Below are positions 1 to 64,000 of a DNA stretch of 64,000 nt, piece after piece. Position numbers and translations under genes: made by a program. The stretch is taken from contig JAHEYN010000012.1 of assembly GCA_023251555.1 (NCBI GenBank), forward strand, positions 1-64,000, written 5' to 3'. How positions within the stretch are numbered: the stretch's first letter is position 1; each line of letters starts with the position of its first letter. This DNA is from Bacteroidota bacterium. GTDB lineage: Bacteria > Bacteroidota > Bacteroidia > AKYH767-A > JAHEYN01. The notes under the pieces are model-generated. The model saw only the letters and a program-made list of their open reading frames with translations, was not told the DNA's origin and made no database searches.

Positions 1-1
1 C

Positions 2-1030
2 GGCGTGGCGTCATCTCCCGATGCCGCATCCATACACTGGAATGCCGCCAAGCTTGGTTTTGCTGATAAGAATATCGGGTGCCTTGTTTCATACACCCCC
101 TGGCTCCATGCTCTGGTGCCGGATATAAGCCTGGCATATATTTCCATGTATAAAAGGATGAAGAAGGATCAAACCCTTGCTGCATCCCTTCGCTATTTCT
201 CTCTCGGGAATATCACATTTACCGATATAGGAGGTTATGAAATCGGACAGTTTACGCCTCATGAGTTTGCCCTGGATGTTGCTTATGCAAGGAGATTATC
301 CGACAGGTTCTCCGGCGGTATGGCTATGAGATATATTAATTCAAATCTCACCGGGGGGTATTATGTTGACGGGAATGCTTCCCACCCCGGGCAGTCTGTT
401 GCAGTTGACATCAGCACCTATTACCGTAACGAGGAGATAGAGGTTGCCAAGCATAAATCCGTACTCGGCTTCGGGCTTAATATTTCAAACATAGGTGCCA
501 AGATCGCCTATACCCAGACAGGCAACAGGGATTTTATTCCAATCAACATGAGGCTGGGCGGATCGCTTAAAATGGCGCTGGATGAGTATAACGAGATAGC
601 TTTTCTTGCCGATCTGACAAAACTTCTTGTCCCTACTCCTCCGGTATATGTTACCGATTCCCTTGGCAATAAAACAATACTCGCAGGCAAAGATCCTGCT
701 GTTGGCATCACCCAGGGTATGCTGCAATCTTTTTACGATGCGCCCGGGGGAGGAAAAGAGGAGTTGAAAGAGGTCAATGTTTCCATAGGTACGGAATACT
801 GGTATGACAAGCAGTTTGCCATCCGCGCAGGCTATTTTTACGAAGATCCCACCAAGGGCAACAGGAAATTCTTTACGCTCGGTGCAGGTCTGAAATACAA
901 TGTCTTCAGCATTGATTTTGCCTATCTTATTCCCACCCAGCAGAAAAACCCGCTTGAAAACACCCTTCGGTTTTCCCTGCTTTTCGATTTCGATGCATTT
1001 AAATCCCAGAACAAAACAGAAGCCCAGTAA
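2..1030 (+). CDS. porV: T9SS outer membrane protein PorV (LptO), 3' part
   Basis: This is the C-terminal ~342 residues of a FadL-like outer membrane beta-barrel of the PorV family; the gene begins before the window. The visible N-terminus has the PorV-type segment SPDAASIHWNAAKLGF, followed by alternating barrel strands (for example SLAYISMYKRMKK and LAASLRYFSLGNI), and the last strand ends in FSLLFDF. In known T9SS systems PorV carries folded cargo from the SprA translocon to the PorU/PorQ/PorZ attachment complex at the cell surface. The stop codon overlaps the ispF start by one base, so both are probably on one transcript. The missing upstream neighbour is often porU in Bacteroidota, but that cannot be seen here. 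The family assignment rests on motif recognition and context with the T9SS cargo and Gld genes in the same window. Confidence 0.85.
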   Translation, partial: GVASSPDAASIHWNAAKLGFADKNIGCLVSYTPWLHALVPDISLAYISMYKRMKKDQTLAASLRYFSLGNITFTDIGGYEIGQFTPHEFALDVAYARRLSDRFSGGMAMRYINSNLTGGYYVDGNASHPGQSVAVDISTYYRNEEIEVAKHKSVLGFGLNISNIGAKIAYTQTGNRDFIPINMRLGGSLKMALDEYNEIAFLADLTKLLVPTPPVYVTDSLGNKTILAGKDPAVGITQGMLQSFYDAPGGGKEELKEVNVSIGTEYWYDKQFAIRAGYFYEDPTKGNRKFFTLGAGLKYNVFSIDFAYLIPTQQKNPLENTLRFSLLFDFDAFKSQNKTEAQ

Positions 1031-1512
1031 TGAGTTTCCGGGTGGGCTTTGGCTTTGATGTTCACAGGCTCAGCGAGGGAGTTGATTTATGGCTTGGCGG
1101 GATAAAAGTTCCGCATGCGAAAGGTTCTGTGGGGCATTCGGACGCCGATGTGCTTATTCATGCAATCTGCGATGCCCTCCTGGGCGCGGCTAACCTCGGG
1201 GATATAGGTTTGCATTTTCCTGATACCTCACAGGAATTTAAAGGCATAGACAGTAAAATACTTCTTGCCAGGGTCATGGACCTGATGAGAAAAAACCGCT
1301 GCAGGGTCGGAAATGTAGACGTTACCCTTTGTCTTGAAAAACCGAAGATCAGTCCCTGTATTCCTGACATGAAAAAGGCGCTTGCTTCTGTCATGAATAT
1401 CGGGGAAGATGATATCTCCATCAAAGCCACCACGAACGAAAAGCTTGGCTACGTGGGAAGGGAAGAAGGCGTTGCTGCTTATGCAGTGGTGCTTATTGAG
1501 AAGCCCCGGTGA
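1030..1512 (+). CDS. ispF: 2-C-methyl-D-erythritol 2,4-cyclodiphosphate synthase
   Basis: IspF converts CDP-methylerythritol 2-phosphate into the cyclodiphosphate with loss of CMP, in the non-mevalonate isoprenoid pathway in the cytosol. At 160 residues it has normal family length. The metal ligands are visible in FGFDVHRL (Asp10, His12) and His44 after the GHSDAD motif (35-40). The C-terminal part has KATTNEKLGYVGREEG, typical of the family substrate loop. The ATG overlaps the porV stop (taATG), so translation is likely coupled. It meets the next gene, which runs on the other strand, after only 3 bases, with no clear terminator. Very secure call. Confidence 0.97.
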   Translation: MSFRVGFGFDVHRLSEGVDLWLGGIKVPHAKGSVGHSDADVLIHAICDALLGAANLGDIGLHFPDTSQEFKGIDSKILLARVMDLMRKNRCRVGNVDVTLCLEKPKISPCIPDMKKALASVMNIGEDDISIKATTNEKLGYVGREEGVAAYAVVLIEKPR

Positions 1513-1515
1513 TTT

Positions 1516-1932
1516 TTATTGTTTGGTACAAGCAGCGCTGCAGGTGTCTTTCTGCACCCCGTCGTCGGCGTAATAAGTAAAGTTTATTTTCCCGCTGCTG
1601 AAGTTTCCGCTGCCGTGAAGGTTCCATCCTGAAACGCTTTGAGACTCGATGGTGATTGAATTTCCGCTGGTTTTTGCAAAGGTGTAGGTGCTGCTTCCGA
1701 GGTTATAAAAGTTCTGGATTTTGATGCTGACATTATCCGAAACCGATTTGGATACGGTGATGGTGAAAGTCTGGGAGGAGGAGCTGTTGCAGGTTTCAAC
1801 GGTGGTCCATGACCCCACGTATTGATCTCTGGGGTCAGTTACGGGGTCTGAATCATTTTTTGAGCATGAGGCAAGCAGCAGTATTCCGCCGGCGGCAGCA
1901 CCAAACAATAATTTGTATGTATGATTTTTCAT
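1516..1932 (-). CDS. small lipoprotein with beta-rich C-terminal domain
   Basis: This 138-residue protein starts with a lipoprotein signal peptide: Lys/His near the N-terminus, a hydrophobic stretch, then the lipobox LLLASC with Cys23 as the acylated residue, followed by a Ser/Asp linker. The remaining ~105 residues are rich in Ser, Thr and Asn with alternating strands (QTFTITVSKS, VSIKIQNFYN, NSITIESQSV), which suggests a lipocalin-like beta-barrel. The same domain seems to form the C-terminal half of the lipoprotein at 45037..45732; both carry a xxINIQNF/IKIQNF strand and end in TKQ. It lies 17 bases after hutU on the same strand and may share that transcript. Function unknown; probably exposed at the outer membrane. 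Confidence 0.8.
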   Translation of the reverse strand: MKNHTYKLLFGAAAGGILLLASCSKNDSDPVTDPRDQYVGSWTTVETCNSSSSQTFTITVSKSVSDNVSIKIQNFYNLGSSTYTFAKTSGNSITIESQSVSGWNLHGSGNFSSGKINFTYYADDGVQKDTCSAACTKQ

Positions 1933-1949
1933 GAGAATAAATGTAAGGT

Positions 1950-3632
1950 TTATTTTTTTTCGAGACGTTCCCTGATATCGAGGCGGTATTTACGTGCTGT
2001 ATCCGCAGCAATATCATAACCTGCATCCATGTGCCTGATAACTCCCATGGCGGGGTCATTGTGAAGCACTCTCCGGATCCGTTTTGCAGCATCTCCTGTA
2101 CCGTCTGCAACGATCACCATGCCGGCATGTATGGAATACCCGATTCCCACACCTCCGCCATGGTGCACGGAAACCCAGCTTGCTCCACCTGCGGTGTTAA
2201 TCAGCGCATTCAGTACAGGCCAGTCGGCGATGGCATCGGAGCCATCCTTCATGGCTTCCGTTTCCCGGTTGGGGGATGCAACGGAGCCGGTATCGAGATG
2301 ATCTCTCCCGATCACGATGGGGGCTTTTACTTTCCCGTCAGCCACGAGTTGATTAAACGCAAGCCCGGCTTTTTCCCTTTCTCCCTGTCCCAGCCAGCAG
2401 ATTCTTGCGGGCAGGCCCTGGAATTTAATTTTCGCTCCTGCCATCTTAATCCATCTCGCAAGGCCTTTGTTTTCGGGGAAGAGTTCAAGGATAAGCCTGT
2501 CTGTCTCATAAATATCATGAGGATCCCCGGAAAGTGCCGCCCAGCGGAACGGCCCCTTGCCTTCGCAGAATAAAGGCCTTATATATGCAGGAACAAAACC
2601 GGGGAAGTCAAATGCATTTTTCACGCCTCTTGCCAGCGCCTGTCCCCTGAGGTTGTTTCCATAGTCAAAAGTAACAGCGCCTTTCTTTTGCAGGAGCAGC
2701 ATAAGCTGCACGTGTTTCGCCATGCTGTCGAGGGATAAGGCAATATACTTTTCGGGGTTTGCTTCACGGAGCACTTTTCCTTCGGAGGGAGAGATTCCCT
2801 GCGGGAGATAGCCCACCAGCGCATCGTGTGCAGAGGTCTGGTCGGTGAGTATATCCGGGATTATGTTCCGTGCAATAAGGCGTTCGAGAAGGTCAGAGAT
2901 GTTGCATATAATACCTATTGAAAGAGCTTTTCCTGCTGCTTTTGCCTGCAATGCCATGTCAATGCCTTCGTCAATATTCCCGGTTTTTTTGTCGAGGTAT
3001 TTTGTTTCCAGCCTTTTGTCAATTCTCCATTCTTCCACTTCTGCCGCGAGGCACACTCCTTCGTTCATGGTTATGGCGAGAGGCTGTGCGCCGCCCATTC
3101 CGCCCATTCCTGCGGTAATGGTCATGGTGTTTTTCAGGGAACCTTTGAAATGCTTCCGTGCGACTTCTCCGAATGTTTCATACGTACCCTGCACTATTCC
3201 CTGGGAGCCGATATAAATCCAGGAGCCTGCGGTCATCTGCCCGTACATGGTCAGTCCTTTTGCTTCCAGCTCACGGAATTTTTCCCAGGTAGCCCAGTGG
3301 GGCACCAGCATTGAGTTTGAAATAATTACTCTTGGAGCATCTTTATGTGTGGGCAGAATTCCGACTGCCTTGCCGGATTGTATAAGCAGGGTTTCATCGT
3401 CTTCCAGGTCTTTAAGGGCTTTAACTATAAGGTGAAAAGCCTCAGGATTCCTTGCTGCTTTTCCCGTGCCTCCGTAAACGATAAGATCTTCGGGTCTCTC
3501 CGCCACATCAGGGTCGAGGTTATTATGCAGCATCCGCAATGCGGCCTCCTGCAGCCATCCTTTGCAATTCAACTTTGTGCCTGTAGGGGTTTTAAGCGTG
3601 GAGAGATCCAATTTCCGTTCTGCAGTTTTCAT
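1950..3632 (-). CDS. hutU: urocanate hydratase
   Basis: HutU adds water to urocanate to give imidazolone propionate, the second step of histidine breakdown, using tightly bound NAD+ as an electrophile. The 560-residue protein has the family's Gly-rich NAD site ([17 protein letters not shown]), the active-site Cys segment [11 protein letters not shown], and the conserved tail [15 protein letters not shown]. The reading frame is open 14 codons further upstream, but the start at 3632 ([10 protein letters not shown]) is preferred because it gives normal family length and leaves about 34 bases for a leader after the promoter at 3672..3679. hutH is 4 kb away on the other strand and hutI is 28 kb away, so the hut pathway is not an operon here. 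Confidence 0.97.
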
Positions 3633-3671
3633 GAGAAATATTTTACAGGAATAAGTATCTTGCTGTCTGTG

Positions 3672-3679
3672 CAAAAGTA
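3672..3679 (-). promoter_or_regulatory. -7 box TACTTTTG for hutU
   Basis: On the minus strand the sequence reads TACTTTTG followed by C, an exact match to the Bacteroidota sigma-ABfr -7 consensus TAnnTTTG. It lies 40 bases upstream of the chosen hutU start. No clear -33 TTTG is seen at the usual 19-21 base spacing. Confidence 0.6.
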
Positions 3680-3709
3680 ATTATTTATCAGGAAAGCATA
3701 TTCAGTACC

Positions 3710-4615
3710 ATGTCAGTTGTCCCTGTGCCAATACAGCAGATACATATACCTGAGGCGGAGATCCGGGGAATAAGGGTTTACGTGAAAAGAGCTGACATGG
3801 TTCATCCATACATTTCGGGAAATAAGATGTGGAAACTAAAATACAATCTTGAAGAAGCCGGGAGGAAGGGGAAGGACACGCTCCTGACTTTTGGCGGAGC
3901 TTATTCCAACCACCTCGTTGCGGTTGCCGTGGCAGGAAAGGAACATGGGTTCAGGACTGTCGGAGTGGTAAGGGGAGAGGTTCCCCGCTTTGTAAACCCC
4001 GCACTCCGTTTTGCGGAAATGCAGGAAATGCTTCTTCATCATGTGAGCCGTGATACATACAGGAAATGGACCCGGGAGGGGTTTGATGGCCGGGGGTTGG
4101 GGGAGATGGGAGATTTTTATCTTATCCCTGAGGGAGGTTCGAATGAACTTGCCGTAAAGGGGGTGAGTGAGATGCTTGGTGATGAGGGTTCTTTTGATTA
4201 TGTGTGCTGCCCCTGCGGGACAGGCGCAACCCTTGCGGGTCTTGCAAAGGCCGTAAAGCCAGGTACCCTGGCAATAGGGTTTGCGGTACTCAAAGGCGCT
4301 TCATTCCTGGAAGACAATGTAAGACGCCTTTCCGGGAATACATTACCTGCTGACCGCTGGTGCATTAACCATGATTACCATTTTGGAGGATATGCGAGGC
4401 AGGTGGGGGAGCTTGACAATTTTGTGAACAGTTTTACTGAAATTCACGGTATCAGGATAGAGCCGGTATACACAGGGCGCATGTTTTACGGTATTAATGA
4501 CCTGCTAAAGAAAGATTTCTTTAAAAGAGAATCCGCTGTGCTTGCTGTACATACCGGTGGCGTTTTTGTTTGGCCCGCTTTTGAACAGAGTCACAGTTGT
4601 AAACGCAGTATATAA
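3710..4615 (+). CDS. PLP-dependent ACC deaminase / D-cysteine desulfhydrase family enzyme
   Basis: A fold-type II pyridoxal phosphate enzyme of 301 residues. The PLP lysine is expected at Lys39 in SGNKMWKLKY, and the substrate-binding segment GGAYSNHL (about 63-70) and phosphate loop CGTGATLAG (about 154-162) match the ACC deaminase/D-cysteine desulfhydrase family. Members degrade D-cysteine, other D-amino acids or 1-aminocyclopropane-1-carboxylate; the sequence alone does not tell which, and many bacterial members lack ACC deaminase activity. It is divergent from hutU with 77 bases between the starts. The gap to ettA (157 bases) suggests a separate transcript. Confidence 0.85.
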   Translation: MSVVPVPIQQIHIPEAEIRGIRVYVKRADMVHPYISGNKMWKLKYNLEEAGRKGKDTLLTFGGAYSNHLVAVAVAGKEHGFRTVGVVRGEVPRFVNPALRFAEMQEMLLHHVSRDTYRKWTREGFDGRGLGEMGDFYLIPEGGSNELAVKGVSEMLGDEGSFDYVCCPCGTGATLAGLAKAVKPGTLAIGFAVLKGASFLEDNVRRLSGNTLPADRWCINHDYHFGGYARQVGELDNFVNSFTEIHGIRIEPVYTGRMFYGINDLLKKDFFKRESAVLAVHTGGVFVWPAFEQSHSCKRSI

Positions 4616-4733
4616 TTGCGGCGTATTTCGGTAAAACCTGAATACTCAGTCCCCGGGCAGGAATGGTATCTTCTGAAGAAGGAATGTATTTGAGCCGGCG
4701 AAATCCCATCCCAATTTCTTAAATAGTTTTTCC

Positions 4734-4741
4734 GATATTTG
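4734..4741 (+). promoter_or_regulatory. possible -7 box (GATATTTG) for ettA
   Basis: One mismatch to TAnnTTTG, 31 bases before the ettA ATG. The spacing to the start fits the other promoters in the window; no -33 element is evident. Confidence 0.35.
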
Positions 4742-4772
4742 CTTTTCCCCAAACATAAAAACAGGAAACAAG

Positions 4773-6449
4773 ATGTCAGAAGGCAGGCAGGTGATTTTTT
4801 CCATGGTGAACGTCAGCAAGACGCTGAACACCGGGAAAACCATATTAAAGGATATTTACCTTTCATTTTATTACGGTGCCAAGATCGGCATCATAGGTGC
4901 CAACGGGTCGGGAAAATCCACCCTCCTTAAGATCATTGCAGGGATGGAGAAATCCTACCAGGGGGACGTGCATTTTTCTCCCGGCTACGAGATCGGTATC
5001 CTTGAGCAGGAGCCTAAACTGGATGATAATAAAACGGTTATTGAAGTGGTGCGGGAAGGTGCCATGGAGCATGTGAAGGTGCTCCAGGAGTATGAAGAGG
5101 TGAATAACAAATTCTCGGAGCCTATGAGCGACGATGAAATGAACAAGCTGGTGGAACGGCAGGCGCGCCTCACCGAAATCATTGAACAGCAGGACCTCTG
5201 GAACCTCGACAACCGCCTGGAGGTGGCCATGGATGCACTCCGTTGTCCCGAAAGCGGCACCCCTGTCAAAAACCTTTCAGGAGGTGAAAGACGGCGGGTG
5301 GCTCTTTGCCGGCTTCTTATCCGTGAGCCCGAGATTCTCCTGCTTGATGAGCCCACCAACCACCTTGATGCCGAATCGGTTGACTGGCTTGAGCAGCACC
5401 TTCATAATTACAAAGGTACGGTGATTGCCGTCACCCACGATCGGTATTTTCTTGATAATGTGGCGGGCTGGATCCTTGAGCTCGACAGGGGCGAGGGTAT
5501 TCCGTGGAAAGGGAATTACACCTCGTGGCTGGAACAGAAGTCAGAGCGTCTTGCACAGGAGGAGAAGCAGGAAAGCAAGCGGAGAAAGACATTGCAGAGA
5601 GAGCTGGACTGGGTACGCCAGGGTGCCAAGGGCCGGCATGCAAAGCAAAAGGCAAGGCTGCAGAACTATGAGAAGATGCTTGGAGAAGATGTAAAGCAGA
5701 AAGAAGAAAAACTTGAAATATTTATTCCCAACGGTCCCCGACTCGGCAATGAAGTGATTGAATTTACAGATGTTTCAAAGGCTTTTGGAGATAAACTTTT
5801 ATATGAAGCCCTTAACTTCAAACTGCCCCCTGCCGGCATCGTGGGAATTATAGGACCGAACGGGGCGGGAAAGACAACCATCTTCCGGATGATTATGGGC
5901 CAGGAGAAGCCCGACCGCGGGACCATAAAAATAGGTTCTACCGTAACCATTGGATACGTGGACCAGGCTCACACGGAGATTGACCCCGAAAAAACGGTCT
6001 ATGATGTAATCAGCGGGGGGCATGAGATTGTGCGAATCGGCGGAAAAGACATTAATTCAAGAACATACATCTCCCGGTTTAATTTCAGCGGGCCTGACCA
6101 GGGTAAAAAATGCGGAGTGCTTTCCGGAGGCGAGCGCAACCGCCTGCACCTGGCACTCACCCTTAAATCCGAAGCCAACGTGCTGCTTCTTGATGAACCT
6201 ACCAACGATTTGGATGTAAACACCCTCCGTTCCCTCGAGGAAGGTCTTGAAAATTTTGCGGGATGCGCTGTGATTATCTCCCACGACCGCTGGTTTCTTG
6301 ACCGTGTCTGCACGCACATCCTCGCATTCGAGGGCAACTCCAGTGTGTACTGGTTTGAAGGAGGTTACTCCGATTACGAGGACAATAAAAAGAAGCGTGT
6401 CGGGGATGTCGCGCCCAAACGTGTGCGTTATAAAAAACTCGCAGTATAA
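4773..6449 (+). CDS. ettA: ABC-F translational throttle ATPase EttA
   Basis: A 558-residue soluble ABC-F protein with two nucleotide-binding domains and no membrane part. Domain 1 has Walker A GANGSGKST, signature LSGGERRRVALCR and Walker B LLLDEPTNHLD; domain 2 has GPNGAGKTT, LSGGERNRLHLAL and LLLDEPTNDLD. Between them lies a basic linker of about 80 residues (SERLAQEEKQESKRRKTLQ onwards), the P-site tRNA interaction motif. EttA binds the ribosomal E site and gates the first peptide bond according to ATP/ADP level. Length, linker and the WVRQGAKGRHAKQKAR segment fit EttA rather than Uup or antibiotic-resistance ABC-F types. Only 5 bases separate it from hisS. Confidence 0.95.
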   Translation: MSEGRQVIFSMVNVSKTLNTGKTILKDIYLSFYYGAKIGIIGANGSGKSTLLKIIAGMEKSYQGDVHFSPGYEIGILEQEPKLDDNKTVIEVVREGAMEHVKVLQEYEEVNNKFSEPMSDDEMNKLVERQARLTEIIEQQDLWNLDNRLEVAMDALRCPESGTPVKNLSGGERRRVALCRLLIREPEILLLDEPTNHLDAESVDWLEQHLHNYKGTVIAVTHDRYFLDNVAGWILELDRGEGIPWKGNYTSWLEQKSERLAQEEKQESKRRKTLQRELDWVRQGAKGRHAKQKARLQNYEKMLGEDVKQKEEKLEIFIPNGPRLGNEVIEFTDVSKAFGDKLLYEALNFKLPPAGIVGIIGPNGAGKTTIFRMIMGQEKPDRGTIKIGSTVTIGYVDQAHTEIDPEKTVYDVISGGHEIVRIGGKDINSRTYISRFNFSGPDQGKKCGVLSGGERNRLHLALTLKSEANVLLLDEPTNDLDVNTLRSLEEGLENFAGCAVIISHDRWFLDRVCTHILAFEGNSSVYWFEGGYSDYEDNKKKRVGDVAPKRVRYKKLAV

Positions 6450-6454
6450 GCCCG

Positions 6455-7828
6455 ATGATACCTTCCATTCCCAGAGGCACACGAGACTTTTCCCCCGCCG
6501 AAATTTCATGCAGAAATTTTATCATTTCAACTGTTGCTGATGTTTTCAGGCTTTCCGGGTACCAGCCTATCGAAACGCCTGCCATGGAGAATACCGAAAC
6601 GCTTACCGGAAAGTACGGTGAAGAGGGCGACAGGCTTATATTCAGGGTACTTAATTCCGGAGATTTTCTTAAAGATGCTGACCGGGAGAAATTAAATGCA
6701 GCTGATGCCGCAGCACTTCTTCCTTCAATATCAGGGAAAGCCCTCCGTTACGACCTTACGGTTCCTTTTGCGCGTTACGTGGTGATGCACAGGAATGACA
6801 TCACCTTCCCGTTCCGGCGTTACCAGATGCAGCCGGTGTGGAGGGCAGACCGCCCGCAAAAGGGCCGATACCGTGAGTTCTGGCAGTGTGATGCGGATAT
6901 TATAGGAACATCATCCCTGCTCAGCGAGGCGGAACTCATAGGAATGGTGGATGATGTTTTTTCCAGGCTGGGAATGGAAGTTGTCATTAAAATCAATAAC
7001 AGGAAGATTCTTTCGGGTATAGCGGCATCCCTTGGTGTGAAGGAAAAGAGTTTCACGGCATTTGTGACTGCACTTGATAAAATTGAAAAAACAGGCTATG
7101 AGAATGCTGTAAAGGAAATGATTGAAAGAAATATTTTCTCACGGCCTGTTAAAGAAAATGAGTTAACGGAATTCCTCCGGGAGATGCCGCAGAGAAGCCC
7201 GGATAAAATAAGGGAATTATCTCCTGAGGCTGCAAAAGGCGTGGAAGAAATAGAAACGATATACTCTTTTTTCGAAGGGGATAAAATGAAGTCTTCTACG
7301 GTGCTTCGCGACTATACCCTTGCCCGCGGGCTGGATTATTATACCGGAACAATCATAGAGGTGAAACCGGCGGCGCACACATCCGGCAGCAGCATCTGCG
7401 GGGGAGGGCGTTACGATGACCTTACAGGCATCTTCGGTGTACCCGGTTTGCCGGGCGTAGGCATATCTTTCGGCATTGACCGCATTTATGATGTGATGAA
7501 AGAAATGAACCTCTTTGAACGAAAAGGCTTGCAGGTACCGGTTTCCAGGCTCATGTTTGCCCATTTCGGCGAAGCAGAAAGAAAATATGCATTCCGCCTT
7601 TCTTCAGAAATCCGCGGGGCGGGAATCAGTGCAGAAGTGTACCCGGACATATGCAAGATTAAAAAACAAATGGAGTATGCCGGTAAGAAAGGAATCCCCT
7701 TTGTAGCCGTCATAGGGGAAGATGAGATGAAGAGCGGAATGATCACCCTGCGGGAGATGTCTACCGGTGAACAGTGTAAACTTCCGCCCGGTGATCTTTC
7801 CGTTAAACTGAAAGGAGAAAAACATTAA
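6455..7828 (+). CDS. hisS: histidyl-tRNA synthetase
   Basis: A class II aminoacyl-tRNA synthetase of 457 residues that charges tRNA-His. Visible marks are the N-terminal PRGTRDFSP, motif 2 region FRRYQMQPVWRADRPQKGR, the histidine-specific LARGLDYYTGTIIEV, and motif 3 CGGGRYDDL followed by GVGISFGIDRI. The C-terminal ~90 residues form the anticodon-binding domain. It sits 5 bases after ettA and overlaps hutH by one base. Pairing a translation gene that uses histidine with a histidine-degrading enzyme is unusual as an operon logic. Confidence 0.97.
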   Translation: MIPSIPRGTRDFSPAEISCRNFIISTVADVFRLSGYQPIETPAMENTETLTGKYGEEGDRLIFRVLNSGDFLKDADREKLNAADAAALLPSISGKALRYDLTVPFARYVVMHRNDITFPFRRYQMQPVWRADRPQKGRYREFWQCDADIIGTSSLLSEAELIGMVDDVFSRLGMEVVIKINNRKILSGIAASLGVKEKSFTAFVTALDKIEKTGYENAVKEMIERNIFSRPVKENELTEFLREMPQRSPDKIRELSPEAAKGVEEIETIYSFFEGDKMKSSTVLRDYTLARGLDYYTGTIIEVKPAAHTSGSSICGGGRYDDLTGIFGVPGLPGVGISFGIDRIYDVMKEMNLFERKGLQVPVSRLMFAHFGEAERKYAFRLSSEIRGAGISAEVYPDICKIKKQMEYAGKKGIPFVAVIGEDEMKSGMITLREMSTGEQCKLPPGDLSVKLKGEKH

Positions 7829-9318
7829 TGAAAGCATATGCAGTATCTCCTGCGGTGCCTCTTACTTTTGAGACGATATCCGCACTTCTTTCCGGCAATC
7901 TGCCGGTTGCTCTGTCTGCTGAGGCAAAAAAGAGAATAACCGGCTGCAGGGAGTATCTTGACGAAAAGATCAAATCTTCCCGGGATCCTCTTTATGGCAT
8001 CAATACCGGATTCGGGGCATTGCACAACCGCAGTGTCAGCGAAAAAGACATGAGTGTGCTCCAGAAGAATCTTATAATGTCACATGCCTGTGGCGTGGGG
8101 GAAGAGGTTCCTGATGAGATTGTGAAGCTGATGCTGCTGCTTAAAATACAGGCGCTGAGCTACGGCCATTCAGGTGTTGAGCTCAGTACGGTAGAACGCC
8201 TGGCGGAATTTTTTAACCGCGGAATACTTCCCGTTGTTTATGCCCAGGGTTCGCTTGGCGCTTCGGGCGACCTGGCCCCTCTCGCTCATCTCTGCCTGCC
8301 CCTGCTTGGAATGGGAGAAGTGAATTATAAAGGAAAAAAGCAGCCTGCCGCCGGAGTAATGAAGGCTTTGAAATTAAAACCCCTGGTGTTCCGGTCCAAG
8401 GAAGCGCTCGCACTTCTTAACGGCACCCAGTTTATGTCTGCATACGGAGTGTCGGTACTCATTAAAGCAAAGCGCCTCGGCGGCTGGGCTGATGCGATAG
8501 CCGCTCTTTCACTTGATGCTTTTGACGGGCGCATTGAACCGTTTAATGCGGCGTTACATAAAATACGTCCGCACCCCGGGCAGCAGCATGTGGCGGAAAA
8601 GGTGAGAAAATATCTTGAAGGAAGTTCTCTCATCTCGCGGAAAAACAAACAGGTTCAGGATCCTTATTCATTCAGGTGCGTCCCACAGGTACACGGTGCC
8701 ACGCGTGATGCGATAGGTTATGCTTCAGGCGTTTTTCTTACGGAGATTAATTCAGTAACCGACAACCCTACTGTTTTCCCCGGCAGCGATGAAATCATCT
8801 CCGGCGGAAACTTTCACGGCCAGCCACTGGCGCTGGCGCTCGACTTTCTTGCCATGGCTCTTTCGGAACTGGGCAATATTTCTGAACGGAGAACCTACCA
8901 GCTCATTTCCGGGCAGCGAGGCCTTCCTCCCTTTCTTGCGGCTGAGGCAGGCCTTCACTCAGGCATGATGATACCCCAGTATACTGCGGCTTCCATTGTC
9001 AGTATGAACAAGCAGCTCTGCACTCCGGCTTCCGTAGATTCCATAGTATCCTCCAACGGGCAGGAAGACCACGTGAGCATGGGCGCTAATGCCGCGGTGA
9101 AGTGCCTTACGGTTGCAGGGAATCTTCGGAAAATTCTTGCAATTGAATTGATGACGGCAGCTCAGGCACTCGAATTCCGGAGGCCTTCCCGTTCTTCCGC
9201 TTTTATCGAAAAACTGGTATCGGAATACCGGAAAGTGGTTACACCTCTTTCGGGGGACAGGGTTTTATACGAAGACATCATCCGTTCCGCAGGTTTCATG
9301 GACAGGGCTGTTGAGTAA
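7828..9318 (+). CDS. hutH: histidine ammonia-lyase
   Basis: HutH removes ammonia from L-histidine to give urocanate, the first step of histidine catabolism. The 496-residue protein carries the Ala145-Ser146-Gly147 triad (GSLGASGDLAPLAHL), which cyclises to the MIO electrophile, Tyr56 in the LYGINTGFG loop, and the conserved SSNGQEDHVSMG segment. These features favour histidine over phenylalanine or tyrosine ammonia-lyase, and the presence of hutU, hutI and ftcD in the window supports it. The ATG overlaps the hisS stop by one base, with AAAGGAG about 11 bases upstream, so it is translationally coupled to hisS. Confidence 0.96.
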   Translation: MKAYAVSPAVPLTFETISALLSGNLPVALSAEAKKRITGCREYLDEKIKSSRDPLYGINTGFGALHNRSVSEKDMSVLQKNLIMSHACGVGEEVPDEIVKLMLLLKIQALSYGHSGVELSTVERLAEFFNRGILPVVYAQGSLGASGDLAPLAHLCLPLLGMGEVNYKGKKQPAAGVMKALKLKPLVFRSKEALALLNGTQFMSAYGVSVLIKAKRLGGWADAIAALSLDAFDGRIEPFNAALHKIRPHPGQQHVAEKVRKYLEGSSLISRKNKQVQDPYSFRCVPQVHGATRDAIGYASGVFLTEINSVTDNPTVFPGSDEIISGGNFHGQPLALALDFLAMALSELGNISERRTYQLISGQRGLPPFLAAEAGLHSGMMIPQYTAASIVSMNKQLCTPASVDSIVSSNGQEDHVSMGANAAVKCLTVAGNLRKILAIELMTAAQALEFRRPSRSSAFIEKLVSEYRKVVTPLSGDRVLYEDIIRSAGFMDRAVE

Positions 9319-9391
9319 CGGTTTTGCGGAGGAGATCTTGTTATGAAAATATACGCTCCGGTAAAGTATTACGATTCTTATCTTCGTTACC

Positions 9392-10237
9392 ATGACAGCA
9401 AAAAACAAACACCTTAAAGTTACGGAGCAGTCTTCGAATTATGATCATCTTGAAAAGATGTCTGTCCGCAGGATTCTTCTCAACATTAACCGGGAAGACC
9501 AAACCGTTTCTCATGCCGTGAAAAATGCCATCCCGGCAATAGAAACTCTTGTTAAGGCCGTATTGCCAAAGATGAAAAATGGCGGGAGGCTTTTTTATCT
9601 TGGGGCAGGGACCAGCGGAAGACTTGGAATCGTGGATGCTTCCGAATGTCCTCCCACCTTCGGCGTGAGCCATGGCCTTGTCAATGGCCTTATAGCAGGT
9701 GGCGACAAGGCCATACGCAAAGCGGTGGAATTTGCCGAAGATGATCCCATGCAGGGATGGAGAGATTTGCAGGCACACCGCGTAAGCAGGAAAGACGCGG
9801 TTATCGGGATAGCGGCATCAGGTACAACTCCTTATGTTACAGGTGCTTTGAAGTTATGTAACAATAAAGGGATTCTCACCGGGTGCATCACCTGCAACCC
9901 CGGAAGTCCCCTGGCGCTTGAAGCAAGGTATCCTGTTGTGGTGGTTACCGGACCGGAATTTGTCACCGGGAGCACCCGGATGAAAGCAGGCACGGCCCAG
10001 AAGCTGATTCTTAACATGATATCCACATCCCTTATGATACATCTCGGCAGGGTGCAGGGCAACAGGATGGTGGACATGCAGCTCTCCAATAATAAACTGA
10101 TTGAAAGGGGAACAAGGATGATTATGAATTCGCTCGGAGTGCCTCAGGAAACGGCTTTCAGACTGCTTGAAAAATACGGAAGCGTGCGCAAGGCCGTTTC
10201 CGCTAAAGAAAAAACTAAAAAACGTGCACCTCATTGA
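9392..10237 (+). CDS. murQ: N-acetylmuramic acid 6-phosphate etherase
   Basis: MurQ cleaves the lactyl ether of MurNAc 6-phosphate to give GlcNAc 6-phosphate and D-lactate in peptidoglycan recycling. At 281 residues it has a SIS domain with YLGAGTSGRLG followed by DASECPPTFG, in which Glu85 is the expected catalytic acid, and a second phosphate site at ASGTTPYV. The C-terminal helix bundle (NNKLIERGTRM, LEKYGSVRKAV) is also typical. No MurNAc kinase or transporter gene is beside it. Its 3' end overlaps the next gene by 14 bases if that gene starts at GTG 10224. Confidence 0.95.
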   Translation: MTAKNKHLKVTEQSSNYDHLEKMSVRRILLNINREDQTVSHAVKNAIPAIETLVKAVLPKMKNGGRLFYLGAGTSGRLGIVDASECPPTFGVSHGLVNGLIAGGDKAIRKAVEFAEDDPMQGWRDLQAHRVSRKDAVIGIAASGTTPYVTGALKLCNNKGILTGCITCNPGSPLALEARYPVVVVTGPEFVTGSTRMKAGTAQKLILNMISTSLMIHLGRVQGNRMVDMQLSNNKLIERGTRMIMNSLGVPQETAFRLLEKYGSVRKAVSAKEKTKKRAPH

Positions 10238-10790
10238 GCCTCATTATTCCTGGAGGCACCTCTATATTTCCGCTGAAGACAAGTTATCTCCTTTCTATGG
10301 CAGGGAATACAGTGAATTTGAATACACACATACAATTTACAATTACTTCATCCACCCGCAATGGGATGAGTTCGGCTCCCCCACACTTTACATAAAAATT
10401 CTTTATGCCGACTATAAAATAAAAGCCGCTGTTATTGAGATGATCGGGGAGTGGAACGATGCCATCAATAACGATATCATGTTTTTTAAGAGAGATGTTA
10501 TCGAAAACCTTATGGAACAGGGAATCAACAGGTTTATACTGCTTGGCGACAATGTGCTTAATTTCCATGCATCGGATGATTGTTATTACGAAGAATGGTC
10601 GGAGGAAGCAGGCGAAGGATGGATTGCCGCACTCAACTTCAGGCCGCATGTGCTGCAGGAGTTCTGTAAAAACAATATTGATTTCTACCTTGTTTTCGGA
10701 GGAGAACTGAATGATTTTATCTGGAGGAATTATTATCCTGTACAACTGATCGAAGCAGTGCAAAATATAATAAGCAGGCGGTTGCAATAG
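10224..10790 (+). CDS. conserved hypothetical protein, acidic, no signal peptide
   Basis: I do not recognise a named family. The protein is about 188 residues, soluble and acidic, rich in aromatic residues (SWRHLYISAED, YTHTIYNYFIHPQWDEFG, FRPHVLQEFCKNNIDFYLV). The ATG at 10167 would overlap murQ by 71 bases and give a basic N-terminus encoded in the murQ reading region, so I prefer GTG 10224 (VHLIEPHYSW), overlapping murQ by 14 bases. This tight overlap implies co-transcription with murQ. Alternating helices and strands (AVIEMIGEWNDAI, NRFILLGDNVLNF) suggest a small alpha/beta fold. The exact start is uncertain. Confidence 0.7.
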   Translation: MHLIEPHYSWRHLYISAEDKLSPFYGREYSEFEYTHTIYNYFIHPQWDEFGSPTLYIKILYADYKIKAAVIEMIGEWNDAINNDIMFFKRDVIENLMEQGINRFILLGDNVLNFHASDDCYYEEWSEEAGEGWIAALNFRPHVLQEFCKNNIDFYLVFGGELNDFIWRNYYPVQLIEAVQNIISRRLQ

Positions 10791-10796
10791 CCGATT

Positions 10797-10804
10797 TATT
10801 TTTG
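10797..10804 (+). promoter_or_regulatory. possible -7 box TATTTTTG for clpB
   Basis: Exact TAnnTTTG match just after the preceding gene and 136 bases before the clpB ATG, which would give a long leader. I see no CIRCE-type inverted repeat or other heat-shock operator in the 10791-10939 gap. Confidence 0.4.
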
Positions 10805-10939
10805 TGCCTGTCTGCGAAACGTCATCTTTCCTGTCATTAAGGCGTTAAAACCCATGAGTCGTTCTGCCAATACTGCCTGATTAATATCATTCGGCGCCTT
10901 GGCTGTTATTTTGATATTCACTTTATAAAACACACAAAC

Positions 10940-13588
10940 ATGAACCTGAACAACTTTACCACCAAGTCGCAGGAAGTCGTACAGAAGGCCCAGGAGATTG
11001 CCGCCGGGAGTGGTCAGCAGTCAGTGGATACAGGGCACCTCCTTAAGGGAATGCTGCTCGTTGATGAGCACGTAGTCCCGTTTCTTCTTAAGAAGATGAA
11101 TGTCAATATGGCCCGTTTTGAGCAGGCCCTTGATAAAATCATCAGCGCTTATCCCAGGGTCAGCGGTGGAAACCAGTATCTTTCAAATGAAGCAAACAAT
11201 GCATTCATAAAAGCTTCAGGATACCTGAAAGAGTTTAAGGATGAATTTGTGTCTGTCGAGCACCTGTTGCTGGGAGTGCTTGCCGGGACAGACACTTCTG
11301 CACGGCTGCTGAAAGAAAGCGGTGTCAGTGAGAAGGACCTGAAAGCAGCCATTGCTGCGCTCAGGAAGGGCAGCAGGGTAACGAGCCAGAGTTCGGAGGA
11401 AACATATAATGCGCTGGAAAAATATGCGAAAAACCTCAATGCCCTTGCCAGGAACGGCAAGCTGGACCCTGTTATAGGCAGGGATGAAGAAATAAGGAGA
11501 GTGCTTCAGATTTTGTCGAGGAGAACAAAGAATAATCCTGTGCTTATCGGTGAGCCTGGTGTCGGGAAAACAGCTATAGCAGAAGGTCTTGCTCACCGTA
11601 TCATCAACGGTGATGTGCCGGATAACCTGAAAAGCAAGCAGGTTTTTTCTCTTGACATGGGAGCGCTCGTGGCGGGAGCCAAGTACAAGGGAGAGTTTGA
11701 GGAGCGCCTCAAATCGGTGATAAAGGAAGTAATATCTGCCGAAGGAGATATTATTCTCTTTATTGATGAAATACATACGCTCGTTGGTGCCGGGAGCGGG
11801 GGAGAAGGAGCCATGGATGCAGCGAATATTCTTAAGCCGGCGCTGGCACGTGGCGAGCTGAGAGCCATCGGGGCCACAACCCTCGGAGAATATCAGAAGT
11901 ATATTGAGAAAGACAAGGCACTGGAACGCCGCTTCCAGAAGGTGATGGTCGAGGAGCCTGACACCCAGGATGCAATTTCCATATTGCGCGGGCTAAAGGA
12001 ACGCTATGAAACACATCACAAGGTTCGAATCAAGGATGAAGCGATTATCGCAGCGGTGGAGCTTTCCCAACGTTATATTTCGGACCGTTTCCTGCCCGAC
12101 AAGGCCATAGATCTCATGGATGAGGCTGCCTCAAAACTCAGGCTGGAGATGGATTCTGTCCCGGAAGACCTTGATGAAATACAAAGAAAAATCATGCAGA
12201 TGGAGATAGAGCGGGAGGCTATCAAGAGGGAAAAGGATGAAGCGAAACTCAGGGAACTCAGCGAAGAGATCGCCAACCTTAATGACCAGCGGAACAAGCT
12301 AAAGTCAAAGTGGCAAAGTGAAAAAGAAGTGGTTAACAGCATACAGAACCTTAAGGAAGCAATAGAAAGTTTCAGGCTGGAGGCCGAGCAGGCCGAACGT
12401 TCGGGGGATTATGGAAAAGTAGCGGAGATACGTTACGGACGTGTAAAAGAAGCTGAGCAGAAACTTGAGGCGTTTAAGAAAAAGCTCACCGAGTCACAGG
12501 GAGATGCGCCCATGATTAAGGAAGAAGTTGACTCGGAGGACATTGCAGAAGTTGTTTCCCGCTGGACCGGAATTCCCGTTACCCGCATGCTGCAGAGTGA
12601 GCGGGAGAAACTGCTTCACCTGGAGGAGGAACTTCATAAAAGAGTGGTCGGGCAGGAGGAAGCTATCAGCGCACTCTCGGATGCCATCAGGCGAAGCAGG
12701 GCAGGAATGCAGGATGCCAGGCGCCCTATCGGATCTTTCATTTTCCTCGGTACTACCGGTGTCGGGAAAACAGAGCTGGCAAAGGCACTCGCTGAATTTC
12801 TTTTCAATGACGAGAATTCCATGACAAGGATTGATATGTCAGAATACCAGGAACGGCATACTGTTTCCCGCCTCGTGGGCGCCCCTCCCGGCTATGTGGG
12901 TTATGATGAGGGCGGGCAGCTTACCGAAGCGGTCAGGAGGAGGCCTTATTCCGTGGTGCTGCTGGATGAGATAGAGAAGGCACATCCTGATGTTTTCAAT
13001 ATACTGCTGCAGGTGCTGGACGACGGCCGCCTTACCGACAACAAAGGGAGGACAGCCAACTTTAAGAACACCATCATCATCATGACCTCCAATATAGGCT
13101 CCCATCTTATACAGGAAAAATTTGAGGGAATGAACGACAATAACAGGGAGGAAATAATTGCATCCACGAAAATAAAAGTTTTTGATCTTCTCAGGCAGAC
13201 CATACGCCCTGAGTTCCTGAACCGTATAGATGACATTATCATGTTCACACCACTCACGAGGGATCAGATAAGGGAAATAGCCGTGCTGCAGTTCGGGGCC
13301 ATATCCGCAATGTGTGCGAAGAATGATATCTCCATCACGGCTTCCGGGGAAGCCCTCAGCTGGCTTTCGGAACTGGGCTATGATCCGCAGCTCGGCGCAA
13401 GGCCCATGAAAAGGGTTCTCCAGAAGCGGGTGCTTAATGAGCTGTCCAAACAGATACTCTCCGGGAAAATAGAAAAAGGAAGCATCATAGTACTGGATGT
13501 TTTTGATAAAGAGTTTGTGTTCAGGAAGCCTGTCCGGAAAGAGGAAGAAAGGAAAGAAGCGAAGAAAAAAGTAAAGCCGGTTGCCTAA
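10940..13588 (+). CDS. clpB: ATP-dependent disaggregase ClpB
   Basis: A full-length 882-residue Hsp100 chaperone that, with DnaK, pulls apart protein aggregates. Order of parts: N-domain (1-~145); AAA1 with Walker A GEPGVGKT (204-211), Walker [14 protein letters not shown]; the long coiled-coil middle domain (about 400-525) that separates ClpB from ClpA/ClpC; AAA2 with Walker [14 protein letters not shown] (about 605-615) and Walker [14 protein letters not shown]; and a C-terminal domain with a Lys/Glu-rich tail of about 20 residues. No ClpP-binding IGF/IGL loop is apparent. A 150-base gap before it argues for its own promoter. A short GC hairpin (CCCGGTCGGG) with T-rich sequence follows the stop. 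Confidence 0.97.
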
Positions 13589-13603
13589 AGCCCGGTCGGG
13601 TTC

Positions 13604-14023
13604 TTATTCTTTTTTTACAGCAGTAATCTTATCCCCGCTGAATTCTATCTTCCAGGAAACATCAAACATCTGTGGAAGATACCGTGTGTAAAGCCTGATC
13701 CTCGTTGTTTCCTTATCTTTTGATTCCTTGTCTCTCGCAAGGCCTGTAAACTCATAAGAGATAATGGCAGGATGCTCGGACATGAACATTTTCACAATCT
13801 TCACTATTGTTTGCATCACCCTGTAGATTTCCCCCCTGTTGGTTTCCACGTATTCCTCCCCTGAATATTCATCGTTGGTGACACCGAACACGATACTTGC
13901 CTGGAGAATGTTATCCTGCCTGCGCCCGAAACGAACCTCGTACGAAACACCGCTGTCAGTGGTGAAAAGATAAACGCCTCCCGAAGGAATTGCAGGCGGG
14001 ACTATTTCGTATCCTTTCAGCAT
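13604..14023 (-). CDS. conserved hypothetical protein, 139 residues
   Basis: Unrecognised soluble protein without signal peptide or membrane segment. It has alternating strands (GVYLFTTDSGVSYEVRFGRR, ASIVFGVTND) and one amphipathic helix with IVKIVKMFMSEHPAII, ending in a charged strand (WKIEFSGDKITAVKKE). A helix following a strand-rich sheet is compatible with a small alpha+beta fold. It has its own -7 box at 14038..14045 and converges with clpB, with 15 bases between the stop codons. No function proposed. Confidence 0.75.
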   Translation of the reverse strand: MLKGYEIVPPAIPSGGVYLFTTDSGVSYEVRFGRRQDNILQASIVFGVTNDEYSGEEYVETNRGEIYRVMQTIVKIVKMFMSEHPAIISYEFTGLARDKESKDKETTRIRLYTRYLPQMFDVSWKIEFSGDKITAVKKE

Positions 14024-14037
14024 AAAATAATGAATTT

Positions 14038-14045
14038 CAAAAGTA
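14038..14045 (-). promoter_or_regulatory. -7 box TACTTTTG
   Basis: Minus-strand TACTTTTG, an exact TAnnTTTG match, 15 bases upstream of the ATG at 14023, giving a very short leader. No -33 element recognised. Confidence 0.55.
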
Positions 14046-14186
14046 ATGGTTTTCCGTAAATGTTCTGCTGAGTGAGATCAGGGAGTGTATGTGTGACAAA
14101 TTCAACCACTAACTCCTCTGTCAGTCAATGTAAAGTCCGTTTTGTAAAAAACTTTTAAAAGCGGGGTTAAGCGCAGCTCTTTTTAG

Positions 14187-14194
14187 TATTTTTG
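14187..14194 (+). promoter_or_regulatory. -7 box TATTTTTG for pruA
   Basis: Exact TAnnTTTG match 36 bases upstream of the pruA ATG in an AT-rich gap (14024-14230) that otherwise holds nothing recognisable. Confidence 0.55.
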
Positions 14195-14230
14195 TTACAC
14201 TTGTGTTATTAATTTCTAAAATATTATTTC

Positions 14231-15859
14231 ATGTCTAATGGTATTTATAAAGTTCCTGCAGCAGTTAACGAACCCGTACTGAACTATGCTCCCGGGAGCC
14301 CTGAAAGATCCTTGCTAAAAAAAGCCCTTGCGGAAGCGCGTTCCCGCAAAGCCGACCTGCCCATGCACATTGGCGGGAAGGAGATACGGACCAAGAAGCA
14401 GGTACAGATACATCCTCCTCATGACATTAAACATCTGCTTGGCCATTACCATGCCGGGGATGCATCCCACGTAAAGATGGCTATTGATGCGGCACTCCGC
14501 GCAAAGGAACAGTGGGCGTCCCTGCCCTTTGAGCAGAGAGCTGCGGTATTCCTGAAGGCTGCCGACCTTCTTGCAGGTCCTTACCGCTATAAGATTAATG
14601 CCGCGACCATGCTGGGGCAGTCGAAGAATGCTTTCCAGGCCGAGATTGATGCAGCATGCGAGCTTATAGACTTCCTGCGTTTCAACGTGCAGTACATGTA
14701 TGAAATATACAACCAGCAGCCCATCTCATCGAAGGGAGTATGGAACCGCGTGGAGCAGAGGCCCCTTGAAGGGTTTGTATTCGCCCTGACTCCGTTCAAC
14801 TTCACAGCCATAGGTGGAAATCTGCCTACTTCTGCGGCAATGATGGGAAATACCGTTGTCTGGAAACCTTCGAATACGCAGATATACTCCGCCAATGTTT
14901 TCATGGAAGTGCTTAAGAAAGCCGGCTTGCCCGACGGGGTGATTAATATGATTTATGTCTCCGGGCCTGTTGCCGGAGATGTTATTTTTTCTCACCCCGA
15001 TTTTGCAGGCATTCATTATACCGGCTCCACGGAGGTGTTCAGGAATGTATGGAAAACGATAGGTAACAATATCCATCTTTACAGGTCTTACCCTCGGATT
15101 GTTGGCGAAACGGGCGGAAAAGATTTTATCATTGCACATGAAAGTGCAGATGTGAATGTTCTTGTTGCTGCCCTGGCGAGGGGTGCATTTGAGTTCCAGG
15201 GACAGAAATGTTCCGCTGCCTCCAGGGCTTACATCCCTGCCTGCCTGTGGAAAGAGGTAAAGAAACTTCTGGTTAAAGAGGTGAACTCCATGAAGATGGG
15301 CACCACGGAAGACTTCTCCAACTTCGTCAACGCAGTGATTGATGAAAATTCCTTCAATAAAATCACCTCGTATATTGATGCTGCAAAAAAGTCAAAAGAG
15401 GTGGAAATTATTGCAGGGGGGGCATATGACAAATCAAAAGGTTATTTTATACGCCCCACGCTGATCCTCGCGAAGAATCCTCTCTATGTAACTATGTGCG
15501 AGGAAATTTTCGGACCGGTACTTACCCTCTATGTATACGACGAGAAAAAATATCTGGAAACGCTTGATCTTGTTAATTCTACGGGGACATATGCGCTGAC
15601 AGGTGCAGTGATTGCGCGGGACCGCTATGCAATAGAAAAGGCTTCGGAGAAGCTGGTAAATGCAGCCGGTAATTTTTATATCAATGACAAATGTACGGGA
15701 GCTGTGGTGGGGCAGCAGCCTTTCGGAGGTTCAAGGGCATCAGGGACGAATGATAAGGCGGGTTCCATGATAAATCTCCTGAGATGGGTTTCGCCGAGAA
15801 CCATCAAGGAAACTTTTGTGCCTGCAGAAGATTACAGGTACCCTTTCCTTGAAGAATAG
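14231..15859 (+). CDS. pruA: L-glutamate gamma-semialdehyde (1-pyrroline-5-carboxylate) dehydrogenase
   Basis: An aldehyde dehydrogenase superfamily enzyme of 542 residues that oxidises glutamate semialdehyde to glutamate with NAD+, the second step of proline degradation. The general base Glu is in VGETGGKDFIIAH and the catalytic Cys (~326) in FEFQGQKCSAASRAY; the Rossmann region has WKPSNTQIYSAN. The N-terminal arm and length match the stand-alone P5C dehydrogenase group rather than the bifunctional PutA, and no proline dehydrogenase domain or gene is present nearby. It faces the ABC ATPase gene tail to tail. Confidence 0.94.
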   Translation: MSNGIYKVPAAVNEPVLNYAPGSPERSLLKKALAEARSRKADLPMHIGGKEIRTKKQVQIHPPHDIKHLLGHYHAGDASHVKMAIDAALRAKEQWASLPFEQRAAVFLKAADLLAGPYRYKINAATMLGQSKNAFQAEIDAACELIDFLRFNVQYMYEIYNQQPISSKGVWNRVEQRPLEGFVFALTPFNFTAIGGNLPTSAAMMGNTVVWKPSNTQIYSANVFMEVLKKAGLPDGVINMIYVSGPVAGDVIFSHPDFAGIHYTGSTEVFRNVWKTIGNNIHLYRSYPRIVGETGGKDFIIAHESADVNVLVAALARGAFEFQGQKCSAASRAYIPACLWKEVKKLLVKEVNSMKMGTTEDFSNFVNAVIDENSFNKITSYIDAAKKSKEVEIIAGGAYDKSKGYFIRPTLILAKNPLYVTMCEEIFGPVLTLYVYDEKKYLETLDLVNSTGTYALTGAVIARDRYAIEKASEKLVNAAGNFYINDKCTGAVVGQQPFGGSRASGTNDKAGSMINLLRWVSPRTIKETFVPAEDYRYPFLEE

Positions 15860-15876
15860 GGAGGAGCCTGGAAAGC

Positions 15877-16515
15877 TCACCCCTGCTTAACCGGCAATTT
15901 CAGGTCTTTCATCTCCAGTACCCTGCTGCAGAGATCATACTCGGCCGGCTGATGGTTGGAACAGATAATCAAAGTCCTTGTCCTGCAATAAGTTTTGATC
16001 AGGCTCCTGAGCCAGTCAATGCCTGCGGCATCCAGGTTGGAGGCGGGTTCATCAAGCAGGACGAGAGAGCCGCCTGAAAGTATCGCCAGGGCAAGCTTTA
16101 CGCGCTGTTTCATTCCCGAAGAAAAATTTTTAATCTGCTTTTCCGCAGACTGTTCAAGCCCGGAAGTTTTTATTACATCATGCAGCGTTATCCCGTAAAG
16201 AAAAGGTTTGAACCTGGCGTGAAATAAAAGCAATTCACGGAGACTGAGTTCTTCGGGCAGTTCCATATATGGAGCCGCAATGGAAAGATGCCTGAAAATA
16301 TATTCCGGCCGCACAGGCAGTCCTCCTGTATGGTATTCAACAGATCCTTCCGTAAGAAAAACATCTCCCGACATAATCTGAAGCAGGGTGGATTTCCCGG
16401 ATCCGTTTGTTCCGAGGATTGCAGCCTGTTCTCCGGCGCCTATTTCAAAGGATGCATTCCTGAAAATCCATTCTGATCCGTATTTTTTGCCTGCTTTTGA
16501 AAGAGTGATTTTCAT
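15877..16515 (-). CDS. ABC transporter ATP-binding protein without partner permease
   Basis: A single ABC ATPase domain of 212 residues: Walker A LGTNGSGKSTLLQ (about 34-46), signature SSGMKQRVKLAL, Walker B LVLLDEPASNLD, and the H-loop ICSNHQPAEYD in which His follows SN. It resembles the CcmA/ABC-2 ATPase group. It lies 27 bases after lpxA on the same strand, so it likely ends the lpxD-lpxC/fabZ-lpxA transcript. No transmembrane subunit is adjacent, so its partner must be elsewhere or it works without one. Its location hints at envelope lipid or polysaccharide work, but that is inference only. Confidence 0.85.
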   Translation of the reverse strand: MKITLSKAGKKYGSEWIFRNASFEIGAGEQAAILGTNGSGKSTLLQIMSGDVFLTEGSVEYHTGGLPVRPEYIFRHLSIAAPYMELPEELSLRELLLFHARFKPFLYGITLHDVIKTSGLEQSAEKQIKNFSSGMKQRVKLALAILSGGSLVLLDEPASNLDAAGIDWLRSLIKTYCRTRTLIICSNHQPAEYDLCSRVLEMKDLKLPVKQG

Positions 16516-16542
16516 TTCGAAAAAATTTGCCGGGCAGAATAA

Positions 16543-17325
16543 TCAGGCGTTGCTGCTGCCTCTCATGATACCGTTCACAGAAGACTTGATAAAACTGATG
16601 ATCCTGTCTTTTTCGGGAGAAGCGGGGGCCTCCTGTTCCACGATTACAAGGGCATTCGACACATTATAGCCTCTCACATAAATAGTGCGGTATATGTCTT
16701 CCACCTGCATGATTGCCTCATTGCTGAACCCTTTCCTGCGTAGCCCGATGGTGTTTATGCCAACGTATGAAAGAGGCTCCCTGGCCGCTTTTACATACGG
16801 CGGAACATTTTTTCGCACAAGGGATCCTCCTGTGATAAAGGCATGAGTCCCGATTTTTACGAACTGCTGTACGGCGGCCAGCCCTTCGAGGATGGCATAG
16901 TCTTCAATCTCTACATGCCCCGCAAGGTTTACACAATTGGCGAGGATAACCTGGCTGCCGAGCTGGCAATCATGTGCCACATGCACATACGCCATCAGCA
17001 GGCAGCCGCTTCCAACCACGGTTTTAAGTTTATCCGATGTGCCCCTGTTGATTGTTACGCACTCCCGGATAGTAGTATTATCGCCTATCTCTGCGGTGGT
17101 GACCTCGCCTTTGAATTTCAGATCCTGGGGGATGGCTGAGATTACAGCTCCCGGAAATATCCTGCAGTTTTTGCCGATGCGCGCGCCGTTAAAAATTGTC
17201 ACATTGGGGCCTATCCACGTTCCATCACCGATTTCCACATCTTTTTCGATGGTGGAGAAAGGACTTACTTCCACGTTATTTCCCAGCCTTGCCCCCGGGT
17301 GTACGGAAGAAAGGGAGTGAGTCAT
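16543..17325 (-). CDS. lpxA: UDP-N-acetylglucosamine acyltransferase LpxA
   Basis: First enzyme of lipid A synthesis; it transfers a hydroxyacyl chain from ACP to the 3-OH of UDP-GlcNAc. The 260-residue protein has the left-handed parallel beta-helix with hexapeptide repeats, the active-site segment HVAHDC where His118 corresponds to E. coli His125, and the C-terminal helical domain beginning near GLRRKGFSNEAI. Its ATG overlaps the stop of lpxC-fabZ by four bases (ATGA), so translation is coupled. Confidence 0.97.
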   Translation of the reverse strand: MTHSLSSVHPGARLGNNVEVSPFSTIEKDVEIGDGTWIGPNVTIFNGARIGKNCRIFPGAVISAIPQDLKFKGEVTTAEIGDNTTIRECVTINRGTSDKLKTVVGSGCLLMAYVHVAHDCQLGSQVILANCVNLAGHVEIEDYAILEGLAAVQQFVKIGTHAFITGGSLVRKNVPPYVKAAREPLSYVGINTIGLRRKGFSNEAIMQVEDIYRTIYVRGYNVSNALVIVEQEAPASPEKDRIISFIKSSVNGIMRGSSNA

Positions 17326-18719
17326 TGTTTCTCTTTCTTAACAATCTGTGCCATCATTTCCGCCTCCATCACTACTTTTTCTCCCACGTATGCCACGCCT
17401 TTCATGTGACAGATACCGCGCCTGATGGGAGAGGCAAGATCCAGCCTGAACACGAGGGTATCCCCGGGAACAACTTTCTGTTTAAAGCGGGCGTTCTCAA
17501 TCTTCATGAAATAGGTCCAGTAATTTTCAGGATCGGGGACGGTGTTCAGGACAAGGATACCCCCGGCCTGGGCCATGGCTTCGATCTGCAGAACACCGGG
17601 CATTATGGGATTCCCGGGGAAGTGCCCCTGGAAAAACCATTCGTCCACGGTAACATTTTTTACTCCTACCACGTGACGGTCGCTGATTTCAATAATTTTA
17701 TCCACCAGCAGAAACGGGTGTGCATGGGGGAGAAGTTTTGCAATCTGTGTAACATCATATACGGGAGGAGAGGTAAGGTCATATTTCATTTTACTTTTAT
17801 TTTTTCGTTCTTCTTTGATGAACTGTTTTATCTGGCGGGCAAACGCTACATTTCCTGCATGTCCCGGCCGGGCTGCGAGTATGTGGGCTTTGAGCGGGAT
17901 GCCTATCAGCGCAAAGTCGCCTACGATATCAAGCAGCTTGTGGCGTGCGGGTTCATTCTGGAACCTGAGCTGTACATTGTTCAGGATACCTTTTTCCTTT
18001 ACCTGCACTTTGGGTTTGTTAAACAGTTTGGCAAGCTCATCAAGTTTTTCCTGGCTTATCACCTTATCCACGACCACGATGGCATTGTTCAGGTCTCCGC
18101 CCTTCACAAGGTTATGAGTGACAAGATATTCGAGTTCATGAAGGAAGCAGAAGGTGCGGGAAGAAGCTATTTCATTCCTGAACTCCGCAGGCTTGTACAT
18201 CATAGCATGCTGGGTTCCGAGTACGGGGGAGTTGTAATCCACCATTACTGTGACCCTGAAATCTTCGCTGGGAACGGCAAGCATTTCCACTTTCTTTACA
18301 GTATCTTCAAAAGGCAGCGTGGTTTTCAGTTCAAAGTATTCTCTTTCGGCTTCCTGCTCCTGTATTCCCGCCTTTAAAAGCACTTCCACGAAAGGGAGGG
18401 CGCTGCCGTCAAGGATAGGCACTTCATCTCCGTTGATGTCTATCTGCGCATTGTCAATTTCAAGGCCCGAAAGGGCGGCAAGTGCATGTTCTATCGTACT
18501 CACTTTTACACCGTTTTTCCCGATGGTAGTGCCCCGCTCAGTGTCAACTACATTGTCAATGTCTGCCTGGATGAGCGGTTTCCCTTCCAGATCAACACGG
18601 CAGAAAACATAGCCGTGGTCCGGGGGAGCGGGTTTAAAGGTAATGGTTGCGGATTTTCCGGTATGCAGGCCCACCCCGGAAACAGATACAGGATGGTTAA
18701 TGGTGGTTTGCTTGGCCAT
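17322..18719 (-). CDS. lpxC-fabZ: bifunctional LpxC deacetylase / FabZ hydroxyacyl-ACP dehydratase
   Basis: A 465-residue fusion. Residues 1 to ~305 are LpxC, the zinc deacetylase that commits UDP-acyl-GlcNAc to lipid A: zinc ligands are expected in TIEHALAAL and in the HKLLDIVGD His-x3-Asp segment, with the catalytic GHAGN loop after it. Residues ~320-465 are FabZ, the dehydratase of fatty acid elongation, with the hot-dog fold motif LLPHAHPFLLVD and catalytic GHFPGNPIMPGVLQIE. The fusion is known across Bacteroidota. Linking both activities makes sense because lipid A and fatty acid synthesis compete for hydroxyacyl-ACP. Follows lpxD by 27 bases. Confidence 0.97.
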   Translation of the reverse strand: MAKQTTINHPVSVSGVGLHTGKSATITFKPAPPDHGYVFCRVDLEGKPLIQADIDNVVDTERGTTIGKNGVKVSTIEHALAALSGLEIDNAQIDINGDEVPILDGSALPFVEVLLKAGIQEQEAEREYFELKTTLPFEDTVKKVEMLAVPSEDFRVTVMVDYNSPVLGTQHAMMYKPAEFRNEIASSRTFCFLHELEYLVTHNLVKGGDLNNAIVVVDKVISQEKLDELAKLFNKPKVQVKEKGILNNVQLRFQNEPARHKLLDIVGDFALIGIPLKAHILAARPGHAGNVAFARQIKQFIKEERKNKSKMKYDLTSPPVYDVTQIAKLLPHAHPFLLVDKIIEISDRHVVGVKNVTVDEWFFQGHFPGNPIMPGVLQIEAMAQAGGILVLNTVPDPENYWTYFMKIENARFKQKVVPGDTLVFRLDLASPIRRGICHMKGVAYVGEKVVMEAEMMAQIVKKEKQ

Positions 18720-18746
18720 AAAGAAATTTTCCCGGGGAAATAATGA

Positions 18747-19784
18747 TTAGCCTGACTTCGCTTCTGCGAGTGCCTGCTCAAGTTCCTTGATTCTTTTTTC
18801 GAGCTCGGGAAGTTTTTTAAATAATACGTATGCTCTTTTGTAATCTCCGATTCCGAAGGCAGGAGCACCCTGGACTACTTCGCCCTCGTTAATTATGCTG
18901 GAGGCAATACCGGACTTTGCGGCAATCTTGACCTTATCTGCAATGCTGATATGCCCGACAATACCCACCTGCCCGCCGATCATACAGTCGCGGCCGATTT
19001 TGGCAGAGCCGGCAATGCCTGTCTGCGCTGCGATTACAGTATTTTCCCCCACCTCCACATTGTGGGCTATCTGTATGAGGTTGTCCAGTTTAACGCCTTT
19101 CCTGATAATGGTGGATCCTATGGTAGCCCTGTCAATGGTAGTGTTGGATCCTATCTCCACATAGTCTTCAATAATCACGTTCCCGATTTGCGGCACTTTG
19201 CGGTAAGCATTATCATCCTGGGGGGTAAAGCCGAATCCGTCTCCTCCTATTATAACTCCGGCATGCAGGGTGCAGTTGCTGCCGATTATGCAGTCGGCAT
19301 AAACCTTGACGCCGGGAAAAAGCGTGGTGTTGTCTTTTATTTCTGCATTATCACCCACATAAACCTGGGGGTGTATTTTTACATTGCTCCCGATTTTCGC
19401 ACCATCCCCGATGATGGCAAAGGCGCCTATGTATGCGTCTTTCCCGACTACGGCAGTTTTTGATACAAAGGCCTGTGAGTCAATCCCGTGCTTGTCCATT
19501 CTTGCCTGATTGTATATCTCAAGCAGCCTGACAAAACTTTCATGCGGATTTTCCACCCGGATGAGTGTGGAGGAAACAGGTGCTTCCGGTTTGAAGTCAT
19601 TGCTTACAATCACGATGGACGCGGTTGTCTTGTATATGAAATGGGTGTATTTTGGATTGGATAGAAACGTCAGGGAGCCGGGTGTGCCTTCTTCGATTTT
19701 TGACAGTCGGCTGACCATTGCAAGGGGATTGCCTTCTGTCGTTCCTCCAAGCATTTTTGCAATATATTCGGCTGAAAACTGCAT
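18747..19784 (-). CDS. lpxD: UDP-3-O-acylglucosamine N-acyltransferase LpxD
   Basis: Third step of lipid A synthesis: N-acylation of the deacetylated UDP-acyl-glucosamine. N-terminal uridine-binding domain (1-~100), then a long hexapeptide beta-helix, catalytic His in [10 protein letters not shown], and a C-terminal coiled coil ([19 protein letters not shown]). The frame is open to a TTG at 19805, but the ATG at 19784 ([10 protein letters not shown]) is chosen: it matches the family N-terminus, and the promoter -7 box at 19807..19814 would otherwise touch the start codon. Gives 345 residues. First gene of the lpxD-lpxC/fabZ-lpxA-ATPase run. Confidence 0.96.
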
Positions 19785-19806
19785 TAGTTCAGGGGTTGAA
19801 ACCAAG

Positions 19807-19814
19807 CAAATTTA
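19807..19814 (-). promoter_or_regulatory. -7 box TAAATTTG for the lpxD operon
   Basis: Minus-strand TAAATTTG followed by C, an exact TAnnTTTG match, 22 bases before the ATG at 19784. No -33 element at the expected spacing. The rest of the gap 19815-20032 shows nothing recognisable. Confidence 0.6.
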
Positions 19815-20032
19815 CAAATAAATAGGCAGGAGGAAAATAGGGGATGGCAAAGTTTTTAACAGGGTTATTAACCTGTTTTTGAGATAGTTTCTGCATGTGA
19901 GATATTGTAAAGCGGACGGATGGTTCAGGCATTTCCAATGGTCATTCCGTTTATGATGAAGTGTATCCTCCTTCATCTCATGTGTGAAAAGATCCCGGAT
20001 CCCTTAAAACCATTCAATAATAATACTTTTTC

Positions 20033-20040
20033 TAACTTTG
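20033..20040 (+). promoter_or_regulatory. -7 box TAACTTTG
   Basis: Exact TAnnTTTG match followed by C, 18 bases upstream of the ATG at 20059. It supports that ATG and rejects the in-frame TTG at 20038, which lies inside the box. Confidence 0.6.
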
Positions 20041-20058
20041 CCTTCAAACAAAAAATGT

Positions 20059-20613
20059 ATGTCCCGCGACCCTCTTTTTAAAACAGCGATGCGCTTTGGC
20101 GCATACAGCGGGCTTTCCATCTTTATTATATTCCTGCTTGTTTATTTTGCCGGAAAAAATCCTTTTACCAGCGGGCTGATGTGGCTTGGAACAGCTGTCT
20201 TTATTGCTTTTATGTCGTATGGGATGCGTTTTTACAGGGATGATATTTCCGGCGGCAGCATGACCTACTGGAGAGGCGTGCTTGCGGGCACACTTATTTC
20301 CATAGCCGGCTATGCAGCATTCTCTGTCCTGGTTTATGTCTTTATTGTTGCGGTGGATCCCTCCCTCCTTGAGAGATATAAAACGGAAGCTCTTGACGCC
20401 CTTGAACAGAGCAGGGATATGATCGAAGGAAAAGTCAGCGGGAACAGTATCGGGAAATATATTGACAAAGCCGCCGGAGAAATTGATAAACTCACTGCCG
20501 GTACCCTGGCTTTTTCTGACTTCCTCAATAAGGTTACAGGCGGTTTTATTTTTTCTCTCATCCTGTCTGCAATTCTGCGTAAATCAAAACCTCTTTTTGA
20601 TCAGCAGGGATGA
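20059..20613 (+). CDS. DUF4199 family membrane protein
   Basis: A 184-residue inner membrane protein with four predicted helices: about 14-31 (SGLSIFIIFLLVYF), 37-54, 73-97 (GVLAGTLISIAGYAAFSVL onward) and one near the C-terminus (GFIFSLILSAIL). Between helices 3 and 4 is a charged, helical extracytoplasmic loop. This matches the Bacteroidota DUF4199 layout. Its stop overlaps the ATG of the next glycosyltransferase by four bases, an arrangement I recall as common for this family, suggesting a role beside lipid-linked sugar transfer; function is not known. Confidence 0.85.
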   Translation: MSRDPLFKTAMRFGAYSGLSIFIIFLLVYFAGKNPFTSGLMWLGTAVFIAFMSYGMRFYRDDISGGSMTYWRGVLAGTLISIAGYAAFSVLVYVFIVAVDPSLLERYKTEALDALEQSRDMIEGKVSGNSIGKYIDKAAGEIDKLTAGTLAFSDFLNKVTGGFIFSLILSAILRKSKPLFDQQG

Positions 20614-21569
20614 ACATCCGGACCGACATATCCGTTATCATTCCGCTGCTTGATGAGGAGGATTCCGTGCAGGAGCTGGCTTCATGGATTGTGCGCGTGA
20701 TGGAGGCCGGCCGGTACAGTTACGAAATTTTTTTTGTGGACGACGGAAGCTCCGACGGCTCATGGAAAATTATTGAATCTCTTGCAGAGAAAAATCATGC
20801 TGTGAAGGCTGTGAGGTTCAGGAGAAATTACGGCAAGTCAGCGGCCCTTAACGTGGCATTCGCCCAATGCTCGGGGGAGGTGGTGATCACGATGGATGCA
20901 GATCTGCAGGACAGCCCCGATGAAATCCCGGCGCTCTACAGGATGATTAAAGAAGAAGGTTATGACCTCGTTTCGGGATGGAAAAAAATCCGGCACGATC
21001 CCTTTTCTAAAACCATACCCAGCAAGCTTTTTAACTGGACCACGCGAAAAATGTCCGGGATAAAAAATCTTCACGACTTCAACTGCGGGTTAAAAGCGTA
21101 CAGGAAGGATGTGGTCAAAAATATTGAAGTATACGGCGAGATGCACCGCTACATCCCCATGCTTGCCAAATGGGCAGGATATTCAAAGATAGGGGAGAAG
21201 GCAGTAGAGCATAAGCCCAGGAAATACGGGCGCTCCAAGTTCGGGATAGAGCGTTTCATGAATGGGTATCTTGACCTTTTGTCTATTTCCTTCATAGCGA
21301 GGTTCGGGAAAAAACCCATGTACCTCTTTGGCTTCCTCGGAACCTTCAGCTTTCTCGCAGGGTTTGGCATTGCAATCTACCTTGCTTATGAAAAGTTTGT
21401 GAATCATGTTTACAGGATGACCGAGCGCCCTCTGTTTTTTTTCGGTATGCTTGCGATGATCCTCGGTACGCAATTGTTTGTAGCAGGTTTTCTTGGAGAG
21501 ATGATTTCCCGCAATGCACCTGACAGGAACCGGTATATCGTTGACAGGAAACTGAATATAACGGCTTGA
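20610..21569 (+). CDS. family 2 glycosyltransferase, polyprenyl-phosphate type
   Basis: A 319-residue GT-A enzyme of the dolichyl/undecaprenyl-phosphate glycosyltransferase type (GtrB, ArnC, DPM synthase relatives). Nucleotide-sugar motifs VDDGSSDGSW and DADLQDSPDEI are near residues 47-56 and 97-107; the acceptor loop region includes HKPRKYGRSKFG. Two C-terminal membrane helices follow (about 233-255 and 268-292). Expected to load a sugar onto undecaprenyl phosphate at the inner membrane face. Coupled by overlaps to both neighbours, forming a three-gene unit. Confidence 0.9.
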   Translation: MNIRTDISVIIPLLDEEDSVQELASWIVRVMEAGRYSYEIFFVDDGSSDGSWKIIESLAEKNHAVKAVRFRRNYGKSAALNVAFAQCSGEVVITMDADLQDSPDEIPALYRMIKEEGYDLVSGWKKIRHDPFSKTIPSKLFNWTTRKMSGIKNLHDFNCGLKAYRKDVVKNIEVYGEMHRYIPMLAKWAGYSKIGEKAVEHKPRKYGRSKFGIERFMNGYLDLLSISFIARFGKKPMYLFGFLGTFSFLAGFGIAIYLAYEKFVNHVYRMTERPLFFFGMLAMILGTQLFVAGFLGEMISRNAPDRNRYIVDRKLNITA

Positions 21570-22699
21570 AAAATTTTATCATAGGTCCGGCGTTTCCCCT
21601 GCGTGGAGGCATTGCCGGTTTCAATGAAGCTTTATGCAGAACATTTAACCGGCTCGGAACGAAATCAGAAATTATCTCTTTCTCCCTGCAATACCCCGCC
21701 TTCCTGTTCCCGGGTAAAACTCAATATGCAGGCGGGAATCCTCCTCCGGACATCTCCATATCCTCCAGGATAAATTCCATTAATCCTCTCACCTGGTTTT
21801 CCACTGCATCAGCAATAAGGAAGCAGAACCCGGATTACGTTGTATTGCGCTACTGGATTCCTTTTATGGCTCCCTGCCTTGGAACCATTGCCCGCATGCT
21901 GAGGCGCTCGGGAATTAAAGTGATTGCAGTTATGGATAATGTGCTGCCCCATGAAAAAAGAGCAGGCGATAAAATCCTCACTCAGTATTTTGTCAGTTCC
22001 TGCGACGCCTTTGTGGTCATGGCTGCCCCCGTGAAGGATGACCTTGCCGCATTTACGTCTTCCTCCCGGGTATCTTTGATTCCTCATCCTGTTTATGATG
22101 TGTTCGGCGAAAAGGTGGATAAGAACGAGGCCAGGAAGCATCTTGGCTTAAGCGCTGCAGGAAGATACCTGCTTTTTTTCGGATTTATCAGGAAATATAA
22201 AGGGCTTGATCTCCTGTTCGAAGCAATGGCAGACCCGCGCCTCCGGGCTCTTGATGTGAAGCTGATCGTAGCAGGGGAGTTCTATGAGGATGAAGAGCGA
22301 TACCGGGAAATAATCAGAAGGCACGATCTCGCTGACAGGGTGATACTGAGAACGGATTTCATCCCCGATGAGGATGTGAAATATTACTTCTGCGCAGCGG
22401 ATCTTGTTACCCAGACCTATCACTCAGCCACCCAGAGCGGTGTGACGCAGGTTGCATATCATTTCGATCGTCCCGTGCTTGTTACCAGGGTGGGAGGCCT
22501 TGCAGAAATGATCCCTGCCGGTAAAGCGGGTTATGTGGTAGAAAAGAATCCGGAGGAAATTGCATCTGCCATCGAAGATTATTTTTTAAATGAGAGGGAG
22601 AAGCCTTTCGCTGCTGCCGTCAGGGAGGAAAAAAAACGCTTCAGCTGGGAATCAATGGCAAAAGGCATAGAGGAACTTGCAAAATCTCTTGCCGGGTAG
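21566..22699 (+). CDS. family 4 glycosyltransferase
   Basis: A 377-residue GT-B enzyme. The N-terminus is IGPAFPLRGGIAGFNEAL, where RGGI is the acceptor-side glycine loop; the C-terminal half carries the GT4 donor site with FFGFIRKYKGLDLL and TQSGVTQVAYHFDRPVLVT followed by GGLAEMI. The start codon is TTG at 21566, overlapping the previous TGA (TTGA), so translation must be coupled. Sugar specificity cannot be read from the sequence. Probably acts with the preceding GT2 in surface glycan or glycolipid assembly. Confidence 0.9.
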   Translation: MKNFIIGPAFPLRGGIAGFNEALCRTFNRLGTKSEIISFSLQYPAFLFPGKTQYAGGNPPPDISISSRINSINPLTWFSTASAIRKQNPDYVVLRYWIPFMAPCLGTIARMLRRSGIKVIAVMDNVLPHEKRAGDKILTQYFVSSCDAFVVMAAPVKDDLAAFTSSSRVSLIPHPVYDVFGEKVDKNEARKHLGLSAAGRYLLFFGFIRKYKGLDLLFEAMADPRLRALDVKLIVAGEFYEDEERYREIIRRHDLADRVILRTDFIPDEDVKYYFCAADLVTQTYHSATQSGVTQVAYHFDRPVLVTRVGGLAEMIPAGKAGYVVEKNPEEIASAIEDYFLNEREKPFAAAVREEKKRFSWESMAKGIEELAKSLAG

Positions 22700-22720
22700 G
22701 AAACACCGGTCGGTGCTCCT

Positions 22721-22739
22721 CTCAAAAATAAATTTTGAG
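22721..22739 (+). terminator. hairpin after the glycosyltransferase unit
   Basis: Stem CTCAAAA / TTTTGAG with loop ATAAA, preceded by a second small hairpin (CACCG GT CGGTG, 22704..22715). No strong T-run follows, so termination is only possible. Confidence 0.4.
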
Positions 22740-22762
22740 ACAGGCGCTTTATAATCACCAGT

Positions 22763-22978
22763 TTACCTTAAAACTTTGGCAGGCAGGTATGAAACCGCCT
22801 GGTAAAAGTAAATCCCATTTTCAAGGTTTGATTCAGAAATCGTTAATGTATTCTTTCCTTTCTTTATCGGATAACTCAATAATTTCCTGCTGGTAATATC
22901 ATATATTTCAAACACTCCTTTCTGATTATCAGCAAGTGAATAATCAAACTGCATCGTTCCGTTGTTTGGGATATACTT
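22763..22978 (-). pseudogene. orphan T9SS type A sorting-domain remnant
   Basis: The minus-strand frame reads KYIPNNGTMQFDYSLADNQ and continues through VFEIYDITSRKLLSYPI to ENGIYFYQAV, which is a C-terminal T9SS type A sorting domain (PNPxxG-like start, then EIYD, then NGIYFY). There is no gene in front of it: an in-frame stop lies at 22979..22981, and the complete cargo gene ends 21 bases further upstream with its own sorting domain. The first ATG is at 22954 but no signal peptide exists, so a secreted product is impossible. Best read as the leftover tail of a deleted or replaced cargo gene. Confidence 0.75.
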
Positions 22979-23001
22979 TTACAATAACAGAATAAAAAAA
23001 A

Positions 23002-24525
23002 TTAATTTATACTAATAAGTTTTTTAGTTATGATTCTTCCATCAACTACCATTTTCAAAAAATAGATGTTTGCAGGAGAAAAATATTTTTCAATATTAAA
23101 AACAAATTCATGCTTACCCGGCATTCTGGTGTCTTCCTGCTGATAATAAACCCTGCGATTAAGTATATCATATATTTCAACAGACACATTTGATCTTTTA
23201 TTCAAAACATAGCTAACATTAGCCTGACCTGAAAAAGGATTAGGAAACACTTCAAGAACCACCTCAGGATCTGGTTTTATATTATTTAACCCGCTATTGA
23301 TTTCATAACATATTTTAAGGCTTGGGCGAAGATTAATATCAGAATAATTATTCGAAGCAAATATCATGGAGTTGTAATAACCTTCTACCTGAAGCCGCAA
23401 CATAAAACCAAAGCTGGTTGACGGACTATTGATCATATCCTGAACAAGATTTTTTACATCTATATTCAAATAATTTTGTGCGGAGGAAGAGCTTTGGGAA
23501 AGTATGACTTGATTCTGTATTGTAGTATTAGGTTGAGTATTCCAAGATACTGTATTTTCATTCCAGCTAGAAGTGATTCTTTGAAGCAAGCTTGTATTTG
23601 CTGTGCCATACATAGCAACACCCCCTCCATTGTTTGGATTCGGGTAAGCATACAAAGACATTTTAGAATCCGTAATCACTGCATTCGCAGGTATAGAAGT
23701 TAAATCAAATTGTATAATACTTCTTGCATAGCATGGATTACCGCTACAAGTCCATCCTACTGAAGAAAATTGTGTGCTATGTCCAATGTTAGTAGAGGGC
23801 TGGGCGCCATCTACATAAACACATTTTCCAGTTACAGCATCAGGTATTATAGTTGTGCATGTGTCATTGCTACTCGTAGTAGCGGTATCATAAGTAATCG
23901 TTAATGATGGGCGCAAAGTAGAATCAGAATAATTATTCGAAGCAAATATCATGGAGTTATAATAATTTTGTGTCTGAAGTTGTAACATAAAACCAAAACT
24001 GGCAGATGGATTATCTACCATATCCTGAACAAGATATTTCACATCTATATTCAAATAATTTTGTGTTGAAGAAGTGCTCTGAAGAAGTACAACTTCGTTC
24101 TGGGTAGTGGTATTGGGTTGATTGTTCCATGTTGCTGTATTTTCATTCCAGCTTGAAGTAATTCTTTGAAGCAAACTTGTATTTGCTGTGCCATACATAG
24201 CCACACCAGCACCATTATTTGGGTTTGGATAGGCATATAATGATAACCTCGCGTCCGTAACAACAGCATTAGTTGGTATAGAAGTTAAATCAAATTGTAT
24301 AATACTTCTTGCATAACATGGATTACCACTGCAAGTCCATCCCACTGAAGAAAATTGAACACTATGTCCGATATTGGCAGACGGTTGCGCACCATCTAAA
24401 TAAACACATTTTCCGGTTACCGCGTCAGGTTTTAATACAAGAGTTGTTTGAGCGCTTAGGTGATTACCAATAATTATAAATACAAGAAAAACTTTAGCAG
24501 CATTAATCATAAGAATCTTTTTCAT
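23002..24525 (-). CDS. secreted DNRLRE-domain protein with two tandem domains and T9SS type A tail
   Basis: A 507-residue cargo protein. Signal peptide 1-~25 (VFLVFIIIGNHLSAQ). Two near-identical DNRLRE domains at 33-213 and 228-408, joined by a 14-residue Thr/Ser linker; each has the signature SSWNENTATWNNQP (or NTVSWNTQP) and a Cys pair in WTCSGNPCYARS. Residues ~425-507 are a T9SS sorting domain (VFPNPFSGQANVSYVL, VEIYDILNRRVYY, NIYFLKM). DNRLRE domains are found in extracellular and carbohydrate-related proteins. The gene is visibly more AT-rich than its neighbours, which suggests recent acquisition or relaxed composition. Confidence 0.9.
   Translation of the reverse strand: MKKILMINAAKVFLVFIIIGNHLSAQTTLVLKPDAVTGKCVYLDGAQPSANIGHSVQFSSVGWTCSGNPCYARSIIQFDLTSIPTNAVVTDARLSLYAYPNPNNGAGVAMYGTANTSLLQRITSSWNENTATWNNQPNTTTQNEVVLLQSTSSTQNYLNIDVKYLVQDMVDNPSASFGFMLQLQTQNYYNSMIFASNNYSDSTLRPSLTITYDTATTSSNDTCTTIIPDAVTGKCVYVDGAQPSTNIGHSTQFSSVGWTCSGNPCYARSIIQFDLTSIPANAVITDSKMSLYAYPNPNNGGGVAMYGTANTSLLQRITSSWNENTVSWNTQPNTTIQNQVILSQSSSSAQNYLNIDVKNLVQDMINSPSTSFGFMLRLQVEGYYNSMIFASNNYSDINLRPSLKICYEINSGLNNIKPDPEVVLEVFPNPFSGQANVSYVLNKRSNVSVEIYDILNRRVYYQQEDTRMPGKHEFVFNIEKYFSPANIYFLKMVVDGRIITKKLISIN
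23302..23844 (-). repeat. tandem DNRLRE unit, second (C-terminal) copy
   Basis: Codes residues 228-408. Matches the first copy at a constant offset of 585 bases (195 codons), with long identical DNA stretches such as those coding FASNNYSD and CYARSIIQFDLTSIP. Confidence 0.9.
23887..24429 (-). repeat. tandem DNRLRE unit, first (N-terminal) copy
   Basis: Codes residues 33-213. The two copies stay in register without gaps, so the duplication is an exact in-frame 585-base unit including the linker. Confidence 0.9.
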
Positions 24526-24573
24526 GGGAATTAATTTAGAAGTTAGGAGTGTAAATATATAATAATATAGACT

Positions 24574-25857
24574 CTAATAATTATATTTTTCTCCCCATAG
24601 TTTTTTCAGGAAATCGCGCAGTTCGTTTTCTCTCGCATTTTGTCCGGGATCATAAATCTTTTTTCCTCTTAGCTGTTCCGGGAGATATTCCTGGGCAGAG
24701 AAATTGTTTTTATAATTATGTGAATACTCGTAATTTTTTCCATAACCGGATTCCTTCATCAGCTTTGTCGGGGCATTCCTGAGATGCAGGGGCACCGGGA
24801 GGTTGCCTGTTTCTGCTGAAATTTTATTTGCAGTGGAAATTGCTGCTACCGAGGCATTGCTTTTTGGTGAGGATGCAAGGTATGCGGTTACCTGTGAAAG
24901 TATGATTTGTGCTTCCGGCATCCCTATTACATCAATGGCCTGGAAACAATTGTTTGCCATGATGAGGGCTGTGGGATTGGCATTCCCTATGTCCTCGGAG
25001 GCGAGGATGATCATCCTGCGTGCAATAAATTTCGGGTCTTCTCCCCCTTTCAGCATGCGGGCCAGCCAGTATATGGCGGCATTGGGGTCGCTGCCGCGCA
25101 CAGACTTGATAAAAGCAGAGATAATATCATAATGCATCTCTCCCTGTTTGTCATAAAGGGCAATTCTCTGCTGGGCCGTGTGCATGACTTTTTCATCAGT
25201 AATGATGAGAGGAGTTTCATTTGTTTCCGAGAGAAGTTCGAGCATGTTGAGCAGTTTCCTGGCATCTCCTCCGGAAAGGCTGATAAGGGCTTCGTGTTCC
25301 CTCAGATCTATTTTTTTCCGGGAAAGGATTTCATCTTTTGAAAGAGCCTGGTTAACTATTTTCAGCAGTTCTTCTTTTGCGAGCGGCTTCAGGATATACA
25401 CCTGGCAGCGGGAAAGGAGAGGTGAGATCACTTCAAAAGAAGGATTTTCTGTAGTGGCGCCAATCAGGGTGACAGTTCCCTTTTCCACTGCGCCCAGCAG
25501 GGAATCCTGCTGTGATTTGCTGAAGCGGTGTATCTCATCAATGAAGAGGATGGGGCTTTTTGCGCCCTCGTTTTCCTGCCTGTACCTGCCGGCTTTATCA
25601 ATTACCTCCCTCACTTCTTTCACACCCGAACTGATTGCGCTCAGCGTATAGAAGGGGGTGTTAAGGGATTCGGCGATCAGGTAAGCAAGAGTTGTTTTTC
25701 CGACACCCGGCGGCCCCCAGAAGATAATAGAGGGTATGCGGCCTGCTTCTATGGAACTGCGCAGTACTGCGTTTCTCCCTATAAGATGTTCCTGCCCTGT
25801 GTAGTCTTCTACCGAGTGCGGCCGCATCCTTTCTGCCAGAGGCATGGTGTTTTTCAT
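24574..25857 (-). CDS. rarA: replication-associated recombination protein A (RarA/MgsA)
   Basis: A 427-residue AAA+ ATPase of the clamp-loader clade that acts at stalled replication forks. Walker A GPPGVGKTTLAYLIAES (about 49-65), Walker B FIDEIHRFSKSQQD, sensor-1 GATTENPSFEV, arginine-finger region SPLLSRCQVY, followed by the MgsA C-terminal domain (SVRGSDPNAAIYWLARML, SEDIGNANP). The annotated frame is open one codon earlier at a TTG, but ATG 25857 (MKNTMPLAERM) fits better. Repeat copy C fills most of the gap between this gene and the phosphatase gene upstream of it. Confidence 0.95.
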   Translation of the reverse strand: MKNTMPLAERMRPHSVEDYTGQEHLIGRNAVLRSSIEAGRIPSIIFWGPPGVGKTTLAYLIAESLNTPFYTLSAISSGVKEVREVIDKAGRYRQENEGAKSPILFIDEIHRFSKSQQDSLLGAVEKGTVTLIGATTENPSFEVISPLLSRCQVYILKPLAKEELLKIVNQALSKDEILSRKKIDLREHEALISLSGGDARKLLNMLELLSETNETPLIITDEKVMHTAQQRIALYDKQGEMHYDIISAFIKSVRGSDPNAAIYWLARMLKGGEDPKFIARRMIILASEDIGNANPTALIMANNCFQAIDVIGMPEAQIILSQVTAYLASSPKSNASVAAISTANKISAETGNLPVPLHLRNAPTKLMKESGYGKNYEYSHNYKNNFSAQEYLPEQLRGKKIYDPGQNARENELRDFLKKLWGEKYNY

Positions 25858-25886
25858 CAACTCTTCAGGTATAAAATCTTCCAGTA

Positions 25887-25959
25887 TTAAATTGGTATTA
25901 ACCCCGGGGCAAGTCCCGGACCCTCTTTTCCGCCGCAGCGAAACGCGAAGGCGGTTAAA
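25887..25959 (-). repeat. interspersed intergenic repeat, copy C
   Basis: Read on the minus strand it begins TTTAACCGCCTTCGCG and ends GGTTAATACCAATT; it matches copies at 43775..43838 and 56824..56895. The ends TTAACC/GGTTAA are inverted. It overlaps the last codon and stop of the phosphatase gene: the TAA stop is part of the repeat's TTTAA end. Confidence 0.85.
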
Positions 25960-27946
25960 TCCTGATGCCCATCACCAGGATATCATCAATCTGTTCCCTT
26001 CCGGCTTTCCATTGATCCATGGTCTTTTCAAGTTCTTCTTTCTGTGAGTTCGTATCAAGGCCGCTTATCTTCTGCAGCAACTCCTGGAAGGGGGGATAAT
26101 AAAATTTCTTATTGGCCGGCCCGCCTTTCTGATCTGCAAAACCGTCGGAAAACATATACAGCATATCCCCCTTTTTCACTTTGATGAGATTATTGGTGAA
26201 CGGGGGAGGTTTTTCAGATCCGAGAATCTGCCTGCTGATGGATACCCTGTCTGCTTTATATTCGGTGAGTTTTCCGTCGCGGATAAAATACAGCGGAATT
26301 TTTGCCCCGGCATATTCCACTTCCATCTTTTGGTAATCAATAGCGCAAACTGCTATGTCCATCCCGTCTTTTACGGAATTTGCCGAAACGTGGTGCTTCA
26401 GGGTATATTCTATTTCTTTTTGCATCTGGTCTAATATGTGTGAAGGGCAGGATGCGGCGGTAGTTGACTTCTGAAGCATGTTATGCCCAATAATAGACAT
26501 GAAAGCGCCCGGTACGCCATGTCCGGTACAGTCTGTTACCGCGGATATTATTTTGCCGGAATCATGCCGGCTTATAAAATAAAAATCACCGCTCACCACA
26601 TCCTTCGGCCTGAAAAATATAAAACATCCGGGAAGCAACTGTGCTATTTCCGTGGGCAGCGGAAGAATGATTTCCTGGATCTTCTGGGCATATTCAATGC
26701 TGTCGGTGATCTGCAGGTTTTTCTTTTTGATCTCTATGTTTTGCACGTCGAGTTTCGCATTCAGTTTCTTGATGAGTCTGAAGCGGTTGCCCAGCAGGAC
26801 GGTGAACATGACAATAAGGATAAAGCCGGAGATGAAAATGTTTTTCATCGTTTTCTGGCGCCCCAGATCTTTTTCTTTCAGTTCTTTATCCTTGTTCAGA
26901 AGCTGGATCTCTTTTTCTTTTTTGTCGGTTTCGTAAAGAGCCTGCATCTGTGCTGTTTGTTTTGATGTTTCTGCATTCAGCAGCGTGTCCTTCAGCTCTG
27001 CATACATACTTAGATACTCGAAAGCTTTTTTGTAATCTCCTTTCTGCGAATAGAGCTTGGAAAGATTTTGGTACAACTCCTGGAATATCTCTTTTGACTG
27101 CAGCTCCTCCGTGAGGCGGAGTGCCTGATTGAGGTAGCCGAGTGCCTTGTCGTATTGTTTCATGTTGACATAAACAATCCCGATGTTGGCGGTGGAACTG
27201 ACGATTCCTCTTTTATCCCCGGTTTCTTTTTTCAGGATGAGCGACTGCATGTAATAGCGGATTGCTTCCTCATAGTTTTTTTTGACGTCATAGATCATCC
27301 CGATATTGTTGAGTGCGTAAGCCATGCTTTTTTTGTCTTTTGTCTGAGTGTTAAGAGCCAGACTCTCCCTGTAGTAAAAGAGGGCACTGTCAGGAATGTC
27401 TTTTTTATAGTAAACATTGGCAATGTTGTTATAGGAGGTGGCTATTGTTTTTTTGTCGTTTATTTCTTTTCCGAGTGCCAGTGCGCGGAGGTTGTAACGG
27501 AGAGCCATGTCCTGGTTGCCCTGACGGGAGTATACCAGTCCTATATTATTGAGCGATGACCCGGTGGCAAGCTTATCACCGAGCTCTTCAAACAGTTTAA
27601 GACCAGCAAAAAAGTTAGTAAGCGACCGTGCATAGTCGCCGAGAAAATAATAAGCGAGACCCTGGTTACGGGCTGCCTTGGCGAGCCCGGTTTTAAAATG
27701 AATCTTCGCAGCCAGCTCCCCGGCCTCCCTGGCAAGAGTGAGTGTCCGGGCAGGGTCATCCGTTCGCAGCTCAAAGGCCAGGGCATTGAGGGCGTTGACT
27801 TTATTGGTGTCATCTTTCTGCTTTGTGATTGCAAAAGCCATGGAGTCAAGCCTGGGCGTCTGGGAATACACAAACGGAAAAGGGAAAAGAAAAAGGAAGA
27901 ACAGCGCTGCCCGTAAAATATAAAGTCTGTTTTCCGGGAGGTTCAT
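25955..27946 (-). CDS. TPR-containing SpoIIE-type serine phosphatase (membrane signalling protein)
   Basis: A 663-residue protein: signal peptide or N-terminal anchor (about 8-28), six to seven tetratricopeptide repeats (about 55-320; for example NNIGLVYSRQGNQDMALRY, NNIANVYYKKDIPDSALFY), a Lys/Glu coiled coil, a membrane helix near 365-385 (IFISGFILIVMFTVLLG), a second short coiled coil, and a C-terminal PP2C/SpoIIE phosphatase domain with metal-binding [10 protein letters not shown] and [15 protein letters not shown]. The design is periplasmic TPR sensing linked to a cytoplasmic phosphatase. It has a paralogue at 49929..52088. The partner anti-anti-sigma protein and kinase are not in the window. 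Follows the YiiX-like gene by 19 bases. Confidence 0.9.
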   Translation of the reverse strand: MNLPENRLYILRAALFFLFLFPFPFVYSQTPRLDSMAFAITKQKDDTNKVNALNALAFELRTDDPARTLTLAREAGELAAKIHFKTGLAKAARNQGLAYYFLGDYARSLTNFFAGLKLFEELGDKLATGSSLNNIGLVYSRQGNQDMALRYNLRALALGKEINDKKTIATSYNNIANVYYKKDIPDSALFYYRESLALNTQTKDKKSMAYALNNIGMIYDVKKNYEEAIRYYMQSLILKKETGDKRGIVSSTANIGIVYVNMKQYDKALGYLNQALRLTEELQSKEIFQELYQNLSKLYSQKGDYKKAFEYLSMYAELKDTLLNAETSKQTAQMQALYETDKKEKEIQLLNKDKELKEKDLGRQKTMKNIFISGFILIVMFTVLLGNRFRLIKKLNAKLDVQNIEIKKKNLQITDSIEYAQKIQEIILPLPTEIAQLLPGCFIFFRPKDVVSGDFYFISRHDSGKIISAVTDCTGHGVPGAFMSIIGHNMLQKSTTAASCPSHILDQMQKEIEYTLKHHVSANSVKDGMDIAVCAIDYQKMEVEYAGAKIPLYFIRDGKLTEYKADRVSISRQILGSEKPPPFTNNLIKVKKGDMLYMFSDGFADQKGGPANKKFYYPPFQELLQKISGLDTNSQKEELEKTMDQWKAGREQIDDILVMGIRI

Positions 27947-27965
27947 ATTTACCGCTAAGGGATTC

Positions 27966-28646
27966 TCAGTTTTGAATGACAGTAATTAAGTATCCCGACT
28001 CAAAAATAGCGGGAGTGGAAACTACCGGCTCATTAAGGGGAAGGTGCCTTCCGAAGTGCTCCTTCAGGTTTTTCACTATCACCGTGTCAGAGAGGTTGAA
28101 ATCTTTCAGGTGTTCCGGCCTGCTCAGTTCAATGCCTGCGGATTCCTTATATATTTTCCATATCAGCTCAGCATTGTACATGCGTTCATCTGACCACTCG
28201 TAGAAGTTGTCGTAATCTTTACCCTTATGCTGTTCGGACAGGTCTTTCATTTTGTCGATGACGCCCGCTGACAGGATTTTCCCGGCATCTTTAAGGCGCT
28301 TCACCACGTACCGCCCGTTCTCCCCGTTTTTTATCCAGTTGGCCATGAGGGTCATTTTCACGGGCTGCGAAGCTTCGTAAACATAGTATGCACTTCCTTT
28401 CCTGAAAAGGATGCCTGCGTGGTTGTATGTTCCTCCTGCCAGGATTTTCATGGTACCGGCCTGTTCCGAATCCGAAGCCTGGAAAATGATGTCCCCATCC
28501 ATCAGTTCCACGGAAGGGATCTCCACCGATTTTATTTTCTGACCGAGAAAAAAGAAAAGGCTTAATGTAATAAATGCACACCCTGATATAAAAGTAAGCA
28601 CCCTGCGCTTGCCGAATCTTTTCAGGAGTATGTTCCAGAGAGGCAT
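27966..28646 (-). CDS. YiiX/NlpC-P60-like protein, probable catalytic Cys replaced
   Basis: A 226-residue protein with an N-terminal membrane helix (VLTFISGCAFITLSLFFFLG) and a permuted papain-like YiiX domain: DGDIIFQ at about 49-55, the His segment YNHAGILF, and the C-terminal motif at MYNAELIWKIYKESAGIEL. Family members I know have Cys-Ser-Glu-Leu at that last motif (CSELV or CSELI); here it is Asn-Ala-Glu-Leu (codon at 28173..28175), so the nucleophile seems lost. The rest of the tail, including PEHLKDFNLSDT, is well kept, so the gene does not look decayed. Probably co-transcribed with the PorE-like gene upstream and the phosphatase downstream. Confidence 0.8.
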   Translation of the reverse strand: MPLWNILLKRFGKRRVLTFISGCAFITLSLFFFLGQKIKSVEIPSVELMDGDIIFQASDSEQAGTMKILAGGTYNHAGILFRKGSAYYVYEASQPVKMTLMANWIKNGENGRYVVKRLKDAGKILSAGVIDKMKDLSEQHKGKDYDNFYEWSDERMYNAELIWKIYKESAGIELSRPEHLKDFNLSDTVIVKNLKEHFGRHLPLNEPVVSTPAIFESGYLITVIQN

Positions 28647-28691
28647 AAAATTACGTGGCTTATAAAATATAACAGAACTTAAATATACTGA

Positions 28692-30608
28692 TTATCTGGC
28701 AATAATCAAAAACTCTGTCCGCCGGTTTTTAGCCCTGTTTTCTTCCGTGTCATTGGGAGCTACGGGCTTTTTTTCACCGTAGCCTTTAAAAGAAAGTCTT
28801 GCCTTGCTTATGCCGTTTTGCAGGAGAATGTCATATACCGTGAAAGCCCTGTCGGTAGAGAGCGCAAGGTTACTGTTGTCATCGCCCACATTGTCAGTAT
28901 GCCCCTGTATTTCTATTTTTACAGCGGGATTCTCTTCGAGAAACTCAAGGAATTCCCTCACTACCGCTACTGATTCCCCTTTGAGCTCTGCAGAGTTTGT
29001 TTCATAATAGATGTTATTGAGCCGGTAACTTTTTCCGACTTCCATGCTCGTAAGCGGGACATCCACCTGTATAGGTTCAAGTGTGACAGGATCATCCTGT
29101 GAAAAATAGGCCGATTCAAAAGCATAGTCTTTTCTTTTGATGGTCATGATCACGTCGCTGTCAAAATTCACCACTCCTACATAGTGCCCGGTGGCGGAGT
29201 CAACCGACACCCTTGATACTTCATTGGTTTTTATGTTTTTCAGTTCGACATTTGCATTGATGGGCGTGGTATCGTTGTTCTCCTTCTTAAGGTCTCCTTT
29301 TACAAAGAGAACCTTTTCCGGCCGGGCTCCTTCGTAGAGCGGAAAAGAATATACATCCCATCCGCCTTTTCCCTTGAGTTTATTGGAAGCGAAATAACCC
29401 GTCTTCCCGTCGGTGCTTACAAAAAATCCAAGGTCATCGGCTTCGGAATTGATAGGGTATCCTATATTTTTCGGAATCCCCCAGTTTCCCGTGCTGTCTG
29501 TTTTTGAAAAGAAGATATCATATCCCCCAAGGCCGGGAAGGCCGTCGGAAGAAAAATAAAGCGTGCGGTTGTCAGGATGTACGAAAGGAGATTTTTCGTT
29601 TCCGCGCGTGTTGATTTTGTTGTTGAGTTTCAGGGGAGAAGACCACTTCCCTTCCCGGCTTTTTTCGGTTTTATAAATGTCGCTTCCGGACGAAGAATCA
29701 CGGTTGCTTGCGAAATAGAGAATCCTGCCATCGCGGTCAATACAGGGCTGTGAATCCCATGCTTTCGGATCGTTAACTTCGGGACCGAGGTTTCGTATCT
29801 CGCTCCAGGAGCCATTTTCAAAGTCTGAGGTGTAGATGTCGCAGTTGATGATTTTTTCTTCCGGCTTGCAGATGGTGAAGAAAAGGTGGTTATTATCCAC
29901 CGTGACGGAAGCACCCCCCTCGTTATTATTCTGGTTGAAAGGATAGGGCATGAGATCTCCCTTGTCAAACACATTCACAACCCTTTTGCTGAAGGTGAAC
30001 TCTTCGATGCTCACAGGCATAATGTCTCCCCTTTTGATTTTATCATAACGCCTGGTGTAAAAGGCAAGTTCATTGTCGGGAGAGATGATAGGGAGATATT
30101 CATCTTTCTCGCTGCATACACCCTCAAGGGGCGCAGGGTTAAAGGGTACTTTGTTTTTTAAGATTTTGGCCACCCTGATAAGGCTGTCGGCAAACAGGAG
30201 TTGTTCCTCCTTGGCTTTTTCAGATTTTGTGAACTCTTTGAGATACTTTAACGATTCATCATACTGTTCTTTATAGAAAAAATAGGTGCCCAGGTCAAAG
30301 TAGGGGAGCTCTGAAAAAGAAGGACAAAGTTCTATGACTTTCTTATAGGCTTCTATGGCTGTCTTATAATCCTCGAGGCGCTTGGCACGCTTCGCCAGGA
30401 AAAGATATGCTTCAGGGAATTGAGGTTCTTCTTCCGCGGCAAGGTCAACCAGTTCCCTGCATTTGTCGAAATTTTTTTCAGACTTTGCTTTTTCGAGCAG
30501 CTTCCTTGCTTTTGGGTTAGTGACCTTCTGGCAGTTTTTTTCATCTTCCTGCGGAAAAGCAATGTGGGATAGCAGCAGGAGCACCGGCAGAACAAACAGC
30601 CTTCTCAT
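28692..30608 (-). CDS. porE: PorE-like OmpA-family protein (TPR, PD40 propeller, CRD, OmpA)
   Basis: A 638-residue periplasmic/outer-membrane protein. Signal peptide 1-19 (LFVLPVLLLLSHIAFPQ). TPR segment ~25-150; WD40-like PD40 beta-propeller repeats ~165-420 (LYFASNRDSSSGSDIYKT, LYFSSDGLPGLGGYDIFFS); a carboxypeptidase-regulatory-like domain ~430-500; and an OmpA peptidoglycan-binding domain ~525-638 with EIQGHTDNVGDDNSNLALS and RAKNRRTEFLI. This four-part order is that of PorE, which anchors the T9SS to peptidoglycan. Similar proteins are abundant in Bacteroidota, so the exact identity is likely rather than proven. It follows aroC by 12 bases. Confidence 0.82.
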   Translation of the reverse strand: MRRLFVLPVLLLLSHIAFPQEDEKNCQKVTNPKARKLLEKAKSEKNFDKCRELVDLAAEEEPQFPEAYLFLAKRAKRLEDYKTAIEAYKKVIELCPSFSELPYFDLGTYFFYKEQYDESLKYLKEFTKSEKAKEEQLLFADSLIRVAKILKNKVPFNPAPLEGVCSEKDEYLPIISPDNELAFYTRRYDKIKRGDIMPVSIEEFTFSKRVVNVFDKGDLMPYPFNQNNNEGGASVTVDNNHLFFTICKPEEKIINCDIYTSDFENGSWSEIRNLGPEVNDPKAWDSQPCIDRDGRILYFASNRDSSSGSDIYKTEKSREGKWSSPLKLNNKINTRGNEKSPFVHPDNRTLYFSSDGLPGLGGYDIFFSKTDSTGNWGIPKNIGYPINSEADDLGFFVSTDGKTGYFASNKLKGKGGWDVYSFPLYEGARPEKVLFVKGDLKKENNDTTPINANVELKNIKTNEVSRVSVDSATGHYVGVVNFDSDVIMTIKRKDYAFESAYFSQDDPVTLEPIQVDVPLTSMEVGKSYRLNNIYYETNSAELKGESVAVVREFLEFLEENPAVKIEIQGHTDNVGDDNSNLALSTDRAFTVYDILLQNGISKARLSFKGYGEKKPVAPNDTEENRAKNRRTEFLIIAR

Positions 30609-30620
30609 CTTAAGGAGGGT

Positions 30621-31700
30621 TTACCAGCGTGTGGTTTTATTCCGGAGATAATGATCGGCAAGGACGATAGCTGCCATGGCTTCTACCACCGGAACGGCAC
30701 GGGGTAATACACAGGGGTCATGGCGTCCTTTGCCTTCAAGGTTGATTTCCTTACCCTCTGCATTTACCGTTTTTTGCTTTTGCATAAGGGTGGCTACGGG
30801 CTTGAAGGCAACCCTGAAATAAATATCTTCCCCGTTGGAGATGCCTCCCTGTATGCCTCCCGAAAAATTGGTGCGGGTGCGGATTTTTTTGCCGTCGTTA
30901 TAAAAGATGTCATTATGCTCCGAACCGGTCATCTCTGATCCTGCAAACCCGGAGCCGTATTCAAACCCTTTGGCTGCATGTATGCTCATCATTGCCTTGG
31001 CAAGCTCGGCATGCAGTTTGTCGAAAACAGGTTCTCCCCATCCTGCAGGAACGCCCGACACTAAACAAAACACGACTCCCCCTACAGTGTCACCTTTTTT
31101 CCTGGCTGCTTCAATGCATGCTTTCATTTTTTCCGCTGTCCGGTTGTCCGGGCACCGGACTTCATTTTTTTCGGTCAGGGAAAAATCCCACTCCCGGTAA
31201 TCTCCCGGGGTTATGATGCCGCCGACCCGGGAAACACAGGCTTTTATTTCCGTCCCTGTTTTTTTTAAGATGGATTTTGCAATGGCACCTGCCGCCACGC
31301 GCGCAGCCGTTTCACGTGCCGAGGCCCGTCCCCCTCCGCGGTGATCCCTGTGACCGTACTTGCTGAAGTAGGTATAATCTGCGTGGGAAGGGCGGAAAGC
31401 ATCCGCGAGATGTGCATAATCGCCGGGGCGCACATCACTGTTTGGAATGATGACAGCCAGCGGGGCGCCGGTGGTTTTACCATTGTAAACACCGGCAATA
31501 ATTTCAAAGGTGTCAAGCTCTTTTCTCTGCGATACGAGACGGGACTGACCGGGCCTGCGGCGGCTGAGGTCATGCTTTATGAGTTCTGTGTTAATCTCCA
31601 TTCCCGAAGGACAGCCGTCAATGATAACGCCCACCACCGGGCCGTGCGACTCCCCGAAAGTAGTTACCCTGAATGCCTGTCCGAATGTGTTACCTGCCAT
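30621..31700 (-). CDS. aroC: chorismate synthase
   Basis: Last step of the shikimate pathway: EPSP to chorismate with reduced FMN. The 359-residue protein starts [20 protein letters not shown] at 31700; the open frame extends 27 codons further but that part is hydrophobic and unlike the family. Visible motifs are [34 protein letters not shown] and [20 protein letters not shown]. The order aroC then porE-like gene with 12 bases between suggests a shared transcript. Confidence 0.97.
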
Positions 31701-31933
31701 AAAGATTGCTACAGAAAGTAAAAATACAAATATTATGTTTTCTCCCGGTAAAAAAGGAAGCCCTGTGTGTGCAAAATGCACAGTTTGTTCGCCCCGGCAA
31801 GCTCAACGAACGGAATCTGTACCCTGAACTTGCCGCAGAATACAGGAAAAAAGTGCGAACATCATACAGCCGGTAGCTCCGGCTCATTTATTAACCCGTT
31901 CAAAATCATTATCTTTCGGTTTTAAACAGTATT

Positions 31934-33189
31934 GTGAAAATCCTGATCAGGAATATTAAGACGCTTGTCCAGGTCCGGGAGAAATCCGCAGGGAAAGTTC
32001 GCGGGGCCCTGATGAGGGACCTGCCCTGTCTTGACAATGCCTGGCTGCTGATTAAAGATGGGTTGATTGCCGGTTACGGAAAAATGGAAACACTTCCCGG
32101 GCAGGAACACCCGGGTGTCGATATTAGTATTGACGCTTCCGGGAGGCTTGTTTTCCATGTTGGTGCGACTCTCATACACACCTCGTCTATGCCGGAAGCC
32201 GTGAGAAGGAATTTACTGACCGTATAAACGGCCTTACGTATGAAGAAATTGCAAAGAGGGGAGGAGGTATCCTCAATTCTGCCCGGAAGCTGCAGGAAAC
32301 ACCGGATGAAGTACTTTTTTCCGCTGCATTGAACAGGCTGGAGGAGATTACTTTTCTCGGAACCGGTGCAGTGGAGATTAAAAGCGGCTACGGTCTTACG
32401 CTTAAGGATGAACTCAGGATGCTCAGGGTGATAAAAAAACTTAAGGAGCTTACCCCTCTTTCCATTAAGGCTACATTTCTTGGTGCTCATGCTGTTCCCT
32501 CTGAATACAAGGGAAATAAAATAAAGTATGTTGACCTCGTGGTGAATGAAATGCTTCCTGCTGTCGCAGAAGAAGGCCTCGCAGATTTTTGCGATGTTTT
32601 CTGCGAGGAAGGTTATTTTACAAAAGATGAAACCATCCGCATTCTTACTGCGGCCGCCGGCTATGGAATAAAAGGAAAGGTCCATGCCGAACAACTCAGC
32701 CATACAGGAGGTGTGGAAGCAGGAGTTGACTGTAATGCCGCAAGCGTGGACCATCTTGAATACGTGAATGACAGGGACATTGCGTTGTTGGCACAGTCGG
32801 GTGTGGTGCCTACTCTTCTTCCCGGTGCGCAGTTTTTTCTTGGCTTGCCTCACCCTCCCGCCCGGAAAATGATTGACAGCGGCCTCGCGGTGGCTGTGGC
32901 TTCTGACTATAACCCCGGCAGCAGTCCTTCGGGAAATATGAATCTCATGACAGCCCTGTGCTGCATACAGTATAAAATGACACCTGCCGAAGCTGTTAAC
33001 GCCTCTACCATGAACTCAGCCTTCGCCATGGGCGTAGAGTCCTCTCACGGAAGTATTACCCTTGGGAAAACGGCAAACATATTCATCACAGAAAAAATGC
33101 CGGGATATGAATACCTTCCTTATTCGTTCGGGAGTAACCTCATTGATACTGTAATTATTAACGGGAAAATTATTAACAAAAAAAAATAG
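31934..33189 (+). pseudogene. hutI: imidazolonepropionase, interrupted by a one-base frameshift
   Basis: HutI hydrolyses imidazolone propionate to formiminoglutamate. The first frame starts at GTG 31934 (MKILIRNIKTLVQ) and runs to IDASGRLVF at 32155; from there the protein continues in another frame as PCWCDSHTHLVYAGSRE and on to the end at 33189. Restoring one T in the run 32151..32154 joins them into ~418 residues, the normal length. The metal-binding HTH motif is just after the break, and the rest is intact (HAEQLSHTGG, SVDHLEYV, ASDYNPGSSPSGNMNLM). The break in a T-run could be a true mutation or an assembly error; since everything else is conserved, the error or a very recent mutation is favoured. 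ftcD follows after 4 bases. Confidence 0.88.
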
Positions 33190-33193
33190 GTAT

Positions 33194-34879
33194 ATGGAGA
33201 GACTTATAGAATGTGTTCCCAATTTCAGCGAGGGATGTGATATGAATGTCATCAGGGAGATTACCTCGGAGATAGAGAAAGTTGCCGGGGTGAAGCTGCT
33301 TAATGTTGATCCCGGGAAAGCTACTAACCGTACGGTGGTGACGTTTGTTGGCACACCTGAGGCTGTTTGTGAAGCGGCGTTCTGCGCCATCAGGAAAGCA
33401 GGGCAGCTCATTGATATGAGAAGGCATAAGGGAGAGCATCCCCGCATGGGAGCTACGGATGTGTGCCCGCTTATTCCCGTTGCAGGCATTAGCATGGAGG
33501 AGACCGTTGCGTATGCAAAGTCCCTGGGAGAGCGTGTTGGCAGGGAACTCGGGATCCCCGTTTACCTGTATGAATATGCGCAGCCTGATGTTTCCAGGAA
33601 GAATCTTTCTGTTATCCGTGCAGGGGAATATGAAGGCTTCTTTAAAAAGATTAAACAGCCGGGGTGGAAACCGGATTTCGGTCCTTCCGAATTCCCTGCA
33701 GGAACAGGAGCTACCGTGATTGGTGCAAGGGATTTCCTTGTGGCATATAACGTAAACCTGAATACTACATCCGTACGCAGGGCTAACTCAATTGCTTTTG
33801 ATGTGAGAGAAGCAGGAAGGGTGAAAAGAGAAGGCAATCCCGTAACAGGAAAAATAGTGACTGACGAAAAAGGGAACCCTGTGAATATTCCCGGCAGCCT
33901 GAAGTCCGTGAAAGCTATCGGATGGTATATAGAGGAATATGGGATTGCACAGATTTCCATGAACCTGACCAATATCAACATTACGCCTGTGCATATCGCT
34001 TTTGACGAGGTATGCCGTAAAGCCGAAGCACGCGGTATCCGTGTGACAGGATCGGAGCTGGTGGGACTCGTTCCTCTCAAATCCATGCTCGATGCGGGAA
34101 AATATTTTCTTGCCAGGCAAAAGCGCTCAGCGGGAGTTTCGGAAAAGGAACTTATAAAAATTGCGGTGAAGTCCCTTGGGCTGGATGAGCTGGCTCCCTT
34201 TAAGCCGGGCGAAAGAATTATTGAATACCTCCTTGAGGATAAAACAAAGAAGAAGCTTGTGTCAATGACGCTGGAAGAATTCAGCGATGAAACTGCCAGT
34301 GAAAGCCCTGCTCCCGGCGGCGGATCAATTTCCGCTTATATCGGGGCGCTTGGGGTGTCGCTGGGAACCATGGTGGCAAACCTGTCTTCGCATAAGCCCG
34401 GCTGGGATGACCGCTGGGAAGAGTTTTCAGTATGGGCGGAGAAAGGCCGGCAGTATAGGGATGCATTGATGAAAATGGTTGATGAAGATACCGGTGCTTT
34501 CAACAAAATTATGTCTGCTATGGGGCTTCCCAAAGGAAACGATGAGGAAAAAAAACAGAGAACACAGGCAATTCAGGCCGCCACAAAATATGCAATCGAA
34601 GTGCCTTTGAGGGTTATGGAGATATCCTGTGATTCTATGGAAGTGATAAAAGCCATGGCGGAAACCGGGAACCCCAATTCGGTGACTGATGCTGCCGTTG
34701 GTGCACTTTGCGCACGCAGCGCCGTTATGGGAGCCTTCCTGAATGTGAAGATCAATGCCAAAGGACTGGCAGATAAGAAGTTTGTCGAAGATGTCATCTC
34801 AAAGGGTAATAAAATACAGGAAAGAGCACAAAAGAAGGAAGATGAAATTCTTGCGATAACCGCGGAAAAAATAAAATAA
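33194..34879 (+). CDS. ftcD: bifunctional glutamate formimidoyltransferase / formimidoyl-THF cyclodeaminase
   Basis: A 561-residue fusion that moves the formimino group from formiminoglutamate to tetrahydrofolate and then releases ammonia to give methenyl-THF. N-terminal transferase ~1-300: ECVPNFSEG, RRHKGEHPRMGATDVCPL (His substrate site), YEYAQPD. Linker ~300-350, then cyclodeaminase ~355-555: SPAPGGGSISAYIGALG and the helical bundle to VISKGNKIQERAQ. The fused form is the animal-type arrangement, also found in some bacteria. With HutH, HutU and HutI this completes histidine to glutamate plus a one-carbon unit. Confidence 0.95.
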   Translation: MERLIECVPNFSEGCDMNVIREITSEIEKVAGVKLLNVDPGKATNRTVVTFVGTPEAVCEAAFCAIRKAGQLIDMRRHKGEHPRMGATDVCPLIPVAGISMEETVAYAKSLGERVGRELGIPVYLYEYAQPDVSRKNLSVIRAGEYEGFFKKIKQPGWKPDFGPSEFPAGTGATVIGARDFLVAYNVNLNTTSVRRANSIAFDVREAGRVKREGNPVTGKIVTDEKGNPVNIPGSLKSVKAIGWYIEEYGIAQISMNLTNINITPVHIAFDEVCRKAEARGIRVTGSELVGLVPLKSMLDAGKYFLARQKRSAGVSEKELIKIAVKSLGLDELAPFKPGERIIEYLLEDKTKKKLVSMTLEEFSDETASESPAPGGGSISAYIGALGVSLGTMVANLSSHKPGWDDRWEEFSVWAEKGRQYRDALMKMVDEDTGAFNKIMSAMGLPKGNDEEKKQRTQAIQAATKYAIEVPLRVMEISCDSMEVIKAMAETGNPNSVTDAAVGALCARSAVMGAFLNVKINAKGLADKKFVEDVISKGNKIQERAQKKEDEILAITAEKIK

Positions 34880-34882
34880 CGT

Positions 34883-37180
34883 ATGGCCGCCAGAAAAAGC
34901 CTGCTGTTCAGGATTTATTATTCTTTTCCCATGCAGTTGTTTGTTCTTCTGCTGAAGAAGAATCATCTGCTGCTGATATACTGGCTTTTTATATGGAGCT
35001 GTATCACCAATAATTTCGCAACGAAATACGGGGTGCCATACCTCTTTCTTGATCCTGAATATACAGGGCATGTGGGCTTCTGGTCGTTTTATATCATGGG
35101 TTTCTCTGCAGGGGGGTTTATCATGGCATTCAATATCTCAAGTTATGTGCTGAACGGATTCAGGTTCCCTTTCCTCGCAACACTTTCAAGGCCGTTCCTC
35201 AAGTATTTTGTGAACAACTCTTTCCTGCCAATAGCCTTTATTGTAATTTATCTCTGGCAGGTTATTTCTTTCCAGCTTTTTCATGAGTTCCAGGCAAGGG
35301 AGGATGTGATTGCCGAAGTGCTTGCATTCCTGCTTGGCATTGCTTCAATTTCTTTCGTCACGCTGACTTATTTCTTTACAACCAATAAGGATATCGGGAG
35401 GATGTACGGCCTGGGTTACGAAACCGGGGAGGTTAAAAGTATTGCGGAAGAAATCTCCATAGCAGCCAGAGAAAAGAAATGGGCCGCCATCAGGCGGGCA
35501 GCAAGAAAGGGGAAAGAGTGGCCGGTTGATAATTATCTCAGCATTCCTTTCAGGATACGCCTGGTCAGAAGCACTGATCATTACGATAAGGAATTGCTTA
35601 TGTCTGTATTCAAGCAGAATCATCTGAATGCCGCTATCATAGAGGTGATAGTTTTTGCAACTATAATTCTGCTTGGCTTTTTTCGCGACGTTCCCCTTTT
35701 CCGTATCCCTGCCGGAGCCTGTATACTCCTTATTTTTTCCATGCTCCTGATGATTACCAGCGCACTGCGCTTCTGGCTGAGAGGATGGGCATCCTTTCTC
35801 CTGATAGCGGGTATTGTTGTTATTAATTATTTTTCACAGTTTGAGGTTTTTACCCAGAGGAATCACGCTTATGGCATGGATTACAAAACGGTTCCGGCCC
35901 CTTATTTCCTTGATACCCTGAAAGCTTTGGGAGGCTATGTTAATTATGAGAATGATGTGCTGCATACAATCTCTATTCTTGATAAATGGAAAAAGAAGGC
36001 TTCTTCCATCTCGCTTTATCAGGGCAATATGGTTTGGGAGAATGCAAATAAGAAACCAAAGATGATTTTTATCTGCACCAGCGGAGGCGGTATACGTGCG
36101 GCGTTGTGGAGCATGCGTACCCTGCAGGTTACCGACAGTATCCTCAAAGGCAAGTTGTTTGACTATACTTCTCTTGTCACAGGTTCGTCGGGCGGCGCCA
36201 TAGGCGCGAGCTATTTCCGGGAACTTTATCTGGAGAATAAGTCAGGAAAAAAAATAAACTACAGGAACGACAGCTATCTTGCAAATATCTCCAAGGATGT
36301 TCTTAACCCTATTGCAGTCAGCATTGCCGTGAATGACCTCTTTGCAGGTTTCCAGAATGTTAAAATCGGGAACTACCGCTATAAAAAAGACAGGGCGTAT
36401 GAGTTTGAGAGGCAGCTGAACGAGAATACCGGCTATGTCCTCGATAAGCGGCTTATTGATTACCGCCAGCCTGAACTGGATGCTGTAATTCCGATGACCA
36501 TTTTTAACCCGACTATCATTAACGATGGCCGGCGGCTGTTTATTTCCGCACAACCTGTTTCTTATCTCATCAACCGCGCTCCTTCGGATAATTTCGTTCT
36601 TTCACCCATTATTGAGGGAGTTGAATTCACCCGCTTTTTTGAGAAGCAGAATGCATGGAATACCAGATTCACCAGTGTGCTGCGGATGAACGCTACTTTC
36701 CCTTATGTGATGCCCACCGTCACGCTTCCCAGCGAACCTCCCGTGGAGGTGATGGATGCAGGCATGAGGGATAACTTCGGCCTCCAGGCCTCCCTGCGCT
36801 TCATCTACACTTTCAGGAAGTGGATTACGAGTAACACGAGCGGAATCGTTATGATACAGATACGCGATACGCATAAGGAAATTCCGATTGACAAAAAAAA
36901 TAACAGCACTATGTTCCAGAATATTACCAGCCCCGTCGGGAACTTTTACGCCAACTTTGCCAAAGTGCAGGACTACAACCAGGACGAACTTTTGCAGTAC
37001 GCCAGTTCATGGTTCGATGGAAAAATTGATTTTCTGATATTCGAACTTCCCAACGACAGGCAGAAAATTTCACTGAGCTGGCATCTCACTACCCGCGAAA
37101 AACAATATATCTATGATGCCATTAACCTCCCCGAAAACCAGCAGTCGCTGTATAGGTTAAGGCAGCTTGTCAGTGACTGA
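34883..37180 (+). CDS. multi-pass membrane protein with C-terminal patatin-like phospholipase domain
   Basis: A 765-residue protein. The N-terminal ~330 residues hold about six to seven membrane helices (for example 30-50, 68-88, 105-125, 150-170, 250-270, 280-300, 305-325). The C-terminal half is a patatin fold: oxyanion loop TSGGGIRAALWSMR, nucleophile elbow TGSSGGAIG (Ser about 435) and the catalytic Asp in VMDAGMRDNFG (about 624), so the Ser-Asp dyad is complete. A lipid acyl hydrolase at the membrane is expected. It starts 3 bases after ftcD; its 3' end overlaps the convergent DUF4340 gene by 11 bases. Confidence 0.88.
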   Translation: MAARKSLLFRIYYSFPMQLFVLLLKKNHLLLIYWLFIWSCITNNFATKYGVPYLFLDPEYTGHVGFWSFYIMGFSAGGFIMAFNISSYVLNGFRFPFLATLSRPFLKYFVNNSFLPIAFIVIYLWQVISFQLFHEFQAREDVIAEVLAFLLGIASISFVTLTYFFTTNKDIGRMYGLGYETGEVKSIAEEISIAAREKKWAAIRRAARKGKEWPVDNYLSIPFRIRLVRSTDHYDKELLMSVFKQNHLNAAIIEVIVFATIILLGFFRDVPLFRIPAGACILLIFSMLLMITSALRFWLRGWASFLLIAGIVVINYFSQFEVFTQRNHAYGMDYKTVPAPYFLDTLKALGGYVNYENDVLHTISILDKWKKKASSISLYQGNMVWENANKKPKMIFICTSGGGIRAALWSMRTLQVTDSILKGKLFDYTSLVTGSSGGAIGASYFRELYLENKSGKKINYRNDSYLANISKDVLNPIAVSIAVNDLFAGFQNVKIGNYRYKKDRAYEFERQLNENTGYVLDKRLIDYRQPELDAVIPMTIFNPTIINDGRRLFISAQPVSYLINRAPSDNFVLSPIIEGVEFTRFFEKQNAWNTRFTSVLRMNATFPYVMPTVTLPSEPPVEVMDAGMRDNFGLQASLRFIYTFRKWITSNTSGIVMIQIRDTHKEIPIDKKNNSTMFQNITSPVGNFYANFAKVQDYNQDELLQYASSWFDGKIDFLIFELPNDRQKISLSWHLTTREKQYIYDAINLPENQQSLYRLRQLVSD

Positions 37181-38132
37181 CCTTTTTTTTGCTTTCGTGC
37201 TTTTGTGTTTTCAGCAGATCCTCTTTACGGGGCAGCAGTCTTGGTATTTCGGCGGCACCATACTGGAAAAAGGTATTCGGGTTCATTGTTGAATTGAAAA
37301 TATATTCGCCGGGAGCTTTCCCCGGATACCCTCTGACTTCCGTTGTTTTACCGCCTTTCGTTTCTATCTTAAGTGTAAATAAAGGAGTTTTCCCCTCAGG
37401 CCTGAAATCATCAGCGTAACGGTAGCCCTTAAACATGCTGATTGCCCCGAAATAATTGTCCATGTTCAAAGTGTCGTTTGTGTCCGAGAACCAAAGAGAA
37501 TCTTTTTTTACCGCTGCAAACCCGCTGTCGGAAGGGTACCCGAAAATGATCTTTGAAACATCGCTTCTCTCAACCTGGATAAAAGTTTTGTTTCTCCAGT
37601 TGTTGATTCCCTGGTTGATGCTCATGCTCAGCAGGCCTGGAACCGAATACACTTCATCTTCATCGGCCATGCGCACATAAGTCAGCCCCGACCGGCTCTG
37701 GGGCTGGAACCCGAAACGCCCTATCATGATGTCGCGCAGCTTGTTTTTATGATCATCCAGCAGCTTAACCCTCGTGGCAAGGGAATCGGTGAGCTGAAAA
37801 TCCTTCCACTTGTCTTTTGATTTTGCGGCGAGATGCTCAGGCTTCATTTTAAGCAGGTCATTGAGCAGGTGTATCACAGCGTTGGTATCGGCTTCCGCAT
37901 GAAAACTGTCTCTGCCTACCGTCCACCCGTTTTTATTTCTGGTTATCCTTATCTCCCTGTGTGCCTCATTCGTAGGGTAGAGTACTATCTCTGAAACAGC
38001 CGCTGAATCAATGACCGGAAATTCCCCCCGGAATGTTTGCTCTGTCTTCTTCTCGAGGAAGAATTTAGATATAAGAAAGAGTCCTGCAAGGGCTGCAAGG
38101 ACAATCAGCAGAAAGTTGTTTCGCTTAAGCAT
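37170..38132 (-). CDS. DUF4340 domain protein, membrane anchored
   Basis: A 320-residue protein with one N-terminal anchor helix (FLLIVLAALAGLFLISKFF) followed by an extracytoplasmic domain made of beta strands in the DUF4340 pattern (EIVLYPTNEAHREIRI, DVSKIIFGYPSDSGFAAVKK). Family members regularly sit after ABC exporter genes of the GldG type, and here the ATG overlaps the gldG stop by 8 bases. It is probably an extra periplasmic part of the GldA/F/G transporter. C-terminus rich in Lys and His. Its 3' end overlaps the patatin gene tail. Confidence 0.88.
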   Translation of the reverse strand: MLKRNNFLLIVLAALAGLFLISKFFLEKKTEQTFRGEFPVIDSAAVSEIVLYPTNEAHREIRITRNKNGWTVGRDSFHAEADTNAVIHLLNDLLKMKPEHLAAKSKDKWKDFQLTDSLATRVKLLDDHKNKLRDIMIGRFGFQPQSRSGLTYVRMADEDEVYSVPGLLSMSINQGINNWRNKTFIQVERSDVSKIIFGYPSDSGFAAVKKDSLWFSDTNDTLNMDNYFGAISMFKGYRYADDFRPEGKTPLFTLKIETKGGKTTEVRGYPGKAPGEYIFNSTMNPNTFFQYGAAEIPRLLPRKEDLLKTQKHESKKKVSH

Positions 38133-39648
38133 AATTTTCCTCCATTCTTCTTACGCGTAAGTTTCTTTTCACCTGCATCCTGATCACCCCGTAACCGATG
38201 ACAAGCAGGATGGGTAAAAGGAAATTGATGTATTTGAGCATTGATTTTGTTCCGTCTTCGATCTGGTCAATGGGGCGGGATGTTACACCTTTTGTCCTCA
38301 GTTCAATAAGCCCGGTGTCGTCCGAAAGCCAGTCAATGCTGTTGGCCATCAGGCTTACATTGTCGGGTTGAAGTTGCTGCGCCTGTCCCCTTTCCCCGTT
38401 TACGGCAAAGTCACCGTCAGAAATGATTACGATTTTTGATTTACTTCCGCCGGATATCTTTCCTTCAAGAACACCCGCAACAGGGATTAGGGGAATGGTA
38501 AAATCCCTTTCAGCCCAGTGTTTGCTGATGTCAAAAAACAGGGGTGCCTTGGCAAGTCCTGACTTATCGGAAGTGGTGGCGATTGTTGTAAAGACAAGAG
38601 AAGAATCTCCCTTTCCGGTAAAGCGTATGGGGCTTGCAAACTGGAACATTACAGCCTCGAGCCCCTTGGTGATCGGGTGGGCGCTGAATTTCTGTATGAT
38701 GGGAAGATAAGGGAAAGCCACAGGGGTGTTGAACCTGAACGCTCCCTGCTGCTGCTGTACCGTTACGCTCCCGCAACGGGCATCAATTACAAAGCTGTCG
38801 TCAATTTCCAGGCCTTTGGCTTTCAGCCAGGATTCCAGCCCTGTGGAAATCACAGACCCGCTGGCAGTGCTGAAATCACCCTTAACCCTGTTCATTGCCA
38901 CAAGCATTCTTCCGCCTCTTGCAAGAAAAGCATCCAGTTGTGCGAGATGGGAGGGAGGGAAGGTATCCTTCGGGGCAACGATTGCAAGGGTTTTGTATTT
39001 TTCAGGTATGCTGCTGGTGTCGCTCAGCGTAAGCGGGTCGACCTGGTATAAGATGTTCAGTGCGCTGCCTACCTGAGAAAGTTGCTCCATGGGTGGTTCG
39101 CCATGCCCCTGTATAAAGGCAACGGAAGGTTTCTCTTTCACGGATATTTTTTTGATGCTGGTGGACAGTGCATATTCCATGGCTGTTCCAGGCTGCATAA
39201 AAGGTATAGCTTCCTTCTGCTCGCCTTTTTGCACGACCGCCCCGAGGAAAGCTTTCTGTTGTTTCATCTGGTCTTTCTCCCTTACATTTATCATGACCGG
39301 CTGGATGCCGTTCTGCATGGCATCTCTTTCTTTCTCCTCGTTCTCCGAAGGGTTGATGAACTCATATACCACGTTACCCCTGGAAAGATTTGCATATTCA
39401 ATCAGCATTTCTTTGAAATCTTTTCTTGTCCTTGCAATATCAGGAGGAAGATTTTCTGAAAAATAAGCCTTCACCGTAACGGGTTCTTCAAGCCCGCTGA
39501 GGATGTCTTTGGTTGCCTTACTCATGGTATATTGCTTTTCTTTTGTCATGTCGAAACGAAGGAAGAAGTGGTCCGACAAGAGGTTTAAGAACAGCAGAAC
39601 CCCGGCCATCAGGGCAATGGAGGTGTAGAATGCATTTTTGTTTTTCAT
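38125..39648 (-). CDS. gldG: gliding-motility ABC transporter periplasmic subunit GldG
   Basis: A 507-residue protein starting MKNKNAFYTSIALMAGVLL at 39648 (the frame is open 19 codons more, without support). N-terminal membrane helix 8-28, a large extracytoplasmic domain (MSKATKDILSGLEEPVTVK, then a GATase-like region ALNILYQVDPLTL and GGRMLVAMNRVKGDF) and a C-terminal helix (LPILLVIGYGVIRMQV). This layout and the FSENLPPDIARTRKDFK segment are characteristic of GldG. In Flavobacterium, GldA, GldF and GldG form an ABC transporter needed for gliding; the cargo is unknown. Confidence 0.92.
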   Translation of the reverse strand: MKNKNAFYTSIALMAGVLLFLNLLSDHFFLRFDMTKEKQYTMSKATKDILSGLEEPVTVKAYFSENLPPDIARTRKDFKEMLIEYANLSRGNVVYEFINPSENEEKERDAMQNGIQPVMINVREKDQMKQQKAFLGAVVQKGEQKEAIPFMQPGTAMEYALSTSIKKISVKEKPSVAFIQGHGEPPMEQLSQVGSALNILYQVDPLTLSDTSSIPEKYKTLAIVAPKDTFPPSHLAQLDAFLARGGRMLVAMNRVKGDFSTASGSVISTGLESWLKAKGLEIDDSFVIDARCGSVTVQQQQGAFRFNTPVAFPYLPIIQKFSAHPITKGLEAVMFQFASPIRFTGKGDSSLVFTTIATTSDKSGLAKAPLFFDISKHWAERDFTIPLIPVAGVLEGKISGGSKSKIVIISDGDFAVNGERGQAQQLQPDNVSLMANSIDWLSDDTGLIELRTKGVTSRPIDQIEDGTKSMLKYINFLLPILLVIGYGVIRMQVKRNLRVRRMEENYA

Positions 39649-39664
39649 GGAAGTGAAGATCTTT

Positions 39665-40390
39665 TTATTCTGAAATTTTTCTTTTTGTAAGCGACAACTC
39701 GGCAAGGAACAGCCCGATAAAAATAATCGAGATGAAATAGATGATGTCTTTGGTATCTATCACTCCCCTCGAAAGAGATTCGAAATGTGTGCCAAGACTC
39801 AGGGTGTTGAACAGTTCTCCCGTGAAACCTGTGAAATTGCCCGCGAGCACACCGAAAATAATATGGAAGAAGAGCCCGATAAACAGTGCGGACAGGAATG
39901 CTACAATCTGGTTGTTGGTAACGCTGCTGGTGAATAACCCTATGCTGATATACGCTGCACTCATCATCATCAGGGCAAAATACCCGCAGAGGATACTCCC
40001 GTGGTCAACCTTTCCTATGTTGGCGATGGTAACATAGTAGGGGAGGGTGAAGAGCAGGGCAATGCAGATGAGAATAAACGAGGAAAGAAATTTTCCCGCA
40101 ACTACCTGCCTGTCGGTCACTGCTTTTGTGAGCAGCAGCTCAATGGTGCCTGTCTTTTTCTCTTCAGCCAGCAGGCGCATAGTCAGGGCAGGGATGAAGA
40201 AGAAGAGCGTCCAGTAAGCAATCCCGAAAAATCCCTGGAGAGAGGCCTGCCCTATCAGAAATATATCTGACCCGTAAAGCCATGTAAAAAACCCGCTGAA
40301 TCCAAGGAATAAAACGAGCAGGATATATGCAATCAGCGAATCAAAGAACGACTGCAGCTCACGTTTAGCTATAATCCATGTTGCTTTCAT
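39665..40390 (-). CDS. gldF: gliding-motility ABC transporter permease GldF
   Basis: A 241-residue ABC-2 type permease with six membrane helices; N-terminus MKATWIIAKRELQSFFDSLI, then the conserved TMRLLAEEKKTGTIELLLT loop between helices 2 and 3, typical of GldF/NosY-like permeases. It sits between gldA (12 bases) and gldG (16 bases) in one operon. Confidence 0.92.
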   Translation of the reverse strand: MKATWIIAKRELQSFFDSLIAYILLVLFLGFSGFFTWLYGSDIFLIGQASLQGFFGIAYWTLFFFIPALTMRLLAEEKKTGTIELLLTKAVTDRQVVAGKFLSSFILICIALLFTLPYYVTIANIGKVDHGSILCGYFALMMMSAAYISIGLFTSSVTNNQIVAFLSALFIGLFFHIIFGVLAGNFTGFTGELFNTLSLGTHFESLSRGVIDTKDIIYFISIIFIGLFLAELSLTKRKISE

Positions 40391-40402
40391 AACAGTATTT
40401 TA

Positions 40403-41332
40403 TTAGTTCATTGTCAGGTTCCTGAAAATATCTTCGAGCTTGGTTTCGAGCACCGACATTTCTGTCAGCGTCCAGCCTTTGTTAACACAGAGTCTGAAAA
40501 TCTCTTTTCTTGATGAAGTCATCGGCCGGCTCTGGATTTCAAAGCGGTTCATCTGCCGGTCAAGAAAATCAACAACTGCTACGGTGGGAACTTGTTTTAT
40601 GGCATTGAAAATTTCGTTCACATCCCCGTCTTCGATTTTTATTTTCAGCATTTCACGTCCTTCTGCCTGCTGCCTCAGTGAACTGGCAGTTCCGTCTGCC
40701 ACAATTTTACCTTTGTTTATAATGAGGATACGGTCGCAGGTGGCCTCTACCTCAGGAAGTATATGGGTAGACAGTATGACTGTTTTTTCCCTGCCGAGTT
40801 CCCGGATGAGTTTTCTTATTTCAATGATCTGGTTGGGATCGAGCCCTGATGTGGGCTCGTCGAGCACCAGGATGTCAGGATTGTGTATCATCGCCTGTGC
40901 AAGGCCCACTCTTTGCTTGTAGCCCTTCGAGAGTTCTCCTATTTTCTTATGTTTCTCTGCATTGAGTCCGCAGCGTTTCACCATGTCCGCCACACGCTGG
41001 TTGATTTCTCCTGAGGAGACACCCTGGAGCGCTGCACAAAATTCCAGGTAGTCCATCACAGGCATATCGGCATAAAGCGGGTTGCTCTCGGGAAGGTATC
41101 CGATGTGGCGTTTCAGCTCATCGCCGGAATCCTTTATGGATTTCCCCCCGATGGTGATATCACCTCCTGATGAAGAAAGATACCCGGTGAGGATTTTCAT
41201 TGTGGTGCTTTTCCCTGCACCGTTTGGTCCCAGGAAGCCAAGTATTTCACCGGTCTTTACCTCAAATGAAATATCATCCACGGCACGCTGCGCACCGTAT
41301 TTTTTGCTCAGTTTACTGATGGATATGTCCAT
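40403..41332 (-). CDS. gldA: gliding-motility ABC transporter ATPase GldA
   Basis: A 309-residue ATPase: Walker A GPNGAGKSTTMKILTG (about 34-49), signature LSKGYKQRVGLAQAM, Walker B ILVLDEPTSGLDPNQI, H-loop STHILPEV, and a ~90-residue C-terminal extension typical of ABC-2 exporters. First gene of the gldA-gldF-gldG-DUF4340 operon, with a promoter box 66 bases upstream. Confidence 0.93.
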   Translation of the reverse strand: MDISISKLSKKYGAQRAVDDISFEVKTGEILGFLGPNGAGKSTTMKILTGYLSSSGGDITIGGKSIKDSGDELKRHIGYLPESNPLYADMPVMDYLEFCAALQGVSSGEINQRVADMVKRCGLNAEKHKKIGELSKGYKQRVGLAQAMIHNPDILVLDEPTSGLDPNQIIEIRKLIRELGREKTVILSTHILPEVEATCDRILIINKGKIVADGTASSLRQQAEGREMLKIKIEDGDVNEIFNAIKQVPTVAVVDFLDRQMNRFEIQSRPMTSSRKEIFRLCVNKGWTLTEMSVLETKLEDIFRNLTMN

Positions 41333-41398
41333 GGCAGATGTGTTGTTGTTTTTAAACCCGTCTTAAACGGAAAAGGTGATGAAATATTTTATGAACTG

Positions 41399-41406
41399 CA
41401 AAATTA
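41399..41406 (-). promoter_or_regulatory. -7 box TAATTTTG for the gld operon
   Basis: Exact TAnnTTTG match on the minus strand, with a TTTG (plus-strand CAAA from 41425) 18 bases upstream that fits a -33 element. 66 bases before gldA. Confidence 0.6.
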
Positions 41407-41453
41407 TATAAAAAGTTACACTAACAAAAACAGCAATAAACCCCTAAATCCGC

Positions 41454-41627
41454 CTAAGTGGAGAAGAATATAAAACCTTTGAATAGCCTGTAGATAAGGG
41501 GAGTATGAGTAAGGGGAGCAGCCGGAATCTTCGTGCTGTCTAATGCCAAAAGTGAATCTTGTGCTAATGAACCCAAACTGATGAAAAGAAAAACAACAAT
41601 TGTGAAAAGTAGTTTTGGTTTTTTCAT
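41454..41627 (-). CDS. tiny secreted peptide (57 residues)
   Basis: An open frame below usual length cut-offs. It begins with a textbook signal peptide, MKKPKLLFTIVVFLFISLG then SLAQ, with cleavage expected after Ala22. The mature part would be about 35 residues (QDSLLALDSTKIP onward, ending KGFIFFST). In the next frame the sequence continues GGFRGLLLFLLV, so a one-base change would add a hydrophobic C-terminal segment; the current stop could therefore reflect a truncation. It lies between the E1 gene and gldA, both on the same strand, with a -7 box at 41704..41711. Function unknown; not proven to be expressed. Confidence 0.5.
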   Translation of the reverse strand: MKKPKLLFTIVVFLFISLGSLAQDSLLALDSTKIPAAPLTHTPLIYRLFKGFIFFST

Positions 41628-41703
41628 GGAACACTTTTAAAAAGTGGAAATGTATGTGTGGGAATTGTTAATGCAAAAGAGAAAATTAATCATCATTGTC
41701 CGA

Positions 41704-41711
41704 CAAAATTA
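41704..41711 (-). promoter_or_regulatory. -7 box TAATTTTG before the tiny secreted peptide
   Basis: Exact TAnnTTTG match on the minus strand, 76 bases before the ATG at 41627, directly after the terminator-like hairpin of the E1 gene. Confidence 0.4.
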
Positions 41712-41745
41712 TGAAAAAATAATGGGTGAGCCTTAAAGTCCACCC
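41712..41745 (-). terminator. possible terminator of the E1 gene
   Basis: On the minus strand GGGTG and CACCC pair around a 12-base loop, followed by ATTATTTTTT, just after the stop codon at 41753. The stem is only five base pairs. Confidence 0.45.
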
Positions 41746-41752
41746 GGACGAG

Positions 41753-43729
41753 TTAGTATTTCCATAGCTTTTCAAGCTGCCTGATAAACCGTTCTTCGGG
41801 TAAAAACTGCTTTTCAAGAGCGGGAGACATTGGAACGGGGGTGTCCAGTGCACCGCAGCGGATAACAGGAGCATCAAGATATTGGAAACATTCCGTAGTA
41901 ACACAGGCCGTAATCTCTGCGCCTATCCCGCCGGTGAGGGTGTCCTCGTGGAGGACAATCAGTTTGCCGGTCCTCCGGACGGACTCCAGTACGGTTTCCT
42001 TATCCCATGGCAGCAGGGAACGCAGGTCAATCAGATCGGCAGATAAACCAGCCAGTTGCTGCAGCGCATTAACCGCCCAGTGAACGCCCATCCCGTAAGT
42101 TACTATCGTGAGATCAGACCCTTCGCTCAGGAGAGCAGCCTTGCCTATTTCAATGGTAAAATAATCGTCCGGGACATTCCCCGTTATGCTTCTGTATAAT
42201 GCCTTGTGCTCATAATACAGCACTGGATTCTGGTCCTCTATTGCAGCGCATAAAAGGCCTTTTGCATCATGTGGAGAAGATGGATAAACTATTTTCAGTC
42301 CGGGCACGTGGAAAAACCACGCCTCGGTAGACTGCGAATGGAACGGGCCTGCACCGACGCCGGCGCCCGTCGGCATCCTTATCACCGTGTCGGCATACTG
42401 TCCCCATCGGTAGTGGGTTTTCGCTAAATTGTTTACGACCTGGTTAAACCCGCAGCTGATAAAATCGGCAAATTGCATCTCGATGATTGACTTATACCCG
42501 TTAACCGAGAGCCCAAGCCCCATGCCGAGTATGGCCGACTCACATATCGGGGTGTTCCGTACTCTTTCTTTTCCAAATTCCTCTACGAAGCCTTGTGTGG
42601 CCTTGAACACTCCCCCGTATTCTGCAATGTCCTGTCCCATTATGATCAGGTTTCCGTGGCGTTTCATAGCCTGCCTCATGCCGTCAGTAATTGCATCAAT
42701 GAAACGCTTCTCTGTTCCGGTTTCCGAAGATGCAGAGATTAAAGGCGCAGGAGCGGCATACATATCTCCCAGTTCAAGGGCTATATCAGGAGCGGCCTCG
42801 GGTTCTGAGAAGGTGATTTCAAGATGGTGTTCAATTTCCCTCCTGATTCCTTCTTTCGCTTTAGTGCATTCCGCCTTCTGTACAACTCCTTCCCTGAGGA
42901 GGTACTTTTCATAATTGGCGACGGGATCTTTTTTTGCCCATTTTTCAATAAGTTCACCGGGCACATATTTTGTTCCTGAAGCCTCTTCATGCCCACGCAT
43001 CCTGAAGGTGAGGCACTCAAGCAGGAAAGGCCTGCTTTTTTCCCTTATAGAATTCCTGATTTTACTTACTGCCGAATAAACTTCAAGGATGTTGTTTCCG
43101 TCAACCTGTACAGCCTCAATTCCATATCCTGTGGCCTTATCAATAAACTGCTTGCAGCGGAACTGCTCCAGGGATGGGGTAGAAAGGCCGTACCCGTTAT
43201 TTTCTATCACGAATATCACAGGGAGGTCCCATACTGCCGCAACATTAATTGCTTCGTGAAAGTCTCCCTCGCTTGTGCCCCCGTCGCCCGTAAAAACAGC
43301 CGTTACCTTCTTGTTTTTTTTTAAAAGATCTGCCAGGGCCACACCGTCAGCCACTCCCATCTGTGCGCCGAGGTGGGAGATCATTCCGATGATATGATGC
43401 TCTTTTGTCCCGAAGTGGAATGACCTGTCCCGGCTGCGGGTAAATCCACCGGGCTTTCCCATGAACTGTGAAAATAAGCGGTGGAGCGGAATTTCCCGTG
43501 AAGTAAAAACACCAAGGTTGCGATGCATTGGAAGAATGAAATCTTCTTTGTCAAGTGCATTGGCAACACCCGCCGCAATGGCTTCCTGCCCTATGCCCGA
43601 AAACCATTTGGCAAGTTTTCCCTGCCTGAGCAGGATGAGCATTTTCTCTTCGATCATCCTTGGCCTGAGAAGAGAATGATAAAGCTGTCTTAAAAGTTCT
43701 TCGGGGTAATCGTTACGGTTGTATTTCAT
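41753..43729 (-). CDS. 2-oxoacid dehydrogenase E1, alpha-beta fusion
   Basis: A 658-residue thiamine diphosphate enzyme joining both E1 chains. The alpha part (1-~320) has the TPP motif TGDGGTSEGDF (147-157) through ENNGYG (176-181). The beta part (~335-658) has IMGQDIAEYGGVFKAT, MPTGAGVGAGPFHSQ and the C-terminal transketolase domain (LIVLHEDTLTGGIGAEI). It would decarboxylate pyruvate or branched-chain 2-oxoacids and pass the acyl group to E2; the branched-chain type is more likely from the alpha-part motifs. No E2 or E3 gene is adjacent. Start at 43729 (MKYNRNDYPEE) is preferred to the ATG 7 codons earlier, because the promoter box lies at 43752. Confidence 0.9.
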   Translation of the reverse strand: MKYNRNDYPEELLRQLYHSLLRPRMIEEKMLILLRQGKLAKWFSGIGQEAIAAGVANALDKEDFILPMHRNLGVFTSREIPLHRLFSQFMGKPGGFTRSRDRSFHFGTKEHHIIGMISHLGAQMGVADGVALADLLKKNKKVTAVFTGDGGTSEGDFHEAINVAAVWDLPVIFVIENNGYGLSTPSLEQFRCKQFIDKATGYGIEAVQVDGNNILEVYSAVSKIRNSIREKSRPFLLECLTFRMRGHEEASGTKYVPGELIEKWAKKDPVANYEKYLLREGVVQKAECTKAKEGIRREIEHHLEITFSEPEAAPDIALELGDMYAAPAPLISASSETGTEKRFIDAITDGMRQAMKRHGNLIIMGQDIAEYGGVFKATQGFVEEFGKERVRNTPICESAILGMGLGLSVNGYKSIIEMQFADFISCGFNQVVNNLAKTHYRWGQYADTVIRMPTGAGVGAGPFHSQSTEAWFFHVPGLKIVYPSSPHDAKGLLCAAIEDQNPVLYYEHKALYRSITGNVPDDYFTIEIGKAALLSEGSDLTIVTYGMGVHWAVNALQQLAGLSADLIDLRSLLPWDKETVLESVRRTGKLIVLHEDTLTGGIGAEITACVTTECFQYLDAPVIRCGALDTPVPMSPALEKQFLPEERFIRQLEKLWKY

Positions 43730-43751
43730 GGGGAAGAAAAATATTGGCATA

Positions 43752-43759
43752 CAAAAATA
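43752..43759 (-). promoter_or_regulatory. -7 box TATTTTTG for the E1 gene
   Basis: Exact TAnnTTTG match on the minus strand, 22 bases before the ATG at 43729. Repeat copy A begins 15 bases upstream and occupies the place where a -33 element would be. Confidence 0.55.
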
Positions 43760-43774
43760 TCAAAAATCGGTATC

Positions 43775-43838
43775 TTTAACCCGCCTTCGTGTTCCGCTAC
43801 GGCGGACAAGAGGGTTCGGGGCTTGCCAGGGGTTAATA
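43775..43838 (+). repeat. interspersed intergenic repeat, copy A
   Basis: Begins TTTAACCCGCCTTCGTG, centre CCGCTACGGCGG (a small hairpin), ends GGGGTTAATA. Ends are inverted (TTAACC/GGTTAA). Matches copies B and C over its whole length with scattered changes. Confidence 0.85.
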
Positions 43839-43894
43839 TACTATTTTAATCCCCCGCTCTTATTCCGGGAGTGTTAAGGAAAATATTTAAAGCA

Positions 43895-44035
43895 ATGTGG
43901 CAGAAGATTACAGTGATAATAATTACCGGTATTTCGGTATTTTATCTGATGCGGCGTTTTTTAAACTTCCGCAAACGAAAAGATGAGGGGTGTGAAAAAT
44001 GTATGCCGGATCAGAAAGAAAAACTTTCCGGCTGA
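43895..44035 (+). CDS. small membrane protein with CxxC tail (FeoB-associated type)
   Basis: A 46-residue frame: one membrane helix (VIIITGISVFYLM), a basic stretch (RRFLNFRKRKDE) and a CEKC motif before a short polar end. Such single-helix, C-terminal cysteine proteins are annotated in Bacteroidota as FeoB-associated Cys-rich membrane proteins, though no feoB is present here. A weak TAAGGA lies 17 bases before the ATG. It ends exactly at a strong hairpin terminator (44037..44072), which supports it being a real transcribed unit. Confidence 0.55.
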   Translation: MWQKITVIIITGISVFYLMRRFLNFRKRKDEGCEKCMPDQKEKLSG

Positions 44036-44036
44036 G

Positions 44037-44072
44037 CAACAAAAAAGGGGCGCACGCGCCCCTTTTTTGTTG
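44037..44072. terminator. strong bidirectional terminator
   Basis: A perfect inverted repeat with 17-base arms (CAACAAAAAAGGGGCGC and its complement) and a two-base loop, giving A-runs and T-runs on both sides. It separates the converging CxxC mini-gene and the small lipoprotein gene and can stop both. Confidence 0.9.
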
Positions 44073-44084
44073 AATGAACGAGAA

Positions 44085-44324
44085 TTATTTTTTCTCTTCT
44101 TTCTTCTTTGTGGTGTCTGCAGCAGCGGCAGCAGAATCAGCAGCAGCTTTCGCGGCTTCTTCAGCCTGCTTGGCAGCAGCTTCCTGTGCGGCTTTCGCAG
44201 CAGAATCAGCAGCGATAGAGTCCATCTTCGCTTTTTCAGCAGCAGCTTTTTCTTCTGCGCCCGGACCACATGCATAGAATGCCATCATTCCGGCAAATGC
44301 AAATAATGCAAGTAACTTTTTCAT
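44085..44324 (-). CDS. Ala/Lys-rich small lipoprotein (Lpp-like), short paralogue
   Basis: A 79-residue protein: signal peptide MKKLLALFAFAGMMAFYAC with lipobox FYAC (Cys19), then an almost uninterrupted helix of Ala, Glu, Lys, Asp and Gln (AEKAKMDSIAADSAAKAAQ) ending in TKKKEEKK. The start at 44324 is chosen over an upstream ATG because it starts the signal peptide and lies behind the promoter. About 34 of the first 39 residues match the paralogue at 44546..44893. Size, acylated N-terminus, coiled-coil body and Lys end recall Braun's lipoprotein, but this is analogy only. Confidence 0.85.
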   Translation of the reverse strand: MKKLLALFAFAGMMAFYACGPGAEEKAAAEKAKMDSIAADSAAKAAQEAAAKQAEEAAKAAADSAAAAADTTKKKEEKK

Positions 44325-44369
44325 TTTTGTGTAATGGTTTAATGGTTTGGTTTTGTTAACAAAATTGTG

Positions 44370-44399
44370 CAAATGTATATCTAATTTTTAATTCAGCAA
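44370..44399 (-). promoter_or_regulatory. promoter of the short lipoprotein
   Basis: -7 box TACATTTG (44370..44377) and -33 TTG (44397..44399) with 19 bases between, on the minus strand; 45 bases before the ATG. Confidence 0.65.
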
Positions 44400-44493
44400 G
44401 AATTTTAATTTTTTTTCCTGTTTTTTATTTTGAAAGATTCACACAGGGTAAGAGAAAAACAAAGCGGAATCCCCAAAATGATAAGTGCAAAAA

Positions 44494-44526
44494 AAAGAAG
44501 GAAGACGGTACTGTCTTCCTTCTTTC
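44494..44526 (-). terminator. terminator of the longer lipoprotein gene
   Basis: Long stem AAAGAAGGAAGAC / GTCTTCCTTCTTT with loop GGTACT-like centre, followed on the minus strand by a T-run (44488..44496). Lies 20 bases after the stop at 44546. Confidence 0.8.
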
Positions 44527-44545
44527 ACATTAATTATATGGAGCG

Positions 44546-44893
44546 TTACTTTTTGATGGTAGCACCAGGCCTTATAGCAGCTTTCTCCTTTACGGTTTTC
44601 TCTTCTTTCTTGGGAGCAGCAGCTTTGGCTTTTGGTTTGGCCTTTTTCGCAGCCGCTTCTTCGGCTTTTGCGATAGAGTCCTGCTTTGCCTTTTCTATGA
44701 CAGCAAGTGAGTCGGCCTTGGCTTTTTCGATCGCAGCGTTGGCAGCATTCATGCTGTCCTGTTTGGCTTTTTCTACAGCAGCGATGGAATCCTGCTTTGC
44801 TTTTTCAGCAGCAGCCTTTTCTTCTGCGCTGGGGCCGCAGGCATAGAATGAAGCCATTCCAGCAAGGGCGAGTAATGTTAAAACTTTTTTCAT
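44546..44893 (-). CDS. Ala/Lys-rich lipoprotein with 11-residue repeats (Lpp-like), long paralogue
   Basis: A 115-residue lipoprotein: signal peptide MKKVLTLLALAGMASFYAC, Cys19. The body has repeated 11-residue units, EKAKQDSIAAV, EKAKQDSMNAA, EKAKADSLAVI, EKAKQDSIAKA, which should form a long hendecad coiled coil, then a Lys/Ala/Pro region (KKAKPKAKAAAPKKEEK) and the end RPGATIKK. It has its own promoter (44935) and terminator (44494), as expected for an abundant protein. Outer-membrane-to-peptidoglycan tether is one plausible role; not shown. Confidence 0.87.
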   Translation of the reverse strand: MKKVLTLLALAGMASFYACGPSAEEKAAAEKAKQDSIAAVEKAKQDSMNAANAAIEKAKADSLAVIEKAKQDSIAKAEEAAAKKAKPKAKAAAPKKEEKTVKEKAAIRPGATIKK

Positions 44894-44934
44894 TTTTTTA
44901 AATTAAATTTTTGAATTTTTTGGGAATGTGCCGG

Positions 44935-44942
44935 CAAAGATA
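44935..44942 (-). promoter_or_regulatory. -7 box TATCTTTG for the long lipoprotein
   Basis: Exact TAnnTTTG match on the minus strand with a TTTTG 21 bases upstream; 41 bases before the ATG. It is back to back with the plus-strand box at 44979. Confidence 0.65.
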
Positions 44943-44978
44943 TAGTTTTTCAATATTCAAAAACAAAATTTTTTTATA

Positions 44979-44986
44979 TATCTTTG
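44979..44986 (+). promoter_or_regulatory. -7 box TATCTTTG for the Ig-like lipoprotein
   Basis: Exact TAnnTTTG match followed by C, 50 bases before ATG 45037. Shares a 36-base AT-rich spacer with the divergent box at 44935..44942. Confidence 0.65.
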
Positions 44987-45036
44987 CGCCTGCCTGTAAA
45001 AATCAGGATTACAATATCCAAAATAACAAACTAAAA

Positions 45037-45732
45037 ATGCTTAACATGAACAAGAAAATTTTAACATTCGGCGCGATAGGATTTCTTGCCGGCAGCCTTT
45101 CCTTTGTTGGTTGCAAAAAAGATGATACTACTCCCCCCGAAATTTCTCTCAAGGGTGCAAGCACCATCGAAATTGACCTCGGCGACACATTTACTGATCC
45201 CGGAACTTCTGCTTCCGATGACAATGACGGGGATCTCTCTACCAAAGTTACTGCTTCCGGCACTGTTAACAATACGCAGGTCGGCACATACACCATCACC
45301 TATTCAGTGAGCGATGAGGCTGGTAACCCCGCTGCGGATGTAACAAGGGAAGTGAAAGTAAGAAGCAATAAGCTTGCTGGTACTTATGCGGTTGATGATG
45401 CAATAACCGGCACCTACAACGGTTCCGTTCAGTATAATGTAACCGTAACCCAGTCTTCTACAGCTTACAATAAGATAAATATTCAGAATTTCGGAGGCTA
45501 TGGAAACTCCGTGACTGTATATGCTTATGTGGAAGGAACCAATATTACGATCCCTTCCCAGATTCCCACAGGCATGCCTACTACCCCTGTTGATATCACA
45601 GGAACTACAATCTCCGGCGCAAGCGGAACATACAATGGCGGTATGTTTAAAATTACAAGTGTTTCTTACACTGCTGTTTACCCTAACAGCATTGGAGCAG
45701 ACAGCGGCGTTGCTACCTATACCAAGCAGTAA
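45037..45732 (+). CDS. lipoprotein with DUF5011/Ig-like domain and beta-rich C-terminal domain
   Basis: A 231-residue lipoprotein (or 228 if ATG 45046 is used; both are in frame). Signal peptide MNKKILTFGAIGFLAGSL and lipobox SFVGC. Residues ~30-112 are a DUF5011-type bacterial Ig-like domain: PPEISLKGASTIEIDLGD, then DPGTSASDDNDGDLS and VGTYTITYSVSDEAGNPA. The C-terminal ~115 residues form a second beta-rich domain (NKINIQNFGGYGNSVTVYAY) that seems related to the lipoprotein at 1516..1932. Own promoter and a strong terminator make it a single-gene unit. Probably surface exposed; function unknown. Confidence 0.85.
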   Translation: MLNMNKKILTFGAIGFLAGSLSFVGCKKDDTTPPEISLKGASTIEIDLGDTFTDPGTSASDDNDGDLSTKVTASGTVNNTQVGTYTITYSVSDEAGNPAADVTREVKVRSNKLAGTYAVDDAITGTYNGSVQYNVTVTQSSTAYNKINIQNFGGYGNSVTVYAYVEGTNITIPSQIPTGMPTTPVDITGTTISGASGTYNGGMFKITSVSYTAVYPNSIGADSGVATYTKQ

Positions 45733-45751
45733 TTTGTGGTGAACTCCTCAA

Positions 45752-45788
45752 AAACCCGCCCGGATGCGAAACCCGGGCGGGTTTTTTT
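45752..45788 (+). terminator. strong intrinsic terminator
   Basis: Twelve-base perfect stem AAACCCGCCCGG / CCGGGCGGGTTT with loop ATGCGAAAC and a following T-run, 20 bases after the stop at 45732. Confidence 0.92.
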
Positions 45789-45842
45789 ATTGATGATTGA
45801 ACACTCATACTGGCTAAAAGCTGAAAAAATCGTTCGGATAGT

Positions 45843-47744
45843 ATGGCAGCACCTTTTTTACAGTTAAAGATTTCTGTCAAAAGAATTGGAATCATTATGC
45901 TCCTGTATTCATTGTGCAGGCTGCTGTTCCTTCTTTTTAATATTAATTATTTTTCAGGAACGGGAACAGGAGCTATGCTTCTGTCGTTCGTGTATGGAAT
46001 ACGTTTCGATATTTCCGCTGTTACTTATACCAATGCTTTTTTTATTTTTTTTTCTCTTCTTCCATTTGCTTTTTTCGCCAACTGGTACCAGCGGGTACTT
46101 AAAATTGTCTTTTATCTTTTCAATATTCCGGCCTTGCTCCTTAACTGCATTGACCTTGCTTTTTTCCGCTTTACCCTTAAACGGACCACAGCAGACATTT
46201 TTTACCTTTTTAAGGTTGATAACGATGTTAAAAATGTACTGCCAAAACTCATAACCGACTTCTGGTATATTCTTCTGGTGCTGATTGTACTCGTTTTCAT
46301 TGCGGAATATCTCTACAGGAGAACTATGGAAAGAAATGTGGTTGCAAAAGAAGGCCGTAATGTACTGCAGTTCTTTGCTTACACTGTTATACTGGTTGTT
46401 GTTGCGGGGCTTGGCGTAATCGGCGCAAGAGGCGGAATGCAGTTACGGCCGGCAGGAATTATTAATGCGGCAGAGATTCAAAATGAAAAACAGGCGTCTC
46501 TTGTTCTCAATTCTGCCTTCACCGTAATTAAAACCCTGTTTAAAAATGAACTGAAGGAAGTTGCTTATATGCCTGCGGAAGAATGTGAACGGATCTTTCC
46601 CCTGCGCCATGAATATCACAAGCAGCCTCTTTTAAGAAATGTTAACGTGGTGATCATTATTATGGAAAGCTTTTCTTCTGAGTATATGGCTGGCATGAGC
46701 GGGAGAAAAGGGTATACACCCTTCCTGGATTCCCTTGCAGGCCAGGGTCTGCTTTTCCGCAATGCCTTTGCAAACGGGAAGCGATCCATCGATGCCATCC
46801 CCGCAATTCTTGCCGGGATACCGGAACTGATGAACAACCCTTATATCACATCTGCATATTCCGGTAACAGGATTAGTGGTATTGCAGGTTTGCTGAGGGA
46901 AAAAGGATACAGCACCTCTTTTTATCACGGGGGCATACGCGGCACCATGGGTTTCGATGCCTTTACAAAAGCAGCAGGCTTTGAACAATACTTGGGCAAG
47001 GAAGATTATGGGGATGACAAAGATTTCGATGGAACTTGGGGAATCTATGATGAGGAGTTTTTTGGTTTTTTTGCAGATAAGCTCAGCACTGCCCCCAGGC
47101 CTTTCCTGTCATGCATATTTTCGCTCTCTTCCCACCACCCTTACTCCATACCCGGAAAGTATAAAAATAAATTCCCGGAAGGTTCACTGCCCATCCATAA
47201 AAGCATAAGGTATTCTGACTTTGCGCTCCGTGAGTTTTTCAGGAAAGCCTCCTCCTCCTCATGGTTTGACAGCACTCTCTTTGTCATTACCGCAGATCAT
47301 ACCGGTCCCTCGGATAACCCCCGCTACCAGACCAGGACAGGTATGTTCAGCATACCTCTTGTTTTTTATATGCATGGCAGCAGTTTAAAAGGAGTCTCTC
47401 TGGAAATGGCGCAGCACATAGACATACTTCCTTCAGTCCTTGAGATCCTTGGTTATGATAAACCTTTTTACGCTTTCGGCAACAGTATTTTTGATACTTC
47501 GGCAACACATTATGCAATCAGCTTTCTTAATAACTCATATCAGTTTGTTTCGGGAGATTATGCCCTTGAGTTTGAAGATACCGCATCCTCCCGTTTATAT
47601 CACTATATTTCTGACACCCTCCTTCTGAACGATCTTTCCCGGGCAGAGCCGGCAATAAAAAAAGAATTGGAAACCCGGACCAAAGCCTTTATTCAGCTAT
47701 ACAACAACCTGATGATTAATAACAGGCTGAGGGGGAGGGAGTAG
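45843..47744 (+). CDS. LtaS-like membrane phosphoglycerol/phosphoethanolamine transferase (sulfatase fold)
   Basis: A 633-residue alkaline-phosphatase-superfamily enzyme: about five N-terminal membrane helices (to ~residue 190), then an extracytoplasmic sulfatase domain. Metal-site motifs are VIIIMESFSSEYM (about 270-282), the nucleophile region NGKRSIDAIPA where Ser (about 316) stands in place of the Thr of Staphylococcus LtaS, SLSSHHPYSIP, and VITADHTGPSDN (about 480). In Bacteroidota such proteins modify envelope glycolipids or glycans, not lipoteichoic acid. Lies after the strong terminator and is likely transcribed alone. The substrate is unknown. Confidence 0.85.
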   Translation: MAAPFLQLKISVKRIGIIMLLYSLCRLLFLLFNINYFSGTGTGAMLLSFVYGIRFDISAVTYTNAFFIFFSLLPFAFFANWYQRVLKIVFYLFNIPALLLNCIDLAFFRFTLKRTTADIFYLFKVDNDVKNVLPKLITDFWYILLVLIVLVFIAEYLYRRTMERNVVAKEGRNVLQFFAYTVILVVVAGLGVIGARGGMQLRPAGIINAAEIQNEKQASLVLNSAFTVIKTLFKNELKEVAYMPAEECERIFPLRHEYHKQPLLRNVNVVIIIMESFSSEYMAGMSGRKGYTPFLDSLAGQGLLFRNAFANGKRSIDAIPAILAGIPELMNNPYITSAYSGNRISGIAGLLREKGYSTSFYHGGIRGTMGFDAFTKAAGFEQYLGKEDYGDDKDFDGTWGIYDEEFFGFFADKLSTAPRPFLSCIFSLSSHHPYSIPGKYKNKFPEGSLPIHKSIRYSDFALREFFRKASSSSWFDSTLFVITADHTGPSDNPRYQTRTGMFSIPLVFYMHGSSLKGVSLEMAQHIDILPSVLEILGYDKPFYAFGNSIFDTSATHYAISFLNNSYQFVSGDYALEFEDTASSRLYHYISDTLLLNDLSRAEPAIKKELETRTKAFIQLYNNLMINNRLRGRE

Positions 47745-47870
47745 AAAGAGATCTATTGCCTTTCTGCGTCTCGGCTGCCTTCTGATGCTCGTCTATGTAA
47801 TGCTTGACGGGAATCATTCTCAGAAATACCCAATGGTCAATTTTGTTGCTTTAATGTTAAACCATTTGTT

Positions 47871-47888
47871 GGCAATGGTACCATTGCC
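47871..47888. promoter_or_regulatory. perfect 18-base palindrome
   Basis: GGCAATGGTACCATTGCC, a perfect palindrome in the 235-base gap before the TPR gene, 92 bases upstream of its ATG. No T-run follows, so it looks more like an operator for a dimeric regulator than a terminator; no regulator gene is near. Confidence 0.4.
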
Positions 47889-47979
47889 GGACCTGCCATT
47901 TATATCCCTCCGGGTACATAAATTTTTTTATTTTTACAGCATGCATAAGATTCGCCATTAAGAATAACAGCATCTGAAT

Positions 47980-48486
47980 ATGAAAAAGTTAATGCTACTC
48001 CTTGCAGCACTGGCAGTTTCCCTCACCGGGTATGTCCAGACGGCTGAAAGCTATTTTAAACAGGGCGAAAAGAAATATGAAGCAGGAAATTTTCATGATG
48101 CCATTACATTATATACCAGGGCTATCCAGACTGACCCGGGTAAAATCAATTATTACATCAGGCGCGGTTTCTGTAAAGGCCTTGATAACGATTACAAAGG
48201 CGCCATTGAGGATTATTCCAAAGTGATACAGATGGACCCGAAACACCGGTGGGCATATGTTTCAAGAGGAAGTGCAAAAAACAGGCTGGGTGATTACAAG
48301 AGCGCAATGGAAGATTTCAACAAGGCGCTTGAACTTGATCCGTCAGACCAGGAAGCCTATAACAACAGGGGCTTTTCCAAAAAAATGCTCGGCGATAAGG
48401 AAGGTGCCTGCGAGGACTGGCAAAAGTCGAAGAAGCTTGGAAATGAAGAAGCAAAGATTATTCTGAAAAATAATTATTGTAAATAA
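47980..48486 (+). CDS. secreted TPR-repeat protein
   Basis: A 168-residue protein: signal peptide 1-~19 (MKKLMLLLAALAVSLTG), then about three tetratricopeptide repeats (YFKQGEKKYEAGNFHDAIT; GFCKGLDNDYKGAIEDYSK; RGSAKNRLGDYKSAMEDFN) plus a capping helix (GACEDWQKSKKLGNEEAK). A periplasmic scaffold is likely. The next gene follows after 7 bases. Confidence 0.88.
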   Translation: MKKLMLLLAALAVSLTGYVQTAESYFKQGEKKYEAGNFHDAITLYTRAIQTDPGKINYYIRRGFCKGLDNDYKGAIEDYSKVIQMDPKHRWAYVSRGSAKNRLGDYKSAMEDFNKALELDPSDQEAYNNRGFSKKMLGDKEGACEDWQKSKKLGNEEAKIILKNNYCK

Positions 48487-48493
48487 AATCACT

Positions 48494-48889
48494 ATGCCCC
48501 GCTGTTCCCTTGCTCTTGCAGCCCTGTTTTCAATCCTTACCTTAAACTCTTTCACGGCTTTGATGCCGGATGACAGGGACTGGAATGATTGCCTTAAGAA
48601 ATATGAATCGAAGTGGGGAGAATACTGTGTACAGTGCCAGGATTATAAAAACAGTTACCGCGTGAACCTCAGGAACGTGTGTGCCGAAAAAATTGATGCA
48701 AAGGTCGCTGTGCAGGAATCGGATAAGAGATGGAGAACTTTTATCAAAACACAGATGTCCCCCGGTGATACAATGATTGCCTATGCCTGTAATGGAACCG
48801 GGAAATACCTCTACTGGGTATGCAGGGCGGGAGATAAATCCACCGTATTGCCGTCGGATGAGGAAATCAATGCCGGGTACAGCAAGTAA
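48494..48889 (+). CDS. small secreted protein with six cysteines
   Basis: A 131-residue protein with a signal peptide ([19 protein letters not shown]) and a mature part of ~108 residues. Six Cys (in DWNDC, EYCVQC, NVC, IAYAC, YWVC) suggest three disulfide bonds in the periplasm or outside. No family recognised; the strand pattern DAKVAVQES and the [17 protein letters not shown] stretch suggest a compact beta fold. Lies between the TPR gene (7 bases) and pyrD (5 bases). Confidence 0.78.
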
Positions 48890-48894
48890 AGCTG

Positions 48895-49932
48895 ATGTAT
48901 AAATATTTTATCCGCCCGTTTCTCTTTCTGTTCCCTCCCGAAACGGCACATGGGCTGGCTGCTTTTTTTCTCAGGTTAATTGTTTTGGTGCCTGGACTCT
49001 CTCTTATTATCAGAAAAATATACTCGGTTCAGGATCCGCGTCTTGAACGTAATCTTTTTGGCCTTACTTTTCCCAACCCTGTGGGCCTTGCAGCAGGATT
49101 TGATAAGAATGCCACGCTTATTGATGAGCTTGCCTGCCTGGGGTTCGGGCATATTGAGATTGGCACCGTTACCCCTCTTGCCCAACCCGGCAACCCCAGG
49201 CCGCGCTCGTTCAGGCTTAGCGGGGATGATGCCCTGATGAACCGTATGGGTTTTAATAATGACGGAGCGGAGGAGGTGATAAAAAAACTCAGGAATAGAA
49301 AAACAAAAATCATTATAGGCGGAAATATCGGTAAGAATAAAATTACTGCATACGAGGCTGCTGCCGGTGATTATGAAAAATGTTTTGAAAAATTATTTGA
49401 TTTTGTGGATTATTTTACGGTGAATGTGAGTTCTCCCAATACTCCCGGGCTCAGGGCGTTGCAGGATAAAGAGCCTCTCCTGAAACTGCTTTCCGGACTG
49501 CAGAACCTGAACAGAAAGAAAAAAAAGCCTAAGCCTTTATTGCTTAAGATTGCTCCCGACCTTTCGGACCTTCAGCTGGATGATGTAATAGAAATTGTCA
49601 AAACACTCGGGATTGACGGAGTGGTTGCAACAAATACTACCCTCAGCAGGGAAGTTCTTTCTTCCGACAGGCAAAAAGCCCTGAAACTGGGCGACGGAGG
49701 AATCAGCGGAAAGCCTTTGTCAGCAAGGGCTACAGAGGTTATCAGGTATCTGTCAGAAAAGTCCGGGAATACATTCCCTATAATAGGAGTGGGGGGAATC
49801 CACTCTCCCCAGGATGCCATTGATAAGATAAAAGCAGGGGCAACCCTTGTGCAGCTTTATACCGGTTTTATATACGAAGGGCCGGCCCTCGTGAGGAAGA
49901 TAAATAAGGCTATTCTCAATAATAATATATGA
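48895..49932 (+). CDS. pyrD: dihydroorotate dehydrogenase (quinone), class 2
   Basis: Membrane-associated FMN enzyme of pyrimidine synthesis that oxidises dihydroorotate with quinone. 345 residues. The N-terminal helix pair ([20 protein letters not shown]) is the class 2 membrane/quinone site. Then [38 protein letters not shown], the catalytic Ser segment [13 protein letters not shown], and the FMN phosphate site [15 protein letters not shown]. Its stop overlaps the start of the next phosphatase gene (ATGA). Confidence 0.97.
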
Positions 49933-52088
49933 GGAAAACACTTGTCTCAGTACTTTTCGTTTCACTGCTTCAATGCGGTGTGTTTGCCTCTAAAAGAGAT
50001 TCTCTTGAAACGCTTCTCAAAACCTCCCGCGAAGATACTTCCAAGGCAATTCTTCTCCTGCGCCTCAGTGAAGATATCCGGTTTACGGACCCTCCCGCCG
50101 CCATGGATTACGGGAAACGTGCCGTGAACCTGGCAGAGAGGCTTGGCGCTGACAATGAGAAGGATAAATCACCTGCATATAAAAGAGTTGCAGCATTGAC
50201 ACTCATTAATTATGGCAACCTTTTAAAGGAGCGCTCTGACTTTGAAGGGGCTCTGGCATCTTATAAGAAGGTTGCCCGTATAGCTGCTGAAATAAAAAAT
50301 GATTTGTTTCTTGCCAAGTCCATTATAAATCAGGGTATTACATATTCTTCAAAAGGAGACTTCCTGCGAGCTATTCCCCTCCTTTTTGAAGGTATGAAGA
50401 TCGCTGATAAGCTTCAGGATAAAGGTCTTGTCGTCGTGGCTCTCATTAATATCGCCCAGGCTTACAAAGTGCAGAAAAACTATGATCTGAGCCTCAGTTA
50501 CTATGACCAGGCCCTCAGGATAGTTGATGAAAAAGGTGATAAACTCAAATACATCGGCATCATGAATAATAAAGGTCTGGTATACCAGGAAACGGGAAGA
50601 TACGCCGAAGCAATTGAAGCCTTTGAAAAAACGGCAAAGATATCGGATGAAATGCATGATATCATTAATAAAACCAAAGCCGTTTCAAATATTGCAGTAG
50701 TATATTATTCACAGAAGAAATACGACAAGGCCCTGGAAAGTTTTTTTAATGCGCTCAGTATTTTTGAAGCCAATGGCTTTAAATCGGATGCCGCCAATAC
50801 AATTAATGCAATCGCATCCATTTATGTTGAGAAGGGTAATCTTGAAAAGGGAATCACATATCTTATGAAAGCTCTTTCAATGGCAAAGGAGCAGGGGGAT
50901 ATGGATCTCCTGCAAGCCGTATATGATAACCTTTCCCAGACATTCGAAAGAAAAAAAGATTTCCGGGAGGCATACCGCTATCATATACTTTATACGCAGG
51001 TGAAAGACAGCCTTTTTAATCTTGAGAATACAAAAAATGTTTCAAAGCTTCAGACCGAATATGAAACGGACAAAAAAAATAAAGAAATACAGCTGCTCAA
51101 TAAAGATAAGCAGATACAATCCTCACAGCTTAGATGGCAAAAGTCTCTTAACTACGGCGTTATCATGGGTCTTCTTTTGTTTGCCGCGCTTGCTTTTTTC
51201 ATCTACCGCGGTTACCGGGAGAAAAGAAATGCCAACAGGACATTGGAAGTTAAAAACCGGAAACTCGAACAGGCATATCATATTATTGAGCTTAACAGGG
51301 ATGAGATTGTTCAGAAAAATAAAGATATAACTGACAGCATCAACTATGCCCGCCGGATACAGCAGGCTATTCTCCCTCCTGTTGAGATGGTTTATAAAAC
51401 GCTCGGCGACTCATTTATTGTGTATAAACCCAAAGATGTTGTCAGTGGTGATTTTTATGTATTCTCCCAGAAGGGAAGTAAGGTTATATTGGCTGCTGTT
51501 GACTGTACGGGGCACGGGGTTCCCGGCGCTTTTATGAGCATGATCGGCAATGACCTTCTAAACCAGATTATTGTTGAAAAAAATATTACCAGGCCTTCTG
51601 AGATACTTGATAACCTGCATCTTGGTGTCAAACAGGCACTGAAGCAGGACAGGGAAGGTTCTGAAACCCGCGATGGGATGGATGTCGCATTATGCGTGGC
51701 CAATATGAAAGATCATACGATTGAGTACGCCGGTGCCAACCGCCCGCTGTGGATCGTGAGAAAAACCGCGGCTCCCGTTATAGAAGAGATTAAGCCCGAC
51801 AAATATCCCATTGCAGGCTTGCAGACCGGAGAAGAAAGAATATTTACCAACCATTCCCTGCTGTTTAATCCTGGGGATACTTTTTATATTTTTACCGATG
51901 GCTATTCCGACCAGTTCGGAGGTGAAGACGGGAAAAAATTCATGTCAAAAAGATTTAAAGAACAATTGCTGTCGATCCAGCATCTCCCCATGAGAGAACA
52001 GGGAAGGAAAATCGAAGAGAAATTTGAATCATGGAGAGGAGATCTTGAACAGGTGGATGATGTGCTTGTGCTTGGCTTCAGGTTGTAA
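49929..52088 (+). CDS. TPR-containing SpoIIE-type serine phosphatase, second paralogue
   Basis: A 719-residue protein built like the one at 25955..27946: signal peptide (1-~20), six to seven TPRs (about 60-340; [38 protein letters not shown]), charged coiled coil ending in [13 protein letters not shown], a membrane helix ~405-425 ([16 protein letters not shown]), a second coiled coil, and the phosphatase domain with [30 protein letters not shown] and RDGMDVALC. The shared EIQLLNKDK segment shows common ancestry. It is translationally coupled to pyrD and followed by the M16 gene after 17 bases. Confidence 0.9.
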
Positions 52089-52105
52089 TAAAATTAAAAA
52101 ACAGT

Positions 52106-53413
52106 ATGCAGGCAATTAACAGGAAAACAGCACCTGCCTTCGGGCAGCTTGAAAAAATAGATATCATCCGGGCCAGTGAGAAAAAACTGGATAACGGGAT
52201 TCTTTTATACTATGTGTCGGCCGATATTCACGACCTGGTTAAGATTGAATTTATCTTTCCCGCCGGAAAATGGTTCGACACGAAACCTATGATTTCTTTC
52301 GTCACCAACAAGATGCTCACCGAAGGGACAAAAAACAAAACAGCTGCGGAAATTGCAGCTGCGATTGACTATTACGGGGCTTTTCTTCAAACAGAAACAA
52401 CTGCTGATTTTGCAACCGTATGCATCTTTTCACTCAACAAACATCTTTCAAAGCTGCTTCCGGTAGTGAAAGAAATCCTTACAGAGCCCTTATTCCCGGA
52501 GAAAGAGAAAGAAATATTTATCCGCAACAAAAAGCAGCAGCTTGAAATCAGCAACGAACAGGTGGATTATACCGCCCGGAAAAAATTTGCCGAAGCCCTC
52601 TTCGGATCCGCCCACCCTTATGGTCATTATGTGAAACCCGAAGAGTATGATGCGGTTGAACAGCAGTATATGATTTCTTTTTACCGGCAGCATTATAATT
52701 ACAGGAACTGCAGGATTATTGTCTCCGGGAAGGCAGATGATAATGTGCTCAGCCTGGTCAACCGGACTTTCGGAACTGATAAATGGAATGACACGGGAGA
52801 GTCTTCTCTATTGACTATGCCCGTTCATACGCCTTCTCCTTCACCTGTAAAGAATAATCATTTTGAAAAGAAAGATGCAGTTCAGTTTGCTATCAGGATC
52901 GGGAAACCTCTTTTTAACAAAACACATCATGATTACCCCGGGCTGCAGGTGCTGAATACTGTTTTGGGCGGCTATTTCGGCTCAAGACTGATGTCAAATA
53001 TCCGGGAAGATAAGGGATTCACCTATGGGATAGGTTCCGCTCTTGTTTCCCTCACTAATGCAGGTTACTTATATATTGCAACTGAAGTGGGTGCAGAAGT
53101 GTGTAATCGTGCTGTAGATGAAATTTATGCCGAAATAGCCCGTCTGGCTGAGGAGCCTGTTGGAAAAGACGAATTGCAGCTTGTCAGGAATTATATTATG
53201 GGCACTTTTCTGAAGAGCATTGACGGGCCTTTTGCCCTTGCCGATAAATTCAAAGCTATAATGCTGTATGGGCTGGATTACAGCTACTACGATACCTTTA
53301 TCTCCACTGTTCAGAATATTACTCCCGACGGATTGCTCGGTCTGGCAAAAAAATATTTTGGCAGAGATACCTTTTACCAGGTGACAGTTGGAAAATCCTT
53401 TGAAAAAAGTTGA
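52106..53413 (+). CDS. M16-family peptidase homologue lacking the zinc motif
   Basis: A 435-residue protein with two M16 domains; the second has YFGSRLMSNIREDKGFTYG, the family's C-terminal R/Y motif. In the first domain, where active members have HxxEH, this protein reads FVTNKMLTEGTKNKTAAEI, so zinc cannot be bound in the usual way. No signal peptide. M16 enzymes often work as pairs of one active and one inactive subunit; this looks like an inactive partner, but no active subunit gene is adjacent. Confidence 0.88.
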   Translation: MQAINRKTAPAFGQLEKIDIIRASEKKLDNGILLYYVSADIHDLVKIEFIFPAGKWFDTKPMISFVTNKMLTEGTKNKTAAEIAAAIDYYGAFLQTETTADFATVCIFSLNKHLSKLLPVVKEILTEPLFPEKEKEIFIRNKKQQLEISNEQVDYTARKKFAEALFGSAHPYGHYVKPEEYDAVEQQYMISFYRQHYNYRNCRIIVSGKADDNVLSLVNRTFGTDKWNDTGESSLLTMPVHTPSPSPVKNNHFEKKDAVQFAIRIGKPLFNKTHHDYPGLQVLNTVLGGYFGSRLMSNIREDKGFTYGIGSALVSLTNAGYLYIATEVGAEVCNRAVDEIYAEIARLAEEPVGKDELQLVRNYIMGTFLKSIDGPFALADKFKAIMLYGLDYSYYDTFISTVQNITPDGLLGLAKKYFGRDTFYQVTVGKSFEKS

Positions 53414-53440
53414 TATTCCCGCATTTATTTTGTAAATTTG
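53409..53440 (+). promoter_or_regulatory. promoter of the large T9SS protein
   Basis: -33 GTTG (53409..53412), 20-base spacer, -7 TAAATTTG (53433..53440) followed by C; 30 bases before the GTG start. One of the two best full matches to the Bacteroidota promoter in the window. Confidence 0.7.
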
Positions 53441-53470
53441 CCATTAGGGATATCTCTATCAATTCATTAG

Positions 53471-56400
53471 GTGAAACGACTCCTTCTTATCCTTTACTCT
53501 TTTCTTATTCTTATTCCAGCCCGTGCCTCTCATCTCATGGGGGGAGAGATCACATGGGAATGCCTGGGTACAGGAGAGTTTGTTTTTACTATGAAGATTT
53601 ACCGCGACTGCAATGGCGTTTCGGGCCCTTCTTTCGCTTCGCTCGCTGTATGGAATTGCCCCGGGGTGACTTCCATCCCTTTGAATAAGATTGCCCAGAA
53701 CGATATTTCTCCCGTATGCAATGCAGCCGGACCGGCCATCACCTGTGCAGGTGCTACAGGAACTACCGACGGGGCTGTTGAGGAGTTTGTGTTTGAATCC
53801 AATCCCATTATGCTTCCGGGGGTTCCGCCTGCCAATGGGTGGATATTCAGCTGGAGCAGCTGCTGCCGCAATGCTGCCATTGTCAATCTTTCCATTCCCA
53901 GCGCCGGCTTTACACTTCGGGCCATCATGTATCCCTATAATGCTTCAAACACAAGCCCCTGCTATGACTCGTCTCCTGTGTTCGCAGAAAGGCCCTCTAC
54001 AATTATCTGTACCGGCTATCCTTTTACTTTCAGTCATAACGCATGGGACAAAGACCTCGACTCCCTCGTTTATACATGGGACCAGCCCCTCGAGGAAATA
54101 TACACCGGGCCCTGGAGCGGATCCAACCCTTCCCCCATACCTTTTTCCTCCGGCTATAGTATGACAAGTCCTCTTCCCGGCGTTACGCAGAATGCCAATA
54201 ACGTACCGGCCGTTCTTAATCCAAGTACCGGTGAAATTTCATACACCTCTTACACTTCCGGCGCTTATGTGACTGTTATCAAAGTGGCTGCATACAAGTG
54301 CGGGCAAAAGGTGGCGGAGGTTTTCAGGGAGATACAGGTGGTGCTGCTGTCCTGTGGCACGAATACTCCGCCTGATGTAACACCTCCCTTTAAAGATCCT
54401 CTGACAGGTCTTTATACCTCATACGCCGATACGGTTTATGCGGGAGATCTTGTAAACTTTACCCTCTCTGCCACCGACTTTGAATATCTCCAGAACGGAA
54501 ACCCACAGTATTGCTTCCTGAGCGCCAGCGGCAGTGAATTCGGCACCGGGTATGTCAATACCGCTTCCGGCTGTCTGAATCCTCCCTGCGCTACACTCAG
54601 CCCGCCGCCCGGAGACTCTGCTCAGTTCGGGATAGCTACCACATTCAACTGGCAGACTGATTGTAACCACCTTGGATACTCTACCCAGTGCCTTACATTC
54701 TCCAACACTTACACCTTTGTGATAAAAATTTTTGATGATTATTGCCCAGCGCCCGGACTTAACTTTTCAAACATATCCATTACCATTCTTCCTCCCCCTG
54801 TGCTTGATGCTCCTGACCTGAGATGTGTATCCGTGCTGCCCAATGGAGATGTTTCGCTGTCATGGATAGTGCCACCCGATACTTCCGCCAGGTTCAGGAG
54901 TTATTATGTGTATGAAGCATCCGGTGCGGCAGGGCCTTTCACCAAGATAGACAGTATCTCCAATTACAACCAGACATCCTATACTCATGTTGGAGCGGGT
55001 GCAAATACAGCTCCGAAATATTACTACATGACAACAAGATCAACCTGCTTATGGCAGGTGTCCGGATCATCGGATACGCTGAAGTCCATGAAGCTGGATG
55101 TGACCAATCCCAACAATGGCATGGCGGATCTTTCCTGGAATGCCATTCATTCGCCCAACCTGCCTTCTTCATCCGGGTGGTACCGCATCTACAAGGAGTA
55201 CCCGCCGGGGACATGGTCTCTCGTGGATTCTACGCAGGCCATTACATATTCCGACCCTGTTACGCTTTGCAACGATTCTGTGAACTACAGGGTTGAAATA
55301 CAGGATGCCTCCGGCTGTGTTTCCGTATCCTCTGTGGATGGCGACAAATTCCAGGATATACTTGCACCCGCCACGCCGGTGATTGACAGCGTGAGTGTTG
55401 AAGCAGTTACAGGCAATGTGGTTATCGGCTGGGAGCCTGATACCTGCCCTGATACAAAGTGCTATATCGTTTACCAGTTTGTTAACGGGATATGGGATTC
55501 TATTGCCAATGTGTGCGGCATTAACAATACGGCATATAATACCGGTATGGCTGCTGCCTGTGTGGATTCCTTCAGGGTTGTAGCGTATGACAGCTGCGGA
55601 AACACCAGCATTTTCGGTTCTCCGCACAATACCATCTGTCTGACAGTGGCCCTGAAATCATGCGAGTCACAGGCCGTACTGGGCTGGAATGAATACATTA
55701 ACTGGCCCGGCGGAGTATTGGCTTACAACATTTATGCAAGTGAAAACGGCGGGATACCATTCCTTCTTGCATCCAATAACGGAACCACTACAGGTTATAT
55801 ACATACTCCTCTTAACCAATTTTCCACTTACTGTTATATCGTACAGGCTGTGGATACCAGCGGGAGAAAAACATCTTCCTCCAACCAGGTGTGCATTTTT
55901 GCCAATGTTCCCAACCCGCCGAAGTTTCTTTATACCATGACGGCTACTGTCAGCGGCACTCACCAGGCACGGGTGGATTTTTATGCGGATACCGCTGGCG
56001 ATGTGATTTATTACAATATACTCAGGTCTGCCAGCCAGGGCGGGCCGTACGAAAAGATAGGTGTAGCTCCCGGTACTTCAAGCCCCTATTTTTCTTATTA
56101 TGATTATACTGCCGAAACAGACGTCAGGAGTTATTACTACAAAGCCGTTGCTATAGACAGTTGCGGAACAGAGGTGTTTACTTCAAATCTCGGTCGCACT
56201 ATATACCTCGAAGGTGAGCCCAATGGAGATTATACCAATACGTTGAAATGGAATGATTATGAAGACTGGTCCGGAGAAGTGAAGTGCTATAATTTATACA
56301 GGAGCGTGGATGACGTGTGGCAGCCGGCCCCCGTTGACATTGTGCCGTTTGGAAACAACACTTTCCTCGATGACACTATCTCTGATTATGCCGACAAGGA

Positions 56401-56773
56401 AGGAAAGTTTTGCTACCTGGTTCAGGCATTTGAGGATACCGGTAATGTTTATGGCTTTGCAGATACCAGTTTGTCCAACATTGCCTGCATCATACAGGGG
56501 CCGAGATTATACTCACCGAATGCATTTACCCCTGACGGCAAGAACCCGAAATTTTACCCGCTCAGTGTTTTCATTGATGCAAGCACCTACTCTTTTATAA
56601 TTTACGACAGGTGGGGAAGGCTTTTGTTTGAAACAGAGGATTCCTCTCTCGGATGGGACGGTACTTTTAAAGGAGAGCCAATGCCGGAGGGCGTTTATGC
56701 CTACATTGTGAAATTTACCGGAACGAACGGTAAAAAGATTGAGAGAAAAGGAACGGTTACCCTGATCAGGTAG
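53471..56773 (+). CDS. large secreted protein with fibronectin-like repeats and T9SS type B (CHU_C) tail
   Basis: A 1100-residue surface protein starting at GTG 53471. Signal peptide RLLLILYSFLILIPARA, then the conserved N-terminal SHLMGGEITWECLGTGEF and KIYRDCNG found in gliding-associated surface proteins. Middle: about five fibronectin-III-like modules (~430-985) with regular Cys in strands (CYIVYQFVNG, CYNLYRSVDD). C-terminus ~1005-1100: T9SS type B domain (YSPNAFTPDGKNPKFYPL, IIYDRWGRLLFE, WDGTFKGEPMPEGVYAYIV). Expected to be exported by the T9SS and retained on or released from the surface; likely an adhesin. Confidence 0.92.
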   Translation: MKRLLLILYSFLILIPARASHLMGGEITWECLGTGEFVFTMKIYRDCNGVSGPSFASLAVWNCPGVTSIPLNKIAQNDISPVCNAAGPAITCAGATGTTDGAVEEFVFESNPIMLPGVPPANGWIFSWSSCCRNAAIVNLSIPSAGFTLRAIMYPYNASNTSPCYDSSPVFAERPSTIICTGYPFTFSHNAWDKDLDSLVYTWDQPLEEIYTGPWSGSNPSPIPFSSGYSMTSPLPGVTQNANNVPAVLNPSTGEISYTSYTSGAYVTVIKVAAYKCGQKVAEVFREIQVVLLSCGTNTPPDVTPPFKDPLTGLYTSYADTVYAGDLVNFTLSATDFEYLQNGNPQYCFLSASGSEFGTGYVNTASGCLNPPCATLSPPPGDSAQFGIATTFNWQTDCNHLGYSTQCLTFSNTYTFVIKIFDDYCPAPGLNFSNISITILPPPVLDAPDLRCVSVLPNGDVSLSWIVPPDTSARFRSYYVYEASGAAGPFTKIDSISNYNQTSYTHVGAGANTAPKYYYMTTRSTCLWQVSGSSDTLKSMKLDVTNPNNGMADLSWNAIHSPNLPSSSGWYRIYKEYPPGTWSLVDSTQAITYSDPVTLCNDSVNYRVEIQDASGCVSVSSVDGDKFQDILAPATPVIDSVSVEAVTGNVVIGWEPDTCPDTKCYIVYQFVNGIWDSIANVCGINNTAYNTGMAAACVDSFRVVAYDSCGNTSIFGSPHNTICLTVALKSCESQAVLGWNEYINWPGGVLAYNIYASENGGIPFLLASNNGTTTGYIHTPLNQFSTYCYIVQAVDTSGRKTSSSNQVCIFANVPNPPKFLYTMTATVSGTHQARVDFYADTAGDVIYYNILRSASQGGPYEKIGVAPGTSSPYFSYYDYTAETDVRSYYYKAVAIDSCGTEVFTSNLGRTIYLEGEPNGDYTNTLKWNDYEDWSGEVKCYNLYRSVDDVWQPAPVDIVPFGNNTFLDDTISDYADKEGKFCYLVQAFEDTGNVYGFADTSLSNIACIIQGPRLYSPNAFTPDGKNPKFYPLSVFIDASTYSFIIYDRWGRLLFETEDSSLGWDGTFKGEPMPEGVYAYIVKFTGTNGKKIERKGTVTLIR

Positions 56774-56792
56774 GCTTCAGCAGATATTTTCT

Positions 56793-56800
56793 TACCTTTG
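56793..56800 (+). promoter_or_regulatory. -7 box TACCTTTG for guaB
   Basis: Exact TAnnTTTG match followed by C, 97 bases before the guaB ATG. Repeat copy B lies wholly between this box and the start codon, hence in the leader RNA. Confidence 0.6.
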
Positions 56801-56823
56801 CACCACTTTTACAGACAGGGTGA

Positions 56824-58370
<1,547 letters not shown>

Positions 58371-58376
58371 GTCCGG

Positions 58377-58766
58377 ATGAAAACCACATTGATCTTCCCG
58401 GTATTTTTCCTTGCTGCACCTGCTTCTTTTTCCCAGGCTCCCAAAGACCCTCAGAATATCAGGATAGTTACAGACAGGGAACCTGCATATCCCGGTGGCG
58501 ACCAGGCGCTTTATGATTATGTATTTCACCACGTAAAGTATTCTGAAGAGGCGAAGGCAAAGCATATAGAAGGAGAAGTCCTGCTGAGTTTTGACGTACT
58601 GGCCGACAGCACTGTTACCGATCTGCAGGTATTGAAGGCCGCAGGTTATGGAATTGATGAAGAAGTGAAGCGCATTGTAAAGCAGCTTAAGTTCATTCCT
58701 GCCGTTCAGAACGGTACCAGGGTAAGGATGAATATGATGGTTACTTTTCCTGTCAGGGCACACTGA
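58377..58766 (+). CDS. secreted TonB C-terminal-domain protein
   Basis: A 129-residue protein with a signal peptide (LIFPVFFLAAPASFSQ) and a TonB C-terminal fold: EPAYPGGDQALYDYVFHHV, EGEVLLSFDVLADSTV, VKRIVKQLKFIPAV. The PGG...A segment and GEV/VLSF strands are as in Bacteroidota energy-transducer TonB proteins, but there is no membrane anchor or Pro-rich linker, so it is likely a free periplasmic domain rather than a working TonB. Follows guaB by 6 bases. Confidence 0.85.
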   Translation: MKTTLIFPVFFLAAPASFSQAPKDPQNIRIVTDREPAYPGGDQALYDYVFHHVKYSEEAKAKHIEGEVLLSFDVLADSTVTDLQVLKAAGYGIDEEVKRIVKQLKFIPAVQNGTRVRMNMMVTFPVRAH

Positions 58767-58783
58767 GAAAGCGCACCTGCAAA

Positions 58784-58815
58784 TTTGGTGACGACTTAAT
58801 AATTCTCTACTTTTG
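58784..58815 (+). promoter_or_regulatory. promoter of the nuo operon
   Basis: -33 TTTG (58784..58787), 20-base spacer, -7 TACTTTTG (58808..58815) followed by C; 17 bases before nuoA. Best full promoter match in the window. Confidence 0.75.
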
Positions 58816-58832
58816 CCCGCACCATTCCGCTC

Positions 58833-59207
58833 ATGAATTCTCAAAGTTTACCATCCGATTACATCCCGGTATTAATACAGTTTATCGTTGCTGCAGGCTT
58901 TGTCGGGGCCACCATGTTTGTTACACATTTACTCGGGCCGAAAAGAAAGTCGAAAGTCAAGCTGGAAGCCTTTGAATGCGGTATTGAAATAAAGGGGAAC
59001 GCAAGAGTGCCTTTCTCGATCAAGTATTTCTTAGTCGCAATATTATTTGTGTTATTTGATGTGGAGGTCATCTTCATGTATCCATGGGCTGTGAACTTCA
59101 AAGAACTTAAGATGCAGGGGCTTGTGGAGATGTTTCTTTTCATTGCGTTGTTTATAGTCGGCTTCATATATATACTCAGGAAAGGTGCCCTGCGCTGGGA
59201 AGACTAA
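58833..59207 (+). CDS. nuoA: NADH-quinone oxidoreductase subunit A
   Basis: Complex I membrane subunit, 124 residues, three helices (about 12-32, 63-85, 93-115) and the conserved cytoplasmic loop KLEAFECGIEIKGNARVPF with its Cys near residue 50, which lies by the quinone site. First gene of the nuo operon. Confidence 0.96.
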   Translation: MNSQSLPSDYIPVLIQFIVAAGFVGATMFVTHLLGPKRKSKVKLEAFECGIEIKGNARVPFSIKYFLVAILFVLFDVEVIFMYPWAVNFKELKMQGLVEMFLFIALFIVGFIYILRKGALRWED

Positions 59208-59216
59208 AGAGATACG

Positions 59217-59780
59217 ATGAACACCATACCGTCATCTTCGACCTCGGTCAATACGGTTCCTTCCCCTGAAGGCCACGGGGGGCCTGGTTTTTTTGCTACT
59301 TCCCTTGATAAGGTTGTCGGTCTTGCGCGTAAAAACTCGCTTTGGCCCCTTCCTTTTGCCACCTCCTGCTGCGGAATAGAATTCATGGCCACCATGGCTG
59401 CACATTACGATCTCGGGCGTTTCGGGTCCGAGCGCCTCAGTTTTTCACCCCGCCAGGCGGACCTGCTGATGGTGATGGGCACCATTGCAAAAAAGATGGC
59501 GCCTGTTGTCAGGCAGGTTTACGAACAGATGGCGGAGCCGAGATGGGTGCTTGCCATGGGAGCCTGCGCTTCCAGCGGTGGAATATTTGACACATACAGT
59601 GTCCTGCAGGGCATAGACAGGATAGTCCCGGTGGATGTTTACATTCCGGGTTGCCCTCCCCGGCCCGAACAGGTCATAGACGGAATCCTCAGGATACAGG
59701 ATCTTGTGCAGAATGAGAGTCTGAGAAGAAGAAATTCTCCGGAATACAAAGCCCTCCTTGAAAAGTACGGAATGAAATGA
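59217..59780 (+). CDS. nuoB: NADH-quinone oxidoreductase subunit B
   Basis: 187-residue subunit that holds the N2 4Fe-4S cluster next to quinone. Cluster cysteines: the tandem pair in [10 protein letters not shown], one in [12 protein letters not shown], and one in [15 protein letters not shown]. Its stop overlaps the nuoC ATG by four bases. Confidence 0.97.
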
Positions 59781-60289
59781 AAGAGGCGAAGGACATCTCT
59801 GCGCTTGCAGACAAACTGCAAGCCCGTTTTGGAAGCGACCTTGTCTCAATGGATGCTGGCGGCGGGATTCCAGTTGCGGTGGTAAGCAAAGACAGGATTT
59901 TTGATGTGATATCTTTCCTGTACAGAGAAGAAGACCTTGCGTTCCGCTTTCTGACTACCCTCTGCGGAGTGCATTATCCGCTCCATGAGAAAGACAGGAC
60001 ATATTCAGTTGTGTATCACCTGCACAGCCTGACATCCAATACACGCCTGCGTGTTAAAATATTCTTTTCCGAAGATAAACCCGAAGTACCCTCGCTGACA
60101 CCGCTCTTCTCCGCTGCAAACTGGATGGAGCGGGAGGCGTATGATTTCTATGGAATCATTTTCAAAGGCCATCCTGATCTCAGGCGCATATTGAACATGG
60201 ATGATATGAAAGGCTTCCCAATGAGAAAAGAATTCCCCCTCGAAGACCCCACGCGTGAAGATAAGGATGACAGCATGTTCGGCAGGTAG
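59777..60289 (+). CDS. nuoC: NADH-quinone oxidoreductase subunit C
   Basis: 170-residue peripheral-arm subunit of complex I, separate from nuoD. Contains the 30-kDa signature [19 protein letters not shown] and the end [11 protein letters not shown]. Coupled to nuoB by overlap; nuoD follows after 15 bases. Confidence 0.95.
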
Positions 60290-60304
60290 TTTAAACTGAT
60301 TGTT

Positions 60305-61519
60305 ATGGCAGGGAAACAAGAAACTGCAGTTAAGATTAAAGAAGAAAAGGAATATTCCACCCTGAATCTCGGGCCTACCCATCCTGCTACCCATGGTATT
60401 TTTCAGAACGTTCTTAAAATGGACGGGGAAATTATCGTGGATTCCGAATCAACCATAGGATATATCCACAGGGCTTTTGAAAAGATTGCAGAGCACAGGC
60501 CATATTACCAGCTTACGCCTCTCACCGACAGGATGAATTATTGTTCGGCTCCCATCAACAATATGGGACTGTTCATGACAATTGAGAAGCTGCTTGGCGT
60601 TACTCTTCCCAAACGTGTGGAATATCTCCGCGTGATAGTGATGGAACTGTCGCGTATCTCGGATCACATTATCTGCAACAGCGTTATCGGAGTGGACAGC
60701 GGTGCGCTTACAGGGTTTGTGTATCTCTTCCAGCACAGGGAGCTGGTATATGAGATTTTCGAGGAGATATGCGGATCCCGTCTTACTACCAATATGGGAC
60801 GTGTCGGCGGATTTGAAAGAAATTTTTCTCCTGTTGCATGGGCAAAGCTTGATAAGTTCATGAAAGAATTTCCGGGGGCGCTCAAAGAGTTTGAAAATCT
60901 TCTTGTCAGGAACAGGATATTCATGGATCGTACTGTAGGAACCGGAGCGATCTCTGCAGAACGGGCGCTCAACAATAGTTTTACAGGGCCCAACCTGCGT
61001 GCTGCGGGAGTGGATTATGACGTGCGGGTAATGACCCCGTATTCTTCCTATGAAGATTTTGAATTTGACATTCCGCTCGGGACAGGCGGAGATACCTATG
61101 ACCGTTTCATGGTACGCAACGAAGAAATGTGGCAGAGCCTGCGCATTATCCGCCAGGCCCTGGAAAAGCTGAAAGAACTTCCCGGAGATGTATACCATGC
61201 TGATGTCCCGGATTTCTATCTTCCTCCCAAACAGGAGGTATATAACAATATGGAAGCTCTCATCTATCATTTTAAAGTGGTGATGGGCGAAGTCTCTGTT
61301 CCCGTCGGAGAGGTATATAATTGTGTGGAAGGGGCAAACGGCGAACTTGGCTTTTATCTTGTAAGCGACGGAGGCAGAACACCTTACCGCCTGCATTTCC
61401 GCCGCCCTTGCTTTATATATTACCAGGCATTTGCGGAGATGGTGAGAGGCTCCATGCTTTCCGATGCCATACTTACTTTAAGCAGTCTTAATGTGATAGC
61501 CGGCGAACTCGATGCATGA
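60305..61519 (+). CDS. nuoD: NADH-quinone oxidoreductase subunit D
   Basis: 404-residue 49-kDa-type subunit forming much of the quinone cavity. Marks: NLGPTHPATHGIFQNVL (His of the quinone site), GYIHRAFEKIAE, DRMNYCSAPINN, and the C-terminal GELGFYLVSDGGRTPYRL. Stop overlaps the nuoE frame by 8 bases if nuoE starts at 61512. Confidence 0.97.
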   Translation: MAGKQETAVKIKEEKEYSTLNLGPTHPATHGIFQNVLKMDGEIIVDSESTIGYIHRAFEKIAEHRPYYQLTPLTDRMNYCSAPINNMGLFMTIEKLLGVTLPKRVEYLRVIVMELSRISDHIICNSVIGVDSGALTGFVYLFQHRELVYEIFEEICGSRLTTNMGRVGGFERNFSPVAWAKLDKFMKEFPGALKEFENLLVRNRIFMDRTVGTGAISAERALNNSFTGPNLRAAGVDYDVRVMTPYSSYEDFEFDIPLGTGGDTYDRFMVRNEEMWQSLRIIRQALEKLKELPGDVYHADVPDFYLPPKQEVYNNMEALIYHFKVVMGEVSVPVGEVYNCVEGANGELGFYLVSDGGRTPYRLHFRRPCFIYYQAFAEMVRGSMLSDAILTLSSLNVIAGELDA

Positions 61520-62078
61520 TCTTATGAGCGAAAAGAAAAATATTAAATTTCCGGAAGATGCCCTGGTGCTGGTGCACAGGATCATGGCACGTTATCCTCC
61601 CGGGAGGCAGAAATCAGCTATTTTGCCGGTGCTTCACCTTGCACAGGCTGAGTTTGACGGATGGCTGAGCTCTCCTGTAATGGATTACGTTGCCTCTCTT
61701 CTCGGCATCAAACCCATAGAGGTATATGAAGTTGCTTCTTTTTACAGTATGTTCAATCTCAAACCCGTTGGCAAATGCGTGATAGAAGTATGCCGTACCG
61801 GGCCATGCTGGCTGATGGGAGCCGAGGATATTGTTACATACCTTGAGAAAAAACTTGGCATAAAAACAGGAGAAACCACTCCAGACGGGATGTTTACCCT
61901 TAAAACGGTTGAATGTCTTGCATCATGCGGGACAGCTCCCATGATGCAGGTGGGGGAAAAGTACCATGAAAATCTTACCTGTGAAAAGCTGGATGAAATA
62001 CTCGGTGAATACAGGAAAAACACAGAGGATCATATTTCTCACTGGGCAAAGGATAAAATAAAAAGTAAAGAAGCTTAA
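61512..62078 (+). CDS. nuoE: NADH-quinone oxidoreductase subunit E
   Basis: 188-residue 24-kDa subunit with the N1a 2Fe-2S cluster: ligands in CRTGPCWLMG and CLASCGTAP. N-terminal helical part includes YPPGRQKSAILPVLHLAQ. Two starts are possible, ATG 61512 (overlapping nuoD) and ATG 61524 (MSEKKNIKF). The C-terminal tail is Lys-rich. Confidence 0.95.
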   Translation: MHDLMSEKKNIKFPEDALVLVHRIMARYPPGRQKSAILPVLHLAQAEFDGWLSSPVMDYVASLLGIKPIEVYEVASFYSMFNLKPVGKCVIEVCRTGPCWLMGAEDIVTYLEKKLGIKTGETTPDGMFTLKTVECLASCGTAPMMQVGEKYHENLTCEKLDEILGEYRKNTEDHISHWAKDKIKSKEA

Positions 62079-62087
62079 GCAAATAAC

Positions 62088-63428
62088 ATGGCCAGGAAAC
62101 TTCTCCTTGAAAATATTGATGTTCCCGGAATAAATTCCATGGAAGCATACCGTGCTCACGGCGGCTACGCAGCCCTTGAAAAGGCGATGAGGATGAAACC
62201 TGCGGAGATCGTGGAGGAGGTTAAAAAGTCAGGCCTCCGCGGCAGGGGAGGTGCCGGGTTTCCTACCGGGATGAAATGGAGTTTTATTGCCAATCCTCCG
62301 GGGGTGCCTCATTACCTTATATGTAATGCTGATGAGAGCGAACCCGGGACATTCAAGGACAGGTTCCTCATGCAGCGCAAGCCCCATCTTCTTATCGAGG
62401 GGATGATTATTTCAAGTTTTGCACTGGGGGCAAACACCTCGTACATATATATAAGAGGTGAGATGCTTTACGTGCTTCATATTCTTGAAAAAGCAATACA
62501 AGAGGCTTATGATGCCGGTTATCTCGGTAAAAATATTCTTGGCAGCGGGTTTGACCTTGACCTGTACGTACACCCGGGTGCCGGCGCATACATCTGCGGG
62601 GAAGAGACGGGGCTGATTGAGTCTCTCGAAGGCAAGAGAGGCAATCCGCGGATCAAGCCTCCCTTCCCGGCTGTAAAGGGATTGTGGGATTGCCCCACCG
62701 TAGTAAATAATGTGGAAACCATTGCGGCTGTGGTTCCTGTGATCAGTATGGGAGGGGATGAGTATGCAAAAATCGGTATAGGCAAAAGTACGGGGACAAA
62801 ACTTATTTCTGCCTGCGGGCATATAAACAAGCCCGGGGTATACGAGATTGAGCTGGGACTTCCGGTCGAAGAGTTCATTTATTCTGATCAGTATTGCGGG
62901 GGTATACGCGGGGGAAGGAAGCTCAAAGCCGTTGTGGCAGGAGGTTCTTCCGTTCCCATTTTGCCTTCCGATCTCATTTTGAAAACACCGAAAGGGGAGC
63001 CAAGGCTCATGAGCTATGAGTCGCTGAGCGATGGCGGCTTCCAGTCGGGTACCATGCTTGGCTCCGGGGGATTCATTGCTATGGACGAAACCACAAGTAT
63101 TGTAAAGAACCTTTGGAACTTTACCCGTTTCTATCATCATGAGAGCTGCGGGCAGTGTTCTCCCTGCCGTGAGGGCACAGGCTGGATGGAGAAGGTGCTG
63201 CATAAGATTCTTACGGGGCATGGGACAATAAAAGATATTGACCTCCTGTGGGACATACAGGGAAAGATAGAAGGGAAAACTATTTGCCCGCTGGGGGATG
63301 CGGCAGCATGGCCTGTTGCCAGCGCCATACGTCATTTCAGAGCGGAGTTTGAGGAATATGTAAAAAACCCTTCGAAAATTAAAGATGTAAAGCATTATTA
63401 CCGCCTGCATGATATGCCGGTGATATAA
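62088..63428 (+). CDS. nuoF: NADH-quinone oxidoreductase subunit F
   Basis: 446-residue 51-kDa subunit that binds NADH and FMN. FMN/NADH site GLRGRGGAGFPTGMKW and CNADESEPGTFKDR; SLBB domain; N3 4Fe-4S ligands in ESCGQCSPCREGTGWM with the fourth Cys in TICPLGDAAAWP. Complete. Confidence 0.97.
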   Translation: MARKLLLENIDVPGINSMEAYRAHGGYAALEKAMRMKPAEIVEEVKKSGLRGRGGAGFPTGMKWSFIANPPGVPHYLICNADESEPGTFKDRFLMQRKPHLLIEGMIISSFALGANTSYIYIRGEMLYVLHILEKAIQEAYDAGYLGKNILGSGFDLDLYVHPGAGAYICGEETGLIESLEGKRGNPRIKPPFPAVKGLWDCPTVVNNVETIAAVVPVISMGGDEYAKIGIGKSTGTKLISACGHINKPGVYEIELGLPVEEFIYSDQYCGGIRGGRKLKAVVAGGSSVPILPSDLILKTPKGEPRLMSYESLSDGGFQSGTMLGSGGFIAMDETTSIVKNLWNFTRFYHHESCGQCSPCREGTGWMEKVLHKILTGHGTIKDIDLLWDIQGKIEGKTICPLGDAAAWPVASAIRHFRAEFEEYVKNPSKIKDVKHYYRLHDMPVI

Positions 63429-63439
63429 AAAACTGCATA

Positions 63440-64000
63440 ATGCCAAAAGTTACCATTGACGGCCATTCCATAGAAGTTCCTGAAGGGACCACCATTCTTC
63501 AGGCGGCAAGAATGATAGGGGGGGAGATCGTTCCTCCCGCCATGTGTTACTACTCTTCCCTCAAGGGCAGCGGGGGCTATTGCCGTACCTGTATTGTCAG
63601 GGTGGCACAGGGCTCTGCAAAAGATCCGCGCCCCATGCCTAAGCCTGTGGCATCATGCCGTACTCCCGTTATGGATGGAATGGTCGTGGAAAACATTACC
63701 TCTCCCGAGGTGCTTGAAGCAAGGAAAGGCGTTGTGGAGTTCCTTCTTATCAATCACCCTCTTGATTGTCCTGTTTGTGACCAGGCGGGGGAGTGTGATT
63801 TACAGAACCTCTCTTTTGCCCACGGCACAGAGAAGACCAGGTACGAATTTCCCCGCCGCACCTTTGAGAAAAAGGATATCGGCAACTACATCAAGCTTCA
63901 TATGACCCGATGCATCCTGTGTTACCGCTGTGTAAAAGTTGCCGATCAGATTACTGATGAAAGAGTGCACGGGGTAATGAACAGGGGTGATGTTGCCGAG
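63440..64000 (+). CDS. nuoG: NADH-quinone oxidoreductase subunit G, 5' part
   Basis: First 187 residues of the 75-kDa subunit; the gene runs past the window end. N1b 2Fe-2S ligands: Cys in AMCYYSSLKGSGGYCRTC and later ASCRTPV. N5 cluster: HPLDCPVCDQAGECDL with the unusual His ligand. The start of N4: RCILCYRCVKV. Begins 11 bases after nuoF at MPKVTIDGHSIEVPEG. Confidence 0.96.
   Translation, partial: MPKVTIDGHSIEVPEGTTILQAARMIGGEIVPPAMCYYSSLKGSGGYCRTCIVRVAQGSAKDPRPMPKPVASCRTPVMDGMVVENITSPEVLEARKGVVEFLLINHPLDCPVCDQAGECDLQNLSFAHGTEKTRYEFPRRTFEKKDIGNYIKLHMTRCILCYRCVKVADQITDERVHGVMNRGDVAE

Follow-up and report, generated by a model that had tools for sequence, protein, structure and literature searches.

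A YiiX-type protein of Bacteroidota with asparagine at the position of the catalytic cysteine

A YiiX-type gene and its neighbourhood

The window, a 64,000-nucleotide stretch of a Bacteroidota draft genome, carries a YiiX-type gene flanked by two genes on the same strand (Table 1). Its product matched the Peptidase_C92 profile (PF05708) at 79.2 bits, against a cut-off of 27 (E=4.8e-22), and is thus a member of this family, while a sequence search against Escherichia coli YiiX (PDB 2if6) gave E=5e-39. An AlphaFold2 model, built from an alignment of 38 sequences, reached a mean pLDDT of 91.6 and superposed on 2if6 with a Z score of 28.6 over 178 residues at 1.4 Å, and on a second bacterial structure, 3kw0, with a Z score of 17.5. 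In this model, H76 precedes position 158, as expected for a permuted papain-like fold. On the YiiX equivalog profile (NCBIfam NF007458), the window protein scored 207.6 bits, below the curated cut-off of 216, compared with 280.9 bits for an intact relative (L044). A subunit of the Euglena respiratory supercomplex (PDB 8iuf, chain E7) also resembles the YiiX fold, with Z scores of 8.6 and 9.2.

Table 1. Features of the YiiX-type gene and its flanking genes, in window coordinates.
Feature	Position	Strand	Evidence
TPR/PD40/OmpA protein, PorE-like architecture; upstream, 45 bases before the YiiX-type gene	28692..30608	-	ORF and profile matches
YiiX/Peptidase_C92 protein, 226 aa, nucleophile replaced	27966..28646	-	ORF, PF05708, PDB 2if6, predicted model
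Hydrophobic membrane helix, residues 16-34, with C23; KRFGKRR on its N side	28545..28601	-	Prediction and sequence
Asn75	28422..28424	-	Ser or Thr in 84/86 Cys-bearing rows
His76, equivalent to YiiX His49, kept	28419..28421	-	Alignment
Glu91, equivalent to YiiX Glu64, kept	28374..28376	-	Alignment
Tyr145, equivalent to YiiX Tyr115 (fatty-acid contact), kept	28212..28214	-	Alignment; role from PMC3142127
Codon AAT, Asn158, replacing the YiiX nucleophile Cys128	28173..28175	-	Cys in 70/70 intact YiiX-type rows
Codon GCT, Ala159, replacing Ser129	28170..28172	-	Ser in 70/70 intact rows
TPR-SpoIIE phosphatase-type protein; downstream, 19 bases after the YiiX-type gene	25955..27946	-	ORF and profile matches

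A helix was predicted at residues 2-34 of the window protein, and it contains C23, the only cysteine of the protein. According to the positive-inside rule, the C-terminal domain would lie in the periplasm. A lipoprotein reading of the ISGC motif (residues 20-23) is not favoured, since the hydrophobic stretch runs on beyond C23. Judged by eye, three sister proteins (L017, L020 and L028) resemble lipoproteins.

The gene had been described as lying between a PorE-like protein and a TPR phosphatase. The neighbours are indeed of these kinds, but the upstream protein scored only 251 bits on the PorE model, far under its curated cut-off of 600. Within the same order, a PorE-like gene was found near aroC strongly in three and weakly in one of 12 aroC loci, while yiiX and the TPR-SpoIIE gene were near aroC in none of these 12, some of whose contigs end within a few kilobases. 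We, thus, rejected a conserved operon around the window gene; yiiX may have been inserted beside an older gene pair, and the neighbours say little about the role of the window protein. TPR matches around three other loci (L114-L116) lie kilobases away from yiiX, and scans for promoters and terminators yielded no usable result. Elsewhere in the window (23002-24525, reverse strand), a secreted protein is encoded that combines a pair of similar CBM96/Disaggr_repeat domains with a T9SS sorting tail.

The active site

The catalytic residues of YiiX were described by Xu and colleagues (PMC3142127) as Cys128, His49, Glu64 and Tyr115, and a fatty acid, tentatively modelled, occupies the hydrophobic S1 pocket, where it is hydrogen-bonded to Tyr115. 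With the YiiX histidine set as H49 in our alignment, these residues correspond to N158, H76, E91 and Y145 of the window protein. Codons 157-161 read TAC AAT GCT GAG CTG (Y-N-A-E-L), and positions 158-159 are Cys-Ser in all 70 intact rows closest to YiiX. The prediction of an asparagine instead of the catalytic cysteine was, therefore, borne out. We also looked for a catalytic cysteine elsewhere in the protein and found none, because the single candidate, C23, lies within the N-terminal membrane helix and the domain itself is devoid of cysteine. The histidine, the polar third residue and the conserved tyrosine of an active C92 enzyme are all present, as H76, E91 and Y145. The alignment, the fold and the tree described below all speak strongly for loss of the nucleophile, and sequence and model together give good support to the view that the thiol chemistry of the C92 family would be unavailable to this protein.

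The claim that the protein is otherwise well kept holds in part. We defined conserved columns as those where at least 85% of the intact rows share one residue. The window protein matched 33 of these 44 columns and departed from the consensus at 11 (65, 69, 70, 72, 149, 158, 159, 190, 197, 198 and 211), on top of a long end branch. Residues 65, 69, 70 and 72 belong to the helix immediately N-terminal of His76.

Distribution of homologues

Using the window protein as a query, we surveyed overlapping sets of genomes from its order (42 genomes), its class (395) and its phylum (395). The first alignment comprised 103 rows, namely the query, 2if6 and 101 homologue rows, seven of which were dropped as fragments or deleted copies. 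Cysteine occupied the nucleophile position in 85 of the other 94 homologues and was absent from nine in this first survey. Two genomes were searched in the family of the window's genome; the window protein was the sole match in one, and the other had none. The order yielded seven other matching loci, five of which (L004-L008) encode YiiX-type proteins with the cysteine and one (L011) a distant C92 protein that also carries it. At the seventh (L010 1504-1766, genome G011), the YiiX gene has lost its middle, so that residues 39-68 join 170-223 and both the His and the Cys are gone. A 211-aa YiiX-like ORF in another genome (L097 950-1582, G274) apparently lacks the Cys-bearing helix, with a C-terminal end that is homologous by eye; it has Asn preceding the His.

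No additional Cys-less relative was found in three further orders. Two of them, with two and seven genomes, gave three loci, all already known from the earlier surveys, and the third, with 42 genomes, gave 13 places, from which all ten fetched loci carry the cysteine. It was also kept at all seven loci on viral contigs; a plasmid search returned nine records. The window's genome encodes a second C92 protein (L002 1345-1998), which is distant and has intact YSHAGF and YCSEF motifs; no intact YiiX-type partner was found there. The L002 gene adjoins an ORF that resembles, by eye, arginyl-tRNA synthetase.

Phylogeny of cysteine loss

A first tree was computed from 96 rows with the active-site columns masked. 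The best tree required three changes for Cys loss, and a single origin was recovered in none of 200 bootstrap trees. The losses fell on the window protein, on a Ser/Ala clade of family f41 (L072, L085, L086, L088, L090 and L093) and on an Asn clade of family f45 (L083, L087 and L089). The window protein was placed among Cys-bearing homologues (L044, L017, L028, L020, L018, L019 and L025) on an end branch of 1.25, approximately 3-8 times longer than the 0.16-0.43 of its neighbours, and of 1.25-1.34 over the different trees. In a second tree of 63 rows, from which long rows were omitted and to which extra Asn rows were added, it took the same place with 91/86 support.

We compared alternative groupings using AU tests, the tested groups having been named after the first tree had been seen. 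A shared loss by all Cys-less proteins was not rejected on the first tree (p=0.054). Grouping the window protein with the Asn clade was not rejected on the first tree (p=0.076) but was rejected on the second (p=0.0098), whereas grouping it with the Ser/Ala clade was rejected on neither (p=0.228 and p=0.148). Since the AU test rejects the window protein inside the Asn clade on one of the two trees, the change from Cys to Asn probably arose twice. Three separate losses of the cysteine are the best but not the sole reading of these alignments, which would also allow a loss shared with the Ser/Ala clade.

Asn75 was present in 8 of 10 Cys-less rows, compared with 1 of 86 Cys rows, a difference that represents just two or three independent events and does not amount to a significant test. 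Seven further intact rows also have Asn75 (L165, L166, L167, L169, L171, L172 and L173). The window protein and the Asn clade have lost 10 of 12 non-Cys conserved columns in common, against 5.65 expected (p=0.005), in a post hoc test uncorrected for relatedness. The corresponding overlap with the Ser/Ala clade showed no excess (5 against 4.94 expected).

Two further clades that lack the cysteine

Ser/Ala-type copies of yiiX (L104-L109) adjoin a CorA-family transporter gene in all six genomes, which belong to a single family. A MORN-repeat gene is nearby in all six and an SCO1 gene in five. This neighbourhood is a conserved position within a single family, and no more.

Among 87 genomes of family f45, 43 gave matches, at 56 places in total, and 53 of these places were read. 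Asparagine occupied the nucleophile position in 17 genes from 15 genomes (L124-L134, L138, L139, L142 and L168), with pairwise identities of 27-98%; L168 lies on a long branch and may represent another separate origin. Two of these loci hold tandem pairs of Asn-type YiiX genes (L138 1504-2852, genome G770, and L139 254-1526, genome G774), which share 39-45% identity with the lead sequence of the Asn clade. An intact YiiX copy is encoded as well in 11 of the 15 genomes. Asn158 and Tyr145 are present in all 17 genes and Asn75 in 16. The His column contains Tyr in 11, Cys in four, His in one and Phe in one, and the Glu column Tyr in 13, His in three and Phe in one, so that only one gene retains the catalytic His and none the Glu. 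The asparagine of this clade is, therefore, not kept as part of a catalytic triad.

The Nei-Gojobori method applied to seven of these genes gave dN/dS ratios of 0.02-0.16 for 20 of the 21 pairs, the remaining pair being saturated, and five intact f45 paralogues gave 0.06-0.16 in 10 pairs. As dS exceeded 1 in many f45 pairs, these ratios are rough; the least saturated pair (dS of 0.23) had a ratio of 0.042. The f45 Asn clade is under strong purifying selection, within the roughness of these ratios. The model computed for one of these proteins (pLDDT 82.8) superposed on 2if6 with a Z score of 23.7 but lacked the helix that residues 61-70 form in the window model. In YiiX, the S1 pocket is bounded by a loop, with a helix, that joins the first two strands (Xu and colleagues, PMC3142127). 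Because this helix is absent from its model, the Asn clade may have a remodelled pocket.

Interpretation

We give somewhat better than even weight to the reading that the window protein is a non-catalytic YiiX fold, anchored in the inner membrane and exposed to the periplasm, that binds an acylated ligand; its orientation, ligand and lack of catalysis we infer. This reading is favoured because the nucleophile is missing while His, Glu, Tyr and the predicted fold are kept, because the cysteine was lost three times on the best tree and a separate Asn clade is maintained by selection, mostly next to an intact YiiX in the same genome, and because Tox-Act1, LnsA, RipD and the fatty acid beside Tyr115 of YiiX offer precedents. 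The N-terminal helix would anchor the protein in the inner membrane, its domain facing the periplasm, and the absent thiol would block the acyl-thioester intermediate used by active superfamily members. The remaining cleft, formed by His76, Glu91 and Tyr145 with the new Asn75 and Asn158, could then hold an acyl chain or an acylated peptide uncut, and the protein might bind lipids or lipoproteins or compete with active C92 enzymes. The original prediction that it binds rather than cleaves its substrate is plausible, because a separate Asn clade is under strong purifying selection and Tyr145 is kept.

Some observations point away from a binder. The window gene appears to have no close relative in the surveyed genomes, and its long branch and changed columns also fit relaxed constraint. 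Unlike the f45 Asn clade, the window protein keeps His, Glu and Tyr, which may leave room for residual chemistry. Moreover, the Asn clade may have a different pocket, judging from the missing 61-70 helix of its model, and the window's genome seems to hold no intact YiiX-type partner.

The window protein could instead be a decaying former enzyme that lost its nucleophile under relaxed selection, its gene being on the way out. The branch of 1.25-1.34 and the 11 changes in 44 columns would be expected of such a gene, the only other genome searched in the family lacks a match, and decayed YiiX copies without the Cys region occur elsewhere (L010 and L097). We nevertheless regard decay as rather unlikely, given that three of the four catalytic residues and 33 of the 44 columns are kept and that the frame is open over its full length at 49% identity to the best homologue. 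Such a frame was kept in 0.65% of 2,000 neutral simulations, which disregard indels and speak against a long drift, not against a recent loss. Because no close relative of the gene was found in the surveyed genomes, decay retains this share of the probability for it.

A bolder proposal, which we consider tentative and on balance improbable, is that two Bacteroidota lineages independently built an Asn75-Tyr145-Asn158 site, in which Asn would replace both the nucleophile and the residue preceding the catalytic His, producing a selected acyl-ligand receptor beside, and maybe regulating, intact YiiX.

It is more doubtful still that the window protein is an enzyme in which His76, Glu91 and Tyr145, perhaps with water or substrate positioned by Asn158, sustain hydrolysis without a thiol. 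His, Glu and Tyr are kept together, and USP53/54, annotated as pseudoenzymes, turned out to be active (PMC12037411). However, Tox-Act1, a distantly related permuted NlpC/P60 phospholipase, is no longer toxic once its Cys or His is replaced by alanine (PMC12994826), and the f45 Asn clade has dispensed with the His in all but one gene and with the Glu throughout. An assembly or sequencing artefact is hardly credible even in a 55-contig draft genome, as two bases must change to turn Cys into Asn, more than a single miscall explains, Ser to Ala takes at least one more, the surrounding frame is clean and the same change occurs in other lineages.

The functions of bacterial YiiX-type proteins have been termed poorly understood in part of the literature, despite the fatty acid in the YiiX crystal. 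If the reading as a binder is true, a naturally dead YiiX kept by selection, often beside a live copy, would offer tools for trapping the ligand of live enzymes, and binding could be distinguished from cutting by paired deletions in a single cultured species.

Comparison with known systems

The window protein has its fold, domain length, His, Glu and Tyr in common with E. coli YiiX (2if6, NF007458, PF05708), from which it differs in the absent nucleophile, the adjacent change of Ser to Ala and an NF007458 score under the cut-off. With the f45 Asn paralogues it shares the Asn at the nucleophile, the Asn before the His position and Tyr145, but not their loss of His (16/17) and Glu (17/17).

LnsA of Staphylococcus aureus, which carries out lipoprotein N-acyl transfer, is a permuted NlpC/P60 protein with YiiX among its top HHpred hits, and its resemblance to YiiX is put at 18% (PMC7387801). 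It presumably has the Cys/His dyad, in contrast to the window protein with its Cys-less domain, and is remote in sequence. RipD (Rv1566c) has an NlpC/P60 domain with catalytic alterations and no hydrolysis (PMC6628586) and binds peptidoglycan, according to the titles of the RipD paper and of PDB entry 4jxb. Like RipD, the window protein is a member of the wider NlpC/P60 superfamily that, on sequence and model, appears to have lost a catalytic residue while keeping its fold. They differ in that the RipD ligand is peptidoglycan and that RipD matched the window model with a Z score of 2.7 over 53 residues only. The RipD domain is canonical, not permuted.

We found no Cys-less YiiX in print among the open-access papers searched, nor in the C92 passages of the 2023 survey of papain-like proteins (PMC10318531). 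Pseudoenzymes are frequent in general, and the wider superfamily already has a known example; new here are the recurrent loss of the cysteine, the repeated choice of asparagine and the selection acting on one clade.

Follow-up and report, generated by a model that had tools for sequence, protein, structure and literature searches.

The 64,000-nt stretch of Bacteroidota DNA analysed here (referred to as the window) carries a short repeat in three gaps between genes, described in a first-pass annotation as resembling a REP/BIME or small MITE family. The locus therefore raises the question of what kind of element the repeat is and how it spreads. Inspection of the sequence confirmed the three copies at the positions and in the orientations originally assigned to them, and a 21-base core pattern matched exactly these three places in 64 kb (0.00 matches in 100 shuffles), with none expected by chance. 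The boundaries were redrawn, since host target had been counted as repeat and the right end had been placed up to 12 bases short. The revised features are listed below.

43775..43780, + strand: target of copy 1, TTTAAC (consensus TTTAAT); conservation of the left flank is confined to positions -6 to -1, and the motif is present in the empty sites of a related MAG
43781..43850, + strand: element, copy 1, 75-nt class, composed of hairpin A, hairpin D and the right end ACTATTTTAAT
43781..43805, + strand: hairpin A of copy 1, CCGCCttcgtgttccgctaCGGCGG, based on folding and pair counts
43816..43831, + strand: hairpin D of copy 1, TCGGGGCTTGCCAGGG, imperfect in this copy
56824..56829, + strand: target of copy 2, TTTAAT
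56830..56897, + strand: element, copy 2; its final base adjoins the ATG (56898) of an IMP dehydrogenase gene
25955..25959, - strand: target of copy 3, TTTAA, whose TAA is the stop codon of a TPR/SpoIIE-type gene (25955-27946, - strand)
25886..25954, - strand: element, copy 3, located 25 bp upstream of an MgsA/RarA-type ATPase gene (24574-25860, - strand)

Abundance, ends and modules

The genome examined comprised 2.84 Mb in 55 contigs and was 97% complete. Searches of the whole genome yielded 139 matches to the repeat family with a covariance model and 45 with BLAST, and a 26-mer with ≤2 mismatches was found at 99 genomic places, as compared to 0 for its reversed control. The expectation of many copies across the genome was thus borne out, with more than 100 copies rather than only the three of the window. 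Intergenic placement likewise held genome-wide, with 105 of 116 clusters lying between called ORFs. The 75-nt copies differed from their consensus by 11% on average.

Position-by-position conservation, computed over 94-112 genomic copies, and the empty sites described below defined the element as CC(G/A)CC...ACCAATTTA(T/A)T, with the target TTTAAT immediately to its left. Both ends are sharp: conservation of at least ~0.9 bit gives way to <0.1 bit beyond TTTAAT on the left and the last T on the right. The 75-nt consensus consists of TTTAAT followed by CCGCCTTCGCGTTCCGCTACGGCGGACAAGAGGGTCCGGGGCTTGCCCCGGGGTTAATACCAATTTATT. On the evidence of the empty sites and the flank conservation, the "TTTAAyC end" initially assigned to the repeat represents host target, and the true right end (..ACCAATTTATT) is reached ~12 bases beyond GGTTAATA, which had been taken for the right terminus. 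The inverse likeness between start and end (TTTAAyCC and GGTTAATA) is present but partly coincidental, because its left part belongs to the target.

The elements range from 51 to ~139 nt, with length classes of 63, 75, 88, 114 and ~139 nt that correspond to combinations of the following hairpin modules, the A-B-C form being the one of ~139 nt.

Hairpin A: always the leftmost module
Hairpin B: CCGCAGCTTGCTGCGG
Hairpin C: CCTCGCtgcttGCGGCGAGG, with the right end GGTAGTTCATT
Hairpin D: CCGGGGCTTGCCCCGG, with the right end ACCAATTTATT

Palindromes are therefore found near both termini (hairpin A on the left, D or C on the right), and the hairpins are G+C-rich, with the loops G(CTTG)C and C(TNCG)G. 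Judged from the sequence, loss of an internal segment between AGGGT-like repeats appears to have turned the 114-nt form into the 75-nt form. In tandem copies, the right end directly meets the next left end without a spacer, as in ..CAATTTAAT/CCGTC and ..GGTAGTTCATT/CCGCC. At four places (C48:133083, C15:3206, C20:27919 and C39:43528), hairpin A was observed to be inverted in place with respect to the rest of the element.

Mobility and orientation

Occupied and empty sites were available in the related MAG JAIVHO (G061), in which a repeated leader sequence is seen both with and without the element. The empty site CAAATTTTTAAT/TAACTTCTTG occurs at L175, L179, L180 and L201, and the occupied site CAAATTTTTAAT/CCACC...ACCATTTATT/TAACTTCTTG at L171, L172 and L187. 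In the same MAG, L184 and L146 provide mutual empty sites at two more positions, in opposite orientations, and L183 contains a fourth occupied/empty pair inside a locally duplicated stretch. At all four sites, TTTAAT or TTAAT pre-exists in the empty site, and 0 bp are duplicated (one T being ambiguous), without any loss. The family is a mobile element that inserts exactly 3' of (T)TTAAT without target duplication, rather than a sequence held at the same places in relatives. The 108-nt copies of JAIVHO share a mean identity of 97% and have therefore moved recently. The leader itself is a dispersed sequence of ~150 bp (GAGCGAAGCGGTTCCATTCGTTCTCAAATTTTTAATTAACTTCTTGTCAGATAATTACAAAATTTTAAACGTATG) situated just upstream of the start codons of unrelated genes (L171, L172, L175, L179, L180, L187 and L201), and a related leader was observed in L168, from another MAG.

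In the window's genome, copy orientation agreed with contig GC skew at a ratio of 81:35 (p=2e-5) and with local GC skew at 79:37 (p=1e-4); it showed no bias relative to gene direction (55:61). Copies on the same contig shared their orientation above chance (p=0.002), and orientation counts within contigs are not fully independent. Provided that the leading strand is G-rich, as is usual and assumed here, the top strand of the element lies on the lagging-strand template. A skew bias without gene-direction bias is as expected for insertion into this template, and the orientation of IS200/IS605 elements recapitulates the direction of replication (PMC5371812). The corresponding comparison with local GC skew in JAIVHO, where skew is dominated by gene direction, gave 26:15 (p=0.12).

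These data bear on the possibility that the repeat is a MITE mobilised by a DDE transposase acting on double-stranded DNA, as its short, dispersed and gene-less copies and weak terminal inverse similarity might suggest. This origin is nevertheless highly improbable, given four sites without target duplication, a seeming left terminal repeat that is in fact host target, leaving no usable terminal inverted repeats, and an orientation that tracks the replication strand.

The hairpins were assessed for compensatory change. Across genomes, covariation was evident in stems B and D (52 double-changed cells; 0 of 500 shuffles) and far exceeded slid controls, but no compensatory stem changes were found among the copies in the window's genome, and the hairpins would therefore matter for moving rather than for a function at each site. 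This pattern fits hairpins that are selected in actively moving source copies and decay neutrally afterwards, and structural selection is thus suggested to act on mobility. A functional RNA or bidirectional terminator kept by selection in intergenic gaps could account for the G+C-rich hairpins, their two loop sequences and their mostly intergenic location. It is, however, very unlikely in view of the missing compensatory changes, the lack of a T-run and of any relevant match in Rfam at gathering and relaxed thresholds, the lack of a preferred orientation to genes (31, 27, 25 and 22 copies in the four gene arrangements), and the co-occurrence of neutral decay and clean empty sites. Integron attC sites were rejected upon inspection, as the right end GTTAATA misfits GTTRRRY and the copies are not located in cassette arrays.

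The repeat is probably a non-autonomous mobile element moving by an IS200/IS605-like single-strand route, and we infer that an HUH/Y1 tyrosine transposase of the IS200/RAYT superfamily acts on it in trans. In the proposed mechanism, the top strand, single-stranded on the lagging-strand template, would fold into sub-terminal hairpins, after which the putative transposase would cut 3' of TTTAAT on the left and after ..ATTTATT on the right. The excised strand would then be joined 3' of another TTTAAT without target duplication.

Candidate enzymes and known systems

The window lacks a transposase, as noted in the first-pass annotation, and the search was extended to the genome and beyond. The Y1 genes of the window's genome comprise an IS200-like gene (subclass 1.2 type), an intact RAYT on contig C29, a frameshifted RAYT on contig C23 and RAYT fragments. 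A RAYT-type transposase, suggested earlier as a possible partner, is thus present in the genome but flanked by different hairpins. None of the three Y1 genes is flanked by the repeat or carries its ends. A further 59 Y1 loci, taken from genomes that are related or contain the repeat, likewise had neither repeat ends nor a copy within 1.5 kb. Because 35 of 40 relatives have Y1 genes, the presence of such genes in the window's genome is uninformative. IS91-type and IS110-type transposases are absent from both the window's genome and JAIVHO, and a search for Y1/RAYT genes in JAIVHO, a MAG that may be incomplete, gave no match.

Several features of the Y1 loci were recorded alongside. The intact subclass-2.6-type RAYT (L307/L032; G000:C29:29007-29597) is accompanied by fragments at L311 (C28:6347-6565), C21:1-51 and C46:12215-12283, some of them at contig ends. 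The C29 gene is flanked by its own GCGTAGCGTCCCGCTACG hairpins and may itself have been recently mobile. The frameshifted gene at L033 (1471-1991; G000:C23) lies between two inverted two-hairpin units of ~50 bp (GTTAGGCGAAGGC..), probably a separate REPtron. Tandem hairpin-rich repeats of ~170-190 bp are located beside the IS200-like gene at L031 (1900-2340; G000:C18) and reach the contig end.

Dispersal in trans by one of the genome's own RAYTs (Bacteroidota Y1 subclass 2.6), with the repeat as its atypical REP/BIME, would be compatible with a single-strand mechanism. The genome has two genes of the subclass-2.6 type, with NHLH/NHVH and YIHQNP/YIHNNP motifs, and 'atypical secondary structures' instead of GTAG REPs have been described for this subclass (PMC6006769). 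This explanation is nonetheless unlikely: in a REPtron the gene is bordered by its own REP, and the hairpins in that position here are unrelated (GTTAGGCGAAGGC.. at C23, GCGTAGCGTCCCGCTACG.. at C29), and JAIVHO harbours many young copies without a RAYT match. Somewhat less likely still is movement by an enzyme that belongs to none of the known Y1, IS91 and IS110 groups, a reading based on the many near-identical (97%), clean insertions 3' of TTTAAT in JAIVHO, in which no transposase of the tested groups was detected. If true, it would imply a replication-coupled, duplication-free mobility system with a novel enzyme serving a family across Bacteroidota.

Among described systems, the favoured IS200/IS605-like element behaves most like the PATEs (palindrome-associated transposable elements) of Haloquadratum, which are hairpin-ended, duplication-free IS200/IS605 relatives whose ends match resident IS605 transposons (PMC3119063). 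In both, the copies are numerous and too small to contain a gene, palindromes lie near the termini, the left side has a short, conserved target oligonucleotide that is not duplicated, and cores are deleted between internal repeats (PMC3119063); a further likeness is a transposase acting in trans, which is putative for the repeat. In contrast to PATEs, the repeat has no IS605-type parent among the 3 Y1 loci and the 59 elsewhere, its hosts are Bacteroidota rather than haloarchaea, its left and right hairpins are unlike in sequence and its right-end modules are interchangeable; because no parent transposon was found, it is placed beside the PATEs rather than among them. With IS200/IS605 elements such as IS608 and ISDra2, it shares hairpins in a sub-terminal position at either end, an insertion point 3' of a short, invariant target, the lack of duplication and an orientation that tracks replication (PMC6006769, PMC5371812), whereas it differs in lacking tnpA, in having hairpin A directly at the cleavage site and in its target TTTAAT. 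A guide tetranucleotide 5' of the hairpin feet was not recognisable by eye in alignments A1 and A2.

Like REP/BIME elements with RAYT (TnpA_REP), which are linked to Y1 proteins in some lineages, the repeat forms multi-copy intergenic hairpins, and a dedicated transposase is also missing for the CGTC REPs (PMC3733652). It differs from them by multi-hairpin units of ~60-140 nt with fixed ends, direct instead of inverted doublets and the lack of a REPtron, and no GTAG/GGAG, GT[AG]G or CGTC foot is contained in the consensus at hairpin A or D. The initial comparison with REP/BIME or small MITE families therefore holds in that the mobile repeat is interspersed, multi-copy, gene-less and hairpin-bearing, but neither label fits fully: when tested, the repeat qualified neither as a canonical REP nor as a DDE MITE.

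Besides Reichenbachiella agariperforans DSM 26134, ~18 other MAGs of Bacteroidota or Chlorobi contained the left hairpin sequence; three matches in Clostridia and Acidobacteria look like chance. Within the window's order, the distribution is patchy, with abundant copies in the window's genome, seven diverged copies in G019 and none in the family's only other genome. A model search of 297 genomes phylum-wide recovered only the window's genome, a weak negative as ~12 candidates per genome were scored, and plasmid, phage and viral-contig collections contained no match.

A TTTAAT-targeting hairpin element is thus spread across Bacteroidota, mostly in uncultured lineages, with its ends, target and pre-insertion sites defined, and it represents a second transposase-orphan small-repeat family beside the CGTC REPs. 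The earlier question of REP or MITE becomes that of which enzyme moves the repeat. In the annotation of Bacteroidota genomes the repeat can be masked or put to use, and, as at the IMP dehydrogenase gene in the window, a copy can determine the sequence directly preceding a start codon.
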